Origin: Acidobacteriota bacterium
GTDB lineage: Bacteria > Acidobacteriota > Vicinamibacteria > Vicinamibacterales > UBA2999
NCBI GenBank assembly: GCA_018000455.1
Contig: JAGNJW010000002.1
Coordinates: 248,001 to 312,000, forward strand
Direction of reading: 5' to 3'
DNA length: 64,000 nucleotides
Shown here: positions 1 to 64,000 of the stretch, one piece after another
Position numbering within the stretch: position 1 is the stretch's first letter
Layout of the letters: every line of letters begins with the position of its first letter
Position numbers and translations under genes: made by a program
Notes under the pieces: model-generated
Databases searched by the model: none
Told to the model about the DNA's origin: nothing
The model's input: only the letters and a program-made list of their open reading frames with translations

Positions 1-33
1 GAAGATGCGGCGGGCGGCGTCGGCCAGCCGCGC

Positions 34-783
34 CTAGCGACCGACCGCCGCCTCTTTGTCGACCTCGAGGCGGACGATCTCACGCACGCGGGTCGCCAGT
101 TCTCTCATCGCCTCGGGATTCGGCTCCCGCTCGGCCGTGGTCAACACGGGCGGGTGCACCACGAGGCGCACGTCGCCTGGCCGGGTCGTGAGTTCGCCCT
201 TCCTCATCACGTGGCGGCTCCCGACGATCGAGAGCGGCACGATCGGGATGCCGGCCTGGACGGCCGCCACGAGGCTGCCGGCCTTGAACGGCGCAACCAG
301 GCCATCCCCGCTGCGCGTGCCTTCCGGAAACACGATGAGCGACAGGCCGCGGCCCGGCAGCGACGTCGCCCAGGCGAAGATGCCGGCGCGATCCGGCCGC
401 CGGCGGTCCACGAGCATGTGTCCGGTCCTGCGCAGGTGCCAGCCGAGGAACGGAAAGCGGCCGAGCGACTCCTTGGCGATGATTCGCAGCTGGAACGGCA
501 GCGACCCGAAGAGCACCGGGATGTCGTAGCTGCTCTGGTGATTCGCGACGAACACGTAGGTCGCACCGGGCGTCAGGTGCTCCACTCCCTCGACGCGCAC
601 GCGCACGCCGGTCGTGGCGAGAATCAGCCACGACCACCACTGCGCGCATTTGTGGGCGAAGTGGCCGTGACCGCCGAGCGCGGTGGAGGCGAGCGACATC
701 GTCCCGAGCACGATCGTGTAGATGGTGATGGCGGGAATCAACCAGATGACCGTGCGAATCAGGTGGAACGACACGACTGTCAC
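34..783 (-). CDS. plsC: 1-acyl-sn-glycerol-3-phosphate acyltransferase
   Basis: Predicted to transfer the second acyl chain onto lysophosphatidic acid at the inner membrane, giving phosphatidic acid. The 249-residue protein begins with a hydrophobic segment (about residues 5-35) and carries the two hallmark acyltransferase motifs: NHQSSYD (HX4D, His82) and FPEGTRS (from residue 152). The start chosen is a GTG that shares its last bases with the radA stop (GTGA overlap), so its translation is probably coupled to radA. Any upstream extension in this frame would be antisense-like sequence inside radA. Length and motifs are normal for PlsC. Bases 1-33 beyond its stop hold no start codon I can assign to another gene. 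Confidence 0.93.
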   Translation of the reverse strand: MTVVSFHLIRTVIWLIPAITIYTIVLGTMSLASTALGGHGHFAHKCAQWWSWLILATTGVRVRVEGVEHLTPGATYVFVANHQSSYDIPVLFGSLPFQLRIIAKESLGRFPFLGWHLRRTGHMLVDRRRPDRAGIFAWATSLPGRGLSLIVFPEGTRSGDGLVAPFKAGSLVAAVQAGIPIVPLSIVGSRHVMRKGELTTRPGDVRLVVHPPVLTTAEREPNPEAMRELATRVREIVRLEVDKEAAVGR

Positions 784-2183
784 CCGATGAGCACGTCGAG
801 CGCCTCGCCCACGTGGCGGACACCGACGAGCGTCGTGCCGGCGTCGTCGGCCTGCTGCCGGCTGTCGTCGTCGAGATTGGCGGCCGGCAGCACCACCCGG
901 GTGAAGCCGAGTTGCCGCGCCTCTCGCAGCCTGAGCGGCGCCTGCGGCACGCCGCGGACTTCCCCGCCGAGGCCGACTTCGCCGAACACTGCCGTCCCCT
1001 GCACGATCGGCCGGTTTCGTACGCTCGAGGCCAGGGCCGCGATGACCGCCAGGTCGGCGGCCGGCTCGTCGAGGCTCATGCCGCCGGCGATGTTCACGTA
1101 GACGTCCTCGCCGACCAGCACCAGTCCCGCGCGCTTCTCGAGCACGGCCAAGAGCAGCGACACCCGCCCTGAGTCGATGCCCACGGCCATCCGGCGCGCC
1201 GTGCCGTAGGTGGCGGTGCTGACGAGCGCTTGCACCTCGACCAGGAGCGGGCGCGAACCCTCGACGCAGCACAGCACCGCCGAACCCGGGGTGGCCGTCG
1301 GCCGCTCGGCCAGGAACAACTGCGACGGATTCGGCACCGCGCGCAGCCCGCCGCCGGTCATCTCGAACACGCCGAGCTCGCTCACGGCGCCGAAACGGTT
1401 CTTGATCGCCCGCACGACCCGGTGCGAGTGGTGCCGCTCCCCCTCGAAATAGAGCACCGTGTCGACCACGTGCTCGAGCACCTTGGGGCCGGCCAGCGCG
1501 CCATCCTTGGTGACGTGCCCGACCAGGAAGGTCGGCAGATCGTGACCCTTGGCCGTGAACAGGAACTGCGTCGCTGCCTCGCGCACTTGGCCGATGCTGC
1601 CTGGCGCCGATTGGAACTTGAGCGAGAACACGGTCTGAATCGAATCCACGACCAGCAGCCGCGGCCGCACCCGCCCGATCTCCTCGAGGATGCGTTCGAC
1701 GCAGGTCTCGGCCAGCAGGAACAGCGGCGCGTCGCCGACGCCGAGCCGCTCGCCACGTAATTTCACCTGATGTTCGGATTCCTCGCCGGAGGCGTAGAGC
1801 ACGGCGCCGTGCACGCGCGCGAAGTTCGCTGCCGCCTGCAGCAGCAACGTCGATTTGCCGATGCCGGGCTCTCCGCCGAGCAGCACGAGCGAGCCCGGGA
1901 CGATGCCCCCGCCGAGCACACGATCGAACTCGTCGATGCCGCTCGTGAGGCGGGCGGCGTCGCTCGCCTCGATGTCCGCGTACTTCTTGGCGCCGCCGGT
2001 GCCGCCGGGCAACGAGTAGCGATGACCTCCCGCCGCCAGTCCGCCGCCGCCCGCTGCCGGCTCGGTCGGGCGCTCCTCGACGAACGAGTTCCACGCCTCG
2101 CAGTCGGGACAGCGGCCGAGCCACTTCGCCGACTGGCTGCCGCACTCCTGGCACACGAACACGGGCTTCAGGGCCTTGCTCAT
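780..2183 (-). CDS. radA: DNA repair protein RadA (Sms)
   Basis: RadA is a RecA-like ATPase that promotes branch migration during recombinational repair. Visible parts: an N-terminal zinc finger (Cys11, Cys14, Cys25, Cys28), a Walker A motif GGEPGIGKST (Lys110), the RadA-specific KNRFG motif in the middle, and a Lon-protease-like C-terminal domain. At 467 residues it has the usual length. It is first of a two-gene unit with plsC. The sequence TAGGAT at 2192-2197 (minus strand), only 8 bases before the ATG, looks like a -10 box, so the mRNA may be nearly leaderless. Confidence 0.96.
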   Translation of the reverse strand: MSKALKPVFVCQECGSQSAKWLGRCPDCEAWNSFVEERPTEPAAGGGGLAAGGHRYSLPGGTGGAKKYADIEASDAARLTSGIDEFDRVLGGGIVPGSLVLLGGEPGIGKSTLLLQAAANFARVHGAVLYASGEESEHQVKLRGERLGVGDAPLFLLAETCVERILEEIGRVRPRLLVVDSIQTVFSLKFQSAPGSIGQVREAATQFLFTAKGHDLPTFLVGHVTKDGALAGPKVLEHVVDTVLYFEGERHHSHRVVRAIKNRFGAVSELGVFEMTGGGLRAVPNPSQLFLAERPTATPGSAVLCCVEGSRPLLVEVQALVSTATYGTARRMAVGIDSGRVSLLLAVLEKRAGLVLVGEDVYVNIAGGMSLDEPAADLAVIAALASSVRNRPIVQGTAVFGEVGLGGEVRGVPQAPLRLREARQLGFTRVVLPAANLDDDSRQQADDAGTTLVGVRHVGEALDVLIG

Positions 2184-2260
2184 CGCACAAGATCCTACAC
2201 GCCTTCTCGCGCCGGCCGGCGCCAGTCCGTCGACCGACGATGACGCGCGGGGAAACGAAC

Positions 2261-2647
2261 ATGGCCTACGACGAGCGGCTGGCTGATCGGGTGCGCGCGC
2301 TTCTCGGCGACCTGGTCATCCGCGTGGCGGCCACCGACTACGAGCGCATGCTCGACGAGCCCTACGCGCGGCCGATGGACTTCACGAGGCGGCCGATGCG
2401 CGGTTGGATCTACGTGGCACCGGAAGGTGTCAGTACCCCGGCCGCACTCGCCCGCTGGGTGAAGCGCGCCGGGCGCGTCAGATGTAGCGACGTTCGACGC
2501 GGGCGCCGAGGCGGCACAGCACTTCGTAGGGAATGGTGCCGATCCACGCGGCCATCTCGCGGGCGTCGATGGTCTGCCAGGACGCCGGTCCCTGGGTGCC
2601 GAGGAAGACGACCTCGTCGCCCGTCGAGACGCCGTCGATGGCCGTGA
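2261..2647 (+). pseudogene. TfoX/Sxy N-terminal-domain gene remnant (internal deletion)
   Basis: The first 75 or so residues match the two ends of a TfoX/Sxy-type N-terminal domain (start MAYDERLADRVRALLGD; later YARPMDFTRRPMRGW and YVAPEG). The central part of the family, normally about 30 residues with the Met-Phe-Gly-Gly region, is missing, and the reading frame continues across the join. After the VKRAG segment (about 2475) similarity stops and the frame runs on antisense through the 3' end of alr until 2645-2647. I read this as a decayed gene: one in-frame internal deletion plus loss of the natural 3' end. A purine-rich ribosome site (GGGGAAACGA) still precedes the ATG. It could alternatively be a short expressed derivative. 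Confidence 0.55.
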
Positions 2648-3638
2648 CGTCCACCGTGAGCATGTCCATGCTGACGGCACCCACGATTGGCGCGCGGGCC
2701 CCGCGCACCAGTGCGGCGCCGCGACCTTCCAGGCGCCGGTCGAGACCGTCGGCGTAGCCGGCGGGCACGACGGCGACCGTCATGGGCGACGGCGCCTCGT
2801 AGCGCCCGCCGTATCCGATTCGCTCGCCGGCGCGGATGCCCTTGACGGCCACGACGCGACTCGCGAGCGTCATCGCCGGCGCCAGCGGCACGGTGGTCGC
2901 CAGCGGAGCCGGCACCAGCCCGTAGAGCAGCAGACCGGGGCGGATGAAGTCCGCCCACGTACGTGAGTCGCGCAGGGTGGCGGCGCTGTTGGCGGCGTGC
3001 CCCTTGCGCCCCGCTGCACCCAGCCCGACGACGGCCTCGCGCGCCGCCGCGAAACGCCGGCGCTGCGTTTCGAAGAGCGGGTCTTCGGCGTCGTCGGCCG
3101 TGGCGAAGTGGGTCGACAGCGCTTCGACGCGCAGTGACGGGCTGGCGAGCACCTCGGGCAACGATCGGTGCAGGTTGTCGAAACGAAAACCGAGGCGGTT
3201 GAGCCCGGTGTCGATCTTGAGATGACAGGTCAGGGTGACACCGCGCGCTGCGGCGGCCGCGGCCAGGGCACGCGCTGCGGCGGGACTCGACAGGGTCGGG
3301 GTCAACGCGTGGTCGAAGACACCGGCCACGTCGCTGACGCTCAATGCACCGAACACCAGGATGCGCCCGGTGACTCCCGCGTGGCGAAGCTCCACACCCT
3401 CCTCGATGTCGGCGACGGCCAGCCACGAGGCGCCGGCCTCGACCAGGGCGCGCGCCACGGGCACCGCGCCATGGCCGTAGGCATTGGCCTTGACCACGGC
3501 GATGATGCCGGGCGGTGCCTCCGGGCCGCGCCCGGCCTCGCGGTTGCGCGCGGCTTCCTGCGCCAGGTGGGCCGACAGCGCCTGGAAGTTGCGCCGGACG
3601 GCCTCGAGATCGACCCGTGCGGCCGTGCAGCGAATCAC
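2478..3638 (-). CDS. alr: Alanine racemase
   Basis: PLP-dependent interconversion of L- and D-alanine in the cytoplasm, supplying D-Ala for peptidoglycan. The 386-residue protein shows the PLP-lysine motif VKANAYGHG (Lys50), the TIM-barrel N-terminal domain, and the C-terminal catalytic-Tyr segment IGYGGRYEA followed by PAGYADGL and SMDM motifs. The start is GTG, overlapping the dnaB stop by GTGA, which suggests coupled translation. The family normally sits next to dnaB in this kind of gene order. Confidence 0.96.
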   Translation of the reverse strand: MIRCTAARVDLEAVRRNFQALSAHLAQEAARNREAGRGPEAPPGIIAVVKANAYGHGAVPVARALVEAGASWLAVADIEEGVELRHAGVTGRILVFGALSVSDVAGVFDHALTPTLSSPAAARALAAAAAARGVTLTCHLKIDTGLNRLGFRFDNLHRSLPEVLASPSLRVEALSTHFATADDAEDPLFETQRRRFAAAREAVVGLGAAGRKGHAANSAATLRDSRTWADFIRPGLLLYGLVPAPLATTVPLAPAMTLASRVVAVKGIRAGERIGYGGRYEAPSPMTVAVVPAGYADGLDRRLEGRGAALVRGARAPIVGAVSMDMLTVDVTAIDGVSTGDEVVFLGTQGPASWQTIDAREMAAWIGTIPYEVLCRLGARVERRYI

Positions 3639-5011
3639 TCGCCCGGAGCGAGGGGCATGAACTTGGTCTGCCCCGCGATGAAAGCGGTCTTCACCGTGCC
3701 GGTCGGACCGTTACGTTGCTTGGACAGAATCAACTCGGCGATGCCGTCGGTCTCGGCGGGCACCGAGCGGTCGGCCTTGTACATCTCTTCCCGGTAGATC
3801 ATGATGACGACATCGGCGTCTTGCTCGAGGGCGCCAGACTCACGCAGGTCCGACAGCATCGGCCGTTTGTCGGAGCGGGCTTCGGGCGCGCGCGAGAGCT
3901 GCGAGAGCACGATGATGGGGACGTTCAGCTCCTTGGCGAGGCCCTTGAGCGAGCGCGAGATGGCCGCTAGTTCGAGGGTGCGGTTCTCGGCACGTCCACG
4001 CCCCGTCATGAGCTGCACGTAGTCGACGGCCAGGATGTCGAGCCCGTGCTCGGCCTGCAGGCGGCGTGCCTTGGCGCGCATCTCGAGCACACCGATGCCG
4101 GCCGAATCGTCGACGAAGAGCTGCGCTTCGGCGAGCGTCTCCATGGCGTGCGTGATGTGGCCGTATTCGCGCTGGCCAATCTGGCCGCTGAGCAGACGAA
4201 AGCTGTCGATCTTCGCCTCCGACGCCAGCATGCGCATGAAGAGCTGTTCTTTCGACATCTCGAGGCTGAACACGCCGGCCACGCCCTGACGCGGCAGACC
4301 GGCGGGCGCGGCGTGGGTGGCCACGTGCTGGCAGACGTTCAGCACGAGACTGGTCTTGCCCATCGACGGCCTTGCGGCCACGATCACCAGGTCGCCGGGT
4401 TGGAAGCCCCGGGTCATCTTGTCGAGGTCGGGCAGGTGCGTGCCGACGCCGGTGATGTACGACTGGTGCTCGAACAGCTTCTCGATCTTGGGAAAGCTCT
4501 CCTGCACGAGCTGGCGCATCGGCACGAAGCCCGCTTTGATCCGATCCTCCGCCACGGCGAAGATGGCACCTTCGGCGTCGTCGAGAATGAGGTCGGCGTC
4601 CTGGTCGGCCTCGTAGGCGTTGGCGACGATCTTGGTCGCGGCGTAGATCAGGCTGCGCAGGGTCGCCTTTTCCCTGACGATGCGCGCGTAGTACTCGACA
4701 TTGGTCGCGCGCGGCACGCCGTCGACGAGGGCGGCGAGGTAGGCGGCGCCGCCGACCTCCTCGAGCTCGCCGGCCCGGGCCAGTTCCTCGCGCAGCGTCA
4801 CGAAATCGATGGCGTTGCGCCGCTCGGTGAGTTGCACCATCCGCTCGAAGATTCGCCGGTGGGCGTCGCGGAAGAAGGACTCGGGCGTGATGATGGCGAT
4901 GGCAGTGTTGAACGCCTCGTTGTCGAGCAGCACGGCGCCGAGCACCGAGCGTTCGGCGTCGAGGTTGTGCGGCAGGGTGCGCTCGTGCGCGGGGACTGCG
5001 GTTTCGGCCAT
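3635..5011 (-). CDS. dnaB: Replicative DNA helicase DnaB
   Basis: Hexameric 5'-3' helicase that unwinds DNA ahead of the replisome. The 458-residue protein has an N-terminal domain beginning LPHNLDAERSVLGA, Walker A ARPSMGKTS, Walker B ILAVDYVQLM, and the C-terminal RecA-like core ending in the usual KQRNGPTG and FxxxxTKF region. I start at the ATG at 5011 because residues further upstream would be encoded by a period-7 repeat array (peptide SLFPVPCSPFPV) and do not resemble DnaB. Downstream alr overlaps by four bases. A terminator and repeat arrays separate it from rplI. Confidence 0.96.
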   Translation of the reverse strand: MAETAVPAHERTLPHNLDAERSVLGAVLLDNEAFNTAIAIITPESFFRDAHRRIFERMVQLTERRNAIDFVTLREELARAGELEEVGGAAYLAALVDGVPRATNVEYYARIVREKATLRSLIYAATKIVANAYEADQDADLILDDAEGAIFAVAEDRIKAGFVPMRQLVQESFPKIEKLFEHQSYITGVGTHLPDLDKMTRGFQPGDLVIVAARPSMGKTSLVLNVCQHVATHAAPAGLPRQGVAGVFSLEMSKEQLFMRMLASEAKIDSFRLLSGQIGQREYGHITHAMETLAEAQLFVDDSAGIGVLEMRAKARRLQAEHGLDILAVDYVQLMTGRGRAENRTLELAAISRSLKGLAKELNVPIIVLSQLSRAPEARSDKRPMLSDLRESGALEQDADVVIMIYREEMYKADRSVPAETDGIAELILSKQRNGPTGTVKTAFIAGQTKFMPLAPGE

Positions 5012-5020
5012 GGATAGCTG

Positions 5021-5060
5021 AACAGGGAACGGGGAACAGGGAACAGGGAACAGGGAACGG
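5021..5060. repeat. Period-7 tandem array, AACAGGG type
   Basis: Nearly six copies of a seven-base unit (AACAGGG, with AACGGGG variants) lie 10 bases upstream of the dnaB ATG. A second array of the same unit in opposite orientation lies at 5224-5256, immediately after the rplI stop codon, with an intrinsic terminator between the two. The phase and unit length are read directly from the sequence. Confidence 0.9.
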
Positions 5061-5160
5061 CACACGAGACCGCACGAGGCTCAGTTCGCCGAGGATTGAA
5101 CTTTACGCCCGACGCTCAGCGGCATTCAAGTGGCGTTCTCGGCCAGGCCGGGAACGCCCC

Positions 5161-5198
5161 GAAAAAATGGCCGGGCACACACGATCGTGTGCCCAGCC
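5161..5198 (-). terminator. Intrinsic terminator after rplI
   Basis: On the minus strand a 12-pair stem (with one G-U wobble) and a 6-base loop at 5169-5198 is followed by A and six T residues (5162-5167). It ends the rpsF-rpsR-rplI transcript before dnaB and sits between two inverted period-7 repeat arrays. Confidence 0.85.
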
Positions 5199-5223
5199 TT
5201 GGTGTGACAGCGGGACAGCCAGT

Positions 5224-5257
5224 CCCCTGTTCCCCGTTCCCCGTTCCCTGTTCCCCT
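5224..5257. repeat. Period-7 array, inverted copy next to rplI stop
   Basis: Four to five copies of CCTGTTC/CCCGTTC, the reverse complement of the array at 5021-5060. The TAG stop codon of rplI (5256-5258 on the minus strand) is directly joined to the array. With the first array it can form a long inverted repeat of about 30 bases per arm enclosing the terminator. Confidence 0.88.
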
Positions 5258-5699
5258 ATTCCTTAGCGACCGTGACCTTGAGCTGGGCGGTGACGTCGCG
5301 GTGCAGCCTGACGGGTACCGTGAAGTCGCCCAGGGCCTTGATGGCGTCGGGCAGCAGAATCTTGCGACGGTCGACGTCGAAGCCCTTGGCCTTGAGCGCA
5401 TCGGCGAGGTCCTGGTTGGTGACCGAGCCATAGAGCTGCTCGGTGTCTCCCACCTTGCGGGTGAAGGCCAGCTCCAACGCCGAAAGGCGCGTGGCGATGG
5501 CTTCTGACGCGGCGCGCTCTTCCGCCTCGCGTGCTTCGGCGATCTTGCGTTCGCGCTCGACGCGCTTCTTGTTGCCGTCGGTCGCCAGCAGCGCCAGCTT
5601 CCGGGGCAGGAGGTAGTTGCGGGCGTAGCCGTCGGCCACTTTGACGATCTGGCCGCGCTCGCCCAGGTGTTCCACGTGGTCGCGGAGGATGATTTCCAT
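5256..5699 (-). CDS. rplI: 50S ribosomal protein L9
   Basis: Large-subunit protein that binds 23S rRNA near the L1 stalk. The 147-residue sequence starts with the typical MEIILRDHVEHLGERGQ and contains GYARNYLLPRKLAL, followed by the long connecting helix and the C-terminal domain. A strong ribosome site (AGGAGG) overlaps the rpsR stop codon, which fits rpsF-rpsR-rplI being one transcript. The gene ends at a TAG joined to a repeat array, and a terminator follows. Confidence 0.97.
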   Translation of the reverse strand: MEIILRDHVEHLGERGQIVKVADGYARNYLLPRKLALLATDGNKKRVERERKIAEAREAEERAASEAIATRLSALELAFTRKVGDTEQLYGSVTNQDLADALKAKGFDVDRRKILLPDAIKALGDFTVPVRLHRDVTAQLKVTVAKE

Positions 5700-5707
5700 G
5701 GCTCCTC

Positions 5708-6013
5708 CTAGTCGGTCACGTACGGCAGCAGCGCGATCTGTCTGGCGCGCATGATCGCCGTCCGTAGCTTGCGCTGGTGCAGCGCACAGGTTCCCGAGAT
5801 GCGGCGCGGCATCACCTTGCCGCGCTCGGGCACGAAGCCGGAGAGCATGCGGACATCCTTGTAGTTGATGTCATCGATGCGCTCCGCGCAGAACTTGCAC
5901 ACCTTGCGGCGGCGGAACATCCCACGGCGCTGGCCGTCCTTCTTGTCGCCGGCGGCCTTGGCGCCTCGTCCGCGTCCCTTGCCGGCCGGACCTGACTTCT
6001 TCGCAAATGCCAT
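5708..6013 (-). CDS. rpsR: 30S ribosomal protein S18
   Basis: Small-subunit protein that pairs with S6 on the platform. The 101-residue protein has a lysine/glycine-rich N-terminal extension of about 30 residues before the conserved core ([12 protein letters not shown], then DYKDV-like and [13 protein letters not shown]). Its Cys residues (KVCKFC and GTC) point to a zinc-binding S18 type. It lies 5 bases after rpsF. Confidence 0.96.
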
Positions 6014-6018
6014 GATGC

Positions 6019-6471
6019 TTATGCCTCCGGTGACTCGTAGCCGTCGCGATCGTCGTCTTCGCCATCACTCTGCTGCGGACCTTCACCCGGCTGACGGTCT
6101 GGCGGCAAGCCGCGCGCGGTGCGGCGGCGGCGCGAGTCGTCGACGCGGATGGTCTTGGCCCGCTCGGCCCTGCGCTCGCTCTCGTCGATGCGGACGACGA
6201 GGTGACGCAGCAGCCCTTCGGTGACGCGCAGCCGGCGGTCGATCTCCTTCATGAGCTCGCCGCTGCCGGCGATCACGTGCAGCACGTAGAAGCCTTCCTT
6301 GTGGTTGGCGATGTCGTAGGCCAGCTTGCGGCGGCCCCAGGCGTCGGTCTTCTCGAGGGTGCCGCCAACGCGCGCGATGATGGCTTCGACTTGCGCCTGC
6401 ATGTCGGCCACCTCGGCCTCGGTGGCCTCGGGTTTCATGACGTATACGAGTTCGTACTTCCGGTCGCTCAT
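6019..6471 (-). CDS. rpsF: 30S ribosomal protein S6
   Basis: Small-subunit protein, partner of S18. The core [15 protein letters not shown] through [16 protein letters not shown] is standard S6, about 100 residues. Here it is followed by an unusually long charged tail rich in Arg, Gly, Asp and Pro (total 150 residues). The start at 6471 is chosen because an AAGGAG ribosome site lies 5-6 bases upstream; a further-upstream ATG has no such site. Confidence 0.95.
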
Positions 6472-6550
6472 CCGTTCTCCTTGTGGACTCGCCTTCGTCC
6501 CTTCGGACGCCGGCTTGGCCACCGTAGTGGCAAGGAGACCTGCCGGCCCG

Positions 6551-7144
6551 TCACGTGACGGGCCCGGGGTCCTGCTTGTCGTTGGCTGCGTTGAACGCGT
6601 TCATCACACGTTCGATGCCCTCGGTGACGAACATCACCGCGGCATCGGCGGCCCGCAGCACGGCCGCCTCCACCTGTTCGCGTTCGTCCCCGGCGAAAGT
6701 GCCGAGCACGTGGTCCGCGAGTTCCTTCTGCCCGTCGCCCCGGCCGACGCCAATGCGCAGCCGTGATACGTCGGTCGTGCCGAGGCGGCCGATGACCGAC
6801 TTCAGGCCATTGTGCCCGCCGTGGCTGCCGCCTCGTCCGGCCCGCAGCCGACCAAGTGGCAGGGCCACTTCGTCGAGCACCACGAGCACGTCCGGGACGG
6901 CCACCTTGTAGAACCCCGCGAGCCCGGCCACCGCCTCGCCGCTGAGATTCATGAACGTCACGGGCTTGGCCACGAGCACCGGCTCGTCGCCTTCCCGCAC
7001 CCGGGCGACGAGCGCCTGGTGCTGCTCTCGCCACTGGTCGACGGACCACCGGCGGGCGAGCGCGTCGATCACCCGGAACCCGATGTTGTGGCGCGTGTTG
7101 TCGTAGCGCGCCCCGGGATTCCCGAGTCCGACGATGAGCTTCAC
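6551..7144 (-). CDS. pth: Peptidyl-tRNA hydrolase
   Basis: Releases tRNA from prematurely dropped peptidyl-tRNAs in the cytoplasm. The 197-residue protein begins KLIVGLGNPGARYDNTRHN (catalytic His in TRHNIG) and has FMNLSGEAV and GGSHGGHNGLKS motifs, all diagnostic of Pth. The start is a GTG in a GTGA overlap with the rplY stop. The rplY-pth pairing is a widely conserved order and suggests coupled expression. Confidence 0.96.
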   Translation of the reverse strand: MKLIVGLGNPGARYDNTRHNIGFRVIDALARRWSVDQWREQHQALVARVREGDEPVLVAKPVTFMNLSGEAVAGLAGFYKVAVPDVLVVLDEVALPLGRLRAGRGGSHGGHNGLKSVIGRLGTTDVSRLRIGVGRGDGQKELADHVLGTFAGDEREQVEAAVLRAADAAVMFVTEGIERVMNAFNAANDKQDPGPVT

Positions 7145-7830
7145 TTCTTCGGCTTGTCCTTGTCGTCGCCTTCCTTGTCGGTCTTGCCCTTCTTCGCCAC
7201 TTCGGGCTCGGCTGCGGCCGCCGGCGTCACCGCGGCATCCGCTGCCGGTTCCGCCGCGGCCTTCACGTTGACGATGTGGACGAGCATCAGGTCGGCTTCG
7301 CTCAGCGGCGTCCACGAGGCGTTGGCCGCCAGGTCGCGCACGTAGATGGCCTGGCCGAGTTCGAGGTCGGCGACGTCGACGTCGATGTGGTCGGGAATCG
7401 ACGTCGGCAGGCACTCGACTTCCACTTCCTTGTGCAGGAACTCGAGCACGCCGCCCTGCGTCTTGACACCCTTCGGATCGCCGTTGAGCACGACGGGCAC
7501 CATCACGGCGATCTTCTTCTCGAGATTGACACGGTAGAAGTCGGCGTGCAACAGCGTCTGCGTCACCGGGTCGAGTTGGAACTCGCGGACGAGCACGCGC
7601 TGCGTGCTCTCGCCCGGCCCGTTGAGGGTGATGAGCGTGTTGACACCCGACGCCGAGTGCAGGATACGCATCATGTCCTTCGGACTGACGGCGACGTGCA
7701 CCGGCGCGATCTCGTCGCCGGCCATCTGCGCACCGTAGACCACCGCGGGCACATGGCCCGACGCACGCAGCCGGCGCGCCTCGTTCTTGCCTTTTCCTGT
7801 CCGATTGACTGCCGCAAGTGTCGCTTCCAT
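7141..7830 (-). CDS. rplY: 50S ribosomal protein L25 (general stress protein Ctc form)
   Basis: 5S rRNA-binding protein. The 229-residue protein consists of the L25 domain (MEATLAAVNRTGKGKNEARR onward, about 95 residues), the extra beta domain of the TL5/Ctc type, and a low-complexity Ala/Glu/Lys tail ending in DKEGDDKDKPKK. An AAGGA ribosome site lies about 9 bases before the ATG. It is upstream of pth and downstream of prs, with a period-7 repeat array in the prs-rplY spacer. Confidence 0.95.
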   Translation of the reverse strand: MEATLAAVNRTGKGKNEARRLRASGHVPAVVYGAQMAGDEIAPVHVAVSPKDMMRILHSASGVNTLITLNGPGESTQRVLVREFQLDPVTQTLLHADFYRVNLEKKIAVMVPVVLNGDPKGVKTQGGVLEFLHKEVEVECLPTSIPDHIDVDVADLELGQAIYVRDLAANASWTPLSEADLMLVHIVNVKAAAEPAADAAVTPAAAAEPEVAKKGKTDKEGDDKDKPKK

Positions 7831-7863
7831 GACGTCGAATCCTTGTCGCTAGCCTCGTTCGTT

Positions 7864-7894
7864 CCAGCCGCCAGCCGCTAGCTGCTAGCCGCTG
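7864..7894. repeat. Period-7 tandem array, CCAGCCG/CTAGCCG type
   Basis: Just over four copies of a seven-base unit (CCAGCCG, CCAGCCG, CTAGCTG, CTAGCCG, then CTG) occupy the spacer between prs and rplY. The same unit forms two inverted arrays around a terminator at 44151-44296. Unlike that locus, no terminator or second array is visible here. Confidence 0.85.
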
Positions 7895-7908
7895 TCGTCG
7901 CTCGTCGT

Positions 7909-8874
7909 CTAGACGAAGAGCGACGACACCGATGTCTCTTCGTGAATGCTGCGAATGGCCTGGCCGAGCAGGCGCGCCACCGAGAGCTCGACCAGCTTCT
8001 CGCACTTGGCGCGTTTGTCTTCCAGCGGGATGGTGTTGGTCACGATCAACTTGTCGATCGGCGACTTCTCGATGCGGTCGATGGCCGGGCCCGACAGCAC
8101 GCCGTGCACGGCACACGCCAGGATCCGCTCGGCGCCCGACTCCTTGAGCGCCTGCGCCGCTTTCTGGATGGTGCCCGCCGTGTCGATGATGTCGTCGGCG
8201 ATGACGCAGGTGCGGCCGCGGATGTCGCCGATGACGTTCATCACTTCGGCGGTCCCGTCTTCGCTGCGGCGCTTGTCGATGACGGCCAGTTCGGCGCCCA
8301 GCCGCTTGGCATAGGCGCGGGCGCGCTCGGCGCCGCCGGCATCCGGCGCCACGATCGAGAGGCGTTGCAAGTCCTGTCGAGAGAGGTGGTCGATGATGAC
8401 CGGGGCGGCGAACAGATGATCAACGGGAATATCGAAGAAGGCCTGAATCTGCGCCTTGTGCAGGTCCATGGTGAGCACGCGATGGGCACCGGCCGCGACG
8501 ATGACGTTGGCGACCAGCTTGGCGGAGATAGGCACGCGCGGCTTGTCCTTGCGGTCCTGCCGGGCGTAGCCGTAGTAGGGAATCACCGCCGTGATCCGCG
8601 CCGCCGACGAGCGTCGGAAGGCGTCGATCATGATGAGCATCTCGACCAGATGCTGATCGACCGGAGCGCAGGTCGGCTGCACGATGAAGACGTCGGTGCC
8701 GCGGATGTTCTCGTCGATCTGAAACGAGACCTCCGTATCGGGGAAGCGGCGCAGCCTGGCCTGTCCGAGAGGCACACCGAGGAACTGGGCGATCTCCTTG
8801 GCCAGGCGCGGGTGCGCACTGCCGTGGAACACCTTGAGATCCCCGAAGCCCGTCTGTGGCATCGCCTGTGGCAT
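7909..8874 (-). CDS. prs: Ribose-phosphate pyrophosphokinase
   Basis: Makes PRPP from ribose 5-phosphate and ATP for nucleotide, His and Trp synthesis. The 321-residue protein has the typical start region KVFHGSAHPRLAKEIAQ, the catalytic TMDLHKAQIQAFFDIP segment and the PRPP-binding CVIADDIIDTAGTIQ loop. Two in-frame ATGs (8874 and 8862) lie in a short direct repeat, so the exact start is uncertain by four codons. A tRNA-Gln gene is directly upstream. Confidence 0.96.
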   Translation of the reverse strand: MPQAMPQTGFGDLKVFHGSAHPRLAKEIAQFLGVPLGQARLRRFPDTEVSFQIDENIRGTDVFIVQPTCAPVDQHLVEMLIMIDAFRRSSAARITAVIPYYGYARQDRKDKPRVPISAKLVANVIVAAGAHRVLTMDLHKAQIQAFFDIPVDHLFAAPVIIDHLSRQDLQRLSIVAPDAGGAERARAYAKRLGAELAVIDKRRSEDGTAEVMNVIGDIRGRTCVIADDIIDTAGTIQKAAQALKESGAERILACAVHGVLSGPAIDRIEKSPIDKLIVTNTIPLEDKRAKCEKLVELSVARLLGQAIRSIHEETSVSSLFV

Positions 8875-8923
8875 CGCCTGTCGCTAGGGCCCGCCCCAGC
8901 CAGGGCAGACACGCCGAGTGAAT

Positions 8924-8998
8924 TGGTTGGGGCGGAAGGATTCGAACCTTCGAATACGGGCTCCAAAGGCCCGCGCCTTACCGCTTGGCCACGCCCCA
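8924..8998 (-). tRNA. tRNA-Gln (anticodon TTG)
   Basis: Read on the minus strand, the acceptor stem TGGGGCG pairs with CGCCCCA. The anticodon stem CGGGC/GCCCG encloses the loop CTTTGGA, giving anticodon TTG. The T arm carries GGTTCGAATCC. Discriminator A and an encoded CCA (8924-8926) complete the 3' end. It lies between ispE and prs, as in related gene orders, and may be co-transcribed with prs. Confidence 0.95.
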
Positions 8999-9105
8999 GC
9001 ACCGGTGGCCGCCGTTGCCACGCCCCGCCGGCCTGCGCCCGCCCTTCGGTCGCCGCGATCGTCGACCGTTAGGGCACGCCCACGCCGAGCGGCCGAAACC
9101 CCAAG

Positions 9106-9133
9106 TGTATACGACGGCTTCAACCGCCGGCAA
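9106..9133 (-). promoter_or_regulatory. Possible promoter for tRNA-Gln and prs
   Basis: Minus-strand TTGCCG (9128-9133), a 16-base spacer, and TATACA (9106-9111) resemble a sigma-70 promoter placed at the very end of ispE. The start of transcription would be near 9099, about 100 bases before the tRNA. Match quality is moderate. Confidence 0.4.
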
Positions 9134-10040
9134 GCACCCGCTGGTGCTCCCGCGCCAGGGTGGCGCGCGACAGTGTCTGGGTCGCCCAGGCGTCCCAGCC
9201 CCGCCGGGTCATGGCCGCATGGCAGCCACGAGCCGCCTCGCCCGAGGCGAACAGGCCGAAGACGGCCGACCCGCTGCCCGACATCGCGGCGTAGTCGGCT
9301 CCGCGGAGGGTCAGCGCCCTCACGATCTGGCGGATCTGAGGATGCCGGCGGGCCACCGGGGCTTCCAGATCGTTTCCGACGGCTGCTGCCCAAGCTGGCC
9401 AGATCGACGGCAGACGGCGGCCTCCCCGTCCCCGGCGACGGGGGCCGTCTTCGTCGAACCAGCGGTAGGCCTCTGGCGTGGACACTCCGAACCGCGGCTT
9501 TACGAGCACGACCCAGGCCCGTGGTCCCTCAGCAAGAGGCGAGATGTCGTCTCCCCGCCCGGCGCCAAGCACGGTACCGCCGGCCAGGAAGAACGGGACG
9601 TCCGCACCGAGCCGCGCCCCAAGCCGCCACAGGGTCGGCACGTCGAGGTCGAGCCGCCAGAGCCTGGTCAGGGCCAGCAACGTGGCTGCCGCGTCGCTGC
9701 TGCCGCCGCCGAGCCCGGCCTCGGTCGGGATCCGCTTGGTGAGGGTCACGCGTACGCCGGCCGGATCGCCTAGGCGGCGCCGGCAAGCGCGATGGAGGAG
9801 CGTCGCGGCCTTCCAGACGAGATTGCGGGAGTCGCGCGGGACGCCCGGCACGTCGCACTCGATCGCGAAACGGCCGCGGGTCGGCGTGAAGGTCAGCGTG
9901 TCGTGGAGGCGCACGGACTGCAGCACCGTGCGCACCTCGTGGTAGCCGTCGGGCAGCAACCCCAGCACGCGAAGATCGAGGTTGATCTTGGCAAATGCTC
10001 GCACGGTGACGACGGCGGGAGCGGCAGCGGGACGCGGCAT
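9120..10040 (-). CDS. ispE: 4-diphosphocytidyl-2-C-methyl-D-erythritol kinase
   Basis: GHMP kinase that phosphorylates CDP-methylerythritol in the MEP route to isoprenoids. The 306-residue protein shows the N-terminal substrate segment FAKINLDLRVLG with DGYHEV, the ATP loop PTEAGLGGGSSDAAATL, and the C-terminal MSGSGSAVFGLF motif. Its length is normal. It lies 12 bases after a lipoprotein gene, suggesting co-transcription, and is followed by tRNA-Gln and prs. Confidence 0.95.
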   Translation of the reverse strand: MPRPAAAPAVVTVRAFAKINLDLRVLGLLPDGYHEVRTVLQSVRLHDTLTFTPTRGRFAIECDVPGVPRDSRNLVWKAATLLHRACRRRLGDPAGVRVTLTKRIPTEAGLGGGSSDAAATLLALTRLWRLDLDVPTLWRLGARLGADVPFFLAGGTVLGAGRGDDISPLAEGPRAWVVLVKPRFGVSTPEAYRWFDEDGPRRRGRGGRRLPSIWPAWAAAVGNDLEAPVARRHPQIRQIVRALTLRGADYAAMSGSGSAVFGLFASGEAARGCHAAMTRRGWDAWATQTLSRATLAREHQRVLAGG

Positions 10041-10052
10041 GAAAAACCTGGA

Positions 10053-10832
10053 TCACCGAGCCGTGAGCGGACTCGATTGCCGCAGATCGTCCAGCGTGAT
10101 GGCGACCGCGTCCGGCGGCACCTCGACGGCGAAGGTGCGGGAATCGAGGTCGACGTTCATCTCGACGTCGCCGATGACCGCGGTGAGGTCGATGGCGCCA
10201 GCAGCGACGGTGCGCCGCACGCGTACCTGGCGCGCCACGCCGGACCGGCGTCCGGCGTACTCGATCTGCCAGCCGCGATAGTCTGCGGCGACTGGCAGGC
10301 CGTCGCGGAGGTAGATTCTCGTGTCATCGCCGGCGACGGCCTGCCAGGCATCGCCGTAGCGTTCCCCGCGGCCGTTCTCGGGCGCCAGGCAACCGAAGAC
10401 GATGCGCCTCAACTCCGCCGCGTCGAGGGCGAGCCCCGTCAACGCTTCGAGCACGGAGGCCACGGGCGCATCGCGCAGCACCTGGCGGTCGCGCGGGAAG
10501 AAGAGGGTGGTGGCCACGCCGTCAGACGCCAGGATGAGCGCCGGGGCGCCGAACGGCGCCAGGGCCTCGAGTCGCACGGACGAAGGCTCGGCAAACCCGG
10601 CCAGCAACCGGGCGCGGATGCGCTGCCGGCCGGCGCGGCCGGCCAGCCGAATCTCGGTCGTGGCGGTGCGCAGCGGCCGGCAGTGCCGCGTGACGGCGTC
10701 GAGCGCCGCCAGGGCGGCCGGATCGTCGGAGGGCGTGCCGCCCGGGCGCATCGGGCCACGCGAGCCGCATGCCGCGATCAACAACAGCACACCGAACGCG
10801 GCGGCGCGGGCCGCGACGCCGGCGCCGCTCAT
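10053..10832 (-). CDS. Putative outer-membrane lipoprotein (LolB/DUF4292-like)
   Basis: A 259-residue protein with a lipoprotein signal peptide: hydrophobic stretch to about residue 20 and lipobox LIAAC (Cys at about 22). The mature part (IRLAGRAGRQRIRARLLAGF, LEALAPFGAP, DDLRQSSP) has the pattern of LolB-like or DUF4292-type sheets seen next to ispE in other bacteria, where LolB inserts lipoproteins in the outer membrane. Similarity is recognised only by pattern, so the function is tentative. It starts in an ATGA overlap with the upstream TPR gene, so the two are probably translated together. Confidence 0.75.
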   Translation of the reverse strand: MSGAGVAARAAAFGVLLLIAACGSRGPMRPGGTPSDDPAALAALDAVTRHCRPLRTATTEIRLAGRAGRQRIRARLLAGFAEPSSVRLEALAPFGAPALILASDGVATTLFFPRDRQVLRDAPVASVLEALTGLALDAAELRRIVFGCLAPENGRGERYGDAWQAVAGDDTRIYLRDGLPVAADYRGWQIEYAGRRSGVARQVRVRRTVAAGAIDLTAVIGDVEMNVDLDSRTFAVEVPPDAVAITLDDLRQSSPLTAR

Positions 10833-12817
10833 GGCAAACGCCGCACCTCGGCAAGCCGACGCTCGACGGCGGCGCGGTCGATGTCCACGCCGTCGCCCTT
10901 GAGTGCCTGCGCGAGCCGCACGGCCGCCTCGCTGCGCTTGCCGAGCGCCGCCAGCACTTCAGCGAAATGAAACTGAATGACCGAGCTGCCGCCGAGCGCC
11001 GTGGCGGCCTGGCGGAGCGGCGCCTCGGCATCGCCGGCGCGACCCAGCTTGAAGAGCGCCCATCCGCGGCTGTCGAGATACGCCGGGTTGCCGGGCTCGA
11101 CCACGAGCGCCCGATCGACGAGGGTCAGGGCCTCGGCCAGCTTGAGCCCGCGATTGGCCAGCATGTAGCCGAGGTAATTGAGGGCGTTGGCGTGCAGCGG
11201 ATCGCGCGCCAGGATGGCACGAAAGGTACGTTCGGCGTCGGGCACGCGATCGGCGGTCTCGTAGGCGGCCGCCAGCCGAAACGCCACCGTGTCGTCATCG
11301 GGCTGCGCGGTGGCCAGCGGCGTCAAGACGCCGATCGCATCAGCGTGACGCCGGGCGTCCTGATAGATATCGGCGAGGACGAACGCGCCTGGCACCTGCT
11401 GACGGCGCGCCCCGACGGCCGTCTCGGCGCTGCTGATCGCCGCGGCGGCACGACCGGCGCGGATACCAGCGAGGGCCTCGACGCGAATCAGGCCGAGGTC
11501 GCCCGCGGCTGCTCCACGCGCCTCCTGCGCGACGCGGATCGCGTCGTCCGGACGGCCGGCCTGCAGGTAAGCCTCGGCCAGGGCCGTGGCCAGCGGCGCC
11601 GACTCGGGCAGCCGCGCTCGCGCCTTCTCGAATGCGGCCGCCGCGCCCGCTGTGTCGCCGAGCTGCTGGCGCGCGCCGCCGAGCTCGGCAAGCAAGCGCG
11701 CGGTGTCAGCCGGCGACTGCGTCGTGGCGGTCACCTCGTCTTGCCCGAGCGGCGTCAGGAGCGCCACGATGGCAGCGAAATCGTAGCGCTCGCGGTAATG
11801 CGCCGCCAGCAGGGCCAGCGTCGGCAGGTGACGCGGCTCGATGGCCAGCGCGCGCTCTGCCGCCGTGACGGCGGCAGCGGCGTCGCGGCGCTGAAGGTGG
11901 GCGCGCGCCAGCAGGTAGTTGGCGGCCGCGTCGGCCGGCGTGGCGGCCAGATACTCGGTCAGCGCCGTGACCGCCCGCTCGGCGCCCTTGCCGTCGGCAA
12001 TACCAAGCAGCGCGTTCACGCGACGCAGGCGCAGTTCACGGCCCGGCGTGCGCATCGCCTTGGCGCCCCGGTCGAAGGCCTCTGCCGCTTCCTCGAACTT
12101 CGACTGCCGCTCGTAGATGTCGCCGAGCGCGATGAGAAACCGCGGATTGGCCGCCGCCGCCTGCTCCAGCACGGTGGTGGCCCGTTCGACGTCTCCGAGC
12201 GAGCGCAGCGCTTCGGCCAGCATCGATGCGGGCTCACCGGCCGGGCCGCTCTGCGAGACGAGCTTCTCGAGCAGCGGCACGGCGTCGGCCACGCGCTCGG
12301 CCGCCAGCAACTGGCGCGCGAGGGTGAGCTGCAGTCCCATGTCGGTCGCCATGGCCGGCAGGGCCTGCACCCGCTGCAGATGTGTGATGGCCGCGTCGCG
12401 CCACGCCGCTTCACTGCCGCCGGCAGGTCCCTCGACGATGCCATCGGCCCACGCCGCGTTCACGAGACCGAGAATTCGATGCCCTTCCTCCGAGTCGGCA
12501 TCGAGGGCGATGGCCTGCTCGGCCGCGGTCACCGCGTCGCTCGCGCGGTTCTGCCGCGCGTAGAAGGCGGCCAGCTCGGCGTGGAGATCGGCGGCCTTGG
12601 GGTCGAGCGCCAAGGCGCGGCGAAACGCCGCCTCGGCGGCCGCAAAATCGTCGACCGACTCGGCGCGCCGCGCCAGCATGAACTCGTACATGGCACTGGC
12701 GTTTGCCGGACGCGTGGCCGCGGCCTGGGACGGCGTGACGGGTTGCGCTGCGACCGGCCGGCCGATCACCACCAGCAGCAGAGCAAGCACAGCGCGACCT
12801 GGCGTCATGTGCAGCAT
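10829..12817 (-). CDS. Secreted tetratricopeptide-repeat protein
   Basis: A 662-residue protein with an N-terminal signal peptide (LALLLVVIGRPVAAQ, cleavage likely after VAAQ) followed almost wholly by TPR units, for example FAAAEAAFRRALALDPKAAD and ANALNYLGYMLANRGLKLAE. The last repeats (GYMLANRG, DSRGWALFKLGR) resemble periplasmic TPR proteins. It is probably a scaffold in the cell envelope. It is first of the leftward gene run and overlaps the lipoprotein gene by ATGA. Two in-frame ATGs (12817 and 12808) are possible starts. Confidence 0.85.
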   Translation of the reverse strand: MLHMTPGRAVLALLLVVIGRPVAAQPVTPSQAAATRPANASAMYEFMLARRAESVDDFAAAEAAFRRALALDPKAADLHAELAAFYARQNRASDAVTAAEQAIALDADSEEGHRILGLVNAAWADGIVEGPAGGSEAAWRDAAITHLQRVQALPAMATDMGLQLTLARQLLAAERVADAVPLLEKLVSQSGPAGEPASMLAEALRSLGDVERATTVLEQAAAANPRFLIALGDIYERQSKFEEAAEAFDRGAKAMRTPGRELRLRRVNALLGIADGKGAERAVTALTEYLAATPADAAANYLLARAHLQRRDAAAAVTAAERALAIEPRHLPTLALLAAHYRERYDFAAIVALLTPLGQDEVTATTQSPADTARLLAELGGARQQLGDTAGAAAAFEKARARLPESAPLATALAEAYLQAGRPDDAIRVAQEARGAAAGDLGLIRVEALAGIRAGRAAAAISSAETAVGARRQQVPGAFVLADIYQDARRHADAIGVLTPLATAQPDDDTVAFRLAAAYETADRVPDAERTFRAILARDPLHANALNYLGYMLANRGLKLAEALTLVDRALVVEPGNPAYLDSRGWALFKLGRAGDAEAPLRQAATALGGSSVIQFHFAEVLAALGKRSEAAVRLAQALKGDGVDIDRAAVERRLAEVRRLP

Positions 12818-12885
12818 CTTTTCACATTTCCATCGGCCAGGAGCGGTCGCTGCCGGGGCGCGCTATACTCGCCTCGGAGTCCCCG

Positions 12886-13056
12886 ATGCCGATTGATGCG
12901 GAGCTGCTCGAGATCCTGGCGTGCCCGGCCTGCAAGACCCCGGTCGTGCCGGTGAAGGACGGCGCGGCGCTCAAGTGCGCGACCTGCCAGCGGGTCTACC
13001 CGATCAAGGACGACATCCCGGTGATGCTCCTCGACGAAGCCACGGTCGAGCCCTGA
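12886..13056 (+). CDS. Trm112 family protein
   Basis: A 56-residue zinc-ribbon-like protein: MPIDAELLEILACPACKTP, then LKCATCQRVYPIKDDIPVML. This is the UPF0434/Trm112 fold, with two CxxC pairs; bacterial members are often found beside LPS genes and activate methyltransferases in eukaryotes. A -10-like TATACT lies at 12864-12869 and a GGAG ribosome site about 7 bases before the ATG. Its TGA stop overlaps the CTG start proposed for the next gene. The gene is short but its motifs are clear. Confidence 0.88.
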   Translation: MPIDAELLEILACPACKTPVVPVKDGAALKCATCQRVYPIKDDIPVMLLDEATVEP

Positions 13057-14120
13057 AGATCCTGCTGGTGCGCCTGCGCTTGGTGGGCGACGTCGTCTTC
13101 ACGACGCCGGCCGTGCACGCCCTCCGGTGCCGCTACCCGGGCGCGCGGATCGACTACCTGGTCGAATCCGCGGCCGCCGCCATCGTCCGGCACTCACCTG
13201 ACCTCGACACGGTGATCGAAGTGGCACGGCCGCGCGGACTGGCACGCGTCGCCTACGACGTCGGCCTGGCGCGCCGGCTGCGGCGCGAACGCTACGACCT
13301 GGCGCTCGACTTCCACGGTGGCCCCCGGTCGGCGTGGCTCGTTCGCGCCAGTGGCGCGACCGAGCGGATCGGCTACGACATCCCGGGACGGCGTTTCGCC
13401 TACACGACACGCGTGCCCTGGCATCCGTCGCTGGTGCCGCCGCGCCATTCGGTGCTGAACCAGTGGGACCTGGTGACGCCGCTCGGCCTGGCGCCGCCGA
13501 CTCCCGCCGGCAATCCGGTGCGGATGACGCCGGGCGACCAGGCCCGGCGTCTGGCCGCGGCGCGTCTGAGAGTCGCGGGCGTGAGCGATGACGCGCCGCT
13601 GGTCGTCCTCCATGTCAGCGCCAGCAATCCCTTCCGGCGCTGGCCCCGCGAGTCGTTCGCCAGGGTCGCCGCCGCTCTGGCGCTCGCCGACAGGCGCCGC
13701 CGGATTATGATCACGGCGGGCCCTTCGGAAGCGGACGCCGCCGACGAGGTCGCCGCCGAGGCCGCACGGGCGGCCGGGACGGCCGCCGAGGCGATCGTGC
13801 GCTGCGGCGAACCGCCGCTCGACGAGCTCCAGGTCATCATGTCGCGCGCAGCGCTCTTCATCGGAGGCGACTCCGGCCCGCTCCACGTCGCCGCCACGAC
13901 CGGCGTGCCCGTCGTGGCGCTCTTCGGGCCCACGCTGCCGGCGCGCTCGATGCCGTGGCGCGACCCGGCGGTCGCGGCCGAAGCCCTCGAGCCAGGCCCG
14001 CTCGATTGCCGCCCGTGCCATCAGCGGACGTGCGTCCCGGGCGACTTCCGATGCCTGACGGCCACGACACCCGAGCAGGTCACCGCCGCCGCCGACCGGG
14101 TGATGGGATCGTCGCTGTGA
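13053..14120 (+). CDS. Glycosyltransferase family 9 (ADP-heptose transferase type)
   Basis: Probably adds heptose (or a related sugar) to the LPS core at the inner membrane. The 355-residue protein opens KILLVRLRLVGDVVFTTPAV, the classic GT9 start, and has the C-terminal GGDSGPLHVAA motif and FGPT. No ATG, and no GTG preserving the first strand, exists; the best start is CTG at 13053, whose CTGA overlaps the Trm112 stop. A GTG at 13068 would remove the first conserved strand. It is followed by an O-antigen ligase-like gene and a heptose kinase gene. Confidence 0.88.
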   Translation: MKILLVRLRLVGDVVFTTPAVHALRCRYPGARIDYLVESAAAAIVRHSPDLDTVIEVARPRGLARVAYDVGLARRLRRERYDLALDFHGGPRSAWLVRASGATERIGYDIPGRRFAYTTRVPWHPSLVPPRHSVLNQWDLVTPLGLAPPTPAGNPVRMTPGDQARRLAAARLRVAGVSDDAPLVVLHVSASNPFRRWPRESFARVAAALALADRRRRIMITAGPSEADAADEVAAEAARAAGTAAEAIVRCGEPPLDELQVIMSRAALFIGGDSGPLHVAATTGVPVVALFGPTLPARSMPWRDPAVAAEALEPGPLDCRPCHQRTCVPGDFRCLTATTPEQVTAAADRVMGSSL

Positions 14121-15292
14121 CCACCCTCGCTGCCGATGCCACCGCGCGCGCGGCGCTCGAACGCCTCGATCGTGTGGGCTGGTGGGCCCTTATGGCCGCC
14201 GTCGCGTCGCTTCAGTTGTCGATCGCCGCGGCACAGATCTCGATTGCCGTCGCCGCGCTCGCCTGGGTCACGCGCGCGACGCTGGACGGCGTGCCGGCGC
14301 TGCCCCGCTTCGCCGTGCCCCTGGGCGTCTACATCGCCTGGACGTTGCTCTCGGCCGGTGTCTCGCGCGACCCCTCGGTGAGCGTGCCGGACACCAAGCA
14401 GCTCGTGCTCTTCGTGCTCGTGCCCCTCGTCTTCGAGTTCGCGCGCGGCGCTCGCGCCCGCACGCTGGTGTCGGTGGCCCTCACGGTAGGCGCGGCCAGT
14501 GCGCTGGTGGGCATCGTGCAGTACGGGATGTTGAACTACGGCGGCCTCGGACGGCGGCCTCAGGGCGCGCTCTCCCACTGGATGACCTACTCCGGCACGC
14601 TGATGCTCGTCATCTGCGCCGGTGTCGCGCGCCTGCTCTTCGACACGCGCGAACGGGCGTGGGCGGCAGTGGCGATGCCGGCGCTCGTCACGAGCCTCGC
14701 CTTGACCCTCACCCGCAGCGCCTGGGTCGGGGTGTTCGCCGGTGTCGGCACCCTCTTCCTGCTCAAGGACCGCAGGCTCGTGGGCCTCCTGCCGATTGTC
14801 GTGGCGATCGTCGTGGCGCTGGCACCGGCAGCGGTCACCGACCGCGTCTATTCGATGTTCGACAGGAACGATCCGACCAGCCGCGATCGCATGGCGATGC
14901 TCGAATCGGGCCTGGCGATGGTGCGCGACCACCCCCTCACCGGCGTCGGGCCCGACATGGTGCAGCACGTCTATCCGCGCTACCGCGTGCCGTGGGCGGT
15001 GCAGCCGTCGAATCCGCACCTCCACAACGTCCCCATGCAGATTGCGGCCGAGCGGGGGCTGCCGGCGCTGGCCGCGTGGATCTGGTTCATCGCGGCGGCG
15101 ATTGGCGGCCTGTGGCCGCGGTTGCGCCGCTCGCGCTCGCCCGCCCTGGCCGCCGGAGGCTTGGCCGCCATAGCCGCGATGCTGGCCGCCGGCCTCTTCG
15201 AATACAACTTCGGCGATTCCGAGTTCCTCATGCTGTTCCTCGTGATGATCACCGTCCCTTTTGCGGCCGACCGGGACGGGGGCCTGCCGTGA
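14117..15292 (+). CDS. O-antigen ligase family membrane protein
   Basis: Polytopic membrane protein of 391 residues with about ten hydrophobic segments and a periplasmic loop in the second half (TGVGPDMVQHVYPRYR, then HLHNVPMQIAAERG), the region conserved in Wzy_C/WaaL proteins. It probably joins O-antigen to lipid A-core on the periplasmic face, or polymerises a glycan. The GTG start lies in a GTGA overlap with the GT9 gene, and its own stop overlaps the kinase start in the same way. Confidence 0.85.
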   Translation: MTTLAADATARAALERLDRVGWWALMAAVASLQLSIAAAQISIAVAALAWVTRATLDGVPALPRFAVPLGVYIAWTLLSAGVSRDPSVSVPDTKQLVLFVLVPLVFEFARGARARTLVSVALTVGAASALVGIVQYGMLNYGGLGRRPQGALSHWMTYSGTLMLVICAGVARLLFDTRERAWAAVAMPALVTSLALTLTRSAWVGVFAGVGTLFLLKDRRLVGLLPIVVAIVVALAPAAVTDRVYSMFDRNDPTSRDRMAMLESGLAMVRDHPLTGVGPDMVQHVYPRYRVPWAVQPSNPHLHNVPMQIAAERGLPALAAWIWFIAAAIGGLWPRLRRSRSPALAAGGLAAIAAMLAAGLFEYNFGDSEFLMLFLVMITVPFAADRDGGLP

Positions 15293-16290
15293 TCGATAGC
15301 CCCGAGCTGCCGCCCCTGGCGCGCGACCGCGCGCGCGCCCTGCTCGATCGCATGGCGGGCACCCACGTGGTCGTGGTCGGTGACGCGATGCTCGACCACT
15401 TCATGATCGGCAAGGTGTCGCGCATCTCACCCGAGGCACCGGTGCCGGTCGTGGCATTCGAGCGCGAGTTCAGCCTGCCGGGTGGCGCCGCCAACGTGGC
15501 CCACAACGCGCGGGCCCTCGGCGCCCGGGTCTCGCTTGTCACCGTGGTCGGCGACGATGCGACGGCGGCCGAGATGCGCGGCCTGCTCGAGGCCCGCGGC
15601 CTCGATGCTCGCGGCCTCGTCACCGATGCCTCGCGGCCCACCACACGCAAGACGCGCATCGCCACGACGCGCAACCAGCAGGTGGCGCGCGTCGACAGGG
15701 AGCTCGGCGACGACCTCGCTGCCACGGTCGAAGACGCTTTGGTGGCGGTGCTCGACACGGCGGCGGCAACCGCCGGCGCTATCGTCGTCTCCGACTACCT
15801 GAAGGGCGTCGTCACTTCACGCGTGATGCGTCACGTGGTCGCCACCGCGCGCGCCCGCGCCGTGCCGCTGCTCGTCGACCCGAAGGTGCCGCACATGCCG
15901 CTCTATGCCGGGGCCACCCTCCTCACACCGAACCACCACGAGGCCGAAAGCGCGAGCCACGTGCGCATCCGCACGGCCCAGGAGGCGCAACGTGCGGCCG
16001 CAGTGCTGCGCGAGACGCTGCGTGTGGACGGCGTGCTCGTGACGCTAGGCGAGCAGGGAATGTGGCTCTCGCATGAGACGTCCGACGGGCACCTGCCGGC
16101 GATCGCCCGGGAGGTCTCCGACGTGACGGGGGCCGGCGACACCGTGGTGGCCACACTGGCCGTCGCCATGGCCGCCGGGGCCACGTCGGCGGAAGGGGCG
16201 CACCTGGCCAATGCCGCCGCCGGAATCGTCGTCGGGCGATTCGGCACGGCCGTCGCGACCCTCGACGACCTGCGCGCGCGTCTATCCTAG
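15289..16290 (+). CDS. rfaE1: D-glycero-beta-D-manno-heptose-7-phosphate kinase
   Basis: PfkB-family kinase that phosphorylates heptose 7-phosphate at C1 in ADP-heptose synthesis. The 333-residue protein has the RfaE1 pattern GDAMLDHFMIGKVSRISPEAP, substrate loop GGAANVAHNARALGA (from residue 65) and catalytic DVTGAGD (Asp284). It lacks the C-terminal nucleotidyltransferase domain of bifunctional HldE, so a separate RfaE2 would be needed. It starts with GTG in a GTGA overlap. GmhA, the preceding pathway enzyme, lies at 31340-31933. Confidence 0.88.
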   Translation: MIDSPELPPLARDRARALLDRMAGTHVVVVGDAMLDHFMIGKVSRISPEAPVPVVAFEREFSLPGGAANVAHNARALGARVSLVTVVGDDATAAEMRGLLEARGLDARGLVTDASRPTTRKTRIATTRNQQVARVDRELGDDLAATVEDALVAVLDTAAATAGAIVVSDYLKGVVTSRVMRHVVATARARAVPLLVDPKVPHMPLYAGATLLTPNHHEAESASHVRIRTAQEAQRAAAVLRETLRVDGVLVTLGEQGMWLSHETSDGHLPAIAREVSDVTGAGDTVVATLAVAMAAGATSAEGAHLANAAAGIVVGRFGTAVATLDDLRARLS

Positions 16291-16363
16291 CAGTCCGTGG
16301 TGGACGTCCCGGCGAGCACCGAGACCGATGAGGCGCGCCGCTCGCGGGTGCATTCGGACCCGC

Positions 16364-16381
16364 CAGTGGGCGCACCCACTG
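16364..16381. terminator. Possible bidirectional hairpin between convergent genes
   Basis: A perfect 7-pair stem (CAGTGGG/CCCACTG) with a CGCA loop lies in the 96-base gap between the ends of rfaE1 and purH. No T-rich tract follows on either side, so terminator activity is only suggested by position. Confidence 0.3.
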
Positions 16382-16386
16382 CCGCG

Positions 16387-17994
16387 CTAGTGCCGGAAGT
16401 GCCGGCGGCCGGTGAGCACCATGGCCAGCCCGTGCTCGTCGGCGGCGGCGATCACTTCGCCGTCGCGCACCGAACCTCCCGGATGCACGACCGCCGTGGC
16501 CCCGGCGGCGGCGACGGCGTCGAGGCCGTCGCGGAAGGGGAAGAAGGCGTCGGAGGCGGCGACGGTCCCCTCAAGCGGCCGCACCCCGGCCACCACCTTC
16601 CAGCCCGCGGCCTTCATCGTCGCCACCTGTACGGCATCGACGCGGCTCATCTGCCCGGCGCCAATGGCACGCGTTTGCCAGGCGTCGGCAAAGAGCACCG
16701 TGTTCGACTTGACGTGGGCGGCCACCCGCCACGCAAAGCGCAGTGCCAGCCACTCGGCGTCGCTCGGCGCCCGCTTGGTGACAACGCGCACGGCCTCACA
16801 GGGCCAGGCCTGACGCGCCTCCTCGACGATGTCGCGCGCCTGCACGAGCAGGCCGCCGAGCACCGACCGGATCTCGCGCACCATGCCGGCCGTCGCCGGC
16901 GTCCGGAAGGCCGACGTGTCGGCGACGACCACGCGCATGTTCGGCTTGGCCGCAAGTACCGGCCTGGCGTCGTCGTTCACCGACGGCGCCACCACGGCCT
17001 CGATGAAGGTGGCGGTCAGCGCCGTCGCCGTGGCCACGTCGAGCGGGCGATTGAGGCCGACGATGCCACCGAACGCCGACAGGGCGTCGGCCTCGCGGGC
17101 GCGCTCGAAGGCCTCGGCGGCTGAGGAGCCGATGGCGACGCCGCAGGGGTTGGTGTGTTTGATGACCACCGCGGCCGGTTCGTCGAATTCGAGGGCGATT
17201 CGCGCGGCCGCGTCGAGGTCGAGCAGGTTGGTGTACGACAGCTCCTTGCCCTGCACGACGGCCGGGCGGCCGAGCCCGTCGCCGGCGCCGATGGCGTACC
17301 AGCTCGCAGGCTGGTGCGGGTTCTCCCCGTAGCGCAGATCCCGGACCTTGCTGGCGGTCACGACCAAGCGCGCCGGGGCGAGCGCTGCTGGCAGGCGCGC
17401 CGGCACGTCGTCGTCGAAGCGGATCGTGTCGAGCACGTCGGCGATGGTGGTGTCGTAGGCCGCCGTGTGCGTGAGGGCGCGCCGCGCCAGGTCGAATCGC
17501 TTGGCCGCGGAGGGGCCGTCGGCGTCGAGCGACTCGAGCACGGCGGCGTAGTCGCCAGGGTCGACCACCACGACCACGTCGCGGAAGTTCTTCGCCGCCG
17601 CCCGCACCATGCTGGGACCGCCGATGTCGATGTTCTCGATGAGCTCGTCAAAGGTCGCCGCAGGGTTGGCCGCCGTGCGGGCGAAGGGATAGAGATTCAC
17701 GGCCACCAGGTCGATGAGACCAATGCCGGCGCCGCGGGCCGCTTCGAGGTCCTGCGGCTCGTGCCGCCTGGCCAGGATGCCGCCGTGAATAGCCGGGTGG
17801 AGGGTCTTGACCCGGCCATCCATCATCTCCGGGAAGCCGGTCACCGCCGACACGTTCGTGACGGGGAGATCGGCCGCCGCCAGGGTCGCGGCCGTGCCCC
17901 CGGTCGAGACGAGCTCGAAGCCGCGGGTGTGGAGCCCGCGAGCGAAGTCGAGCAGGCCGGTCTTGTCGGACACACTGAGGAGCGCACGTCGCAT
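16387..17994 (-). CDS. purH: Bifunctional AICAR formyltransferase / IMP cyclohydrolase
   Basis: Catalyses the last two steps of IMP synthesis in the cytoplasm. The 535-residue protein begins [18 protein letters not shown] with the IMP cyclohydrolase (MGS-like) domain, including STGGTA and [15 protein letters not shown]. The transformylase domain follows, with [12 protein letters not shown] and the C-terminal [14 protein letters not shown] start at 17994 because everything upstream is non-coding and overlaps the divergent cspA promoter region. No good ribosome site is visible. Confidence 0.96.
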
Positions 17995-18071
17995 GGTCGG
18001 GAACCCTGGTACTTTCCTTGAATCACTGGCGAAAAGCGTGAAACTGGTCGGATAAAACGGCGAGACAGGCA

Positions 18072-18101
18072 TTGACACTTGGAGACACCCGTCGCTATCA
18101 T
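18072..18101 (+). promoter_or_regulatory. Sigma-70-type promoter of cspA
   Basis: A consensus -35 TTGACA (18072-18077) is followed after 18 bases by TATCAT (18096-18101), predicting a transcript start near 18108 and a leader of about 130 bases. This is the best-matching promoter in the window. Confidence 0.75.
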
Positions 18102-18132
18102 CCACGATGCGGTTCCCCCTGTGGGGACGCGG

Positions 18133-18158
18133 AAGGCCACGATCGCGCGGCCTTTTTT
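18133..18158 (+). promoter_or_regulatory. Terminator-like hairpin within the cspA leader
   Basis: The stem AAGGCC/GGCCTT (18133-18138 with 18149-18154) runs into six T residues (18153-18158), the form of an intrinsic terminator, about 80 bases upstream of the cspA ATG and downstream of its promoter. CCACGA (18137-18142) can instead pair with TCGTGG (18158-18163), which would disrupt that stem. A further hairpin with a GCAA loop (GTGGC/GCCAC, 18203-18216) precedes the ribosome site. This suggests attenuation or a short terminated RNA. Confidence 0.5.
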
Positions 18159-18237
18159 CGTGGCTCTGACGCCCGCCCGGGGGGTTTGGAGTCGGATGTA
18201 AGGTGGCGCAAGCCACAGCAAGCTAGGAACAAGAACG

Positions 18238-18441
18238 ATGCGTATCACAGGCAAGGTCAAGTGGTTCAACAACGCCAAGGGCTACGGCTTCATCGAGCGC
18301 GAGGGCGGTAGCGACGTGTTCGTCCACTACTCGGCGATCCAGGGCTCCGGCTTCCGCTCCCTCGAAGAGGGTCAGGGCGTCGAGTTCGAGATCGTTGACG
18401 GTCCCAAAGGCCCGCAGGCGGGCAACGTCCAGCTCGTTTGA
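18238..18441 (+). CDS. cspA: Cold-shock domain protein
   Basis: A 67-residue single CSD protein that binds single-stranded RNA or DNA. It contains both RNA-binding motifs, KGYGFIE (RNP1 type) and VFVHYSAI (RNP2 type), after the typical [11 protein letters not shown] start. An AGGA ribosome site lies about 10 bases upstream. The long structured leader, with promoter and terminator-like hairpin, suggests post-transcriptional control, as is known for cold-shock genes. A GC-rich terminator hairpin follows. Confidence 0.96.
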
Positions 18442-18457
18442 GCCACTGATGTCACCC

Positions 18458-18481
18458 GGCGCCGGCCTTGGGGCCGGCGCC
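18458..18481 (+). terminator. GC-rich hairpin after cspA
   Basis: A perfect 10-pair stem (GGCGCCGGCC with its complement) and a 4-base loop begin 16 bases after the cspA stop. The following bases (GCTTCTGCC) are only weakly T-rich, so termination strength is uncertain. Confidence 0.6.
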
Positions 18482-18533
18482 GCTTCTGCCAGCCCCTCCC
18501 CCGTCGGTCGTCCTTCCCGCTTCCCCACCTCAT

Positions 18534-19145
18534 TCATTCGTCCGTCGCGTCTTTCTTCGGCTTGGCCGTGAACACGACACGGCCGTCCTGCAGGCCGACG
18601 CGGAAGGCCACTTCGACACCGTCCTTGGCGTGTTTCGCCACCTGCGCGCGCACGACCTCCTGGAACCGTTCGAACGGCACGTCGGCATCGCCGACCTGGC
18701 GACGGGCTTCGTTCAGCTGCCGATAGAGCGCGTTCACGGTGTCGGCCTGGGCGTCTGGATCGCGCAGCGCCACGACGGCCGACCGCGCCGGTGCGGCTGC
18801 TTCAGCTTCAGCGCGGTCGCGAGTCGGCGCGACGGGTGGCGGCTCGCTCACCGCGCGGCCGCGCGGACCCGGACGCGTTCCCTCGCGCGATTTCAGGTGC
18901 CGCTCCCACAGCTCGCAGAACGAGCTGAAGCGCGACTGCAGGCCCTGGAACCGGAAACGCTCCGCCGTGTTCTGGATGTGCATCCGGTCGTACTGCTTCA
19001 CCAGGCCCTCGACGCGGGCGCGGGTATCCCACGGCAGCTTGGGCAGACGCCCGGCAAAGAACAGGTTGTACTCGACCTCGAGCCGCTTGATCTCGGCTTC
19101 GAGTTCGCGGAGTTGCCGATCGAACTGAGTGGTGGGTGGCGCCAC
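18534..19145 (-). CDS. MXAN_5187 C-terminal-domain-like protein
   Basis: A protein of about 203 residues. Residues FDRQLRELEAEIKRLEVEYN, then LVKQYDRMHIQNTAERFRFQ and SSFCELWERHLK, match the pattern of the MXAN_5187 C-terminal domain known from myxobacteria, an uncharacterised helical family. After a Pro/Arg-rich linker comes a second conserved part (QADTVNALYRQLNEARRQVG to VEVAFRVGLQDGRVVFTAKP). The start is uncertain: GTG 19145 follows the upstream stop by two bases, while GTG 19184 would overlap that gene. It is probably co-transcribed with the 19148-19603 gene. Function unknown. Confidence 0.7.
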   Translation of the reverse strand: MAPPTTQFDRQLRELEAEIKRLEVEYNLFFAGRLPKLPWDTRARVEGLVKQYDRMHIQNTAERFRFQGLQSRFSSFCELWERHLKSREGTRPGPRGRAVSEPPPVAPTRDRAEAEAAAPARSAVVALRDPDAQADTVNALYRQLNEARRQVGDADVPFERFQEVVRAQVAKHAKDGVEVAFRVGLQDGRVVFTAKPKKDATDE

Positions 19146-19147
19146 GG

Positions 19148-19603
19148 CTAGCTGAGGAGGTGAAACCAGAGCAGCGGCAGCCACAGCTCCCGCGCAAACG
19201 GAACGGGTCGATCGTCGATGAGCACGTCCGACTCCGGCAAGTGACCGACGAGCGCGTAGAGTTCCCGCAGCTCGGCGGCGTCGGCGCTGAAGAACCGCGC
19301 CCGGTGACGCCGGGCGGCGCCGCTGCCGACGGCACGATACTCCCGCGCCGCCTCCGCCTTGGCGATCGCGTCGACAAAGCCCTGCCCCGCGAAGTCGGGG
19401 AACACGAGCGTCATCGAGAACGGCAAGTCCCGCGGACCGAAGAGCGCGGCATGCAAGTCGGGGTCGAGGGCCGCCAGCTCGTCGGGCGCCGGCGCCTCCG
19501 TCAGTTCGACGTACGGCCAGAACCGCTCGAGGGGACGACGCGTGGGCGGCGGGATGACGGGCGATGAGGCGTGTGAGTCAGGCATCGCGGGACGCGGGTG
19601 CAT
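19148..19603 (-). CDS. Conserved hypothetical protein (151 aa)
   Basis: Not recognised as a known family. The 151-residue protein has no signal peptide and looks soluble: after a disordered Pro-rich start come RFWPYVELTEAPAPDELAAL, FSMTLVFPDFAGQGF and a C-terminus VLIDDRPVPFARELWLPLLW. Its end touches the MXAN_5187-like gene, implying co-expression. It is transcribed divergently from selA. ATG 19585 is an alternative start. Coding is supported by composition and by the clean abutment with its neighbour. Confidence 0.6.
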   Translation of the reverse strand: MHPRPAMPDSHASSPVIPPPTRRPLERFWPYVELTEAPAPDELAALDPDLHAALFGPRDLPFSMTLVFPDFAGQGFVDAIAKAEAAREYRAVGSGAARRHRARFFSADAAELRELYALVGHLPESDVLIDDRPVPFARELWLPLLWFHLLS

Positions 19604-19663
19604 CGCAAACGGGTGAGTTCGAGATGGTATCCTGAACCGCTACCCCTCGCAAGACGGCGCACC

Positions 19664-21037
19664 TTGGGCGACTTCCGCGCACTTCCCTCGATCGACCGGC
19701 TCCTGCAGCGTCCCGACGTCAGGGACCTCGTGACCCGCCACGGCCACGATGCTACGGCTGCGGCCCTGCGCGCCGCCGTCGCCGATCGGCGCGCCGCCGT
19801 GGCCGCGGAAGTGGCCGGGCCAGCCGCGTCGGCCGGGCTGGCTCTGGCAGCGATCGTGGCCGCGACCGCCTCGGCACTCGCCTCGGCCGAGCGTGGATCG
19901 CTTCGGCCGGTCGTCAACGCCACCGGCGTCGTCATTCACACCAACCTGGGCCGGGCTCCGCTTGGGGCGCGGGCGCTGGATCGCATCGTTCAGGTGGCCA
20001 GCGGCTATGCCACCCTGGAGTACGACCTGGCAACGGGCGAGCGGGGCTCGCGTGCCGTGCATGCCGAGCGTCTGCTCATGGCCCTCACCGGCGCCGAAGC
20101 GGCCGTCGTCGTCAACAACAACGCCTCGGCCATGTTGCTCGTGCTCGGCGCGCTGGCGCGTGGACGCGAGGTGCTCATCTCGCGCGGCGAGCTGGTCGAG
20201 ATCGGCGGCGGGTTCCGCGTGCCCGACGTCATGACGCAGTCGGGCGCCCTGTTGCGCGAAGTGGGCACGACGAACCGGACGCGCCTCTCGGATTTCACCG
20301 TCGCCATGGGGCCAGCCACGGCGCTCGTCCTCCGCGTACACCCCTCGAATTTCCGGATCGAGGGCTTCACCGAACAGCCGGCGCTGGCGGGGTTGGTCGC
20401 CGCCGCTCATGCGGCCGGCGTCGTGGTGGTCGAAGACCTGGGCTCTGGCAACTTCGACGCGGCATCGCCATGGGAGCCCACCGTGCAGGCGTCGCTCGCT
20501 GCCGGCGTGGACCTGGTGGCAGTGTCCGGCGACAAGATGCTCGGCGGGCCGCAGGCCGGTATCGTGCTCGGACAAAAGGCGCTCGTGGACCGTCTGCGCG
20601 CCCATCCCCTCATGCGCGCGCTGCGGGTCGACAAACTCACGTATGCCGCGCTCGAAGGCACGTTGCTCGAGCATCGCGCCGGACGGGCGCACGATACCGT
20701 TCCGGTACTGCGCATGCTGCACATCCCGAAGGACGCCGTCACGGCCCGAGCCCGGGCGGTGGCCGAGGCGCTTGGCGCTGGCGGGTGGGAGACGACGGTG
20801 GTCGACGGCGCGTCGGCCATCGGCGGCGGCAGCGCCCCGGGCGTCGCGGTGCCGACGTCGCTCGTGAGGCTGGCCTGGCCCGGCTGGAGCGCCGACCGCC
20901 TGGAGGGGTGGCTGCGCCGCCTCGACCCGCCCGTCATCGCACGGATTCAGGACGGCGCGGTGGTGCTGGACGTGCGAACGGTCGCGCCCGAGGACGATAC
21001 GGTGCTGGCCAGCTTGCCGGCCGCCGTCACGGACTGA
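19664..21037 (+). CDS. selA: L-seryl-tRNA(Sec) selenium transferase
   Basis: PLP enzyme that converts seryl-tRNA(Sec) to selenocysteinyl-tRNA using selenophosphate. The 457-residue protein starts DFRALPSIDRLLQ, contains NATGVVIHTNLGRAPL and the PLP-lysine motif SGDKMLGGPQ (Lys291). A TTG start at 19664 is preferred because the family begins here and a -10-like TATCCT lies at 19628-19633; an open frame extends further upstream. Neither selB, selD nor tRNA-Sec is in the window. FdhD at 40168-40998 hints at a formate dehydrogenase as client. Confidence 0.92.
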   Translation: MGDFRALPSIDRLLQRPDVRDLVTRHGHDATAAALRAAVADRRAAVAAEVAGPAASAGLALAAIVAATASALASAERGSLRPVVNATGVVIHTNLGRAPLGARALDRIVQVASGYATLEYDLATGERGSRAVHAERLLMALTGAEAAVVVNNNASAMLLVLGALARGREVLISRGELVEIGGGFRVPDVMTQSGALLREVGTTNRTRLSDFTVAMGPATALVLRVHPSNFRIEGFTEQPALAGLVAAAHAAGVVVVEDLGSGNFDAASPWEPTVQASLAAGVDLVAVSGDKMLGGPQAGIVLGQKALVDRLRAHPLMRALRVDKLTYAALEGTLLEHRAGRAHDTVPVLRMLHIPKDAVTARARAVAEALGAGGWETTVVDGASAIGGGSAPGVAVPTSLVRLAWPGWSADRLEGWLRRLDPPVIARIQDGAVVLDVRTVAPEDDTVLASLPAAVTD

Positions 21038-21076
21038 AACAGGCGGCGGGCCCTGACCTGCTCCCCGTTCCCTGTT

Positions 21077-22516
21077 CTAGAAAATCGTCGCGATCGACTG
21101 CTCCGCCCAGTCGATGACCTGCGCCGGGAGCACACCCAGGTAGACGACGGCGACCATCGACACCACGAGCCCGGCCATCGCCAGTCCCGACACCGGCGGC
21201 GGCACGGGACGCGCGTCGCGCTCGGTCATGTACATCATCACGACGATGCGCAGGTAGAAGTAGACCGACACCACGCTCGACAGCATGCCGATGATGGCCA
21301 GGCCGTAATAGCCCTCGGCGACCGCCGCGCTGAAGGTGTACCACTTGGCGATGAAGCCCGCCGTGGGCGGAAATCCGCCGAGCGACAGCAGGAACACGGT
21401 GAACAGCGCCGCCAGCGCCGGGTGCGAGTGTGCCAAGCCGGCGTAATCGCGCAACTGATCGTTGGCGCTCTCACGCGAGCCGAGCAGCGCGATGATGCCG
21501 AACGCGGCCACGTTCGTCACGGCATACGACGCCAGGTAGAAGAGGAGTGACGCCTTGCCGATGTCGTTGGCGGCGATGATGGCCACCAGCAGATAACCGG
21601 CATGCGCGATGCTCGAGTAGGCCAGCATCCGCTTGATGCTCGTCTGTGACACACCGACCACCGTGCCCACCACCATCGTGAGCACCGCAATCACCCACAG
21701 CACCGGTGTCCAGTCGTCGACCAGCGGTCCGAGCGCCGAGAGGAACACGCGGGCGAAGGCGGCCACCGCCGCCGCCTTCACGCCCGTGGACATGAAACCG
21801 GTGACGACCGTCGGCGCCCCTTCGTAGGCATCGGGCGACCACATGTGGAACGGCACCGCCGCCACTTTGAAGGCAAACCCGACGATCAGCAGGCCCACGG
21901 CGATGAGCAGCATGGGGCTGGCGGCCATCGATTGCGCGGCAATCGCCGCGCCCGCCCGCTCGAGGTGAGTGGTACCGGTCGCGCCGTAGATGAAGGCGAT
22001 GCCGTAGAGGAAGAACGAGCTGGCGAAGGCGCCGAGCAGGAAGTACTTGAACGCCGCTTCCGTGGCATTGGCCTGGTCGCGGCGCAGGCCGGTGAGCACG
22101 TAGACGGCGATCGACATGGTCTCGAGCGCGAGGAACATGAGCAGCAGGTCGGTCGACTGCGCCATCAGCATCATGCCGACGATGGCAAAGAGCAACAGCG
22201 CGTAGTACTCACCCACCGGCAGGCCGTCGCGCTCGATCGTCTCCGACGAGAAGAGCACCGTGAGAATGCCAATCACGACGAGGACGAGGTTGACGAACAG
22301 GGCGAAGTTGTCAGCTGTGACCACGCCGAAGCTGGTCGCATTTCTGTCCCACAGCAGGACTGAGGCGAAGCCGGCGCCGAGGAGGCCGATCAGGGCCAGC
22401 CCGCCGATCGGCATCTTCTCGCCCTTGCCGCGGAAGGCTTCGGCCAGCAGTGCGAAGAGACCGGCGAGCGCGACGCACACCACCGGGACGACGGCGTCAA
22501 AAGCGCTGGTGTTCAT
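21077..22516 (-). CDS. nuoN: NADH-quinone oxidoreductase subunit N
   Basis: Antiporter-like proton-pumping subunit of complex I in the inner membrane. The 479-residue protein has about 14 membrane segments and typical NuoN motifs such as AFKVAAVPFHMWSPDAYEGAPT, IKRMLAYSSIAHAGY and SLGGFPPTAGF. The ATG at 22516 lies one base after the nuoM stop. Its TAG stop is directly joined to a short run of the AACAGGG-type period-7 repeat (21061-21076), as also seen for rplI. It is last in the operon. Confidence 0.96.
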   Translation of the reverse strand: MNTSAFDAVVPVVCVALAGLFALLAEAFRGKGEKMPIGGLALIGLLGAGFASVLLWDRNATSFGVVTADNFALFVNLVLVVIGILTVLFSSETIERDGLPVGEYYALLLFAIVGMMLMAQSTDLLLMFLALETMSIAVYVLTGLRRDQANATEAAFKYFLLGAFASSFFLYGIAFIYGATGTTHLERAGAAIAAQSMAASPMLLIAVGLLIVGFAFKVAAVPFHMWSPDAYEGAPTVVTGFMSTGVKAAAVAAFARVFLSALGPLVDDWTPVLWVIAVLTMVVGTVVGVSQTSIKRMLAYSSIAHAGYLLVAIIAANDIGKASLLFYLASYAVTNVAAFGIIALLGSRESANDQLRDYAGLAHSHPALAALFTVFLLSLGGFPPTAGFIAKWYTFSAAVAEGYYGLAIIGMLSSVVSVYFYLRIVVMMYMTERDARPVPPPVSGLAMAGLVVSMVAVVYLGVLPAQVIDWAEQSIATIF

Positions 22517-22517
22517 C

Positions 22518-24098
22518 CTATTGCCCCTCGCCGGCGCGACGCGCGGTGACCGGTGCCGGCGGGCCGGCAAACCAGGAACGCCATCCGGCATCGACCCGCA
22601 TGGGCTCTCGCGCTTCCAGCCGTTGCACGATCCGCGTGACGGCCGGCTCCATCGGCGCCAGGAAGACGTTGGGCGCGACGCCCATCAGGATCGACATCGC
22701 GCACAGCGGCCCGATGACGGCCCACTCGCGGGCGCTCAGATCCGGCAGGTGCCGGTTCTCGTCGTGGGTGACCTCACCGTAGAACACGCGCTGGAACATC
22801 CACAGCATGTAGACGGCCGAGAGAATCACGCCCAGGCCGGCGACGACCATGAAGGTCGGCTCCCAGCGGAACGCCCCCAGCAGGATCAGGAACTCGCCGA
22901 TGAATCCGTTCAGGCCCGGCAGGCCCACCGACGCCAGCGTGATGATGAGGCAGGCCGCGGTCAGACGCGGCATCACGGCCTTGAGACCGCCGAACTCGCT
23001 GATGAGGCGCGTGTGGCGCCGGTCCGACAGCATGCCGACCACCGCAAAGAGCCCGCCGGTGCTGACGCCGTGCGCCAGCATCTGGTACGACGCCCCTTGC
23101 ACGCCCTGCACGTTCATCGCCGCGATGCCGAGCACCACGAAGCCCATGTGGCTGACCGACGAGTAGGCGACCAGCTTCTTCATGTCGGGCTGCACCATGG
23201 CCACGAGCGCACCGTAGACGATGGCGATGACCGCCAGCGTCGCCAGCATCGGCGCGAAGGCCAGGGCCGCTTCGGGAAACATCGGAAAGGCGAAGCGTAG
23301 CAGGCCGTAGGCACCCATCTTCAGCATCACACCGGCCAGGATGATCGAGCCCGCCGTCGGCGCCTGCACGTGCGCATCGGGCAGCCAGGTGTGGAACGGG
23401 AACAGCGGCACCTTGATGGCGAAGGCCACCGCGAAGGCCAGGAAGAACCAGTACTGCAGGTGGTCGGGGACCCGCAGCTCGTAGAGCTTCAGCAGGTCGA
23501 ACGAATACTGCCCGGTCGCCTGCTGGTGCAGCCACGCGGTGCCGATGACCGCGATCAGCATCAGCACGCTGCCGGCCATCGTATAGAGCAGGAACTTGAT
23601 CGATGCGTAGAGGCGCTGGTCGTAGCCCCAGATGCCGATCAGGAAGTACATCGGGATGAGCACGACGTCCCAGAACACGTAGAAGAGGAACAGGTCGAGC
23701 GAGACGAAGACGCCGATCATCGCCGCCTCGAGTACCAGCATGAAGATCGAGAACTCCTTCACGCGCTCGTGGATGCCCTCCCACGACGACAGCAGGGCGA
23801 TGGGAGTGAGAAAGGTGGTGAGCACGACGAGCATCAAACTGATCCCGTCGAGCCCGAGCGAGTACTCGATGCCGAAGGTCGGGATCCAGGCGTGACGCTC
23901 GGCGAACTGGAAGGCCGGCGCGGTGGCCGACTGGTCGAAACCGGCCCACATGAAGAGCGCCGCCACCAGCGTCACCAGCGAGATCGCCAGCGCGCCGAGA
24001 CGCATCGTCTGGTCGTTGGAGCCGTCGCGATTGGGCACCGCCAGCAGAGCCAGCGAGCCCAGGATCGGCAGCGCGATGAGCAGCGTCAGGATCGGCAC
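22518..24098 (-). CDS. nuoM: NADH-quinone oxidoreductase subunit M
   Basis: Antiporter-like proton-pumping subunit of complex I. The 526-residue polytopic protein shows NuoM hallmarks: LGLDGISLMLVVLTTFLTP, the charged pumping segment (KVPLFPFHTWLPDAHVQAPT) and KKLVAYSSVSHMGFV. It lies one base from nuoL on one side and one base from nuoN on the other, so translation is likely coupled along the operon. Confidence 0.96.
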   Translation of the reverse strand: MPILTLLIALPILGSLALLAVPNRDGSNDQTMRLGALAISLVTLVAALFMWAGFDQSATAPAFQFAERHAWIPTFGIEYSLGLDGISLMLVVLTTFLTPIALLSSWEGIHERVKEFSIFMLVLEAAMIGVFVSLDLFLFYVFWDVVLIPMYFLIGIWGYDQRLYASIKFLLYTMAGSVLMLIAVIGTAWLHQQATGQYSFDLLKLYELRVPDHLQYWFFLAFAVAFAIKVPLFPFHTWLPDAHVQAPTAGSIILAGVMLKMGAYGLLRFAFPMFPEAALAFAPMLATLAVIAIVYGALVAMVQPDMKKLVAYSSVSHMGFVVLGIAAMNVQGVQGASYQMLAHGVSTGGLFAVVGMLSDRRHTRLISEFGGLKAVMPRLTAACLIITLASVGLPGLNGFIGEFLILLGAFRWEPTFMVVAGLGVILSAVYMLWMFQRVFYGEVTHDENRHLPDLSAREWAVIGPLCAMSILMGVAPNVFLAPMEPAVTRIVQRLEAREPMRVDAGWRSWFAGPPAPVTARRAGEGQ

Positions 24099-24099
24099 G

Positions 24100-26250
24100 T
24101 CATCTCCAGAGGTAGTAGCCGAGGATCACGACGACGCCCACGAGCGTGGAAGCCGCGTAACTGCGCACCGATCCGGTCTGGAACAGACGCAGCACCGCGC
24201 TCACCCCGGCCACGAGGCAGCCGGTCACGTTCACGGCGCCGTCGATGATCCGGGCGTCGGCCACCTTCCAGAGGCCTTCGGTCGAAGCCGTCTTGATGGG
24301 ATGGACGATCGCCGCGTCGTAGATCTCGTCGACGTAGTACTTGTTGAGCAGCAACGTGTGGAGGCCAGGGAACTGCGTGGCCAGAGACGCCGGAATGTGC
24401 GGATTCTTGAGCCACAGGAATGCGGCCAGACCGATCCCGAGCAGGGCGATGAGCGACGAGACGCCCATCAGCAGCAGTTCGAGCGCGGTCTGGTCTTCCG
24501 CCCCGGCCAGGCCGTGCTCGCCGCCGGCCGGCGCTTCCTGCAATTCGGCCGCCTGGGCCGAGGCTGGCAGCGCCCGCTCCGCTGCTGTCTGCGCCGACGA
24601 CGCCAGCGCCGGGGCGGCATCGCCCGGCGCGCACTCGGCCAGCGTCATGCCGGCGGGTGCGCCGGGCAGCGCGACCGGGACGTTGCACGCGGCCAGCGCC
24701 GTCGAAGTGGCAGCAAACGACGGCTTCAGCCATTCGCCGAGCGTGTTGTGGCCGCCGAGGGCATGCGGGACGCCGATGTAGCCGGCGAACACCGAGCCGA
24801 CGGCGAGCACGACGAGTGCCAGCGCCATGGCCGGCGGCGCGTCGTGCAGACCCGCGTGGCCATGGGCGGCGTGGTCGTCATGACCGTGGCCGCCATTCCC
24901 GGCGGCGGCCGGCGCCATCCGGCGCTCGCCGTGGAACGTCAGGAACACCAGCCGGAACATGTAGGTGGCCGTGAGCAGGGACGTCACCGCCCCGATGACC
25001 CACAGCACCTGATGGCCATGCGCGAAGGTCTCGAACAGGATCTCGTCCTTGGAGAAGAAACCCGACAGGAACGGCACGCCGGCAATCGCGATCGAGGCGA
25101 CGAGGAACGTCCAGTAGGTGATCGGCAGGCCCTTCTTCAGGCCGCCCATGTGGCGGATGTCCTGCTCACCGTGCAGGGCGTGGATGACGGCGCCGGAACC
25201 AAGGAACAGGCAGGCCTTGAAGAAGGCGTGCGTGTAGAGGTGGAAGATGCCGGCGCCGAAGGCCCCAACGCCCATCGCCAGGAACATGTAGCCGAGCTGC
25301 GACACCGTCGAATAGGCGAGCACCCGCTTGATATCGTTCTGCACGAGGCCGATGGTGCCGGCAAAGAGCGCAGTCGCGGCGCCGACAGCCGCCACGACGC
25401 CGAGGGTAATCGGCGCATGCTCGAACAGCACCGCGTTCCTGCCGATCATGTAGACGCCGGCGGTGACCATCGTCGCCGCGTGGATGAGCGCCGACACCGG
25501 CGTCGGGCCCTCCATCGCGTCCGGCAGCCAGGTATAAAGCGGAATCTGTGCGGACTTGCCGGTGGCGCCCACGAAGAGCAGCAGCGTGATGAGGCTCAGC
25601 GTGCCGAAGGCCGCCTCCGGTGCCATGGCCGTGACCTTGGCGGCGATGATCTGGAAGTCGAGCGAGCCGAAGGTCACGAGTGCCAGCAGCGAGCCGATGA
25701 TGAAAGCGTAGTCGCCAACCCGGTTGACGATGAACGCCTTCTTGCTGGCGTCGCCCGCCGCCTTCTTCACGTAGTAGAAGCCGATGAGCAGATACGAGCA
25801 CAGGCCCACCCCTTCCCAGCCGACGAACATCACGAGGAAGTTCGAGCCGAGCACCAGCAGCAGCATGAAGAACACGAACAGGTTCAGGTAGGAGAAGAAC
25901 CGCGCGAACTCGCTGTCGGTCTCGTCGCTCATGTAGGCCGTCGAGTAGATGTGGATGAGCGAGCCGATGCCGGTGATGACGAGGACCATGACCGCCGACA
26001 GCGGGTCGAGGCGGAAGCTCAAGTCGAGCGTGAAGTCGCCCGACGTGATCCAGGTGAAGAGCGTCTGGTTGATTTCCCGGCTGCCCTCCGGCAGGCCGGC
26101 CAGCGCCATCACCTGCGTCACGGCGATGGCGAAGGCAGCGACCATGACTGCCGAGGCCAGGCCGCCGGACATCGCCCGGGGCAGGCGGCGGCCGAGGCTG
26201 GCGTTGACCAGGAAGCCGAGGAACGGAAGGAGCGGGATCAGCGCGAGCAC
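24100..26250 (-). CDS. nuoL: NADH-quinone oxidoreductase subunit L
   Basis: Distal antiporter-like subunit of complex I, with the long lateral helix. The 716-residue protein carries RLDPLSAVMVLVITGIGSLIH, SAQIPLYTWLPDAMEGPTPV and KRVLAYSTVSQLGYM. It is longer than many NuoL proteins (about 610-650), owing partly to a His-rich cytoplasmic or periplasmic loop (GHGHDDHAAHGHAGLHD) and an Ala-rich insertion before the lateral helix. The start is GTG. Confidence 0.96.
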   Translation of the reverse strand: MLALIPLLPFLGFLVNASLGRRLPRAMSGGLASAVMVAAFAIAVTQVMALAGLPEGSREINQTLFTWITSGDFTLDLSFRLDPLSAVMVLVITGIGSLIHIYSTAYMSDETDSEFARFFSYLNLFVFFMLLLVLGSNFLVMFVGWEGVGLCSYLLIGFYYVKKAAGDASKKAFIVNRVGDYAFIIGSLLALVTFGSLDFQIIAAKVTAMAPEAAFGTLSLITLLLFVGATGKSAQIPLYTWLPDAMEGPTPVSALIHAATMVTAGVYMIGRNAVLFEHAPITLGVVAAVGAATALFAGTIGLVQNDIKRVLAYSTVSQLGYMFLAMGVGAFGAGIFHLYTHAFFKACLFLGSGAVIHALHGEQDIRHMGGLKKGLPITYWTFLVASIAIAGVPFLSGFFSKDEILFETFAHGHQVLWVIGAVTSLLTATYMFRLVFLTFHGERRMAPAAAGNGGHGHDDHAAHGHAGLHDAPPAMALALVVLAVGSVFAGYIGVPHALGGHNTLGEWLKPSFAATSTALAACNVPVALPGAPAGMTLAECAPGDAAPALASSAQTAAERALPASAQAAELQEAPAGGEHGLAGAEDQTALELLLMGVSSLIALLGIGLAAFLWLKNPHIPASLATQFPGLHTLLLNKYYVDEIYDAAIVHPIKTASTEGLWKVADARIIDGAVNVTGCLVAGVSAVLRLFQTGSVRSYAASTLVGVVVILGYYLWR

Positions 26251-26254
26251 GGCG

Positions 26255-26557
26255 TCACCACTTGAGGTTCGTGAAGGCCTCGGGACTGAGCGATTCCCGA
26301 TGGCGGAAGAGCGCGATGACGATCGCCAGGCCGACGGCGGCTTCCGCGGCGGCCACCGTCATGACGAAGAAGGTGATGATCTGGCCGTCGACGGTGCCGA
26401 ACTGGCGGCCGAAGGCGACAAACGACAGGTTCACGGCGTTCAGCATCACCTCGATCGAGAGCAGCACGGTGATGATGTTTCTCCGCAGGAAGACGCCGGC
26501 CGTGCCGATGGCGAACAGGAGGCCCGACAGCACGAGGTAGTGGGTGATGGAAACCAT
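26255..26557 (-). CDS. nuoK: NADH-quinone oxidoreductase subunit K
   Basis: A 100-residue, three-helix membrane subunit of complex I that links to the antiporter modules. The conserved glutamates lie in the helices as expected ([13 protein letters not shown] and [15 protein letters not shown]). It lies 4 bases from nuoL and 3 bases from nuoJ, in standard order. Confidence 0.96.
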
Positions 26558-26560
26558 GGT

Positions 26561-27085
26561 CTAGTTCCCCTTCCTGCCGGCCAGCACGACCGCGCCGACC
26601 ATCGCCGCGATGATGAGGATGGACGTCACTTCGAAGGCGAACATGTAGTCGGTGAAGAGCACGCGGCCGAGCAGCCGCACACTCGAGGCAGCCGGCTGCT
26701 GGTCGCCGATGCCGCCGCTGCCGGCGATGCGCGTCATCGCCCAGACGAGCTGCCCGAGCAGCACGATGGCCAGCAGGCCGCCAAGGCGCGTCGGGCCCGG
26801 GCGGTAGTAGGGATGCGAGCGGTCCCACTCGGCGCCGTCCTCGCGCGAGGCGTTGAGCAGCATGACCGTGAAGAGGAACAGCACCAGGATGGCGCCGGCG
26901 TAGATGATGATTTGCACGACGGCCACGAACGGCGCATCGAGCAGCACGTAGAGGCCCGAGAGCCCACAGAACGAGCCCACGATCGCCATCACGCTGTAGA
27001 CGGGGTTGCGCTGCCCGATGACGAGCAGCGCCCCGCCAACGGTGATGGCGGCGAAGGCGTAGAAGAGGATCAGATCAAAGGCCAA
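26561..27085 (-). CDS. nuoJ: NADH-quinone oxidoreductase subunit J
   Basis: A 174-residue membrane subunit of complex I with five predicted helices, including the conserved IYAGAILVLFLFTVML segment. It starts with TTG (27083-27085), overlapping the last 11 bases of nuoH, which replaces the usual intervening nuoI. The C-terminus ends VVLAGRKGN. Confidence 0.94.
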   Translation of the reverse strand: MAFDLILFYAFAAITVGGALLVIGQRNPVYSVMAIVGSFCGLSGLYVLLDAPFVAVVQIIIYAGAILVLFLFTVMLLNASREDGAEWDRSHPYYRPGPTRLGGLLAIVLLGQLVWAMTRIAGSGGIGDQQPAASSVRLLGRVLFTDYMFAFEVTSILIIAAMVGAVVLAGRKGN

Positions 27086-28175
27086 AGGCGATCACCCCCG
27101 CGGCCACGGCCAGCAGATTGATTGTGGCCACCGGCAGCAGCACTTTCCAGCCGAGCGCCATCAGCTGGTCGTAGCGCACGCGCGGCAGCGTCCAACGCAA
27201 CCAGAGATAGATGAAGAGCAGCACGGCCAGCTTGACCAGGAACCAGATCCAGCCGTAGGCCGGTCCGATGAACGGACCATGCCAGCCGCCGAGGAAGAGG
27301 TTCACCGCCACCGCCGAGATGGTGACCATGTTGATGTACTCGGCCATGAAGAACATGGCAAAGCGCATCGAGCTGTACTCCGTGTGGTAGCCGGCCACCA
27401 GCTCCTGTTCGGCTTCCGGGAAGTCGAACGGCGCGCGGTTGGTTTCGGCCACGCCGGCGATCGCGAACAGCAGGAACGCGATCAGGCCAAACGGGAACAT
27501 CGCAAAGACGTTCCAGCGCGGAATGATGTCGGGGATGTCGATCGACGGCAGCGCGAGGTAGGCGAAGTAGCCGGCCTGGGCGTCGACGATCTCGCGGAAC
27601 GACATCGAGCCGGCCAGCAGGATCACCGTGGCGAGCGCCATGCCCATGGCCAGTTCGTAGCTGATCATCTGCGCCGAGCTGCGCAGTCCGCCGAGCAGCG
27701 AATACTTGGAGTTGCTGGCCCAGCCGGCGAGCACGATGCCGTAGATGCCGAGCGAGGTCACGGCGAACACGACCAGCACGCCGATGTTGATGTCGGCAAT
27801 CTGCAGGGCGATGGGCTCGTCGAGCCAGCCGAAGAACGTCGTGGTCGCGCCGAAGGGCACCGGCGCGAAGGCGATTAGGCAGGTCGCCACCGAGATGATC
27901 GGGGCCAGCGAGAACAGGATGGCGTCGGCCGACTTGGGCCGCAGCTCCTCCTTGAAGATGAGCTTGACGACGTCGGCGATCGGCTGCAGCATGCCGCTCG
28001 GCCCGACCAGCGTGGGGCCATAGCGCTGCTGCATCCAGGCAGAGACCTTGCGCTCGAAGTAGACCATCACCGCCGCCGAAATCTGCAGCGCGAGGAACAC
28101 GACGCCGACGATGGCCGCATAGGCCACCCACCAGTTGTTGGGCGGCCGGGACAGGGACGAAAGGAAGTCGAGCAT
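27075..28175 (-). CDS. nuoH: NADH-quinone oxidoreductase subunit H
   Basis: Membrane subunit forming the quinone site with NuoB and NuoD. The 366-residue protein has eight or nine helices and motifs YFERKVSAWMQQRYGP, ELRPKSAD, AETNRAPFDFPEAEQELVAG and YHTEYSSMRFAMFF. ATG 28175 is used because the upstream open frame runs into the nuoEF spacer. Unusually, it directly follows nuoEF (25-base gap) and directly precedes nuoJ: nuoG and nuoI are absent from their normal positions. Confidence 0.95.
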   Translation of the reverse strand: MLDFLSSLSRPPNNWWVAYAAIVGVVFLALQISAAVMVYFERKVSAWMQQRYGPTLVGPSGMLQPIADVVKLIFKEELRPKSADAILFSLAPIISVATCLIAFAPVPFGATTTFFGWLDEPIALQIADINIGVLVVFAVTSLGIYGIVLAGWASNSKYSLLGGLRSSAQMISYELAMGMALATVILLAGSMSFREIVDAQAGYFAYLALPSIDIPDIIPRWNVFAMFPFGLIAFLLFAIAGVAETNRAPFDFPEAEQELVAGYHTEYSSMRFAMFFMAEYINMVTISAVAVNLFLGGWHGPFIGPAYGWIWFLVKLAVLLFIYLWLRWTLPRVRYDQLMALGWKVLLPVATINLLAVAAGVIAFGL

Positions 28176-28200
28176 ATGCGTAAGTGCCTCGGCTCCAGCG

Positions 28201-30159
28201 CTAGTGGTGCGCGCCGGCCGGCTGGCTGGCGCGGTAGTCGGCCGAGGCGGGCTTTTCACCGCGCGCGTAGACCTCGTACTCGTTCTTGAACAGTTTGATC
28301 GTCGTCAGCACCGGGGTCGCCGCCGCATCGCCGAACGCGCACAGCGTCTTGCCGTTGATCTGATTGGCGACGCTGTGCAACAGGGTGATGTCCTTGGGCG
28401 AGCCCTGGCCGTGCAACATCCGGTGCAGCAGACGGTACAACCAGTCGGTGCCCTCGCGGCACGGCGTGCACTTGCCACACGACTCGTGACGGTAGAAGTG
28501 CAGCAGGTTCTCGGCCAGCCACACCATGTCGACTGTCTCGTCGAGCACCATGATGGCCGCCGAGCCGAGCAGCGACCCGGCGCGCTGCACGTCGTCGAAG
28601 CTGGCGGGGATGTCGATCTGGTCGGGCAGCAGGATCGGCACCGACGAACCGCCGGGAATGACGGCCTTCATCGTGTGGCCGTCGCGCACACCGCCGGCGT
28701 AGTCGTCGATGAGCTCCCTGAGCGATACCTTCATCGGCGCCTCGAACACACCTGGCCGCTTGACGTGGCCGCTCACGCAGAACAGCTTCGGCCCGCCGTT
28801 CTTCTCGGGCCCGAGCGCGGCAAACCATTCGGCGCCGCGGGTCATGACGAGCGGCGCGTTGCACAGGGTCTCGACGTTGTTGACCGCCGTCGGGCAGCCC
28901 CACAACCCCGCCACGGCTGGGAACGGCGGCTTGAAGCGCGGTTGCGCGCGCTTGCCTTCGAGCGAGTCGAGCAGCGCCGTTTCTTCACCGGCCTCGTAGG
29001 CGCCGGCGCCGCGATGCAGGTAGACCTCGCAGTCCCAGCCGCTGCCCAGGATGTTCTTCCCGAGATAGCCGGCCGCGCGGGCGTCGTCGATGGCCTTCTG
29101 CATGGCCGGGAACAGATGATAGAACTCGCCGCGGATGTAGACGTAGGCGGCGTGCGAACCGATGGCGTGGCAGCCGATGAGGCAGCCCTCCACGAGCAGA
29201 TGGGGGTTGCGCTCCATCAGCAGGTGGTCCTTGAAGGTGCCCGGTTCGCTCTCGTCAGCGTTGCAGACGATGTATTTGGGATTCGGCGACTTCTTGTCGA
29301 CGAACTGCCACTTGAGCCCGGTCGGGAAGCCGGCGCCGCCTCTGCCACGCAGGCCCGAGGCCTTCACCTGTTCGATCACCTGGTCGGGCGTCATCGCCAG
29401 CGCCTTCTTCAGCCCCTGGTAACCGTCCTGGTGCTGCAGGTAGTGTTCGAGCGTGTTGCCGCCCCGCGTGAACGCGTACTTGGTGAGCACGGGCTCATAG
29501 CCGTTGACCGACGGCGGCTGCACCGGCACGGTGGTCTTCCCCGCCGCGTCGCTGCGCGTCTCGACGTCGAGGTGGCAGCCCGAGAGCGCCTTGATGCCGT
29601 CCTTGCGCATGCCATCGAGCAGTGCCGGCACGTCGTCTGGCTGGAGGCACTCGTGCCAGTGCAGGTTGTTCACCATCACCACCGGCGCCTTGTCGCAGGC
29701 GCCGAGGCACTCCATCTGCTGCACGGTGAACATGCCCGACGGGTCGGTCTCGCCGGCCTTGACGCCGAGGACCTGCTCCAGGCGCTCGATGACCCGTTCG
29801 GCGCCAGCCAGCGCGCACGACAGCGTCGTGCACACCTGCAGGACGTAGGTGCCGACCGGACTACGGTGGAACATCACGTAGTAGCTGACGACGTCCTCGA
29901 CGTCGGCCGTCGTGATGCCGACGACTTCGGCCACGTGCCGGGCGACGTTGGCGGTGATGTAGCCCTGCTGGTCTTGCGCGAGGTAGAGCGCGTAGAGCAC
30001 CGACGACCGCCGGTGCTCGGGCGGATACATCGCCGCCAAGCGTTCGAACTCGGCGCGCCGCTCGGCGGTGAAGGCGAAATCCGGTCCCTCCGGCAGCGTC
30101 TGGCGCTCCGAGCGATGCCAGCGCTCGGTGCCGTAGGGCATCGCGGGATGGAAACTCAT
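28201..30159 (-). CDS. nuoEF: Fused NADH-quinone oxidoreductase subunits E and F
   Basis: A single 652-residue protein combining the two NADH-module subunits. The NuoE part (about residues 30-195) has the [2Fe-2S] ligands CTTLSC (Cys110, Cys115) and CLGAC (Cys151, Cys155). After a linker of about 30 residues the NuoF part carries GLRGRGGAGFPTG (269-281, NADH/FMN site), CNADESEPGTFKD and the N3 [4Fe-4S] motif SCGKCTPCREG (Cys561, Cys564, Cys567). The start is in an ATGA overlap with nuoD. The frame is continuous, so this is a genuine fusion rather than two genes, unless the read carries an error. Confidence 0.95.
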   Translation of the reverse strand: MSFHPAMPYGTERWHRSERQTLPEGPDFAFTAERRAEFERLAAMYPPEHRRSSVLYALYLAQDQQGYITANVARHVAEVVGITTADVEDVVSYYVMFHRSPVGTYVLQVCTTLSCALAGAERVIERLEQVLGVKAGETDPSGMFTVQQMECLGACDKAPVVMVNNLHWHECLQPDDVPALLDGMRKDGIKALSGCHLDVETRSDAAGKTTVPVQPPSVNGYEPVLTKYAFTRGGNTLEHYLQHQDGYQGLKKALAMTPDQVIEQVKASGLRGRGGAGFPTGLKWQFVDKKSPNPKYIVCNADESEPGTFKDHLLMERNPHLLVEGCLIGCHAIGSHAAYVYIRGEFYHLFPAMQKAIDDARAAGYLGKNILGSGWDCEVYLHRGAGAYEAGEETALLDSLEGKRAQPRFKPPFPAVAGLWGCPTAVNNVETLCNAPLVMTRGAEWFAALGPEKNGGPKLFCVSGHVKRPGVFEAPMKVSLRELIDDYAGGVRDGHTMKAVIPGGSSVPILLPDQIDIPASFDDVQRAGSLLGSAAIMVLDETVDMVWLAENLLHFYRHESCGKCTPCREGTDWLYRLLHRMLHGQGSPKDITLLHSVANQINGKTLCAFGDAAATPVLTTIKLFKNEYEVYARGEKPASADYRASQPAGAHH

Positions 30160-31337
30160 CGATCCACGTCTCCCATGACCACGTCGAGCGAGCCGATGAC
30201 GGCGACGACGTCTGCGATCATGCCGCCGACGACGAACTTGTGCAGCGCCTGACAGGCCATCAACCCCGGCGACCGCATGTGCACCCGCGACGGCCGGTTG
30301 GTGCCATCGGAGGCCACGTAGCACCCGTGCTCGCCGCGCGGACCCTCAACCGGCACGTAGGCCTCGCCGGCCGGCACGTTGAACCCCTGCGAGTAGATCA
30401 GGAAGTGTTGAATCAGCGCTTCCATCTCGGTGTAGACCTCGTCCTTCGGGGGCGGTGCCACCTTGCGATCGGCCACCTGCCACTCGCCCACCGGCTCGAT
30501 ACGGTCGAGCGCCTGGCGGACGATCTTGATGCTCTCGCGCATCTCGGCCACCCGCGTGATGTAGCGGTCGTAGACGTCGCCGTTGCTGGCGCCGATGACG
30601 TCGAACTTGTAGTTCTCGTAGCCCGAGTAGGGGAAGGCGCGGCGCACGTCGTAGTCGCCGCCGGCGGCGCGCGCGACCGGCCCGAACAGTCCGTACTGGT
30701 AGCAGTCGGCCAGCGTGATGGTGCCGACGCCGCGCGTCCGATCCAGCCAGATCGGGTTCTTCGTGAGCATGGTCTCGTATTCGTCGAGCTTGCCCGGGAG
30801 CCGCTCGACGAATTCCGCCACCGCTTCCTTGAAGCCGCGCGGCAGATCGTCGCGCAGGCCGCCGACACGGATGTAGCTCGGGAAGAAGCGGAACCCGGCC
30901 ATCATCTCGTTCAGGTTCATCAGGATCTCGCGCTCACGGAAGGTGTAGAGCATCACCGTGATGGCGCCGATCTCCATGCCGTGAGTGCCGAACCACACGA
31001 GGTGACTGCTGAGGCGCTGCAGCTCCGCGATGAGCACGCGGATGTCCTTGACGCGCTGCGGCACGTCCATCCCGAGCAGCTTCTCGACCGAGAGGCAGAA
31101 GGCCAGGCTGTTCGACTGCGCGCCCAGGTAGTCCATGCGCTCGACGAGCGGGATGACCTGCTGCCACTTCTTCTGCTCGGCGGTCTTCTCGATGCCGGTG
31201 TGCAGGTAACCGATGGTGGGCGACACGGAGACGACCGTCTCGCCGTCGAGCTCGAGCACGAGCCGCAGCACGCCGTGCGTGCTGGGGTGCTGGGGCCCCA
31301 TGTTGACGGTCATCGTTTCGGTGCGAACTGCAGCCAT
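30156..31337 (-). CDS. nuoD: NADH-quinone oxidoreductase subunit D
   Basis: The 49-kDa-type subunit, which lines the quinone cavity with NuoB. The 393-residue protein has NMGPQHPSTHGVLRLVLELDG, PTIGYLHTGIEK, the QSNSLAFCLSVEKLLG segment and the C-terminal VVIGSLDVVMGDVDR. It is separated from nuoC by the gmhA gene, which lies 2 bases upstream of its start. Confidence 0.96.
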   Translation of the reverse strand: MAAVRTETMTVNMGPQHPSTHGVLRLVLELDGETVVSVSPTIGYLHTGIEKTAEQKKWQQVIPLVERMDYLGAQSNSLAFCLSVEKLLGMDVPQRVKDIRVLIAELQRLSSHLVWFGTHGMEIGAITVMLYTFREREILMNLNEMMAGFRFFPSYIRVGGLRDDLPRGFKEAVAEFVERLPGKLDEYETMLTKNPIWLDRTRGVGTITLADCYQYGLFGPVARAAGGDYDVRRAFPYSGYENYKFDVIGASNGDVYDRYITRVAEMRESIKIVRQALDRIEPVGEWQVADRKVAPPPKDEVYTEMEALIQHFLIYSQGFNVPAGEAYVPVEGPRGEHGCYVASDGTNRPSRVHMRSPGLMACQALHKFVVGGMIADVVAVIGSLDVVMGDVDR

Positions 31338-31339
31338 CC

Positions 31340-31933
31340 TCAGCCTTCCACTTCCCTGTCGACGAAGGCACAGAGCAGGTGCAGCACCGTCACGTGCGCT
31401 TCCTGCACCCGCGCCGTCACCGCCTCCGGGACGTTCACGTGCACCTCGGCGAGCCGGCCCGCCGCGCCGCCGTCGTTTCCCGTGAGCGCGAGCGTCCGCA
31501 GCCCCCGGACTCTTGCCGCCTCGAGCCCGGCGACGACGTTCGGCGAGTTGCCGCTCGTCGTGATGCCGATCGCCAGATCTCCGGCCCGTCCGAGCGCGTC
31601 GATCTGACGCGCGAAGACCGCCTCGAACCCGTAGTCGTTCGCCACCGCCGTCAAAACGCTCGGGTCGGTCGTGAGCGCCACGGCCGGGAATCCCCGCCGG
31701 CGGCGCTCGAACCGTCCCACAAGTTCCGCCACCAGATGCTGAGCATCGGCCGCACTGCCGCCATTGCCGAACACCAGCACCTGGCCTCCCGCGCCCAGTA
31801 CCTGCACGATCGCCTCACCGGCCCGGACCATCGCCTCGACCGCCGGACCGTCTGCCAGCGCCTGGTGCAGCCGCGCGCTCGTCTGGAACGTCTCGACCAC
31901 GAGCGCCCGCCGCGCCGTCTCGCCTGAGGTCAT
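31340..31933 (-). CDS. gmhA: Phosphoheptose isomerase (SIS domain, GmhA/DiaA type)
   Basis: Predicted to convert sedoheptulose 7-phosphate to D-glycero-D-manno-heptose 7-phosphate, the first step of ADP-heptose synthesis. The 197-residue SIS protein has VFGNGGSAADAQHLVAELVGRF (residues 54-75), ALTTDPSVLTAVANDYGF and GITTSGNSPNV, as in GmhA; the DnaA-binding homologue DiaA cannot be excluded. It sits, co-directional and with 2-3 base gaps, between nuoC and nuoD inside the complex I operon. The following pathway enzyme, RfaE1, is at 15289-16290. Confidence 0.85.
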   Translation of the reverse strand: MTSGETARRALVVETFQTSARLHQALADGPAVEAMVRAGEAIVQVLGAGGQVLVFGNGGSAADAQHLVAELVGRFERRRRGFPAVALTTDPSVLTAVANDYGFEAVFARQIDALGRAGDLAIGITTSGNSPNVVAGLEAARVRGLRTLALTGNDGGAAGRLAEVHVNVPEAVTARVQEAHVTVLHLLCAFVDREVEG

Positions 31934-31936
31934 CGC

Positions 31937-32497
31937 TTACTTCGGACGCGTCCGCGTGTAGCGATCGCGCTCCATGCTGGCCCGGAACTCCTCGGCGGTG
32001 ATCTGCAGGGGCATGTAGGCCTGGGCGTCCTTGCGGACCTGCACCGGGTAGTCCTTCCGCAGCGGATGGCCGACCCAGTCCTCCGTCATCATGAGGCGCC
32101 TGAGATCGGCGTGCCCCTCGAACACGATGCCGAACAGGTCGTAGACCTCCCGTTCGCACCATCCGGCCCCCTCCCATACCGGCGTGACCGACGCGATCGG
32201 CTCGTCGAGCCCGAGCTGCACCTTGAGGCGCAGCCGCGTGCGGCGATGCGGTGAGACCAGGTGGTACACGACGTCGAAGCGCGGCGTGCGGCTGGGATGA
32301 TGGTCGACCGCCGTGACGTTCGAGAAGGCGAGGAACTCCAGGCCGGGCGTGTCACGCAAGGCCTGGCACACCGCGCGGATGTGCGTCGCCGACACCCACA
32401 GCGCCGGCGTGACGTCGCTGTCGGCCGAGGGACTCGGCGACAACTCGACGCCGGGCACGAGGGCCGCGAGCTGGTCGATGAGGGGCTGCACGTCCAT
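31937..32497 (-). CDS. nuoC: NADH-quinone oxidoreductase subunit C
   Basis: The 30-kDa-type peripheral subunit of complex I. The 186-residue protein contains the signature CEREVYDLFGIVFEGHADLR and GHPLRKDYPVQ. The ATG at 32497 lies two bases after the nuoB stop. It is a separate gene, not the NuoCD fusion of some bacteria, and gmhA follows it. Confidence 0.95.
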   Translation of the reverse strand: MDVQPLIDQLAALVPGVELSPSPSADSDVTPALWVSATHIRAVCQALRDTPGLEFLAFSNVTAVDHHPSRTPRFDVVYHLVSPHRRTRLRLKVQLGLDEPIASVTPVWEGAGWCEREVYDLFGIVFEGHADLRRLMMTEDWVGHPLRKDYPVQVRKDAQAYMPLQITAEEFRASMERDRYTRTRPK

Positions 32498-32499
32498 GG

Positions 32500-32979
32500 T
32501 TACGACGCCCGCAGCCTGGTGGCGTCGATCTTCTTCTGCAGCATCACGATGCCGTAGAGCACGGATTCCGGCCGCGGCGGGCAGCCCGGGATGTAGACGT
32601 CGATCGGCACCACCTGGTCGGAGCCCTGGACGATCGCGTAGTTGTCGAACACGCCGCCGCACGACGCGCATGCGCCCATCGAGATCACCCACTTGGGCTC
32701 GGGCATCTGGTCGTAGATGCGGCGCAGGGCCGGCGCCATCTTGCGCGACAGCCGGCCGGCGATGATCATGAGGTCCGACTGCCGCGGCGAGCCGCGAAAG
32801 ACCTCGGCCCCGAAGCGCGCGATGTCGTAGCGGCTGCAGCTCATCGCCATCATCTCGATGGCGCAGCAGGCCAGGCCGAACGTCACCGGCCAGATGGCCG
32901 AGCGCCGGCTCCACGTCACGACCTTTTCGAGTGTGGTCGTGAGTACCGGGATCTCCGGAAGATCAGTTTCCAGTCCCAT
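32500..32979 (-). CDS. nuoB: NADH-quinone oxidoreductase subunit B
   Basis: Carries the terminal N2 [4Fe-4S] cluster of complex I. The 159-residue protein shows all ligand sites: [10 protein letters not shown] (Cys38, Cys39), GACASCGG (Cys104) and PGCPPRPE (Cys133). The ATG at 32979 is inside the last 17 bases of nuoA, so translation is coupled. Confidence 0.96.
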
Positions 32980-33397
32980 AGTTGTATCTCTTGACCACGG
33001 CCGGACCCGGCTTGGGTGGGCGCACGTAGGCGGGGTCGGACTCCGGGCCCCAGTCGAGGACACCCTTGCGCCAGATGTAGATGAACGCCACGGCGAGGAT
33101 GCTGAAGAAGACGGCGATTTGCACGAAGCCGGGCCAGCCGAGGTCGCGCAGCGCCATCGCCCACGGCCCCAGGAAGGCGATCTCGATGTCGAACAGCAGG
33201 AAGATCATGGCGATCAGGTAGAACTTGACCGACTGACGTTCACGCGCATCGCCCACCGGGGGCATGCCGCACTCGTACGCCGCTTCTTTTTCGGGTGTAG
33301 GATGCCGCGGGCCCGCGAAGTAGGACAGGGCCACGTTGACGGCCCCGAAGCCCACGGCGAGCGCGACCATGATGGCGAGACCGCCCCAGCCTTCCAT
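32963..33397 (-). CDS. nuoA: NADH-quinone oxidoreductase subunit A
   Basis: A three-helix membrane subunit of complex I. The 144-residue protein has the conserved loop AAYECGMPP and [19 protein letters not shown]. The ATG at 33397 gives the usual length and has a purine-rich ribosome site (GAGAGAA) upstream; an upstream extension reads through intergenic sequence. It is the first gene of the nuo operon. Confidence 0.94.
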
Positions 33398-33467
33398 AAT
33401 TCTCTCGTTCCTGAGACCCGGGCGCGCCCACGCGCCGCTTGTGAAGGATTTCGCAAGAGCCGCGTAG

Positions 33468-33497
33468 ATGGTAGTCAACCACACTGGGCACAGTCAA
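33468..33497 (-). promoter_or_regulatory. Candidate promoter of the nuo operon
   Basis: Minus-strand TTGACT (33492-33497), an 18-base spacer and TACCAT (33468-33473) predict a transcript start near 33461, about 64 bases before the nuoA ATG. No other convincing promoter is seen across the nuoA-to-nuoN run. Confidence 0.5.
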
Positions 33498-33532
33498 ACG
33501 CCCTACCCACGATTACTGGTGGCCTCAGCATC

Positions 33533-35011
33533 ATGATTCTCCCACCCATGGCAGCCGTGGCGGGCGCTGCACACGATTCCATCGCCCCAGGGCCGGCCGA
33601 GCCCATGCGAGTGGCCTGGTTCAGCCCGATGCCACCCTCGATGTCTGGCATCGCGGCCTACTCGGCGGAGCTCTTGCCGCGGCTCCAGAGCCCGGCCCTG
33701 CACGTGGACGTCTTTGCCGAGCCCCCGGGCTGCGACAGCCCCGGCGTGATGGCCGCCCGCGAGTTCGTCTGGATGCACCGGCGGCAGCCGTACGACCTGA
33801 CGGTCTACCACCTCGGCAACGCGCGCTGCCATGACTACATGTGGGGATATCTGTTCCGCTACCCCGGCCTCGTCATCCTTCACGACGCCCAGGTGCATCA
33901 GGCGCGCGCGCAGTCGCTGCTCGAACGGTGGCGGCCGCGGCGCGCCGACTACCTGGCCGAGTTCGCTGCCAACCATCCCGACGCGCCGTCCGACCTGGGG
34001 CTGCTGTTCGAGGCGGGCCTCGGCGGCTCGCTCTACGCGCATTGGCCGCTGGTGGATCTCGTGCTGAAGACAGCGCGGCTGGCCGCCGTGCACAGCCCGG
34101 CGCTGGCGCGGCGACTGTGCGAGACCAGCGGCGTCGACGTGGAGACCGTGCCGATGGGCGTGGCGGATCCCCTGGAGGAACGGGCGACGCTGACCGCGGC
34201 GGAGGTTCGGGCGCGGCACTGGGTGCCGCAGGAGGCGGTGGTGGTCGGCGCCTTTGGCGGGGTCACGCCTGAGAAGCGCCTGCCGGAGCTGCTCGGCGCA
34301 GTGGCCGCTCTGGCCGAGCGTCAGCCGCACCTGCACGTGCTGGTGGTGGGCGCGGCGGCCGCCCACTACGACGTGGCCGCCGATGCTGCCGAGCGCGGCC
34401 TGGCAGATCGCGTGCACGTAACCGGCTTCGTCGACGACGCCGACCTGGGCGCGTATCTGGCCGCCACCGACATCTGCGCCTGCCTCAGGTGGCCGTCGAA
34501 CGGCGAGACGTCGGCGTCGTGGTGGCGGGCGATGGCGGCCGGCCGGGCCACGATCATCACCGACCTCGTGCACCAGCCGGAACTGCCGGTGGTGGACCCA
34601 CGCGGATGGCGCACACTGGGCGCGCCCGGTGCGGCGCCGGTGGCGGTGGCGATTCCCATTCTCGATGAACGCCACACGCTCGTCGAGGCGCTCGACGTGC
34701 TGGCGCGCAGCGCCACGACACGCGTCGAGATCGGCAGCGAGGCGCGGCGCTACTGGCGGGCCCGGCACACGCTCGAGCACATGGCCGAGCCGTATCGCAT
34801 CCTGCTGCCACGCGCGGCCGCGCGGCGGGCGCCCGCGGTGGAGCTGCCGGCCCACCTCAAGGTCGAGGGAGACGAACACCTCACGGCGCTGCTCGCGCCG
34901 TTCGGCCTGGACACGCCTACCGGCGTGTCTGGGGGGGTGACGACGGGACGGCGGCGGCCGCTTACGCCATCGACTGCATCCGGCGATCGAGCTCGGCAAC
35001 AGCGGCGGTGA
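33533..35011 (+). CDS. Glycosyltransferase family 4-like protein
   Basis: A probable GT-B retaining glycosyltransferase. Of 492 residues, the conserved part starts at MRVAWFSPMPPSMSGIAAYS (ATG 33605), which is an equally possible start. Further support: YLFRYPGLVILHDAQVHQ in the first Rossmann domain, and VVGAFGGVTPEKRLPELL and VHVTGFVDDADLGAYLAATD in the second. The usual nucleotide-sugar EX7E region is altered (NGETSASWWRAMAAG). The last 17 residues overlap, antisense, the small gene ending at 34962. It is divergent from the nuo operon and probably makes envelope glycans. Confidence 0.82.
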   Translation: MILPPMAAVAGAAHDSIAPGPAEPMRVAWFSPMPPSMSGIAAYSAELLPRLQSPALHVDVFAEPPGCDSPGVMAAREFVWMHRRQPYDLTVYHLGNARCHDYMWGYLFRYPGLVILHDAQVHQARAQSLLERWRPRRADYLAEFAANHPDAPSDLGLLFEAGLGGSLYAHWPLVDLVLKTARLAAVHSPALARRLCETSGVDVETVPMGVADPLEERATLTAAEVRARHWVPQEAVVVGAFGGVTPEKRLPELLGAVAALAERQPHLHVLVVGAAAAHYDVAADAAERGLADRVHVTGFVDDADLGAYLAATDICACLRWPSNGETSASWWRAMAAGRATIITDLVHQPELPVVDPRGWRTLGAPGAAPVAVAIPILDERHTLVEALDVLARSATTRVEIGSEARRYWRARHTLEHMAEPYRILLPRAAARRAPAVELPAHLKVEGDEHLTALLAPFGLDTPTGVSGGVTTGRRRPLTPSTASGDRARQQRR

Positions 35012-35219
35012 GCTGCTCGCGGCGGGCCGGGTGCGTCGCCGCCTCGAGCTGGCGACGCATTTCGATCTGCGCCAGGCGGCACGACTCGAGCTCGCGCACC
35101 TTGACGGGATCCTTGGTCGGGCCGGCCCTGCGCGACGCGCGGCGTTCCTGCTCGAGCTCCTCCATCCGCTCCTGAATGCGGAGGTCGGCGTCAATCAACC
35201 CTTCAGCGGCATCACCCAT
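34962..35219 (-). CDS. Small coiled-coil hypothetical protein (85 aa)
   Basis: A charged, helical 85-residue protein (IQERMEELEQERRASRRAG, then VRELESCRLAQIEMRRQLEA) with heptad-like hydrophobic spacing, suggesting a coiled coil. No known family is recognised. A perfect TATAAT lies at 35285-35290 on the minus strand, about 66 bases upstream, shared with the divergent lhr promoter region. The 3' 50 bases overlap the end of the convergent glycosyltransferase gene. Confidence 0.55.
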   Translation of the reverse strand: MGDAAEGLIDADLRIQERMEELEQERRASRRAGPTKDPVKVRELESCRLAQIEMRRQLEAATHPARREQLTAAVAELDRRMQSMA

Positions 35220-35296
35220 AAGTCTCGTTCGTCCTCTCGACGTCCTCTCCCGGCACGGCCGGTGCAGGCAGGAACATCCGAGCCATTATAGCGGTG

Positions 35297-38200
35297 ATGC
35301 GCCCGGACGTCCTGCGACACTTCCATCCGGCGGTCGCGGCCTGGTTCGCCGGCTCGTTTGCCGCACCGACCCGGCCGCAGGCGCTCGGCTGGCCGGCCAT
35401 CGCCCGCGGTGAGTCGGCCCTCATCCTCGCCCCGACGGGCACGGGCAAGACCCTCACCGCCTTCCTGTGGTGTCTCGACCGGCTGATGTTCGCGCCGCTG
35501 CCCGCCACGGACGGGCGCTGCCGGGTGATCTACATCTCGCCGCTCAAGGCGCTCGCGGTGGACGTCGAGCGAAACCTGCGGGCGCCGCTCTCGGGGATCG
35601 CTCGCGGCGCGGCCGCCGCCGGTACGCCGTTCCACGCGCCACGTGTCGCCATCCGCACCGGCGACACGCCGGCCTCCGAGCGCAGAGCGTTCCAGCGGGC
35701 CCCGGCCGATATCCTCATCACCACGCCCGAGTCGCTGTTCCTGCTCCTCACGTCGCATGCGCGCGAACGGCTCAGGGCCGTCGACACGGTGATCGTCGAC
35801 GAGATCCACGCGCTCGTCTCGACCAAACGCGGCGCACACCTGGCGCTGTCGCTCGAACGCCTCGCGACGCTCACCGGACGGCCGATCCAGCGCGTCGGCC
35901 TCTCGGCCACGCAGAAGAACCTGGACGAGATCGCCTTGTTCCTCGGCGGCCACCACGCGACGCGCACGCGCTCGGCCTCGGCCGCGCGCGCCGTGCAGAC
36001 ACCCGAGGCCGCCCTGGCGGCCGAGTTCGCCCTCGACGCCCCCCCGACGGGCCGCCCCGTCACGATCGTGGATGCGCGCGTGCCGAAGACGTTGGCCATC
36101 ACCGTCGACGTGCCGATCGCCGACATGGCGCAGGTGGGCCGGGCGACGGTGCCGACGAGCGGTCCGGTCACGAAATCGCCGGTGCCGACGATCTGGATGT
36201 CGATCCACCCGCGCCTGCTGGAACTCATCCGGGCACACCGATCGACGCTGCTTTTCGTCAACAGCCGGCGCCTGGCCGAACGTCTGGCCGCGGCCCTGAA
36301 CGATCTGGCCGGCGAGACGCTGGTGCGCGCCCACCACGGATCGCTGGCGCGCGTGCAGCGCACCGAGATCGAAGACTTGCTCAAGAGCGGCCGCCTGCGG
36401 GCACTCGTGGCCACCTCGTCGCTCGAGCTCGGCATCGACATGGGCGCCATCGATCTGGTCGTGCAGATCGAAGCGCCGCCCTCGGTCGCCAGCGGCCTGC
36501 AGCGCATCGGCCGCGCCGGCCACCAAGTGGGTGAAACGAGCGAAGGTATCATCTTCCCGAAGTTCCGCGGCGATCTGCTGGCCTCGGCCGCCGTCTCGGC
36601 GGCGATGACGGCCGGCGAGGCCGAGCCGTCGCGGATGCCCAGGAACCCGCTCGACGTCCTGGCGCAGCAGCTCGTCGCGGTCGTGTCGGTCGACCACTGG
36701 CGGGTGGACGACCTCTACCGGCTGGTCCGTCAGGCGGCGCCGTTTGCCACGCTCAATCGTCGCGTCTTCGACGGCGTGCTCGACATGTTGTCGGGCCGCT
36801 ATCCCTCGGACGAGTTCGCCGAGCTGCGTCCGCGCATCACCTGGGACCGGGTGAATGGCACGGTCGTCGCCCGTCAGGGCGCCAAACGGGTCGTCATCGC
36901 CAACGCCGGCACGATTCCCGATCGCGGGCTCTTCGGCGTGTTCCTCGCCGATGGCAGCCGCGGCGGCGCGCGTGTCGGTGAGCTCGACGAGGAGATGGTG
37001 TTCGAGGCGCGCGCCGGCGAGACGTTCGTGCTCGGCGCCTCGACCTGGCGCATCGAGCAGATCACGCACGACCGGGTGCTCGTCTCGCCAGCGCCGGGCG
37101 AGCCGGGCAAGATGCCGTTCTGGAGGGGCGAGGGTCCGGGGCGCCTGATCGAACTCGGGCGCGCCATCGGCCGGCTCACGCGCGAGCTCGGCGCCGCCAC
37201 GCCGGCCAACGCCACGACCCGGCTCACCGTGCGACACGGCCTGACGGCGGGGGCAGCCGCCAATCTCCTGCACTACCTCGATGACCAGCGCCGCGCCGTC
37301 GGCGCCGTACCAGACGATCGGACGGTGGTCGTCGAGCGGTCGACCGACGACGTCGGCGACTGGCGATTGTCGGTGCTCTCGCCGTTCGGGAGCCGCGTCC
37401 ACGCTCCGTGGGCGATGGCGGTCGCCGAGCGACTGCAGACCGAGCGCGGGCTCGAGGCCGACATCATGTGGGCCGATGACGGCTTCGTCTTGCGCGTGCC
37501 CGACGGCGACGAGCCGCTCGACACGTCGCTGCTCCTGCCCGATCCCGATGAGGTGAACGCACTGGTCGTCGCCCGCCTCGGCGGCACGGCGATGTTCTCG
37601 GCGCGCTTTCGTGAGGCCGCCGGCCGCGCCCTGCTGTTGCCCCGCCGCCGCCCCGGCCAACGCGCGCCGCTCTGGCAGCAGCGCAAGCGCGCGGCCGACC
37701 TGCTGGCGGTCGCGGCCCGCTTCGGATCGTTTCCGATCGTGCTCGAGGCCTATCGCGAATGCCTGCGCGATGTCTTCGATCTGCCCGCTCTCGTCGATCT
37801 CCTGACCAGGATCCGCAGCCGCGCCGTCAAGGTCACGACGGTCGATGCGCGCACGTCGTCGCCCTTTGCCGCGTCGTTGCTGTTCGGCTACGTCGCCAAC
37901 TACATGTACGACGGCGACGCCCCGCTGGCCGAGCGCCGCGCGCATGCGCTGTCGGTCGACCAGACGGAGCTGGCGGCGCTCATCGGCGAAGGCGAGCTCA
38001 GGACGCTGGTCGACGTCGCGGCCCTCACCGCCATCGAGACCGACCTGCAGCAGCTGGCCGTACGGTTTCACGCCCGCTCGGTCGACGGCATCCACGACCT
38101 GCTGCTCAGGCTCGGCGACCTTTCGGCGGCAGAGATCGACAGCCGCGCGCTGCCAGGGGTGACCGCGGCGGCGCTCGACACGCTCGTCGCCGCGCGCCGC

Positions 38201-39886
38201 GCCGTCGCCATCCGTCTCGGGGGCGAGACCCGGCTCATCGCCGTCGAGGACGTGGCGCGCTATCGCGACGGCCTCGGCACGCCGCTGCCGCCCGGACTCC
38301 CAGCCGCGCTGCTCGAGCCGGCGCCCGACGCTCTCGGCGATCTGGTGCGCCGCTACGCACGCACGCACGGCCCCTTCACGGCCGGTGAAGCCGCGGTCCG
38401 CTTCGGCCTCGGGGTCGCCGTCGTGGAGGCCACCCTGCAGCGGCTCGCGGCCACCGGCCGCGTCGTAGCCGGCGAGTTCCGCCCCGGTGGCCACGGCCGT
38501 GAATGGTGCGACAAGGACGTGCTGCGCACGCTCAGACTGCGCTCGCTCTCGGCGCTGCGCAAGGAGGTCGAGCCGGTCGAGCCCGACGTGCTCGGTCGCT
38601 TCCTGGCGGCGTGGCACGGCGTCACGTCGCCCAGACCGGGCCTCGATGCCCTGCTCGACGCGATCGAGCAACTGCAGGGGGCCCCGCTCATCGCCTCGAC
38701 CGTCGAACGCGAGATCCTGCCGGCGCGCGTGGCCGACTACTCGCCGGCGCTGCTCGACACGCTCATCGCCGCCGGTGAAGTGGTGTGGACCGGCTCCGAG
38801 CCGGTCGGCGACCGCGATGGCCGAATCCGGCTGTACCTCGCGGATCAGCGGGTGCCGCTCACTGCCCCGCCTGATGCCGCAAGCGGACTGCTCGACCGGG
38901 AGGCGCGCATCGTGGCGTTCCTCGCGCGCCAAGGCGCCTCGTTTTTCGGAGCCGTGCACGAGGCGGCCGGCGGCGGCTTCCCGCAGGACTCAGTCGACGC
39001 GCTTTGGGGCCTCGTCTGGCGCGGCCTTGTCACCAACGACACCCTGCATGCCCTGCGTGCCTACGTGGCCGGACCCGAGCGCGGACGCCGCGTGGCGCGC
39101 GCCTACCGCTTCCGCTCGCGCCGCCTGCTGCCGCCGTCGGCGGAGGGCCGGTGGTCGCTCGTGGAGACCCCCGGGCCCGGTAATCCCACCGCCCGCGCGG
39201 CGGCCCTGACGAGACAGCTGCTCGCACGCCACGGCATCGTCACCCGCGAGGTCACCGCGCTCGAGCCCGTGCCCGGCGGCTTCAGTGCGCTCTACGGCGT
39301 GCTGCGCCGCCTCGAAGACACCGGACGCGTGCGCCGCGGCTACTTCGTGGCGGGGCTTGGCGGCGCCCAGTTCGCCGAGCCGGGCGCGCTTGACCGCCTG
39401 CGCGCCGAGCGCGATCCGGCGGCTGAGCCACGTGCCGTGACGCTCTCGGCCACCGATCCGGCCAACCCGTATGGCGCCGTCGTCGACTGGCCGGTGTGGA
39501 ACGGAGCCACGGCGGCAAAGGCGAGCCGGGTGGCCGGCGCGCGTGTCGTGCTGGTCGACGGTCATGCCACGGCGTGGATCGCGCGCGGCAACCGCCAGCT
39601 GCTCGTGGCGCTGCCGGCCGAGGAACCCGATCGTGGCCGGCGCCTGCGCCAACTGGCCCGCGAGCTCGTCGGGCTGGCTCACGCGTCGCCGGACGCACGC
39701 CGCGGCTGGCTCATCGCCGAGGTGAACGGCGAGCCGGCAGGAGCGAGTCCGGTCGCGGCGGCCTTCGTCGAGGTCGGATTCGTGGTCACCTCCGGTGGCC
39801 TGCAACTGAGGGTGGCGCGTCGCGGGGCCGCGACCGCCTCCACCGACGCCGGCGCCGGGCTTGCCAGCCGGATGACCGATGCCTGA
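35297..39886 (+). CDS. lhr: Full-length ATP-dependent helicase Lhr
   Basis: Superfamily 2 DNA/RNA helicase for DNA repair, acting 3'-5'. The 1529-residue protein has the Lhr core near its N-terminus: Walker A APTGTGKTLTAF, DEIHAL box, SATQKN, SSLELGIDMG and QRIGRAGHQ. Winged-helix and Lhr-specific domains follow, and the long C-terminal extension reaches the roughly 1,500-residue length of the E. coli type. A GTG at 35294 is an alternative start. A decayed nei-type glycosylase gene overlaps its stop; in mycobacteria lhr and nei2 are neighbours, supporting a shared repair role. Confidence 0.95.
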   Translation: MRPDVLRHFHPAVAAWFAGSFAAPTRPQALGWPAIARGESALILAPTGTGKTLTAFLWCLDRLMFAPLPATDGRCRVIYISPLKALAVDVERNLRAPLSGIARGAAAAGTPFHAPRVAIRTGDTPASERRAFQRAPADILITTPESLFLLLTSHARERLRAVDTVIVDEIHALVSTKRGAHLALSLERLATLTGRPIQRVGLSATQKNLDEIALFLGGHHATRTRSASAARAVQTPEAALAAEFALDAPPTGRPVTIVDARVPKTLAITVDVPIADMAQVGRATVPTSGPVTKSPVPTIWMSIHPRLLELIRAHRSTLLFVNSRRLAERLAAALNDLAGETLVRAHHGSLARVQRTEIEDLLKSGRLRALVATSSLELGIDMGAIDLVVQIEAPPSVASGLQRIGRAGHQVGETSEGIIFPKFRGDLLASAAVSAAMTAGEAEPSRMPRNPLDVLAQQLVAVVSVDHWRVDDLYRLVRQAAPFATLNRRVFDGVLDMLSGRYPSDEFAELRPRITWDRVNGTVVARQGAKRVVIANAGTIPDRGLFGVFLADGSRGGARVGELDEEMVFEARAGETFVLGASTWRIEQITHDRVLVSPAPGEPGKMPFWRGEGPGRLIELGRAIGRLTRELGAATPANATTRLTVRHGLTAGAAANLLHYLDDQRRAVGAVPDDRTVVVERSTDDVGDWRLSVLSPFGSRVHAPWAMAVAERLQTERGLEADIMWADDGFVLRVPDGDEPLDTSLLLPDPDEVNALVVARLGGTAMFSARFREAAGRALLLPRRRPGQRAPLWQQRKRAADLLAVAARFGSFPIVLEAYRECLRDVFDLPALVDLLTRIRSRAVKVTTVDARTSSPFAASLLFGYVANYMYDGDAPLAERRAHALSVDQTELAALIGEGELRTLVDVAALTAIETDLQQLAVRFHARSVDGIHDLLLRLGDLSAAEIDSRALPGVTAAALDTLVAARRAVAIRLGGETRLIAVEDVARYRDGLGTPLPPGLPAALLEPAPDALGDLVRRYARTHGPFTAGEAAVRFGLGVAVVEATLQRLAATGRVVAGEFRPGGHGREWCDKDVLRTLRLRSLSALRKEVEPVEPDVLGRFLAAWHGVTSPRPGLDALLDAIEQLQGAPLIASTVEREILPARVADYSPALLDTLIAAGEVVWTGSEPVGDRDGRIRLYLADQRVPLTAPPDAASGLLDREARIVAFLARQGASFFGAVHEAAGGGFPQDSVDALWGLVWRGLVTNDTLHALRAYVAGPERGRRVARAYRFRSRRLLPPSAEGRWSLVETPGPGNPTARAAALTRQLLARHGIVTREVTALEPVPGGFSALYGVLRRLEDTGRVRRGYFVAGLGGAQFAEPGALDRLRAERDPAAEPRAVTLSATDPANPYGAVVDWPVWNGATAAKASRVAGARVVLVDGHATAWIARGNRQLLVALPAEEPDRGRRLRQLARELVGLAHASPDARRGWLIAEVNGEPAGASPVAAAFVEVGFVVTSGGLQLRVARRGAATASTDAGAGLASRMTDA

Positions 39887-40160
39887 CGGCGACGCGATCG
39901 CCGGCGCGGCGGCGGTGCTAAACAGCGCTGGCCGGCGGATGCGCCTCGCGATCGACACCGCGTCCTGGATCGCCGTGGCCTTCGACGTCTACGACGCCGA
40001 GCTCGCGCGTGACCACGGGACGACTGTCGCCCGATGAAGCGCTGTGGGTCTATCGGCGCACGGCACTCCCCTGCCGCCGCTGCGATCTGCCGGTCCGGTC
40101 AGCTGCCGAGCCTGCCGGACGCCGCGTCACTGGTGCCCGCAGTGTCAGCCATCGATTGAC
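39879..40160 (+). pseudogene. Decayed Nei/Fpg-type DNA glycosylase gene
   Basis: The ATG overlaps the end of lhr and encodes MPDGDAIAGAAAVLNSAGRR, the N-terminus of a Nei2-like glycosylase (normally MPEGD..). This runs directly into a piece resembling the middle of the protein (MRLAIDTASWIAVAFDVYDA), and the frame stops at 40035-40037. In another frame, 40009 onward encodes LSPDEALWVYRRTALPCRRCDLPVRS, the start of the C-terminal zinc finger. The last part (HWCPQCQ, about 40128-40148) needs yet another frame. The intact gene would be about 800 bases, so at least two internal deletions and a frameshift have occurred. Confidence 0.7.
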
Positions 40161-40167
40161 GACCACG

Positions 40168-40998
40168 TCAGCCCAGGCGCGTGATCCGCTGTGGGTGCGT
40201 GTAGACGTTCATCGAGCCACCTCGCACGAAACCGCAGAGCGTGATGCCGCTCTCGCGCGCCAGGTCGACGGCGAGGCTCGACGGCGCCGAGACGGCGGCC
40301 ACCAGCGGGACGCCGGCCAGGAGCGCCTTCTGCACGAGTTCGTAGGACGAGCGGCCGCTCACGACGAGCAGTGTGTCGTCGAGCGGCACGAGCCCTTCGA
40401 GCAAGGCGCGGCCGACGATCTTGTCGAGCGCATTGTGGCGCCCAACGTCCTCGGCAGCGAGCCGCACGCGGCCCTGGAGGTCGCACAGCGCCGAGGCGTG
40501 GATGCCGCCGGTTCTGGCGAAAGCCGCCTGCGCCACCAGGAGCGCCTCGGGCAGGCTGGAGACGACCGCGGCGGGCACGGTCCAGTGGCCGCCCACCGAC
40601 GACACGCGGGCACGGATCGATTCAATCGTCCGGCGGCCGCAGAGTCCGCACGCCGCGGTGGTGATGATCTGCCGGCGCTCGCCGAGTCGATCGGCGACGC
40701 GCTCGGCGGCCCGACCGGTGACCGTCACGTTCAGCACGTTACCGAGCGCCTCTGCCTCGACATCGTCGCAGCGCTCGATGGTGGCGATCTCGCCGGGCAC
40801 GCGGACGACGTCTTCGGCCAGCAGGAAGCCGGCGGCGAGCGCGACGTCCTGCCCCGGCGTGCGCATGATGACGGCAAAGGGCACGCCGTTGACCCGTACC
40901 TCGAGCGGTTCTTCGGCGGCGACCACGTCGTCGGCCTCGGTGCCGACGCCGTCGTCGAGGCGCAGCACGCCGAGCGCGCGCACGGCCTCGGCGCTCAT
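40168..40998 (-). CDS. fdhD: Formate dehydrogenase accessory sulfurtransferase FdhD
   Basis: Transfers sulfur to the molybdenum/tungsten bis-MGD cofactor of formate dehydrogenase. The 276-residue protein has TPGQDVALAAGFLLAE, the redox-active ACGLCG motif, FARTGGIHASAL and EDVGRHNALDKIVG, all typical. Its ATG overlaps the stop of the upstream receiver gene (ATGA). No formate dehydrogenase is in the window. SelA at 19664-21037 suggests the client enzyme may contain selenocysteine (inference). Confidence 0.95.
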   Translation of the reverse strand: MSAEAVRALGVLRLDDGVGTEADDVVAAEEPLEVRVNGVPFAVIMRTPGQDVALAAGFLLAEDVVRVPGEIATIERCDDVEAEALGNVLNVTVTGRAAERVADRLGERRQIITTAACGLCGRRTIESIRARVSSVGGHWTVPAAVVSSLPEALLVAQAAFARTGGIHASALCDLQGRVRLAAEDVGRHNALDKIVGRALLEGLVPLDDTLLVVSGRSSYELVQKALLAGVPLVAAVSAPSSLAVDLARESGITLCGFVRGGSMNVYTHPQRITRLG

Positions 40999-41393
40999 CG
41001 CTGCGCCCCCGCCATCGTCGTGCCGTCGATGAGGCTGCCGATCGCGCGCACGACGTCCGGCGCCGGGCTGGGCTTGACGATGAAAGCGTCGCAGCCGGCC
41101 GCCGACGCCGCCTCGGCGACGTGCGCTTCGACGTGACCGGTGATGGCCAGCACCGGCACGTGCCGCGTGCGCGGGTCGGCCTTGAGTCGGCGCGTCGCCT
41201 CGATGCCGTCGACGCCCGGCAGCGACAGGTCCATCAGGATGGCCGCCGGCGGCTCGGCCTGCGCCAGCGCAATGGCCTCGGCGGCGGTGCTGGCCTCGGC
41301 GACCCGGTAGCCCGACACCTGCAGCCAGGCGACGTACATCGCCCGGGCGTCAGCATAGTCGTCGACCACGAGCACGAGCGGAGAGGCGGCCAC
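40995..41393 (-). CDS. Single-domain response regulator receiver
   Basis: A CheY-like receiver of 132 residues with no output domain: acidic pair DD at residues 11-12, phosphoacceptor Asp55 in AAILMDLSLPG, and the conserved Lys in FIVKPSPAP. It probably relays phosphorylation in a signalling pathway. The start is uncertain: GTG 41393 is used; GTG 41375 is an alternative. It overlaps fdhD by four bases, an odd partner whose meaning is not clear. Confidence 0.88.
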   Translation of the reverse strand: MAASPLVLVVDDYADARAMYVAWLQVSGYRVAEASTAAEAIALAQAEPPAAILMDLSLPGVDGIEATRRLKADPRTRHVPVLAITGHVEAHVAEAASAAGCDAFIVKPSPAPDVVRAIGSLIDGTTMAGAQR

Positions 41394-41444
41394 CTCCCGG
41401 AGTATATAGAGCCAGACGGCACGCCAATCAGCTACGATCCCGCC

Positions 41445-41948
41445 ATGGCGCAGACCTACTCGTTCGACATCACCTCCAATGTCGACCTCCAGGAAGTGGA
41501 CAACGCGGTCAATCAGGCGAAGAAGGAAATCGGTCAACGTTACGACTTCAAGGGTTCCACCGCGACCGTCGAGCTCGACCAGAAGGCCGGCACGCTGACG
41601 CTCACGGCCGAAGATGCGTTCAAGCTCGGAGCGGTGTGGGAAGTGGTGCAGACCCGTCTCGTGCGCCGCAGCGTCCCGGTCAAGAACATGAAGCCCGGCG
41701 ACCCGGAACCGGCCTCGGCCGGCTCGTTCCGCCAGGTCATCACGCTGCAGCAGGGCGTGCCGAGCGATGCCGCCCGCGAGATCGTGAAGTACTTGAAGGA
41801 ACACAAGCTGCGGAAGGTGCAGGCGGCCATCCAGGGCGACCAGCTCCGCGTGACGTCGGCGTCGAAGGACGATCTGCAGGCGGCCATGGCGGCTCTGCGC
41901 GACCACGACTTCGGCGTGGCGTTGCAGTTTGGCAACTACCGCTCGTGA
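41445..41948 (+). CDS. yajQ: YajQ family nucleotide-binding protein
   Basis: UPF0234 protein of 167 residues; family members bind nucleotides, including cyclic-di-GMP in one plant pathogen. It starts MAQTYSFDITSNVDLQEVDN and has YDFKGSTATVE, KNMKPGDPEPASAGSFRQVI and the C-terminal DHDFGVALQFGNYR. TACGAT at 41433-41438, six bases before the ATG, could be a -10 box for a leaderless transcript; no ribosome site is visible. Confidence 0.95.
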   Translation: MAQTYSFDITSNVDLQEVDNAVNQAKKEIGQRYDFKGSTATVELDQKAGTLTLTAEDAFKLGAVWEVVQTRLVRRSVPVKNMKPGDPEPASAGSFRQVITLQQGVPSDAAREIVKYLKEHKLRKVQAAIQGDQLRVTSASKDDLQAAMAALRDHDFGVALQFGNYRS

Positions 41949-42085
41949 CGGCGCCAGGGACGTCGGCCTGATACTTCCCAAGGAACTCCGGCGCTCGCGT
42001 TCCCGGAGTATCCTGAGCGGCGGCGCGCGGCTCCGACGCGCGACGAAGACCCGCTGATCCAGTGTCATCTCGAGGAGAAGTGCCC

Positions 42086-43243
42086 GTGAAACAGGTTCGA
42101 CTGCTGACGATGTTCGTGGTGCTGCTGGCGGCGGTGGGGTTCGGCGTGCCGCGGCTGGCCGCACGTCAGGCGCCACCCGGGGCGCCGTCCGGTCTGAAGT
42201 ACGTGGTGAGCCCCGGCGGTGGCGTCAGCCTGCAGTGGACGCACTCGATCGGCACCATCACGCACTACGTGCTCGAGGCGGGCGTCGTGCCCGGCAACCC
42301 GTTCCTGCGCCTGCCGGCCCAGAGCGACGGCCTGCTCTACGGCAAGATGCCCGAACTCGTGCCGGCTTTCACCGCCGTGGGCGTCGGCTCCGGCAACTAC
42401 TTCGTGCGCATCCGCGGCGCCAACGGCGCCGCCGAGAGCGCGCCGAGTAACGAAGTGGAGGTGCCGATTCGCGCCGGCTGCTACCCGCCTGGCGCTCCGA
42501 CCACCTTCACGCAGATCGTGCGCGGCACACAGGGCTTTCTGATGTGGAACCCCGGCCACGGCGGCCAGGCTACGACCTATACCGTGCGCGCCAGCTTCTC
42601 GCCCAACGATCCGAACCCGCCGATTCAGCTCCCGCTCAACACGCTCTACTTCACGCTGGGCATCCCACCCGGCAGCTACTACGTGCACGTCGTGGCGACC
42701 AACACCTGCGGCACGAGCGCGCCGTCGAACGAACTGCTCGTCACCGCGCCCAACAACACCCCCGCGCGCACGCCCGACCCGCCGGCGGGCGAGCGACTGC
42801 CGCAGCCCTACGTGCGCGACCTCGTGTTCCAGTTCGCCAGCGAGGCCATCGCCCAGGGCCTGCTGAGCCCGAGCGTCGTGTGCCCGCCGCGGGCGGCCGG
42901 GCCGTATCGCGACCTCGAGCATGAGCTCGAGGCGCGCAAGACGCAGCTCAACCCCTTCATCAATCACATCGTCGACCGGCTGCGCCAGATCGACACGAGG
43001 TTCGGCTACAACGCCAAGCCCACGCGCGCCTGGGTGCCCTCGATCGTGGCCGGTGACGAGGTCACCTACCACTACGGGTCGGACCAGCCAGAAGGGTCGC
43101 CCAATGCCTACGCCGTGGACGTGCTGGGCGGTCACTGCACGGGCGTCGGCGTCGTGCCGGGAAACACGATCGATCGCCACAGCCCGGACTATCGTCCGTT
43201 CTACAACGAGTTCGTTCGCTGGACGGGCGCCGGCCGCTTCTAG
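42086..43243 (+). CDS. Secreted protein with fibronectin type III-like domains
   Basis: A 385-residue protein with a signal peptide (VKQVRLLTMFVVLLAAVGFG, cleavage near LAARQ). Two beta-sandwich FN3-like repeats follow (about residues 30-130 and 135-235), each ending in similar NGAAESAPSNEVEV and NTCGTSAPSNELLV strands. The C-terminal 130 residues (NPFINHIVDRLRQIDTRFGY to RPFYNEFVRWTGAGRF) form a conserved-looking domain I do not recognise, with Trp and His residues. The GTG start is chosen for the GAGGAG site 8-9 bases upstream. A -10-like TATCCT lies near 42010. Confidence 0.78.
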   Translation: MKQVRLLTMFVVLLAAVGFGVPRLAARQAPPGAPSGLKYVVSPGGGVSLQWTHSIGTITHYVLEAGVVPGNPFLRLPAQSDGLLYGKMPELVPAFTAVGVGSGNYFVRIRGANGAAESAPSNEVEVPIRAGCYPPGAPTTFTQIVRGTQGFLMWNPGHGGQATTYTVRASFSPNDPNPPIQLPLNTLYFTLGIPPGSYYVHVVATNTCGTSAPSNELLVTAPNNTPARTPDPPAGERLPQPYVRDLVFQFASEAIAQGLLSPSVVCPPRAAGPYRDLEHELEARKTQLNPFINHIVDRLRQIDTRFGYNAKPTRAWVPSIVAGDEVTYHYGSDQPEGSPNAYAVDVLGGHCTGVGVVPGNTIDRHSPDYRPFYNEFVRWTGAGRF

Positions 43244-43310
43244 CACCGCGGCGGAATCGATCGACCCATCGCCAGGGCCAGGGTTCGCCCGGGCCGTGGT
43301 CTGTACGGAC

Positions 43311-44144
43311 CTAATCGAGGAAGAAGTCCGGCATCAGGTCGTCCTCGTGCGCACCGTCCGGCAGGTAGCGCCCAAGGTCGGTCACGCCGGCCTCGGCGAG
43401 CACCTCGTCATCGATGAGGAAACGGCCGGTCACGTCGCGGCTCGGACGGGTGAGGATGACATGGGCGGCATCGGCCATGATCGACGCCTTGCGCGTGCGC
43501 CGCTGTCGCGTTTCCTCCCCGGCGATCAGGCTGATCGCCGCCGTGTCGATGGCCGTGCGCGGCCAGAGGGCGTTCACCGCCACACCCGCCTCGCGGAATT
43601 CCTCCGCCATACCCAAGACGCACAGGCTCATGCCGTACTTGGCCATCGTGTAGGCGACGTGCGGCGCGAACCAGCGCGGGTTGAGGTTCGGCGGCGGCGC
43701 GATATTGAGCACGTGCGGGTTGGCCGCCCGCAGCAGGTGCGGCAGGCAGTGCTGGGTGGCGAGAAAGGTGCCGCGCGTGTTCACTTGATGCATCAGGTCG
43801 AAACGGCGGATCGGCGTGTCGAGCGTGCCGGTGAGATAGATCGCCGAGGCGTTGTTGACGACCACGTCGATGCCTCCGTAGCGGGAGACGGCCGCCGCCA
43901 CGGCCGCCTTCACCTGCCCTTCCTCGCGCACGTCCATCGCGATGGCCAGGGCCTGGCCGCCGGCAGCCTCGATCGCCGCGGCCGACGTGAAGATGGTGCC
44001 GGGCAGCTTCGGGTGCGGCTCGGTGGTCTTGCCGGTCACGACCACGTTGGCGCCGTCTTCGGCCGCCCTGAGCCCGATGGCCAGGCCGATGCCGCGGCTG
44101 GCGCCGGTGATGAAGATGGTCTTGCCGGACAAAGACATGGTCAT
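43311..44144 (-). CDS. SDR family oxidoreductase (HSDL2-like)
   Basis: A 277-residue short-chain dehydrogenase with NAD(P)-binding GASRGIG, VVNNAS and YTMAKYGMS (catalytic Tyr-Lys pair). The pattern LNPRWFAPHVAYTMAKYGM and VNALWPRTAI matches the HSDL2-like group, which acts on lipid-type substrates. At the position of the catalytic Ser (family LSPP) this protein reads NIAPPP, i.e. Ala, so activity may be altered. A second ATG is two codons inside. Period-7 repeats lie just upstream of the start. Confidence 0.9.
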   Translation of the reverse strand: MTMSLSGKTIFITGASRGIGLAIGLRAAEDGANVVVTGKTTEPHPKLPGTIFTSAAAIEAAGGQALAIAMDVREEGQVKAAVAAAVSRYGGIDVVVNNASAIYLTGTLDTPIRRFDLMHQVNTRGTFLATQHCLPHLLRAANPHVLNIAPPPNLNPRWFAPHVAYTMAKYGMSLCVLGMAEEFREAGVAVNALWPRTAIDTAAISLIAGEETRQRRTRKASIMADAAHVILTRPSRDVTGRFLIDDEVLAEAGVTDLGRYLPDGAHEDDLMPDFFLD

Positions 44145-44150
44145 CCTCGC

Positions 44151-44191
44151 AGCCGCCAGGGGCTAGCGGCTGGCGGCTGGCGGCTGGCGGC
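44151..44191. repeat. Period-7 tandem array, CGGCTGG/CTAGCGG type
   Basis: About five copies of a seven-base unit (three perfect CGGCTGG copies at 44167-44187) lie 7 bases upstream of the SDR start. An inverted array of the same unit is at 44266-44296, and an intrinsic terminator lies between them. Confidence 0.88.
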
Positions 44192-44210
44192 ACGTTTCGT
44201 CACGTCGCCT

Positions 44211-44247
44211 GAAAAACGAAGGGCCCGGCGGATGTCCACCGGGCCCT
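44211..44247 (-). terminator. Intrinsic terminator after the rubredoxin-like gene
   Basis: A perfect 9-pair stem (AGGGCCCGG with CCGGGCCCT, 44220-44247) with a 10-base loop is followed on the minus strand by TCG and five T residues (44212-44216). It ends the rubredoxin-like transcript before the SDR gene. Confidence 0.85.
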
Positions 44248-44265
44248 CGTCATGTGCTCTCGAGT

Positions 44266-44296
44266 CTAGCCGCCGCCCGCTAGCCTCCAGCCGCCG
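44266..44296. repeat. Period-7 array, inverted copy beside the rubredoxin-like gene
   Basis: Units CTAGCCG, CCGCCCG, CTAGCCT, CCAGCCG and CCG lie 6 bases beyond the stop of the 44303-44593 gene. It is the reverse complement of the array at 44151-44191, and the two flank the terminator. Confidence 0.85.
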
Positions 44297-44302
44297 TTGG
44301 TG

Positions 44303-44593
44303 CTACTCGACGTAGCTGTAGCCGCAGTTGTCGCACACCCACATGCGGCCCTGCTTGTACATATTGTAGGCGCACTGCGGGCAGATCCGGTACTCGCGGC
44401 CGTCTTCGTCGGTGTAGGTCTTCTGCGAGCTGCCGCCGCTCTTCTTGTCGTCGTTGGCAAACGGATCTTTCTTCTCTTCGGGCTTCTGCTGAGCCAGTGC
44501 CGCGGCCGGGGCCGCAACCGTCAGGCCGATCGCGGTGGCGAAGAGCGCCGACCCGCGCAAGAAACTCCGACGATCTAGATTGGTCTCGAACAT
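44303..44593 (-). CDS. Tat-exported rubredoxin/zinc-ribbon-like protein
   Basis: A 96-residue protein with a twin-arginine-type signal (DRRSFLRGSALFATAIGL, Arg8-Arg9; cleavage after ALAQ) followed by a charged linker and a compact C-terminal CPQC (71-74)...CDNC (87-90) metal site. The C-terminus MWVCDNCGYSYVE resembles rubredoxin-type or zinc-ribbon knuckles. Tat export would fit a protein folded around iron or zinc in the cytoplasm. I start at 44593; an upstream ATG adds six residues ahead of the signal. Confidence 0.75.
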   Translation of the reverse strand: MFETNLDRRSFLRGSALFATAIGLTVAAPAAALAQQKPEEKKDPFANDDKKSGGSSQKTYTDEDGREYRICPQCAYNMYKQGRMWVCDNCGYSYVE

Positions 44594-44739
44594 GTCCGCG
44601 CGCCTCCTCATGATGTCACCCGATGACGTGGCTGACTCAAGTGTAAACGACCGACAGCGGATCCGGCCGCATTGAGTCGTATTCTTCTGTCATCTTTCGT
44701 CTCCCGAGCCGGCCAATGACGTATTCGGGCCGAAATGCG

Positions 44740-45120
44740 TCACATCTGGCGGATTTCGACCGCGCCCGTGATGCGGCGCGACACCGGGCATCGGCCGGCG
44801 ATCTCGGTCAGGCGCTGGCGCTGTTCGTCGGTGAGCGGCGCACCGAACGTCAGCCGCCGCTCCACGACGAACACACCGCCCTCGTCGCGGCCGGACAGGT
44901 CGACCTGCACGTCGCCCAGGTCCCAACCCTTGCGGCCGGCGTACATCTTGAGGGTCATGGCGACGCAGGCGCCGAGCGCGCCGAGCAGCAACTCGGCGGG
45001 ATTCGGGCCGCGGTCTTCGCCGCCCACCTCGGTGCCCTCGTCGCTGACGACGGCGTGGTGCCGGACTTCGATGCTTTGGGCGAACGGACCGCCCGCGGAT
45101 GCGACGTGAACACTGGTCAT
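44740..45120 (-). CDS. OsmC family protein
   Basis: A 126-residue OsmC/Ohr-fold protein; the family includes thiol peroxidases. The conserved Cys lies in the helix LLLGALGACVAMTLKMYAGRKG, and a second Cys in GRCPVSRRI near the C-terminus matches the usual pair. A -10-like TACGCT lies only 6 bases upstream of the ATG, with no ribosome site. It is adjacent to a globin gene, consistent with oxidative or nitrosative stress roles. Confidence 0.88.
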   Translation of the reverse strand: MTSVHVASAGGPFAQSIEVRHHAVVSDEGTEVGGEDRGPNPAELLLGALGACVAMTLKMYAGRKGWDLGDVQVDLSGRDEGGVFVVERRLTFGAPLTDEQRQRLTEIAGRCPVSRRITGAVEIRQM

Positions 45121-45150
45121 GTCGGGAGCGTACCTCAGTGGCGCCAGCGC

Positions 45151-45537
45151 TCAGGCGCGGTTGATCATGAAGGAGGCCATGTGGTGGAAGAACGGCGTCA
45201 TCACGGCGGCGACGTCGGCAGGAATCTCCGCCTCGATGAGGGCACGGTCCATCAGGGCCACCCACCGGTTGCGGCCATCGGCATCGATGGCAAAGGGCGT
45301 GTGCCGCATCCTGAGCCGCGGGTGCCCGCGCTGCTCGATGTAGCGCGGCGGGCCACCGAACCGGCCCACGAGGAAGTCGCGCAGCCGTTCCTCGGCGCCG
45401 GCCATGTCCTCGGTGGGATACATCGTTCCGAGGATGGGGTCTGCCGGCACCTGGGCGTAGAACGCCCGCACCAGGCGCGTAAACCCCTCTTCTCCGATTC
45501 TGGCGTAGACCTGACCTTCGTCGAGCAGCGTGACCAT
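45151..45537 (-). CDS. Group II truncated haemoglobin
   Basis: A 128-residue 2-on-2 globin with the proximal His in LRMRHTPF (His79) and the group II Trp in RNRWVALM (Trp92). Family roles include oxygen or nitric-oxide chemistry. TATCAT (45544-45549, minus strand) lies exactly six bases before the ATG, so the message may be leaderless. It is co-directional with osmC downstream and divergent from the next gene. Confidence 0.92.
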   Translation of the reverse strand: MVTLLDEGQVYARIGEEGFTRLVRAFYAQVPADPILGTMYPTEDMAGAEERLRDFLVGRFGGPPRYIEQRGHPRLRMRHTPFAIDADGRNRWVALMDRALIEAEIPADVAAVMTPFFHHMASFMINRA

Positions 45538-45633
45538 CCTTCGATGATACCGCTCCACCGGGCGCACTCGAGGCCCCGGAAAACTTGACTCGAGGTCAGG
45601 ATCTGGGCGGTCAATGACGTCTAGAATGGCAGC

Positions 45634-45936
45634 ATGAGCGACGAAGCACCGAAGAGCGCAATCGAGCTGGCGATGGCCCGCCTGCGCAAACAGGACGCCG
45701 AGTCGGGGAGCATCGACTCGCCGCTCACCGAGGCGCAGAAAGGCGAGATCGCCGAGGTGCGCCAGCTCTACGCGGCGCGCCGTGCGCAGGCCGAAATCAT
45801 GCACAACGCCAGCCTCGCAAGCGCGGTCGACGTCGAGGGACTCGCCCGATTGCACGAGGAGTTCCGGCGCGACGCCGACCGCATGACGCGCGAACTCGAG
45901 GAAAAGGTGGCCGCGATTCGGCAGCGCTCAGACTAG
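45634..45936 (+). CDS. Small helical hypothetical protein (100 aa)
   Basis: Not recognised. The 100-residue, highly charged protein is predicted helical (IAEVRQLYAARRAQAEIMHN, then LHEEFRRDADRMTRELEEKV), probably a short coiled coil. TAGAAT, a near-consensus -10, lies at 45622-45627, six bases before the ATG, without a ribosome site. Its 3' end overlaps the convergent methyltransferase gene by 9 bases. Confidence 0.7.
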   Translation: MSDEAPKSAIELAMARLRKQDAESGSIDSPLTEAQKGEIAEVRQLYAARRAQAEIMHNASLASAVDVEGLARLHEEFRRDADRMTRELEEKVAAIRQRSD

Positions 45937-47139
45937 GCGCAGCAGGGCCGTCTGCAGGTAGCGCGCGTCGGCGTCCGAGAGCTCCGTCGGGTAGTCGGGC
46001 GGCAGGCTGCCCTCGGCGACCAGCCGGGGCTGGCGGGCCGGCGGCACCGCCACCTGCACCGCGCCGGCCAACGAATAGCCGCGCGTGTTGCTCGCCAGCC
46101 ACAGGTCGCCGCCCGGCGCGATGAGCGCGCAGGCGTCGCGGATGATCGGCGGATAGTCGCGATCGATGGCGAAGGGCGCGTGACGCGCCGCCGAGAAACT
46201 CGGCGGGTCGATGAGCACGACATCGTAGCGCTGGCCGTCGCGAAAGGCGTCGGCGAGATACGTCGACACGTCGGTGGCCACGGTCGTATGCGCCGCGGCG
46301 TCGAGACCGTTGAGCGCGAAATGGTCGCGCGCCCAGGCCAGCACCCCCTCCGAGAGATCCACGCTCGTGACGTGGGTGGCGCCGCCGGAGGCCGCCGCCA
46401 CCGACAGCGCACCGGTGTAGGCAAAGAGGTTCAACACGCGACGCCCGGCGGCGAGACTTGCGATTCGGGCGCGCTCGGCGCGCATGTCGGTGAAGAGCCC
46501 CACGTTCACACCGGTCGTGAGGTGCACCTCGAACCGCCACGGCCCCTCGGTGACGATGAGGCGTTCGGGCGGTGCCTCGCCGAGCACCGCTACGACGGCG
46601 GGCCCGGCCGCGGCCTGGCCGCGGGCGCGGTGTTTCACGACGACCCCGCGCGCCAGGCGCCGATCGAGCATGCCTTGCGCCAGGAGCTGCGCCGTGGGCA
46701 CGAGGGCGCCGCTCAGCGCCGCGACGACCGCCCACGGGCCGAAGACGTCGGCCACCACGCCCGGCGTACGGTCGCCGGCGCCGTTCAGTAACCGGTAAGC
46801 GCGTTCGGGGCCAGTCAGGCCGTGCGCGGCTCGCAGGGCGCGGGCGGACTCGAGGCGCGCATCCGCCCAGGCGCCGTCGAGGGCCGTGCACTCGCCGGGC
46901 GCCATCAGACGGAAGCACGCCGCGGCCCGATCGACCACCGCCAGCCCCACGGTGACCAAGAGGTGCGACTGCAGGCACACGACCTCGCCGTCGGCGAGCG
47001 AGGCCGGCGCCGGGAAGAGCGAGAACGGTGCCTCGGACGAGCGGCCGAGACGGTCCGCGACGCGCTGCGGCACGGTGACGCGCGTCACGTCGCGGTGTCC
47101 GGCGTCTGGGTGGCGCCGAGCCACGCCGTCGAAGGTCAT
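45928..47139 (-). CDS. RlmI/RlmK-like class I SAM rRNA methyltransferase
   Basis: A 403-residue SAM-dependent methyltransferase. Its N-terminal half holds the RlmI-type RNA-binding region (RLLNGAGDRTPGVVADVFGPW). The Rossmann domain has VGLFTDMRAERARI, VLNLFAYTGALSVAAASGGA and the catalytic-side motif LIDPPSFS. By family it modifies 23S rRNA (m5C or m2G), but the exact target is not decided here. ATG 47139 is used; an upstream in-frame start adds nine residues. Confidence 0.88.
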   Translation of the reverse strand: MTFDGVARRHPDAGHRDVTRVTVPQRVADRLGRSSEAPFSLFPAPASLADGEVVCLQSHLLVTVGLAVVDRAAACFRLMAPGECTALDGAWADARLESARALRAAHGLTGPERAYRLLNGAGDRTPGVVADVFGPWAVVAALSGALVPTAQLLAQGMLDRRLARGVVVKHRARGQAAAGPAVVAVLGEAPPERLIVTEGPWRFEVHLTTGVNVGLFTDMRAERARIASLAAGRRVLNLFAYTGALSVAAASGGATHVTSVDLSEGVLAWARDHFALNGLDAAAHTTVATDVSTYLADAFRDGQRYDVVLIDPPSFSAARHAPFAIDRDYPPIIRDACALIAPGGDLWLASNTRGYSLAGAVQVAVPPARQPRLVAEGSLPPDYPTELSDADARYLQTALLRLV

Positions 47140-47213
47140 GCGACTATCTTCCCCTGAACCGGCCACGCCCGCCGGTGGAACGCAACTTGAAAGCGCGACC
47201 CCGGAGGATGCGG

Positions 47214-47735
47214 ATGGTCTACTTACGAGGACAGGAAGTGCAGCGGCCCAGGCCCAGGGGCTGGCGATCGCGGCGTCGCGTGGCGATGGCGGTCATGCTG
47301 GCCGCCGCGCTGATGGCATTGGCGCCCGCCCCAGCCTCGGCCCAGGCCGCCGTCGGATTCCACGGCGGCGTTGCCGTGGACCCCGAGCAGGTCTTCGGGG
47401 GGGTGTTCTTCCAGACCGGAGACATCGGCCGCGGCATCCGGCTCAGGCCCGGAATCGATGGCGGAACGGGCGACAGGTTTCGCATCGCCACCATCAACGT
47501 CGACTTCGTCTACGGCTACCCGCTCGGCGCCAACGGCTGGACCTTGCTGGCCGGCGGCGGCCCCGCGGTCGTCATCACGCGCATCCCGGAGTTCGACTAC
47601 CGTGACACCGGCGTCGGCTTCCATTCGCTCATCGGGTTCGGCCACGACAGCGGCTTCTTCACCGAGGTGCGTCTCGGCTCGGGTGACGCCCAGCGGCTGA
47701 AATTCGCTATCGGCTGGGCCATCACGCTGAACTGA
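47214..47735 (+). CDS. Secreted hypothetical protein, possible small beta-barrel
   Basis: A protein of about 173 residues with an Arg-rich start and signal peptide (VAMAVMLAAALMALAPAPASAQ). The mature part is built of short amphipathic, Gly-rich strands (AAVGFHGGVAVDPEQVF, WTLLAGGGPAVVITRI, SGFFTEVRLGSG), as in small outer-membrane barrels. No family is recognised. The ATG at 47214 is chosen for the GGAGG site six bases upstream; two earlier in-frame ATGs exist. Confidence 0.65.
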   Translation: MVYLRGQEVQRPRPRGWRSRRRVAMAVMLAAALMALAPAPASAQAAVGFHGGVAVDPEQVFGGVFFQTGDIGRGIRLRPGIDGGTGDRFRIATINVDFVYGYPLGANGWTLLAGGGPAVVITRIPEFDYRDTGVGFHSLIGFGHDSGFFTEVRLGSGDAQRLKFAIGWAITLN

Positions 47736-47761
47736 CCGGCCGGTGCGATACTCGTCGGCGC

Positions 47762-48256
47762 ATGAGCGACCCGACGCGCACCCGCACCGTCTCCTGGGCC
47801 GATCCCGCCGAGCATGCCTGGCGCGCGTCGAGCGGGCCGGGGCTCGAGATTCTCCGTAAGGTCATCGCCGGCGCGTTGCCGCCAGCTCCCATGGCGACGC
47901 TGCTCGGCTACGAACTCCTCGAGGTCGCCGAGGGCCTGGCGATCTTCGGGGTGACGCCGGCCGAGTATCACTACAACCCCGCCGGGCAGGTGCACGGCGG
48001 CTTCGCGGCCACCCTGCTCGACTCGGCCATGGGCTGCGCGGTTTACACGACCGTCGACACCGGCTCGACCTACACGACGGTCGAGATCAAAGTGAACTAC
48101 CTGAAGCCCATCACGGTTGCGACCGGCCCGGTGCGCGCCATCGGCCGGCTGTTGCACCGCGGACGTCGCACGGCCATGGCCGAGGGCCGACTTGAAGACG
48201 CTGGCGGCCGCCTGCTCGCGCACGCCACGACCACGTGCCTCATCTGGCAGCCGTAG
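47762..48256 (+). CDS. PaaI family thioesterase (hotdog fold)
   Basis: A 164-residue cytoplasmic acyl-CoA or aryl-CoA thioesterase. The hotdog core carries the PaaI-type active-site segment YNPAGQVHGGFAATLLDSAM, and TTVEIKVNYLKPIT continues the sheet. GATACT at 47747-47752, nine bases before the ATG, may be the -10 box of a nearly leaderless transcript. Specific substrate unknown. Confidence 0.9.
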   Translation: MSDPTRTRTVSWADPAEHAWRASSGPGLEILRKVIAGALPPAPMATLLGYELLEVAEGLAIFGVTPAEYHYNPAGQVHGGFAATLLDSAMGCAVYTTVDTGSTYTTVEIKVNYLKPITVATGPVRAIGRLLHRGRRTAMAEGRLEDAGGRLLAHATTTCLIWQP

Positions 48257-48320
48257 CCCACGCGCAGGCCGCCTCACGAGGGCACGACGTACCGCCGTCG
48301 CGCGTCTGCGGCCTAGGCCG

Positions 48321-49646
48321 TCAGCGGACGGGCGGGTGTGAGGGCGACGGCGGTTTCGACTCACCACCCACCAGCGGGCGCACGATCCAGGCCGCCAGCA
48401 CCGCCAGCACGCCGAGCATCGCCCAGCGCAGCAGCGACGCCATGAACGCCGCGTCCACCACCGGCCAGGCGAACGGGTACATCGACAGCACGTCCCATCG
48501 CTCGACCAGCCAGTGCCACGCGGTGTGTGCCACGAGCGCCGACAGGATGATGGTGCCGACGCGCTCGTCCACCAGCCACCGGAAGGCGAACGCCAGCACC
48601 GGCAGCATCACCAGCAGCACGATCAGCTGCCCGAGTTCGACCCCCACGTTGAAGGCCAGGAGCGACGTGACGAGGTGGCTGCCGGCGAACTGGAGCGACT
48701 CGCGCAGCGCGAACGAGAAGCCGAACCCGTGCACGAGTCCGAAGCCGAACGTGACGGCCCAGCGTCGGTTGAGGTGGGCGCCGGTGATGTTCTCGAGCGC
48801 CATGTAGACGATCGACGCCGCGATCAGCGTCTCGATGAGCGGCGGGAACCACAGGGCGCTCGGCGCCATGTCGAACGCGGAGGCGATGAGGGTGATCGAG
48901 TGGGCCACGGTGAACGCCGTCACCACTGCCACGAGCGGACGCAGCCGCCGGAACGGAATCACGAGGCAGAGCAGGAACAGCAGGTGGTCGATGCCGTCGA
49001 GGATGTGGAAGAACCCGTCCTTCGTGAAACGCAGGGCCGCCTGGTACCAGCGCGGATCGAGTTCCACGATGCCGGTCTCGCCGTGCACGTCGAAGGCTCG
49101 CTCGGCGGTCCCGGGCACGAGCAGCCGCAGCACGACGTTCACCCGCAAGCCGAGCCGTGTCAGACCGGGCTGAATGGCGAACCTCGACTGGTCCGACTGA
49201 ATGGGATACTCGAAGCGGACGTCGAGCAAGCCGTCCTGCCAATAGAGCTGGGTGTCGTCGGGCAAGGCCGGGCTTTCGAGACTGGCCAGAGCTTCGTCGT
49301 AGCTGGCAAACGACTTGTCTGACGGCAGCGACACCCGGGCGGAGACGACGGTGGCCTTCGGCAGGAGTCGGCCGTTCTCGTAGATCTCGACGAAATCACC
49401 GATCCAGAGGGTGGCGGCGTCGTGCAGGGTGGGCCCCAGACGGCTGAGATCGAGAAAGCCGTTCGACAGCGTCGGCACGTCCATGTCGCGCATGGCCTTG
49501 AGCGGCGCGCGCACGAGAAAGACGAGCGTCTGCCCCTCGGGTTTCAGAAACGTCTGAACGGTGACTTCGTTCGGAATTTCGTGGGCGGCGGGCCTGGCGA
49601 CGACCAGCAGGCACCCCACCAGCGCGAGCGCCAGCGTGCGATTCAC
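48321..49646 (-). CDS. HupE/UreJ-like membrane protein with periplasmic N-terminal domain
   Basis: A 441-residue protein: signal peptide (LALVGCLLVVARPAAHE), a periplasmic domain of about 210 residues, then six or more membrane helices with HupE/UreJ-2 features (GIDHLLFLLCL, VTAFTVAHSITL, GFGLVHGFGFSFALRE, VGVELGQLI). HupE-type proteins are linked to nickel or cobalt uptake in other bacteria, but this large N-terminal form is uncharacterised. No metalloenzyme gene lies beside it. Confidence 0.8.
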   Translation of the reverse strand: MNRTLALALVGCLLVVARPAAHEIPNEVTVQTFLKPEGQTLVFLVRAPLKAMRDMDVPTLSNGFLDLSRLGPTLHDAATLWIGDFVEIYENGRLLPKATVVSARVSLPSDKSFASYDEALASLESPALPDDTQLYWQDGLLDVRFEYPIQSDQSRFAIQPGLTRLGLRVNVVLRLLVPGTAERAFDVHGETGIVELDPRWYQAALRFTKDGFFHILDGIDHLLFLLCLVIPFRRLRPLVAVVTAFTVAHSITLIASAFDMAPSALWFPPLIETLIAASIVYMALENITGAHLNRRWAVTFGFGLVHGFGFSFALRESLQFAGSHLVTSLLAFNVGVELGQLIVLLVMLPVLAFAFRWLVDERVGTIILSALVAHTAWHWLVERWDVLSMYPFAWPVVDAAFMASLLRWAMLGVLAVLAAWIVRPLVGGESKPPSPSHPPVR

Positions 49647-49791
49647 GCCCGGAGCCTACCGAGGAGCACACCGATCTGGCAAGGCCGCCATGCGGGTCGA
49701 GGGGCTCTGGGTTTGGCTGCCCTGCCGATCCGTGTATACTCGCCAGGTTTCAGGTTTCCCGCGCAAGGCGGGTCCCTGTCGTGGAGGCACC

Positions 49792-51060
49792 ATGAGCCGT
49801 GTTATTCGGTCGCGCAAGGTCAGGATTGGCGGCGCGCTCTTCGCGTTGGCGCTGGCGTTGGGCGTCAGCGCATCGTGGATGGAGCAGCGGGCCATCGTCG
49901 AAGCCCAGGCGGGCGCCGTCGCGCCGCGCTTTGAAGTGGATCCGTTTTGGCCCAAACCCATGCCCAACAACTGGGTGATGGGGCAGACCATCGGCCTCAC
50001 GGTCGACAATCGCGATCACGTGTGGGTGATCCATCGCGGCAACGACCCCGGCACCGCCGGTCTCGACCGCACGGAACTGGCCGTCGTGACGCCCGGCTCG
50101 CCGCGCGTCGGCGAGTGCTGCGACCCGGCGCCGCCGGTGCTCGAGTTCGACGCCGCCGGTAACCTGGTCGGTTCGTGGGGCGGCCGCGTGGCCGGCGCGG
50201 CCTACGAGTGGCCGGAGTCGAACCACGGCATCGTCGTGGATCACAAGGGCTTCGTGTGGATCGGCGGCAACGGTGGCAACGACGCGCACCTGCTGAAGTT
50301 CACTCGCGACGGCAAGTTCGTGGCCCAGTACGGCAAGTCCGGCGCGCGCCGCGACCCGAAGTCGACGCCCGAGAAGCCGAACTACATCGCCAACAGCATG
50401 GACATGGACAACTTCGGCCGCGTCGCCAAGATGTTCGTCGACCCGAAGGCCAACGAAGGCTACGTGGCCGACGGCTACCTGAACCACCGCGTCGCGGTCA
50501 TCGACCTCGACAACGGCAAGATCAAGCGCATGTGGGGCGCCTACGGCAAGCCGCCGACCGACGAGCCGCTCGGCCGCTACGTCCCCGGTCAGCCGCCCGC
50601 GCAGCAGTTCCGCAACCCGGTGCACTGCTCGGAAATGTCCACCGACGGCATGGTCTACGTCTGCGACCGTCCGAACGACCGCGTCCAGGTGTTCACGAAG
50701 GACGGCAAGTTCGTGAGCGAGCACTTCGTCGAGCCCACGACCCTGGCCGACGGCTCGGTGTGGGACATCGCGTTCTCGAAGGACGCCGGCCAGAAGTACA
50801 TCTACATGGCCGACGGCGTGAACGAGCACGTGCGCATCTTCGACCGCAAGTCGATGACCGAGCTGACCAACTTCGGCTACGGCGGCCGTCAGCCGGGGAT
50901 GTTCCTCGGTGTGCACTCGATCGCCACCGACTCGAAGGGCAACATCTACACGACCGAAACCTACACCGGCAAGCGCCTGCAGAAGTTCGTGTTCAAGGGC
51001 GAAGGCCCGGTGACCGCGAAGAAGCAGGGCGTGCCCTGGCCGAAGACGAGCGGTAACTAG
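49792..51060 (+). CDS. Secreted NHL-repeat (six-bladed propeller) protein
   Basis: A 422-residue protein with an N-terminal signal or anchor (IGGALFALALALGVSASW) and a beta-propeller of NHL-type blades, for example HGIVVDHKGFVWIGGNGGND, DNFGRVAKMFVDPKANEGYV, DRPNDRVQVFTKDGKFV and HSIATDSKGNIYTTETYTGK. An ECCDPAPP segment may form a disulfide. It has a GGAGG site 6 bases before the ATG, a -10-like TATACT at 49735-49740, and a strong terminator after it. Function unknown; the next gene encodes an exported cytochrome c. Confidence 0.85.
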   Translation: MSRVIRSRKVRIGGALFALALALGVSASWMEQRAIVEAQAGAVAPRFEVDPFWPKPMPNNWVMGQTIGLTVDNRDHVWVIHRGNDPGTAGLDRTELAVVTPGSPRVGECCDPAPPVLEFDAAGNLVGSWGGRVAGAAYEWPESNHGIVVDHKGFVWIGGNGGNDAHLLKFTRDGKFVAQYGKSGARRDPKSTPEKPNYIANSMDMDNFGRVAKMFVDPKANEGYVADGYLNHRVAVIDLDNGKIKRMWGAYGKPPTDEPLGRYVPGQPPAQQFRNPVHCSEMSTDGMVYVCDRPNDRVQVFTKDGKFVSEHFVEPTTLADGSVWDIAFSKDAGQKYIYMADGVNEHVRIFDRKSMTELTNFGYGGRQPGMFLGVHSIATDSKGNIYTTETYTGKRLQKFVFKGEGPVTAKKQGVPWPKTSGN

Positions 51061-51084
51061 CCCGCCCGATTCCACGACATGACG

Positions 51085-51120
51085 ACGGCGGCAGCCTCTG
51101 GGCTGCCGCCGTTTTTCTTT
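51085..51120 (+). terminator. Strong intrinsic terminator after the NHL gene
   Basis: A perfect 12-pair stem (51085-51096 with 51101-51112) and a TCTG loop run directly into TTTTCTTT. This is the clearest terminator in the window. Confidence 0.93.
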
Positions 51121-51235
51121 GGACGTTCAATCCCGGCTGGGACAGCAACGCACAGCCGGTGCACGGCTTCAGCGACGTCCGTGAGCTGCTGCGCCGGGTG
51201 AAGGCCGCCGGCCTGACGCCGGTCACCGAGGCCGA
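51120..51235 (+). pseudogene. Possible VOC-family (glyoxalase-like) gene fragment
   Basis: Between the terminator and the cytochrome gene (51121-51417) there is no intact gene. One frame encodes FNPGWDSNAQPVHGF and then SDVRELLRRVKAAGLTPVTE, which resembles the C-terminal half of small VOC-superfamily proteins. It lacks any start and the normal PDGNP-type ending; the rest of the gap shows no coding pattern. It is probably a degraded remnant. The open frame continues, but its later sequence overlaps the cytochrome gene out of frame. Confidence 0.3.
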
Positions 51236-51417
51236 CCGCGGCCGCCATCGAGGCGGCATCCTCCGTCGTCATCTGGTGGCCGTGGGCGCCATCGCCACGC
51301 TGCGTGATCCACGCGCACGATGCGATGTCCGATCAGTAGGGCCCCGCCCTCACGCGGTCTCTGCCCGGCCCACGGGGCCGGCCGGGAGATCGGTTACTCT
51401 AGAATCGAGGGAACGAC

Positions 51418-51849
51418 ATGAAGGTTGCGAAGCTCGGACTCGCTGTGCTGCCGGCCGCCTGGCTACTGCTCGTGACGGCCACGCCCAAGGCCACGCAGTC
51501 GACAAGCGTCAACGACGGCGTCTACACGGACGCGCAGGCCACGCGCGGCGAGGACAGCTACAAGCAGGACTGCAGCTCCTGCCATGGCGCCGGGTTGGCC
51601 GGAGACGGCTTCGCACCCGGCCTGGCCGGAATGGAATTCCTGGGCAACTGGAACGGCACGACGGTGGGAGATCTGTTCGACCGTATTCAGATCTCGATGC
51701 CACCGAGCAGCCCGGGTGCGGTGAGCGCCCAGAGCAAGGCCGACATCATCGCGTTCATGCTGAAGTTCAACAAGTTCCCGGCGGGCTCGACCGAGCTCGC
51801 CGGCAGCGCCGACGCCCTCAAGGGCATCACTCTCGAACTGCCGAAGTAG
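51418..51849 (+). CDS. Exported monohaem cytochrome c
   Basis: A 143-residue class I type cytochrome: signal peptide (LGLAVLPAAWLLLVTATPKA), haem site CSSCH (Cys52, Cys55, His56) and a probable axial Met in ISMPPSSPG near residue 93. It would carry electrons in the periplasm. TAGAAT at 51396-51401 and a GAGGGA ribosome site precede the ATG; a terminator follows. It may partner the secreted NHL protein upstream (inference from adjacency). Confidence 0.9.
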   Translation: MKVAKLGLAVLPAAWLLLVTATPKATQSTSVNDGVYTDAQATRGEDSYKQDCSSCHGAGLAGDGFAPGLAGMEFLGNWNGTTVGDLFDRIQISMPPSSPGAVSAQSKADIIAFMLKFNKFPAGSTELAGSADALKGITLELPK

Positions 51850-51877
51850 GTAGGTTCGACGACGAAGCTGTGCAACG

Positions 51878-51904
51878 AAGGCACATCCGTGGTGTGCCTT
51901 TTCT
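51878..51904 (+). terminator. Intrinsic terminator after the cytochrome c gene
   Basis: An 8-pair stem AAGGCACA/TGTGCCTT with a 7-base loop is followed by TTCT, 28 bases beyond the stop codon. Confidence 0.75.
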
Positions 51905-52009
51905 ACACAGTCGGAGCCGCATTCGTAGATTCGCGGCAGCGCCCCCCACCACGCTGTCGCAGCCTGCGGTCTCCTTTCCAGCGAAAACCGCGGCAAACGA
52001 CGGCGCCGC

Positions 52010-52270
52010 GTGCGTCCACCGTCCGGGCCCGGCGCGGCCAACGCCTCCGGCATAGGCGTTGCACCGCTCCGGGGCGTGCTGGATACGCCGAGGCCACTGG
52101 CATCGCTGCCCGCGGACCTGTTGCACACCTGTCCGGTGTGCGGCCACGAGATGGCCGTAATGGTGGCCGAGACGCCGAAAGGCCGGCTCACGCAGTGCGC
52201 CAGTTGTGGCGAGCTCGACTACCGGCGAGATGTCATGCTCGCCAAGCTGACGCCCCCGGGGCGGTCGTAG
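52010..52270 (+). CDS. Small zinc-ribbon hypothetical protein
   Basis: Up to 86 residues. The second half is a plausible zinc ribbon: CPVCGHEMAVMVAE, then GRLTQCASCGELDYRRDVML, with two CxxC knuckles. The first half is low-complexity and the GTG start is uncertain; a later start, around the DTPRPLASL segment, is possible. No family is recognised beyond the ribbon fold. Spacing to its neighbours is generous, so it may be transcribed alone. Confidence 0.5.
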   Translation: MRPPSGPGAANASGIGVAPLRGVLDTPRPLASLPADLLHTCPVCGHEMAVMVAETPKGRLTQCASCGELDYRRDVMLAKLTPPGRS

Positions 52271-52363
52271 CAGCCAGGAAACCCCCGACGGGACGAGTCG
52301 CGGGCCAGCAGCACCGGTCCTGTGTTATTTCTGAAGGGCCAGCCCTCCGGAGGATTGCCCGTC

Positions 52364-53068
52364 ATGCGTCTCGTCGCGTCGCTCGCGCTCGTCCTGCTCG
52401 CTGCTTCTGCGACCATTGCCACCGCCCAGTCTTCGAGCGGTAGCGTCTTCATCAGCGGGGCGGCGTTTGCCGCCATCGAGAAGTCGCCCACCTTCGGCAA
52501 CTTCGGTCAACCCGCCAGCGACTCGGGCGGCACGGTGGCAGGCGGTTCACTGGGTATCGGCGTGCATCTGACCGAGCGCGTCTCGGCCCGCTTCGAGTGG
52601 TCGTTGACCGATGTGCTCCGTCAGTCGCAGGACACCGCCTATCCGCTGTATGCGTCGGGGGTGCTCGCCCCCCTGTCGGGCGGCGGCACGTTCATCGGCC
52701 TGCCGGACGATCCGTTTCTGAGCATCGTGCCGGCGAGCTTCGAGACCAAACGCACGACGGCCGCCGGATTCGCGCTGCTCGGTTACCACATCGCGGCCGG
52801 ACGGGCGGCGATCGAGGTCGTGGGCGGACTCGGGCTCCTCAACACCGACGTGACGACGAGCTACGACGTCAGGATCGCGCGCGGGCTCGGCCTGGCGCCG
52901 ACGCGTCAGGAATCGACGAGCTCGACCTTCGACGCGGTGGCGGTCGTGGGCGCCGACGTCGCCGTGTCGCTGACGACCCACGCCGCGATCGTGCCGCACG
53001 TGCGGGCCTACGCGCGAAGCGGCGGGCTGAGCGTGCGGCCGGGCCTCGCGCTTCGCTGGACGTTCTGA
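52364..53068 (+). CDS. Outer-membrane beta-barrel-like secreted protein
   Basis: A 234-residue protein with signal peptide (LVASLALVLLAASATIATAQ) and repeated amphipathic strands (GGSLGIGVHLTERVSARFEW, AAIEVVGGLGLLNTDV, SVRPGLALRWTF). The C-terminal Phe after alternating residues is the usual signal for outer-membrane barrel insertion. The ATG at 52364 is chosen for the GGAGGA site upstream. No specific function can be read. Confidence 0.78.
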   Translation: MRLVASLALVLLAASATIATAQSSSGSVFISGAAFAAIEKSPTFGNFGQPASDSGGTVAGGSLGIGVHLTERVSARFEWSLTDVLRQSQDTAYPLYASGVLAPLSGGGTFIGLPDDPFLSIVPASFETKRTTAAGFALLGYHIAAGRAAIEVVGGLGLLNTDVTTSYDVRIARGLGLAPTRQESTSSTFDAVAVVGADVAVSLTTHAAIVPHVRAYARSGGLSVRPGLALRWTF

Positions 53069-53130
53069 GACGGCAGGCGGCGGCGAGCCCATGTTATCCT
53101 CGACCGCTGTCAGGTTCGAGGGTTCCGGTC

Positions 53131-53376
53131 GTGCCGATTTTCGAGTATTCCTGCAACGCCTGCCGCCACGAGTTCGAGACGCTGGTCCGCACCGGCGACA
53201 CGCCGGCGTGTCCCAAGTGCGCCGGCACGGCGCTCAGCAAGCTGCTCTCGCTGCCCGCCATCAAGTCGGAATCGACGCACGGTCTGGCCATGCGCGCGGC
53301 CCACAGGCGCGACAAGGTCCAGCAATCCGACAAGAACCGGGAACAGCGCGAGTACGAACTGAATCACGACGACTAG
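53131..53376 (+). CDS. FmdB family zinc-ribbon regulatory-type protein
   Basis: An 81-residue protein with the FmdB start PIFEYSCNACRHEFETLVR and two CxxC knuckles (Cys8/Cys11 and Cys27/Cys30), then a charged tail. FmdB-like proteins are small putative regulators of unclear target. It starts with GTG after a GAGGG site; a -10-like TTATCC lies near 53094. Confidence 0.88.
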   Translation: MPIFEYSCNACRHEFETLVRTGDTPACPKCAGTALSKLLSLPAIKSESTHGLAMRAAHRRDKVQQSDKNREQREYELNHDD

Positions 53377-53398
53377 TTCGGCGGTAGGATGCTCGGGC

Positions 53399-54733
53399 AT
53401 GGACGCCCTTGAGTTCCTCGAGCGGCAGGAGCGGGAGGCCTACCTGGCGCGCACGCCGGCCTCGCGTGCCCTCCATGCCCGCGCCAGCGCGGTGCTCCCG
53501 GGCGGCGACACCAGGACGGGCACCTTCCACCTGCCGTATCCGCTCTTTGTCGCCGACGGCGACGGTTGCTGGCTCACCGATGCCGACGGCCGACGCTACC
53601 TCGATACGCTCTACAACTTCACGTCGCTCCTCCACGGTCACGCGTTCCCGCCGATCGTCGAGGCGATCGCCGCCCAGGCCCGGCGCGGCACGGTGCACGG
53701 CACGGCCAACGCACTGCAGGTGGAGCTGGCCGAAGTGCTGTGCCGGCGCGTCCCTTCGGTCGAGCGTCTGCGCTTCTGCAACTCGGGCACCGAGGCAACG
53801 CTGGGCGCGCTGCGCGCGGCCAAGGCCTTCACGGGCAAGCCCGGTGTCCTGAAGATGTCCGGCGGCTACCACGGCTCGCACGATCAGGCAGCCGTGGCCG
53901 CCTCGGCGCCATACGACCGGCTGCCGCCCGGCCTCTCGCCGGGGGCCGCTGGCGAGGTCGTGGTTGGGGGCTTCAACGATCTCGATCGCACCGCGACGCT
54001 CATCCAGAGACACCGCGACCACCTGGCCGCCGTCATCGTCGAGCCGATGCTCGGGTCGGGCGCAACCGTCGCCACGCCCGCGTTCCTCGCCGGGCTGCGG
54101 GCGGTCACCGCCGAATGCGATGTGCTGCTCGTCTTCGATGAGGTGATCACGCTACGGCTCGGCGTCGGCGGCCTGCAGCGCGCCTTCGGCATCACGCCAG
54201 ACCTGACCAGCTTCGGCAAGATCATGGGCGGCGGCTTGCCCGTCGGCGCCTTCGGCGGACGCGCCGACGTCATGACCGCCTACGACCCGTCGCGGCCCGG
54301 CGCCATCGCACACTCGGGCACCTACAACGGCAACGCGGCGACGATGGCCGCCGGCCTTGTCGCACTCGAGCACTTCGACGACGTGGCCGTAACCGCGCTG
54401 AATGCCACCGGCGACGCGCTGCGCGCGCGGCTGAACGCGACGATCGCCGCGACCGGCGCCGAGGCCGTGGTCACCGGCTACGGGTCGCTCATGCAGTTGC
54501 ACCTTACGGCACCGGCCGTGGCGACGCCCGAGGCCGCCCGGGCCGCCAACACCCGCCTCGTGAAGCTGATGCACCTGACACTCGCCAACCGCGGCGTCTT
54601 CAGCTCCACGCGACAGCTTTACGTGGTGCCCACCGTCATGACGCCTGGCGACTTCGACGCATTCGTGGACGCGTTTGCCGATGCGCTCACCGTCGTCGCG
54701 CGCGCCAGCGCAGCGGTCACGACGATACTCTGA
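53399..54733 (+). CDS. Class III PLP aminotransferase (HemL-like)
   Basis: A 444-residue fold-type I enzyme related to glutamate-1-semialdehyde 2,1-aminomutase: CNSGTEATLGALRAAKAFTG, YHGSHD, VFDEVITLRLG and the PLP-lysine motif SFGKIMGGGLPVGAFGG (Lys274). Whether it is HemL itself or an aminotransferase of another acid cannot be decided; the neighbours (transporter, glcDEF, larA) suggest a catabolic role. TAGGAT at 53385-53390 lies eight bases before the ATG, again leaderless-like. Confidence 0.87.
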   Translation: MDALEFLERQEREAYLARTPASRALHARASAVLPGGDTRTGTFHLPYPLFVADGDGCWLTDADGRRYLDTLYNFTSLLHGHAFPPIVEAIAAQARRGTVHGTANALQVELAEVLCRRVPSVERLRFCNSGTEATLGALRAAKAFTGKPGVLKMSGGYHGSHDQAAVAASAPYDRLPPGLSPGAAGEVVVGGFNDLDRTATLIQRHRDHLAAVIVEPMLGSGATVATPAFLAGLRAVTAECDVLLVFDEVITLRLGVGGLQRAFGITPDLTSFGKIMGGGLPVGAFGGRADVMTAYDPSRPGAIAHSGTYNGNAATMAAGLVALEHFDDVAVTALNATGDALRARLNATIAATGAEAVVTGYGSLMQLHLTAPAVATPEAARAANTRLVKLMHLTLANRGVFSSTRQLYVVPTVMTPGDFDAFVDAFADALTVVARASAAVTTIL

Positions 54734-54759
54734 TACGCTCCCCGCCGGAAGGGTCCCCT

Positions 54760-56046
54760 GTGTCGAACACGTCTGCCGCGAAGCCTGCTCCCTCCGTCAG
54801 TTTCCTCAAGCTCGCCGGTCCGGGACTGGTCGTGGCCGCGACCGGCATCGGCTCGGGCGATGTCGTCTCGGCCACGGTGGGCGGCGCCCGCTACGGCGTG
54901 GTGCTGCTGTGGGCCATCGCCCTGGGCGCGTTCTTCAAGTTCGTGCTGAGCGAGGGCATCGCGCGCTGGCAGCTGGCCACCGGCCAGACCGTGATCGAAG
55001 GCTGGGCCGAGCATCTGCACGCCTCGGTGAAGTTCGTCTTCGGCGTCTACCTCCTGTTCTGGACCGTGGCCGTCAGCGCCGCGCTCACCAACGCCTGCGG
55101 GCTCGGGCTCGCCAACCTCACCGGGGGCGCCGTGTCGCAGTCGTGGGGCGCGGTGCTGCACAGCCTGATCGGCTTTGCCTTCGTCTATCTCGGCGGCTAC
55201 GGCCAGTTCGAGAGGGCGATGAAGGTGCTGGTCGGCGTGATGGGCTTCAGCATCGTGGTCTGCGCGGCCCTGACCATGAACAATCCGGGCCCGGCCATGA
55301 CGGGACTGGTGCTGCCGACGATACCCGTCGGCAGCGGCACCTACGTGCTGTCGCTCATCGGCGGCATCGGCGGCTCGGTCACGATGCTCTCCTACAACTA
55401 CTGGATGCGCGAAGAAGGCATGCGCGGTTCAGGCTATCTCTCCTATGTGCGCGGTGATGTCGCCGTCGCCTACGTGTTCACGGCCATGTTCGGCATCTCG
55501 ATCATGCTCATCGCCAACACGGCGTTCTTCGTGCCCGGCGTGGCGCTCAGGGACGCCGAAGCCGTGCCGCGAATGGCGTCGTTCCTGGGCACGGTTCTCG
55601 GGCCGTTCGGCGTGTGGGCCTACGGGCTCGGCTTCTGGGCCGCCGTGTTCGCGTCGCTGCTCGGCGTGTGGCAGAGCGTGCCGTATCTGTATGCCGACAT
55701 CTACGGCGTGATGAAGGGGCTGTCGATCAAGGCGCGCAAGGAGATCACGCAGGTGACGAGCCGGCCGTACCTGCTCGGCCTCATCTTCATCACGCTGGTG
55801 CCGCTGCCGCTGGCCTTCACGGGCGCACCGCTGCTCATCATCGTGACCTACACGGTCATCGGCAGTCTGTTCGTGCCGTTCCTCGCCGCAACGCTCCTCT
55901 ACCTGAACAACCGCATCGCCTGGGCCGACAAGGACGTGCCGAAGAATGCCATGGCGACCAACCTGCTGCTGGTCGCGATTCTCGTGCTGTTCCTCTTCGT
56001 CGGCGCCCAGGAGGCGATGAACGCGCTCAGGCGGATCATGGGATAG
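54760..56046 (+). CDS. Divergent Nramp-superfamily transporter
   Basis: A 428-residue membrane protein with about 11 helices and the overall Nramp order, starting LAGPGLVVAATGIGSGDVVS. In true Mn/Fe Nramp proteins the first helix carries DPGN and the sixth an MPH motif. Here they read GSGD and MLSYNYWM, so divalent-metal binding of the usual type is doubtful. It starts with GTG and lies 26 bases after the aminotransferase gene. The neighbouring 2-hydroxyacid genes raise the possibility of another substrate or of a different metal. Confidence 0.82.
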   Translation: MSNTSAAKPAPSVSFLKLAGPGLVVAATGIGSGDVVSATVGGARYGVVLLWAIALGAFFKFVLSEGIARWQLATGQTVIEGWAEHLHASVKFVFGVYLLFWTVAVSAALTNACGLGLANLTGGAVSQSWGAVLHSLIGFAFVYLGGYGQFERAMKVLVGVMGFSIVVCAALTMNNPGPAMTGLVLPTIPVGSGTYVLSLIGGIGGSVTMLSYNYWMREEGMRGSGYLSYVRGDVAVAYVFTAMFGISIMLIANTAFFVPGVALRDAEAVPRMASFLGTVLGPFGVWAYGLGFWAAVFASLLGVWQSVPYLYADIYGVMKGLSIKARKEITQVTSRPYLLGLIFITLVPLPLAFTGAPLLIIVTYTVIGSLFVPFLAATLLYLNNRIAWADKDVPKNAMATNLLLVAILVLFLFVGAQEAMNALRRIMG

Positions 56047-56286
56047 ATCGCCGGAACCCTGGCATGCCCGACCGGGAATTGCCGCCGCCGGGCAGGTCTG
56101 GCAGCCGAGGAGCGGAACCCAAGGCGCGGCCGCCGTCGGCTGGAGAATGTGTGCGACGATTCCCTCCAGCATCATGGCGCACACTCTGATCGCTGCGGCC
56201 GCCCCACGGTCACTGCAGGCCGACGCCATGGCCACGCTGGTCGCCGAGACGAGCGCCCCCGTCGAGGGACTGGTGGCCGAGCGCTG
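56047..56286 (+). other. Gap upstream of glcD with a possible 37-codon frame
   Basis: No recognisable gene. A short frame from ATG 56174 ([20 protein letters not shown] and 17 more residues) ends in a TGATG overlap with the glcD start, the pattern of translational coupling used by real genes here. It lacks a good ribosome site. No clear promoter or terminator hairpin is seen. Confidence 0.3.
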
Positions 56287-57663
56287 ATGGAGCTGCTGGC
56301 CGCGCTCGCCGCGATCTACCCGCAGGATCGGCTGCTGACCCAGGCGAGCGCGCTCGCCTCGTATGAGAGCGACGCGCTGACGGCGTTCCGGACGCGTCCA
56401 CGTGCGGTGGTGCTGGCCGAGTCGCGGCAGGAGATCATCGATACCGTGCGGCTCTGCCACCGGGCCAGCGTGCCATTCGTGGCCCGGGGGTCGGGCACCA
56501 GCTTGTCAGGCGGGTCGGTCCCCCTCGAAGACGGTATCGTCATCGCGCTCAACCGGATGAACCGCATCACCCGCCTCGACCCGATCGACCGCATCGCGGT
56601 GGTCGAGCCGGGCGTCATCAACCTCGATATCTCGGCGGCGGCCGAGCCGTACGGGCTCTACTACGCACCCGATCCGTCGAGCCAGTCGGTGTGCACCATT
56701 GGCGGCAACGTCGCCTTCAACTCCGGCGGCGCGCACTGCTTCCGCCACGGCATGACGGCCAATCACGTGCTGGGCCTGGAGGTCGTGCTTCCAGACGGCG
56801 AGGTCGTGAGGCTCGGCGGCGAGAGCGTGGAAAGCGTCGGCCCGGATCTGGCCGGGTTCTTCGTGGGCTCCGAGGGCCTGTTCGGCGTGGCGCTCGAGGT
56901 GACGGTTCGGCTGTTGCCGCGTCCGGAGGTGTATCGCACCGTGCTCGCCAGCTACGCGTCACTGCAGGCCTCCGGCGACGCCGTCACCCGCATCATCGCC
57001 GCGGGTCTGCTCCCGGGCGCGATGGAGATCATGGATCGCCTCGCCATGGATGCCGCCGAAGCGGCCGTGCACGCCGGCTATCCGCCCGAGGCCGCGGCCG
57101 TGCTGCTCGTGGAGCTCGAAGGTGAAGCGGCCCAGGCAGACGCCGAGCTGGCCCGTCTCATGGCCGTGCTCGATGCCTCGGCACCGACCCACGTCCACGT
57201 GGCGGCCAACGCCGACGAGCGGGCGTTGCTGTGGAAGGGCCGCAAGTGTGCGTTCTCGGCCGTCGGACGCCTGAGCCCAGACTTCATCGTGCAGGACGGC
57301 GTGGTGCCGCGCACCAAGCTTGGCGACGCCCTGGTCGCCATCGAGCAGCTCTCGCGCCAGCACGGCGTGCGCGTGGCCAACGTCTTCCATGCCGGCGACG
57401 GCAACCTGCATCCGCTCATCCTCTACGACGGCCGCGAGCCCGGCGCGCTCGAGCGCGCCGAGGCGCTCGCCAGCGACATCCTGCGGCTGTGTATCCGGCT
57501 GGGCGGCTCGATCACCGGTGAGCACGGCGTCGGGCTCGAGAAGCGCGCCTTCCTGTCCGAGATGTATGGGCCCGAAGACATGGCGTTCATGCAGCGGCTG
57601 CGCGAGGCGGTCGACGGCCGCCGACTGGCCAACCGGGGCAAGATGCTGGAGACGCCGGCGTGA
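56287..57663 (+). CDS. glcD: FAD-linked 2-hydroxyacid oxidase subunit GlcD
   Basis: Flavoprotein subunit of glycolate oxidase (or D-lactate dehydrogenase), oxidising the hydroxyacid and passing electrons to GlcF. The 458-residue protein has the FAD-binding PCMH domain ([39 protein letters not shown]) and the C-terminal signature [15 protein letters not shown] and [11 protein letters not shown]. GlcE starts within its stop (GTGA). Confidence 0.93.
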
Positions 57664-58736
57664 CATCGAGCCCGGCGTCGATCGACGCGCTACAGGATGT
57701 CGTGGCCGGCACCTCGCCGGCACCGCTCCGAGTGGCCGGTGGGGGCACGAAGCGAACGGCCGGCGGCGGACGTGATGACGGTGATGCGCGTGTGCTCGAC
57801 ATGCGAGGCCTCACGGGTATCACCGCCTACGATCCGGCTGAGTGTGTCGTCACGGCCCTGGCCGGCACGCCGCTCGCACTCGTGGCCGACGCCCTGGCAG
57901 CGCACGGCCAGTATCTGCCGTGGGATCCGCCGGGCGTGCGCGACCAGGCGACGATGGGCGGGATGGTGGCATCGGGCCTGAGTGGGCCGGGACGCTACCG
58001 CTACGGCGGCATCCGCGATTTCGTCATCGGCGCGCGCCTGGTGGACGGTCGCGGGCGCCTCATCACCAGCGGCGGGCAGGTGGTGAAGAACGCGGCCGGG
58101 TTCCTGATGCATCACGCGCTCGTTGGCAGCGCGGGCCGCCTCGGCGTCATCGTCGAGGTGAGCGTCAAGGTGTTCCCCCGGCCCGAGGCGACGTGCACGC
58201 TGGTGGCGCGCGCAACCTCACCGGCCGAGGCGCTGGCCGCGCACGAGCGCCTGCGGCGCGCCGATCTCGACCTCGATGCCCTCGACCTCGACGTCGGCGC
58301 CTGCGCGGTGCTGGCACGGCTGGGGGGCGCAGCCGATCCGCTGGCACGGCGGGCCGATCGCGCCGCTGAGGCCTTGGCCCTGCCGGTCCACGTGGTCGCT
58401 GGCCACGACGAGGGTCAGGCGTGGGCCGACGCCGCCCCTCTCGGAGGCCCTCGCGACACCAACGTCATCAAGGTGCCAGCCACGCCGTCGCGCCTGGCAG
58501 CCCTGCTCGATAGGTTGTCGCCACTCGGCGCCTGCCGCACGTCGGTGGGCGGCGCGGTGGTGTACCTCTCGGGCGCACAGGACCTCGACGCGGTCGACAC
58601 CGCGCTCTCGGCGCACGGCACGACCGGCATGGTGGTGCGGGGCGCCGCGCATGGGCGCTCGCTCGGGGTCGCGCCGGCGACCGCCTTTCTCGACCGCGTC
58701 GTCCGCACACTCGATCCCGACGCCCGTTTCCGCTGA
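57660..58736 (+). CDS. glcE: Glycolate oxidase FAD-binding subunit GlcE
   Basis: A 358-residue second flavin-domain subunit of the GlcDEF complex. It contains [35 protein letters not shown] and [20 protein letters not shown], typical GlcE positions of the PCMH FAD domain. The GTG start is in a GTGA overlap with glcD, and glcF follows after 7 bases. Confidence 0.93.
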
Positions 58737-58743
58737 CCTCGTC

Positions 58744-59967
58744 ATGCACCATCGCATTCCCCAATCAGCCGACCCACGGCGCGCCGCCATGGCGGCCGCC
58801 GTGTCGTCGTGCGTGCACTGCGGCTTCTGCTTGCCAGCCTGCCCCACCTACAAGGTGCTCGGCGAGGAGATGGACTCGCCCCGAGGCCGCATCGTGCTCA
58901 TGAAGGAGGTGCTCGAGGGCGGCCTGGCGCTCGACGACGCGGCGCCGCATCTCGATCGCTGCCTCGGATGCCTGGCCTGCGAGACCGCCTGCCCATCCGG
59001 CGTCCGCTACCGCGACCTGATCGAACCGATGCGCGAGGATCTGGTGGCAGCGCGATCGTGGCCGGCCCGCCTGCATTTGGCCGGCCTGCTGGTGGTGATG
59101 GCCTCGCCCACGCTCTTCCGCGCGGCGGCGGTGGCGGGCGCAGCCGCCAGAGCGTTGCAAGGAGCGCTACCGGCGACGATGGACACGATGCTCAAACTCC
59201 TGCCGGCGTCGCTGCCGGCGCCCACTGCGCCGCCCGCCGTGACGCCAGCTCGCGGCACCCGGCGCGGGCGCGTGGCACTCATGACCGGGTGCGTGCAGAG
59301 CGTGCTGCGGCCGGGCATCACCGAGGCGGCCATCCGCGTGCTGGCGGCCAACGGCGTCGAGGTGGTCGTGCCGCCCGACCAGGGCTGCTGCGGCGCGTTG
59401 GCCCTGCATGCTGGCGACCGTTCGCACGGCGAGGCGCTCGCGGCCGCGCATCACCGTCGCTTCCCCATCGATGTCGATGCCGTGCTGGCCTCGGCAGCGG
59501 GCTGCGGTTCGTCGATGAAGGCCACGCACCGAGGCGCCGCTCCCGTGCTCGACGTGCTGGAGTACCTGGACCGCCTCGGTCTGGTCGAACCGCTCGCGCT
59601 CGCCACGCCCAGGCGCGTGGCCTATCAGGACGCCTGCCACCTGGCGCACGCCCAGCAGGTGACGAGTGCGCCGCGGCGCCTGCTGGCGGCCATTGACGGC
59701 CTGACGCTGGCGCCCCTCGCCGACAGTGGCCTGTGCTGCGGCTCGGCGGGGCTCTACAACCTCGAGCAGCCCGAGCTGGCCGCCGCCCTTGGCCGCCGAA
59801 AAGCCGCGGCCATCGCCGCTTCGGGTGCCACGCTCGTCACCTCCGCCAATATCGGCTGTCTCACGCAGATGCAGGCCTCGCTCGCATCAGATGGGCACGC
59901 CATCGAGGTCGCCCACGTCGTCGAACTCCTCGACATGGCGTCGACGGGCCGGCGCGAATCACAATAG
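58744..59967 (+). CDS. glcF: Glycolate oxidase iron-sulfur subunit GlcF
   Basis: Electron-transfer subunit of the GlcDEF oxidase, linking to quinone. The 407-residue protein has two [4Fe-4S] motifs (CVHCGFCLPACPTY and CLGCLACETACPSG) and two CCG domains (DQGCCGALALHAG and SGLCCGSAGLYN). larA follows after 3 bases, so one transcript is likely. Confidence 0.93.
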   Translation: MHHRIPQSADPRRAAMAAAVSSCVHCGFCLPACPTYKVLGEEMDSPRGRIVLMKEVLEGGLALDDAAPHLDRCLGCLACETACPSGVRYRDLIEPMREDLVAARSWPARLHLAGLLVVMASPTLFRAAAVAGAAARALQGALPATMDTMLKLLPASLPAPTAPPAVTPARGTRRGRVALMTGCVQSVLRPGITEAAIRVLAANGVEVVVPPDQGCCGALALHAGDRSHGEALAAAHHRRFPIDVDAVLASAAGCGSSMKATHRGAAPVLDVLEYLDRLGLVEPLALATPRRVAYQDACHLAHAQQVTSAPRRLLAAIDGLTLAPLADSGLCCGSAGLYNLEQPELAAALGRRKAAAIAASGATLVTSANIGCLTQMQASLASDGHAIEVAHVVELLDMASTGRRESQ

Positions 59968-59970
59968 GCC

Positions 59971-61236
59971 ATGCGTCTCGATCTCGACTACGGCAGCCAC
60001 GGCCTGGTGGTGGACGTCCCCGACGATCGCACCGTCGTCGTGGCGCCGCGTCATACCGACGCGCTCGGCGACGCTGCCGCCGCCCTCGCAGGCGCGCTCG
60101 AGCGTCCGACGGCCGGGCCGCCTTTGGCCTCACTCGTCGAGCATGGCCAGAAGGTCGCGATCTCGGTCTGCGACATCACACGCGCGCAACCGCGCCGGGT
60201 GATGCTCGAAGCCATCTTCGCCGCGCTCGGGCAGACGCGCGCCGAGGACGTCACGATTCTGGTCGCCACGGGCACCCACCGCGCCTGCACGCCCGACGAG
60301 CTGACGCGGATGCTCGGGCCCGGCATCGTGGCGCGTTACCGGGTCGTCAATCACGACGCCAGAGACGACGCCTCGCTGGCCTTTGCCGGCACGACGTCGG
60401 GCGGCGTGCCCATCTGGCTGAACCGCCACTGGACTGAAGCCGATGTCCGCATCACGACCGGCTTCGTCGAACCGCATTTCTTCGCCGGCTTCAGCGGTGG
60501 ACCGAAGATGGTGGCCCCGGGTCTGGCCGGGCTCGCCACGACGCTCGTGCTACACGACGCGCGTCACATCGGCCACCCGAACGCCGTCTGGGGCATCACC
60601 GAGGGCAATCCCATTCACGACGACGTCCGCGAGATCGCGACCATGACCGGCGTGACCTTTGCGCTCGACGTGGCGCTCAACCGCGAACAGGCAATTACGA
60701 AGGTCTTCGCCGGCACGCTGCTCGAGGAGCATGCGGCCGCCTGCGTCTATGTCAAGCAGACGGCCATGTGTCCGGTCGACGGCCGCTTCGACGTGGTCGT
60801 GACGACCAACTCCGGGTATCCGCTGGATCAGAACCTCTACCAGGCCGTCAAAGGGATATCGGCGGCGGCGTGCATCGTCAAGACCGGCGGCACCATCCTG
60901 TGCGCGGCCGAGTGCCGCGACGGCGTGCCCGATCACGGCCCCTACGGCCGGCTGCTACGGCAGCGCCGCTCGCCGGCGGCACTGCTCGAGATGGTCGAGG
61001 CGCCTGGGTTTGCCGAGCAGGACGCCTGGCAGGTGCAGGTACAAGCGCTCATCCAGCAGAAGGCGCGCGTGCTGGTCATGGCCGACGGCCTGACCCACGA
61101 ACAACTGCGGCAGGCGCACTTCGAACCCGTGACTGACGTGGGCATGGCCGTGCGCGATGCCCTGGGACAGGCGGGTCCCGGCGCTTCGCTGGCCGTCCTG
61201 CCGCACGGCCCCCAGACGATTCCCTACCTGCGCTGA
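59971..61236 (+). CDS. larA: Nickel-dependent lactate racemase LarA family
   Basis: LarA interconverts L- and D-2-hydroxyacids using a nickel-pincer nucleotide. The 421-residue protein has the catalytic and cofactor features: CDITRAQP, ATGTHRACT, EPHFFAGFSGGPKMVAPGLA (with the Lys that holds the cofactor) and the NSGYPLDQNLYQAVK segment. The LarB, LarC and LarE cofactor-synthesis genes are not in the window. Position after glcDEF suggests it delivers the correct lactate isomer to that oxidase. Confidence 0.9.
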   Translation: MRLDLDYGSHGLVVDVPDDRTVVVAPRHTDALGDAAAALAGALERPTAGPPLASLVEHGQKVAISVCDITRAQPRRVMLEAIFAALGQTRAEDVTILVATGTHRACTPDELTRMLGPGIVARYRVVNHDARDDASLAFAGTTSGGVPIWLNRHWTEADVRITTGFVEPHFFAGFSGGPKMVAPGLAGLATTLVLHDARHIGHPNAVWGITEGNPIHDDVREIATMTGVTFALDVALNREQAITKVFAGTLLEEHAAACVYVKQTAMCPVDGRFDVVVTTNSGYPLDQNLYQAVKGISAAACIVKTGGTILCAAECRDGVPDHGPYGRLLRQRRSPAALLEMVEAPGFAEQDAWQVQVQALIQQKARVLVMADGLTHEQLRQAHFEPVTDVGMAVRDALGQAGPGASLAVLPHGPQTIPYLR

Positions 61237-61297
61237 GGCGGGTGGACGGCTCGCTCGGCGGGCACCCAGGCCACTGGCCGCATGCACCGCCACGGCC

Positions 61298-63451
61298 CTA
61301 CTGGGTGGTGTTCCCGGCCCCCGGCAGCTTCGGCGTCACGCCGAGGTGGTGCATCACGAAGGCATAGATGTCGGCCGTGCTCTCGATCTGCTTCTTCGTG
61401 TTGCTGGCGCCGTGCCCGCTCTTCGTGTCGACGCGAATGAGCACTGGCGCCTTGCCGCCCTGCCGCTCCTGCAGCGTCGCGGCGTACTTGAACGAGTGGG
61501 CCGGCACGACGCGATCGTCGTGGTCGGCGGTTGTGACGAGCGTCGCCGGGTAGCTCGTGCCCGCCTTCAGGTTGTGGAGCGGGGAGTAGGCCAAGAGCGC
61601 CTTGAACTCCTCGGGGTTGTCGCTCGAGCCGTAGTCGGCGATCCAGTTCCAGCCGATCGTGAAGGTGTGGAAGCGCAGCATGTCCATGACGCCCACCTGC
61701 GGGATGGCCACGGCGAAGAGCTCTGGCCGCTGGTTCATCACTGCGCCGACCAGCAGGCCGCCGTTCGAACCGCCGAGCATCGCGAGCTTCGGCGTGGAGG
61801 TGTAGTTGTTGGCGATGAGCCACTCGGCCGCCGCGATGAAATCGTCGAACACGTTCTGCTTCTGGAGCTTGGTGCCGGCCTCGTGCCAGGCCTCGCCGTA
61901 CTCGGCGCCGCCGCGCAAATTGACCGAGGCGTAGACGAACCCCTGCTCGAGCAGCGCAATACGGAGCGCGCTGAATGACGGCGACATCGTGATGTTGAAC
62001 CCGCCGTAGCCGTACATCAGTGTCGGATTTTGCCCGGTCTTCTGCAGTCCCTTCTTGTAGGTGAGGAACATCGGCACCTTCGTGCCGTCTTTGCTCGTCA
62101 CGAACACCTGCGTGACCTCGTAGTCGCCGGCCGAGAAGCCGGGGATCGTCACCTCACGAAACGCCGAGGTTGCCCTCGTCGCCACGTCGTAGCTGAAAAT
62201 CGTGGGTGGATAGTTGAACGAGGTGTAGGTGAAGAAAATCTGCGCGTCGTCCTGGCGGCCGCCAAGGCCGGTCACCGTGCCGGGGCCGGGTAGCGTGATC
62301 TCGTGCTCGGGCTTTCCGGTCAGGTCGAACACGTACGAGCGTGACGTGACGTCCTTGAGGTAGCTCGCAAAGAGCTTGCCGCCGCCGGTGGCCACGCCGT
62401 CGAGCGGCTCGGGCCGTTCCGGCAGCACATCCTTCCACGACGACTCGGCCGGTGCCTTGGGGTCGAACAGGAACACGCGGCCGTTGGGCGCCTTGCGGTC
62501 GGTGTGGACGAGGAACGTGGCGCCGATGTTGTCGACGACGGTGAAGGTGTCGTCGCCGATGTCGCCGACGATTGGCTTGAAGGTCTCGTCCTTCGACGTC
62601 AGATCCCGGTAGAAGACCGCGTTGCCCTTCTTGCCCTTGCCGCGATCCGATACCGTCAGGATGAGGAAACGCTCGTCCTCGGTGACCTCGACCGTGTGGA
62701 AGCGCTCGGGGTTAGCCGGATCGGAGAACACCCTCTCGTCCGCGGTCTGCGGCGTGCCTACCCGGTGGAAGTACACCTCGTGATTGACGTTCTTCGCCGA
62801 GAGGTCTCGCCCGCCCTCCGGGGCCGGGTAGCGGCTGTAGAAGAAGCCGTTGCCGGCCCAGGCCGCCCCGGACACCTTTACCCACTTGACGACATCCTCG
62901 CGCGGCTGCCTGGTCGCCACGTCGAGCACGCGGTACTCCATCCAGTCGGATCCGCCCTGCGAGAGGCCGTAGACGGCCAGAGCGCCGTCCTTCGACACGC
63001 TGAACACGGAGAGCTTGGTCGTGCCATCGGGCGACAACGTATTGGGATCGAGCAGCACCTCGGGCGCGCCGTCGAGTCCCTGCTGCCGGTAGATGACCGC
63101 CTGATTCTGCAAACCGTCGTTCTTCGAGAAGAAGTAGCGGTCGCCGCGACGTTCCGGAGCGCTGAACTTCGGGTAATCGAACAGCTGCTCCAGGCGGGCC
63201 GTGAGCGCCGGGCGGAAGGAGATGGTGTCGAGATGCGCGAAAGTGACCGTGTTCTGCGCCGCGACCCAGGCGGCCGTCTCGGCGGAGGTATCGTCCTCGA
63301 GCCACCGGTAGGGATCCGGCACGGCGACGCCGTGGTAGGTGTCGACGTGGTCGACCGTCTTCGTGGTCGGGTAGATCATCTTCGGCGGCTCCGGCGACGA
63401 ACAGGCCGACGCCAGCACCATGCAGGCGGCGGTCAGTGACAGTCGAGGCAT
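61298..63451 (-). CDS. Prolyl oligopeptidase family lipoprotein (S9A)
   Basis: A 717-residue serine peptidase with a lipoprotein signal (LTAACMVLASACSS), so it is probably envelope-anchored and degrades short proline-containing peptides. A seven-bladed propeller fills the first 400 or so residues after YPTTKTVDHVDTYHGVAVPD. The catalytic triad is Ser562 in GGSNGG, Asp in TADHDDRV and His in SGHGAS. The D-aminoacylase gene upstream in the same direction suggests a peptide-scavenging unit. Confidence 0.94.
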   Translation of the reverse strand: MPRLSLTAACMVLASACSSPEPPKMIYPTTKTVDHVDTYHGVAVPDPYRWLEDDTSAETAAWVAAQNTVTFAHLDTISFRPALTARLEQLFDYPKFSAPERRGDRYFFSKNDGLQNQAVIYRQQGLDGAPEVLLDPNTLSPDGTTKLSVFSVSKDGALAVYGLSQGGSDWMEYRVLDVATRQPREDVVKWVKVSGAAWAGNGFFYSRYPAPEGGRDLSAKNVNHEVYFHRVGTPQTADERVFSDPANPERFHTVEVTEDERFLILTVSDRGKGKKGNAVFYRDLTSKDETFKPIVGDIGDDTFTVVDNIGATFLVHTDRKAPNGRVFLFDPKAPAESSWKDVLPERPEPLDGVATGGGKLFASYLKDVTSRSYVFDLTGKPEHEITLPGPGTVTGLGGRQDDAQIFFTYTSFNYPPTIFSYDVATRATSAFREVTIPGFSAGDYEVTQVFVTSKDGTKVPMFLTYKKGLQKTGQNPTLMYGYGGFNITMSPSFSALRIALLEQGFVYASVNLRGGAEYGEAWHEAGTKLQKQNVFDDFIAAAEWLIANNYTSTPKLAMLGGSNGGLLVGAVMNQRPELFAVAIPQVGVMDMLRFHTFTIGWNWIADYGSSDNPEEFKALLAYSPLHNLKAGTSYPATLVTTADHDDRVVPAHSFKYAATLQERQGGKAPVLIRVDTKSGHGASNTKKQIESTADIYAFVMHHLGVTPKLPGAGNTTQ

Positions 63452-63459
63452 GGTGCTCC

Positions 63460-64000
63460 TCAGCGCACGCCTGCATGGCCGGGGCCGCGCAGCGCTCGGC
63501 CGGGGCGGGCGGTCGTGATGGCGCCATCTTTGACCACCGCCTGACCGTTGACGAACACGTGGCGCATGCCGGCGGAATAATGGTTGGGCTGCTCGAAGGT
63601 GGCCACGTCCTTGACGGTGGCGGGGTCGAACACCACGAGATCGGCGAACATGCCGGGCCGCACGAGTCCGCGGTCGGTGATGCCGACGCGAATCGCCGCC
63701 TGCGACGTGGCCTTGCGGACGGCCTCCTCGAGTGTCAGCACGCCGTCCTCGCGCACGTACTTGCCGAGCACGCGCGTAAAGGTACCCCAGGCACGCGGGT
63801 GCGACTTCGATTCCGAGAGCGGGCCGTCTTCGGCCCTGGCGCCCGAGTCGGTGTCGAACGACACCCACGGCGTGCGCATGGCCTCAACCACGTCACTCTC
63901 GCGCATGATCGAGATGATGACCGAGGATTCCGCCTTGTCGGCGATGACGAGATCGATGGCGGCATCGCGCGGGTCCTTGTCCATGACCCGTCCGATCTCG
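63460..64000 (-). CDS. D-aminoacylase (N-acyl-D-amino-acid deacylase), C-terminal part
   Basis: The frame is open to the window edge, so the N-terminus is missing. The visible 180 residues match the end of amidohydrolase-type D-aminoacylases: IMRESDVVEAMRTPWVSFDTDSG, HPRAWGTFTRVLGKYVRE, RVGITDRGLVRPGMFADLVV and a final ATFEQPNHYSAGMRHVFVNG. It removes acyl groups from N-acyl-D-amino acids. It lies 8 bases upstream of the prolyl oligopeptidase gene. Confidence 0.9.
   Translation of the reverse strand, partial: EIGRVMDKDPRDAAIDLVIADKAESSVIISIMRESDVVEAMRTPWVSFDTDSGARAEDGPLSESKSHPRAWGTFTRVLGKYVREDGVLTLEEAVRKATSQAAIRVGITDRGLVRPGMFADLVVFDPATVKDVATFEQPNHYSAGMRHVFVNGQAVVKDGAITTARPGRALRGPGHAGVR

Follow-up and report, generated by a model that had tools for sequence, protein, structure and literature searches.

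Inverted heptamer arrays between rplI and dnaB

The window, that is the whole stretch of 64,000 nucleotides analysed here, belongs to a genome of 5.19 Mb in 54 contigs (G000), the rplI relatives of which are Acidobacteria; the class is probably Vicinamibacteria. On its minus strand, the genes rpsF-rpsR-rplI-dnaB-alr-radA follow each other in this order (names from translations), and 244 bp separate rplI from dnaB, both of them essential genes. This gap contains two heptamer arrays in inverted orientation with the intrinsic terminator of rplI between them. A second gap of the window, in which the initial annotation had noted the same layout with an unrelated unit, has heptamers of GGCTRGC (44150–44295) and likewise a terminator, and a further array stands singly:

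3635..5011, minus strand: dnaB (replicative helicase; name from translation), the gene downstream of the gap
5020..5058, plus strand: arm 1 of the rplI-dnaB pair, the heptamer GAACAGG (GGGAACR) repeated 5.6 times, G-rich
5169..5198, minus strand: rplI's intrinsic terminator, flanked by the two arms; its hairpin has 13 bp in the stem and 4 nt in the loop, with a TTTTTT tail at about 5163–5168
5219..5255, minus strand: arm 2 of the rplI-dnaB pair, the inverted heptamer repeated about five times, G-rich when read in the direction of rplI
5256..5699, minus strand: rplI (ribosomal protein bL9; name from translation), the gene upstream of the gap
7864..7907, minus strand: single-arm GGCTRGC array 3′ of the stop of prs (ribose-phosphate pyrophosphokinase)
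44150..44191, plus strand: arm 1 of the second locus, GGCTRGC heptamers that precede a short-chain-dehydrogenase-like gene, 11 bp before its start
about 44221..44246, minus strand: terminator hairpin between the arms of the second locus, kept in the genus-mates G010, G012 and G013 despite differing arms
44266..44295, minus strand: arm 2 of the second locus, degenerate inverted GGCTRGC heptamers just 3′ of the stop of the upstream gene

Arm 1 of the rplI-dnaB pair (AACAGGG or GAACAGG, depending on the register) lies 8 bp upstream of the dnaB ATG; it is G-rich on the plus strand and therefore C-rich (GTTCCCTG) in the sense of dnaB. Arm 2 touches the TAG stop codon of rplI (cta on the plus strand, 5256–5258). 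Folded as RNA, the spacer is predicted to form an outer stem of 32 bp with an energy z-score of −10.0, and none of 200 shuffled sequences folds as strongly. The initial annotation had described an AACAGGG array beside dnaB, its reverse complement at the rplI stop, an intrinsic terminator between the two and arms able to form an inverted repeat of roughly 30 bases; these observations are confirmed.

The dnaB frame is open through the array (window positions 5012–5065), and the longest ORF begins at 5065 and encodes FPVPCS-like repeats. Position 5065 is probably not the true start; the start at 5011 is based on the codon-usage prediction and on the conserved N-terminus in relatives. Automatic annotation of dnaB may accordingly yield a false N-terminus from an ORF running through the array. 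An Rfam search of the window returned a tRNA as its sole match.

Period-7 arrays at ORF edges across the genome

We analysed a contiguous sample of 464 kb of the source genome, in which genes and gene starts were predicted by a home-made codon-usage model. Its intergenic DNA (38 kb) contains eight strong arrays of period 7, compared with 0.0 in shuffles and with one array in about 426 kb of predicted coding sequence. The other periods from 3 to 25 yielded no intergenic array, save 14 and 21, which are multiples of 7, and two arrays at period 15; only 7 and its multiples stand clearly above the shuffles. Because period 7 dominates the intergenic arrays and shuffles give none, the arrays between rplI and dnaB are not a product of chance.

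A search of the whole genome for GGGAACN returned 96 overlapping triplets. Pooling of pattern matches with the contiguous sample gave a placed set of 45 intergenic arrays of the families GGGARCR and GGCTRGC, which is a count of at least 45 from sampled stretches, the sites beyond the contiguous sample having mostly been found by the GGGAAC pattern. The commonest units are GGGAACA (92), GGGAGCA (44) and GGGAACG (23). The merged contig used for array placement and for the pair, terminator, stop-codon, arm-matching and orthologue analyses contains a duplication of 2 kb, and its coordinates above 240000 are shifted by +2000.

In 42 of the 45 arrays, the G-rich strand has its 5′ end towards the closest ORF, at a median distance of 2 bp versus 93 bp at the other end. 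This 5′ end lies within 40 bp of an ORF in 43 of the 45 (29 at stops, 14 at starts), and arrays before an ATG occupy the ribosome-binding region directly. The sequences at two of the three orientation exceptions suggest small genes missed by the predictor (rpmJ and a zinc-ribbon ORF). Random orientation and a lack of association with gene ends, the outcome that would have spoken against the initial annotation, were thus not found, and its view that these are more than random simple repeats extends to an orientation-specific layout found genome-wide.

Wherever a gap of the source genome holds two arrays, they are inverted (11/11). Five such gaps occur in the contiguous sample, which was not chosen by motif, versus 0.33 expected for independent edges. 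Divergent genes flank one of 13 array gaps versus 57 of 244 gaps; convergent gaps also carry arrays, and many arrays are single, with no partner arm. In one region (G000:C5:9000–18000, about locus 2315–2827), two inverted arrays surround a small ORF resembling a four-helix-bundle protein of the 23S intervening-sequence type, and several more arrays within 4 kb form a local cluster.

TAG accounts for 19 of the 29 stops touching arrays compared with 221 of 535 comparison stops (P = 0.012). TAGGG often continues into the first array unit, and the TAG bias may reflect arrays seeded from TAGGG. Stop codons in all three frames as the general purpose of the arrays were rejected because GGGAACA contains no stop codon.

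Terminators lie downstream of 11 of the 29 stop-adjacent arrays and upstream of none, which identifies the terminator as a bystander preceded by the array. The one between the rplI-dnaB arms is an ordinary rho-independent terminator, whereas the arrays sit outside it. The association of arrays with terminators, part of the initial annotation, is accordingly present at these 11 stops, with the terminator incidental; as a defining part of the element it was rejected, since it is found at just this fraction of arrays.

Known heptamer repeats and related genomes

The layout resembles that of heptamers in Xanthomonas and Nostoc (GGGAATC and GGGGA(C/T)T), which are intergenic and dispersed genome-wide (Rehm et al, 2015; PMC4692102). 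They lie no more than 50 bp from an ORF, either 3′ of a stop on the sense strand or upstream of a start on the antisense strand, with the 5′ neighbour ORF closer (mean 28 versus 160 nt); convergent inverted pairs number 70–75 per Xanthomonas genome, and 83% of the sites are common to two species (PMC4692102). Like these repeats, the arrays of the source genome are tandem heptamers with GGG tracts, non-coding, near stops or starts, in the same orientation and with convergent inverted pairs. They differ in phylum and in their units, GGGARCR and GGCTRGC, and no GGGNATC unit is among the commonest units listed above; in contrast to the published repeats, acidobacterial genus-mates swap the unit at the same site and relatives use units without G tracts. 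As the layout has been published for GGGAATC (PMC4692102), this kind of element is already known. The inverted pair of ORF-edge arrays between rplI and dnaB is very probably the same kind of object as the convergent Xanthomonas GGGAATC pairs, beside which it is best filed with a different defining unit. The available parts of PMC4692102 and of PMC4679880 contain no description of unit matching between arms or of unit turnover at fixed positions, and we found no literature report on tandem repeats in Vicinamibacter. New here are genus-mates that keep array edges with another heptamer, arms that match in a multi-unit genome, and A-rich units and periods of 7–9.

The repeats of Xanthomonas and Nostoc were shown to form quadruplexes in vitro; their function was left open by the authors (PMC4692102). 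By analogy, the G-rich strand behind stops, or antisense before starts, might alter transcription or translation as a quadruplex, with which the shared orientation is consistent, as are the rplI-dnaB arms, each of which has four or more GGG tracts separated by loops of 4 nt. The same layout, however, is built from units incapable of three-tetrad quadruplexes, namely GGCTRGC in the window and AACAAAG, AAAGGCA, CAGATNT and ATTGACG in relatives. Because units without G tracts share the layout, quadruplexes are not its common denominator, and we regard quadruplex regulators as unlikely.

A second published system, TAACTGA heptamers directly before start codons, is described for marine Beggiatoaceae, Cyanobacteria and Bacteroidetes by MacGregor (2015; PMC4679880). 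These repeats share with the arrays of the source genome that they end a few nucleotides from start codons, often with no ribosome-binding site, next to genes without a pattern of functions. TAACTGA, in contrast, is a single unit, mostly in one orientation at starts and nearly devoid of inverted pairs, and was not found in the arrays of the source genome.

Genus-mates differ in their units. GGGAACN triplets number 96 in the source genome and 3, 38, 2 and 46 in G010, G011, G012 and G013, respectively, while the counts of GGGNCYC in the same order are 1, 44, 134, 2 and 108. Between rplI and dnaB, both arms are present in G011 and both have changed to GGGNCYC-type units, while the gap of G010 has a GGGGCTG array at the rplI edge only. 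Seven array gaps and seven array-free gaps were then compared with their orthologues in four genus-mates, all draft assemblies, using one chimeric query each. A period-7 array is present at the same ORF edge in 15 of 21 informative orthologues versus 1 of 21 controls (Fisher's P = 1.4e-5), after removal by eye of truncated, mis-sliced and N-filled cases; unfiltered, with an N run scored and unusable cases included, the counts are 16/24 versus 1/22. The kept arrays are mostly of another heptamer unit. Two of the seven sites, rplF and rpoA, have an array in no usable genus-mate orthologue. Position and complementarity, not sequence, seem to be constrained.

This turnover bears on the proposal of the initial annotation that the block is a small mobile or structural element. 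Dispersed copies, inverted ends and a fixed orientation would suit a MITE-like element of inverted arrays and terminator, and REP sequences and MITEs are likewise short dispersed intergenic inverted repeats. Here, though, the arms are tandem arrays of a variable unit with no shared core or consensus palindrome, and the cores between them, judged by eye, are unrelated at different loci and resemble ordinary terminators or promoters. In orthologues of the short-chain-dehydrogenase gap, the terminator core, again judged by eye, aligns while the arms are GGCTRGC in the source genome, GGGACCR in G012 and GGG-type in G010. In addition, the arrays abut ORFs rather than random targets. With unrelated cores and arms found singly, a mobile block was rejected and a MITE-like origin is highly improbable. 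The structural half of the proposal is plausible, because arms within a gap share their unit in a multi-unit genome and relatives retaining both arms have changed both.

Other genera of the family contain many units, AAAAAGG, AACAAAG, AAAGGCA, CAGATNT, GGGAGTC, GGCTNTC, TTCGCNA, GTAGTGG and ATTGACG among them, and periods of 8 and 9 besides 7. In the unit-rich genome G005, all eight within-gap pairs of arms match in inverted and none in direct orientation, compared with 6.7% of random array pairs of this genome matching in either sense. Inverted matching within gaps is found for 17 of 40 pairs in G031 and 3 of 10 in G040, where the noise is greater, in part owing to longer repeats and to gaps with several arrays being counted as pairs; by inspection, G031 adheres less strictly than the source genome to an outward orientation of one strand. 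The two arms do not mirror each other in unit order (stem scores average 19.7 versus 19.0 with unit order shuffled), and A/G variants of the GGGARC family are shared no more by arms within a gap than by arms from different gaps (P = 0.31). The arms thus share a unit rather than a copied block, and the similarity to shuffled order gives no sign of selection at the level of base pairs. With unit order not mirrored, a precise palindrome or an arm copied as a block is unsupported.

The rplI-dnaB gap of G005 shows the same layout with a unit incapable of quadruplex formation: an A-rich ACGAAAA/ACGAAGA array follows the rplI stop and precedes the rplI terminator. A contig assigned to a 'Bifidobacterium breve' MAG (CALQBJ020000201.1) encodes an rplI 65% identical to that of Acidobacteria with dnaB adjacent, is apparently a mislabelled bin, and carries a TTCTGAG heptamer run in the dnaB leader. 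G031 contains a longer-period repeat (GATCTGGTGAT / ATCACCAGATC) in inverted copies with AGAT tetranucleotide runs, which recurs in several gaps (G031:C1 near contig 33408–33756; G031:C2 near contig 72465–72943).

Unit diversity also bears on the possibility that an RNA-binding protein of the S1, Csp or CsrA type binds the arrays, analogous to the suggestion for the Beggiatoaceae TAACTGA repeats (PMC4679880). Inverted pairs would then arise because the protein recognizes opposite strands at starts and at stops; the location of arrays in the ribosome-binding region is consistent with this, and species-specific unit sets would resemble a changing recognition code. The units of G005 and G031 are, however, too diverse per genome for one binding protein, and arrays occur in convergent gaps as well, so we consider such binding to be quite unlikely.

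Possible gene-boundary stem or mutational by-product

For the observed position, orientation and co-occurrence of arms, the unit matching within gaps and the replacement of units at conserved positions, we tentatively propose a mechanism that we hold to be possible, if somewhat short of an even chance. Slippage by 7 nt would grow and rewrite the arrays, which would be retained where they are placed exactly outside an ORF. In gaps with both arms, complementarity would be kept because RNA crossing the junction folds into a long stem, enclosing the terminator and promoter and including the ribosome-binding region of the downstream gene. Such a stem would set the two genes apart from each other, either as a block to read-through translation or as a double-stranded site for cleavage. 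On this account the stem would form in cells and be the target of selection, and the function of the pair is probably that of a gene-boundary stem. For the explanation as a whole, an ORF-edge array pair together with a boundary stem, we see the balance as even. In its most general form, any unit of 7–9 nt, inverted at both gap edges, would serve as a sequence-independent boundary element, a reading we consider possible but rather doubtful. Evolution would keep position and complementarity and freely replace the sequence, so that the functional object would be the stem across the gap.

Several observations speak against a stem. Many arrays are single and the rplI-dnaB gap of G010 is one-armed, which shows that pairing of arms is not essential; neither the variants nor the unit order of the arms indicate special likeness, and a G-rich arm could fold as a quadruplex in place of the stem. 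An alternative is an origin without function, in which a mutational process makes arrays of 7 (or 7–9) nt and copying across the inverted repeat by template switching carries the unit to the opposite gap edge. Purifying selection would then do no more than halt the arrays at ORF borders, and a deletion bias would clear the DNA between array and ORF. Polymerase-linked slippage has been proposed for heptamers (cited in PMC4692102 and PMC4679880), and unit matching without mirrored order, the wholesale change of units between genus-mates and the frequent single arms agree with such an origin. Slippage alone, however, would not be expected to point the G-rich strand so strictly outwards in the source genome, or to let different units occupy the same ORF edges in different species. 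We regard this origin, too, as a possibility on the less probable side. Boundary stem and mutational by-product remain close: conserved positions and strict orientation favour the former, single arms and unmirrored unit order the latter.

Heptamer arrays at gene edges are found in several phyla and have no accepted role, quadruplexes having been the leading idea so far. A clade with many kept sites, swapped units and units free of G tracts that follow the same plan separates position and pairing from sequence, and therefore makes the choice between function and mutational by-product directly testable, by comparison and with simple reporters.
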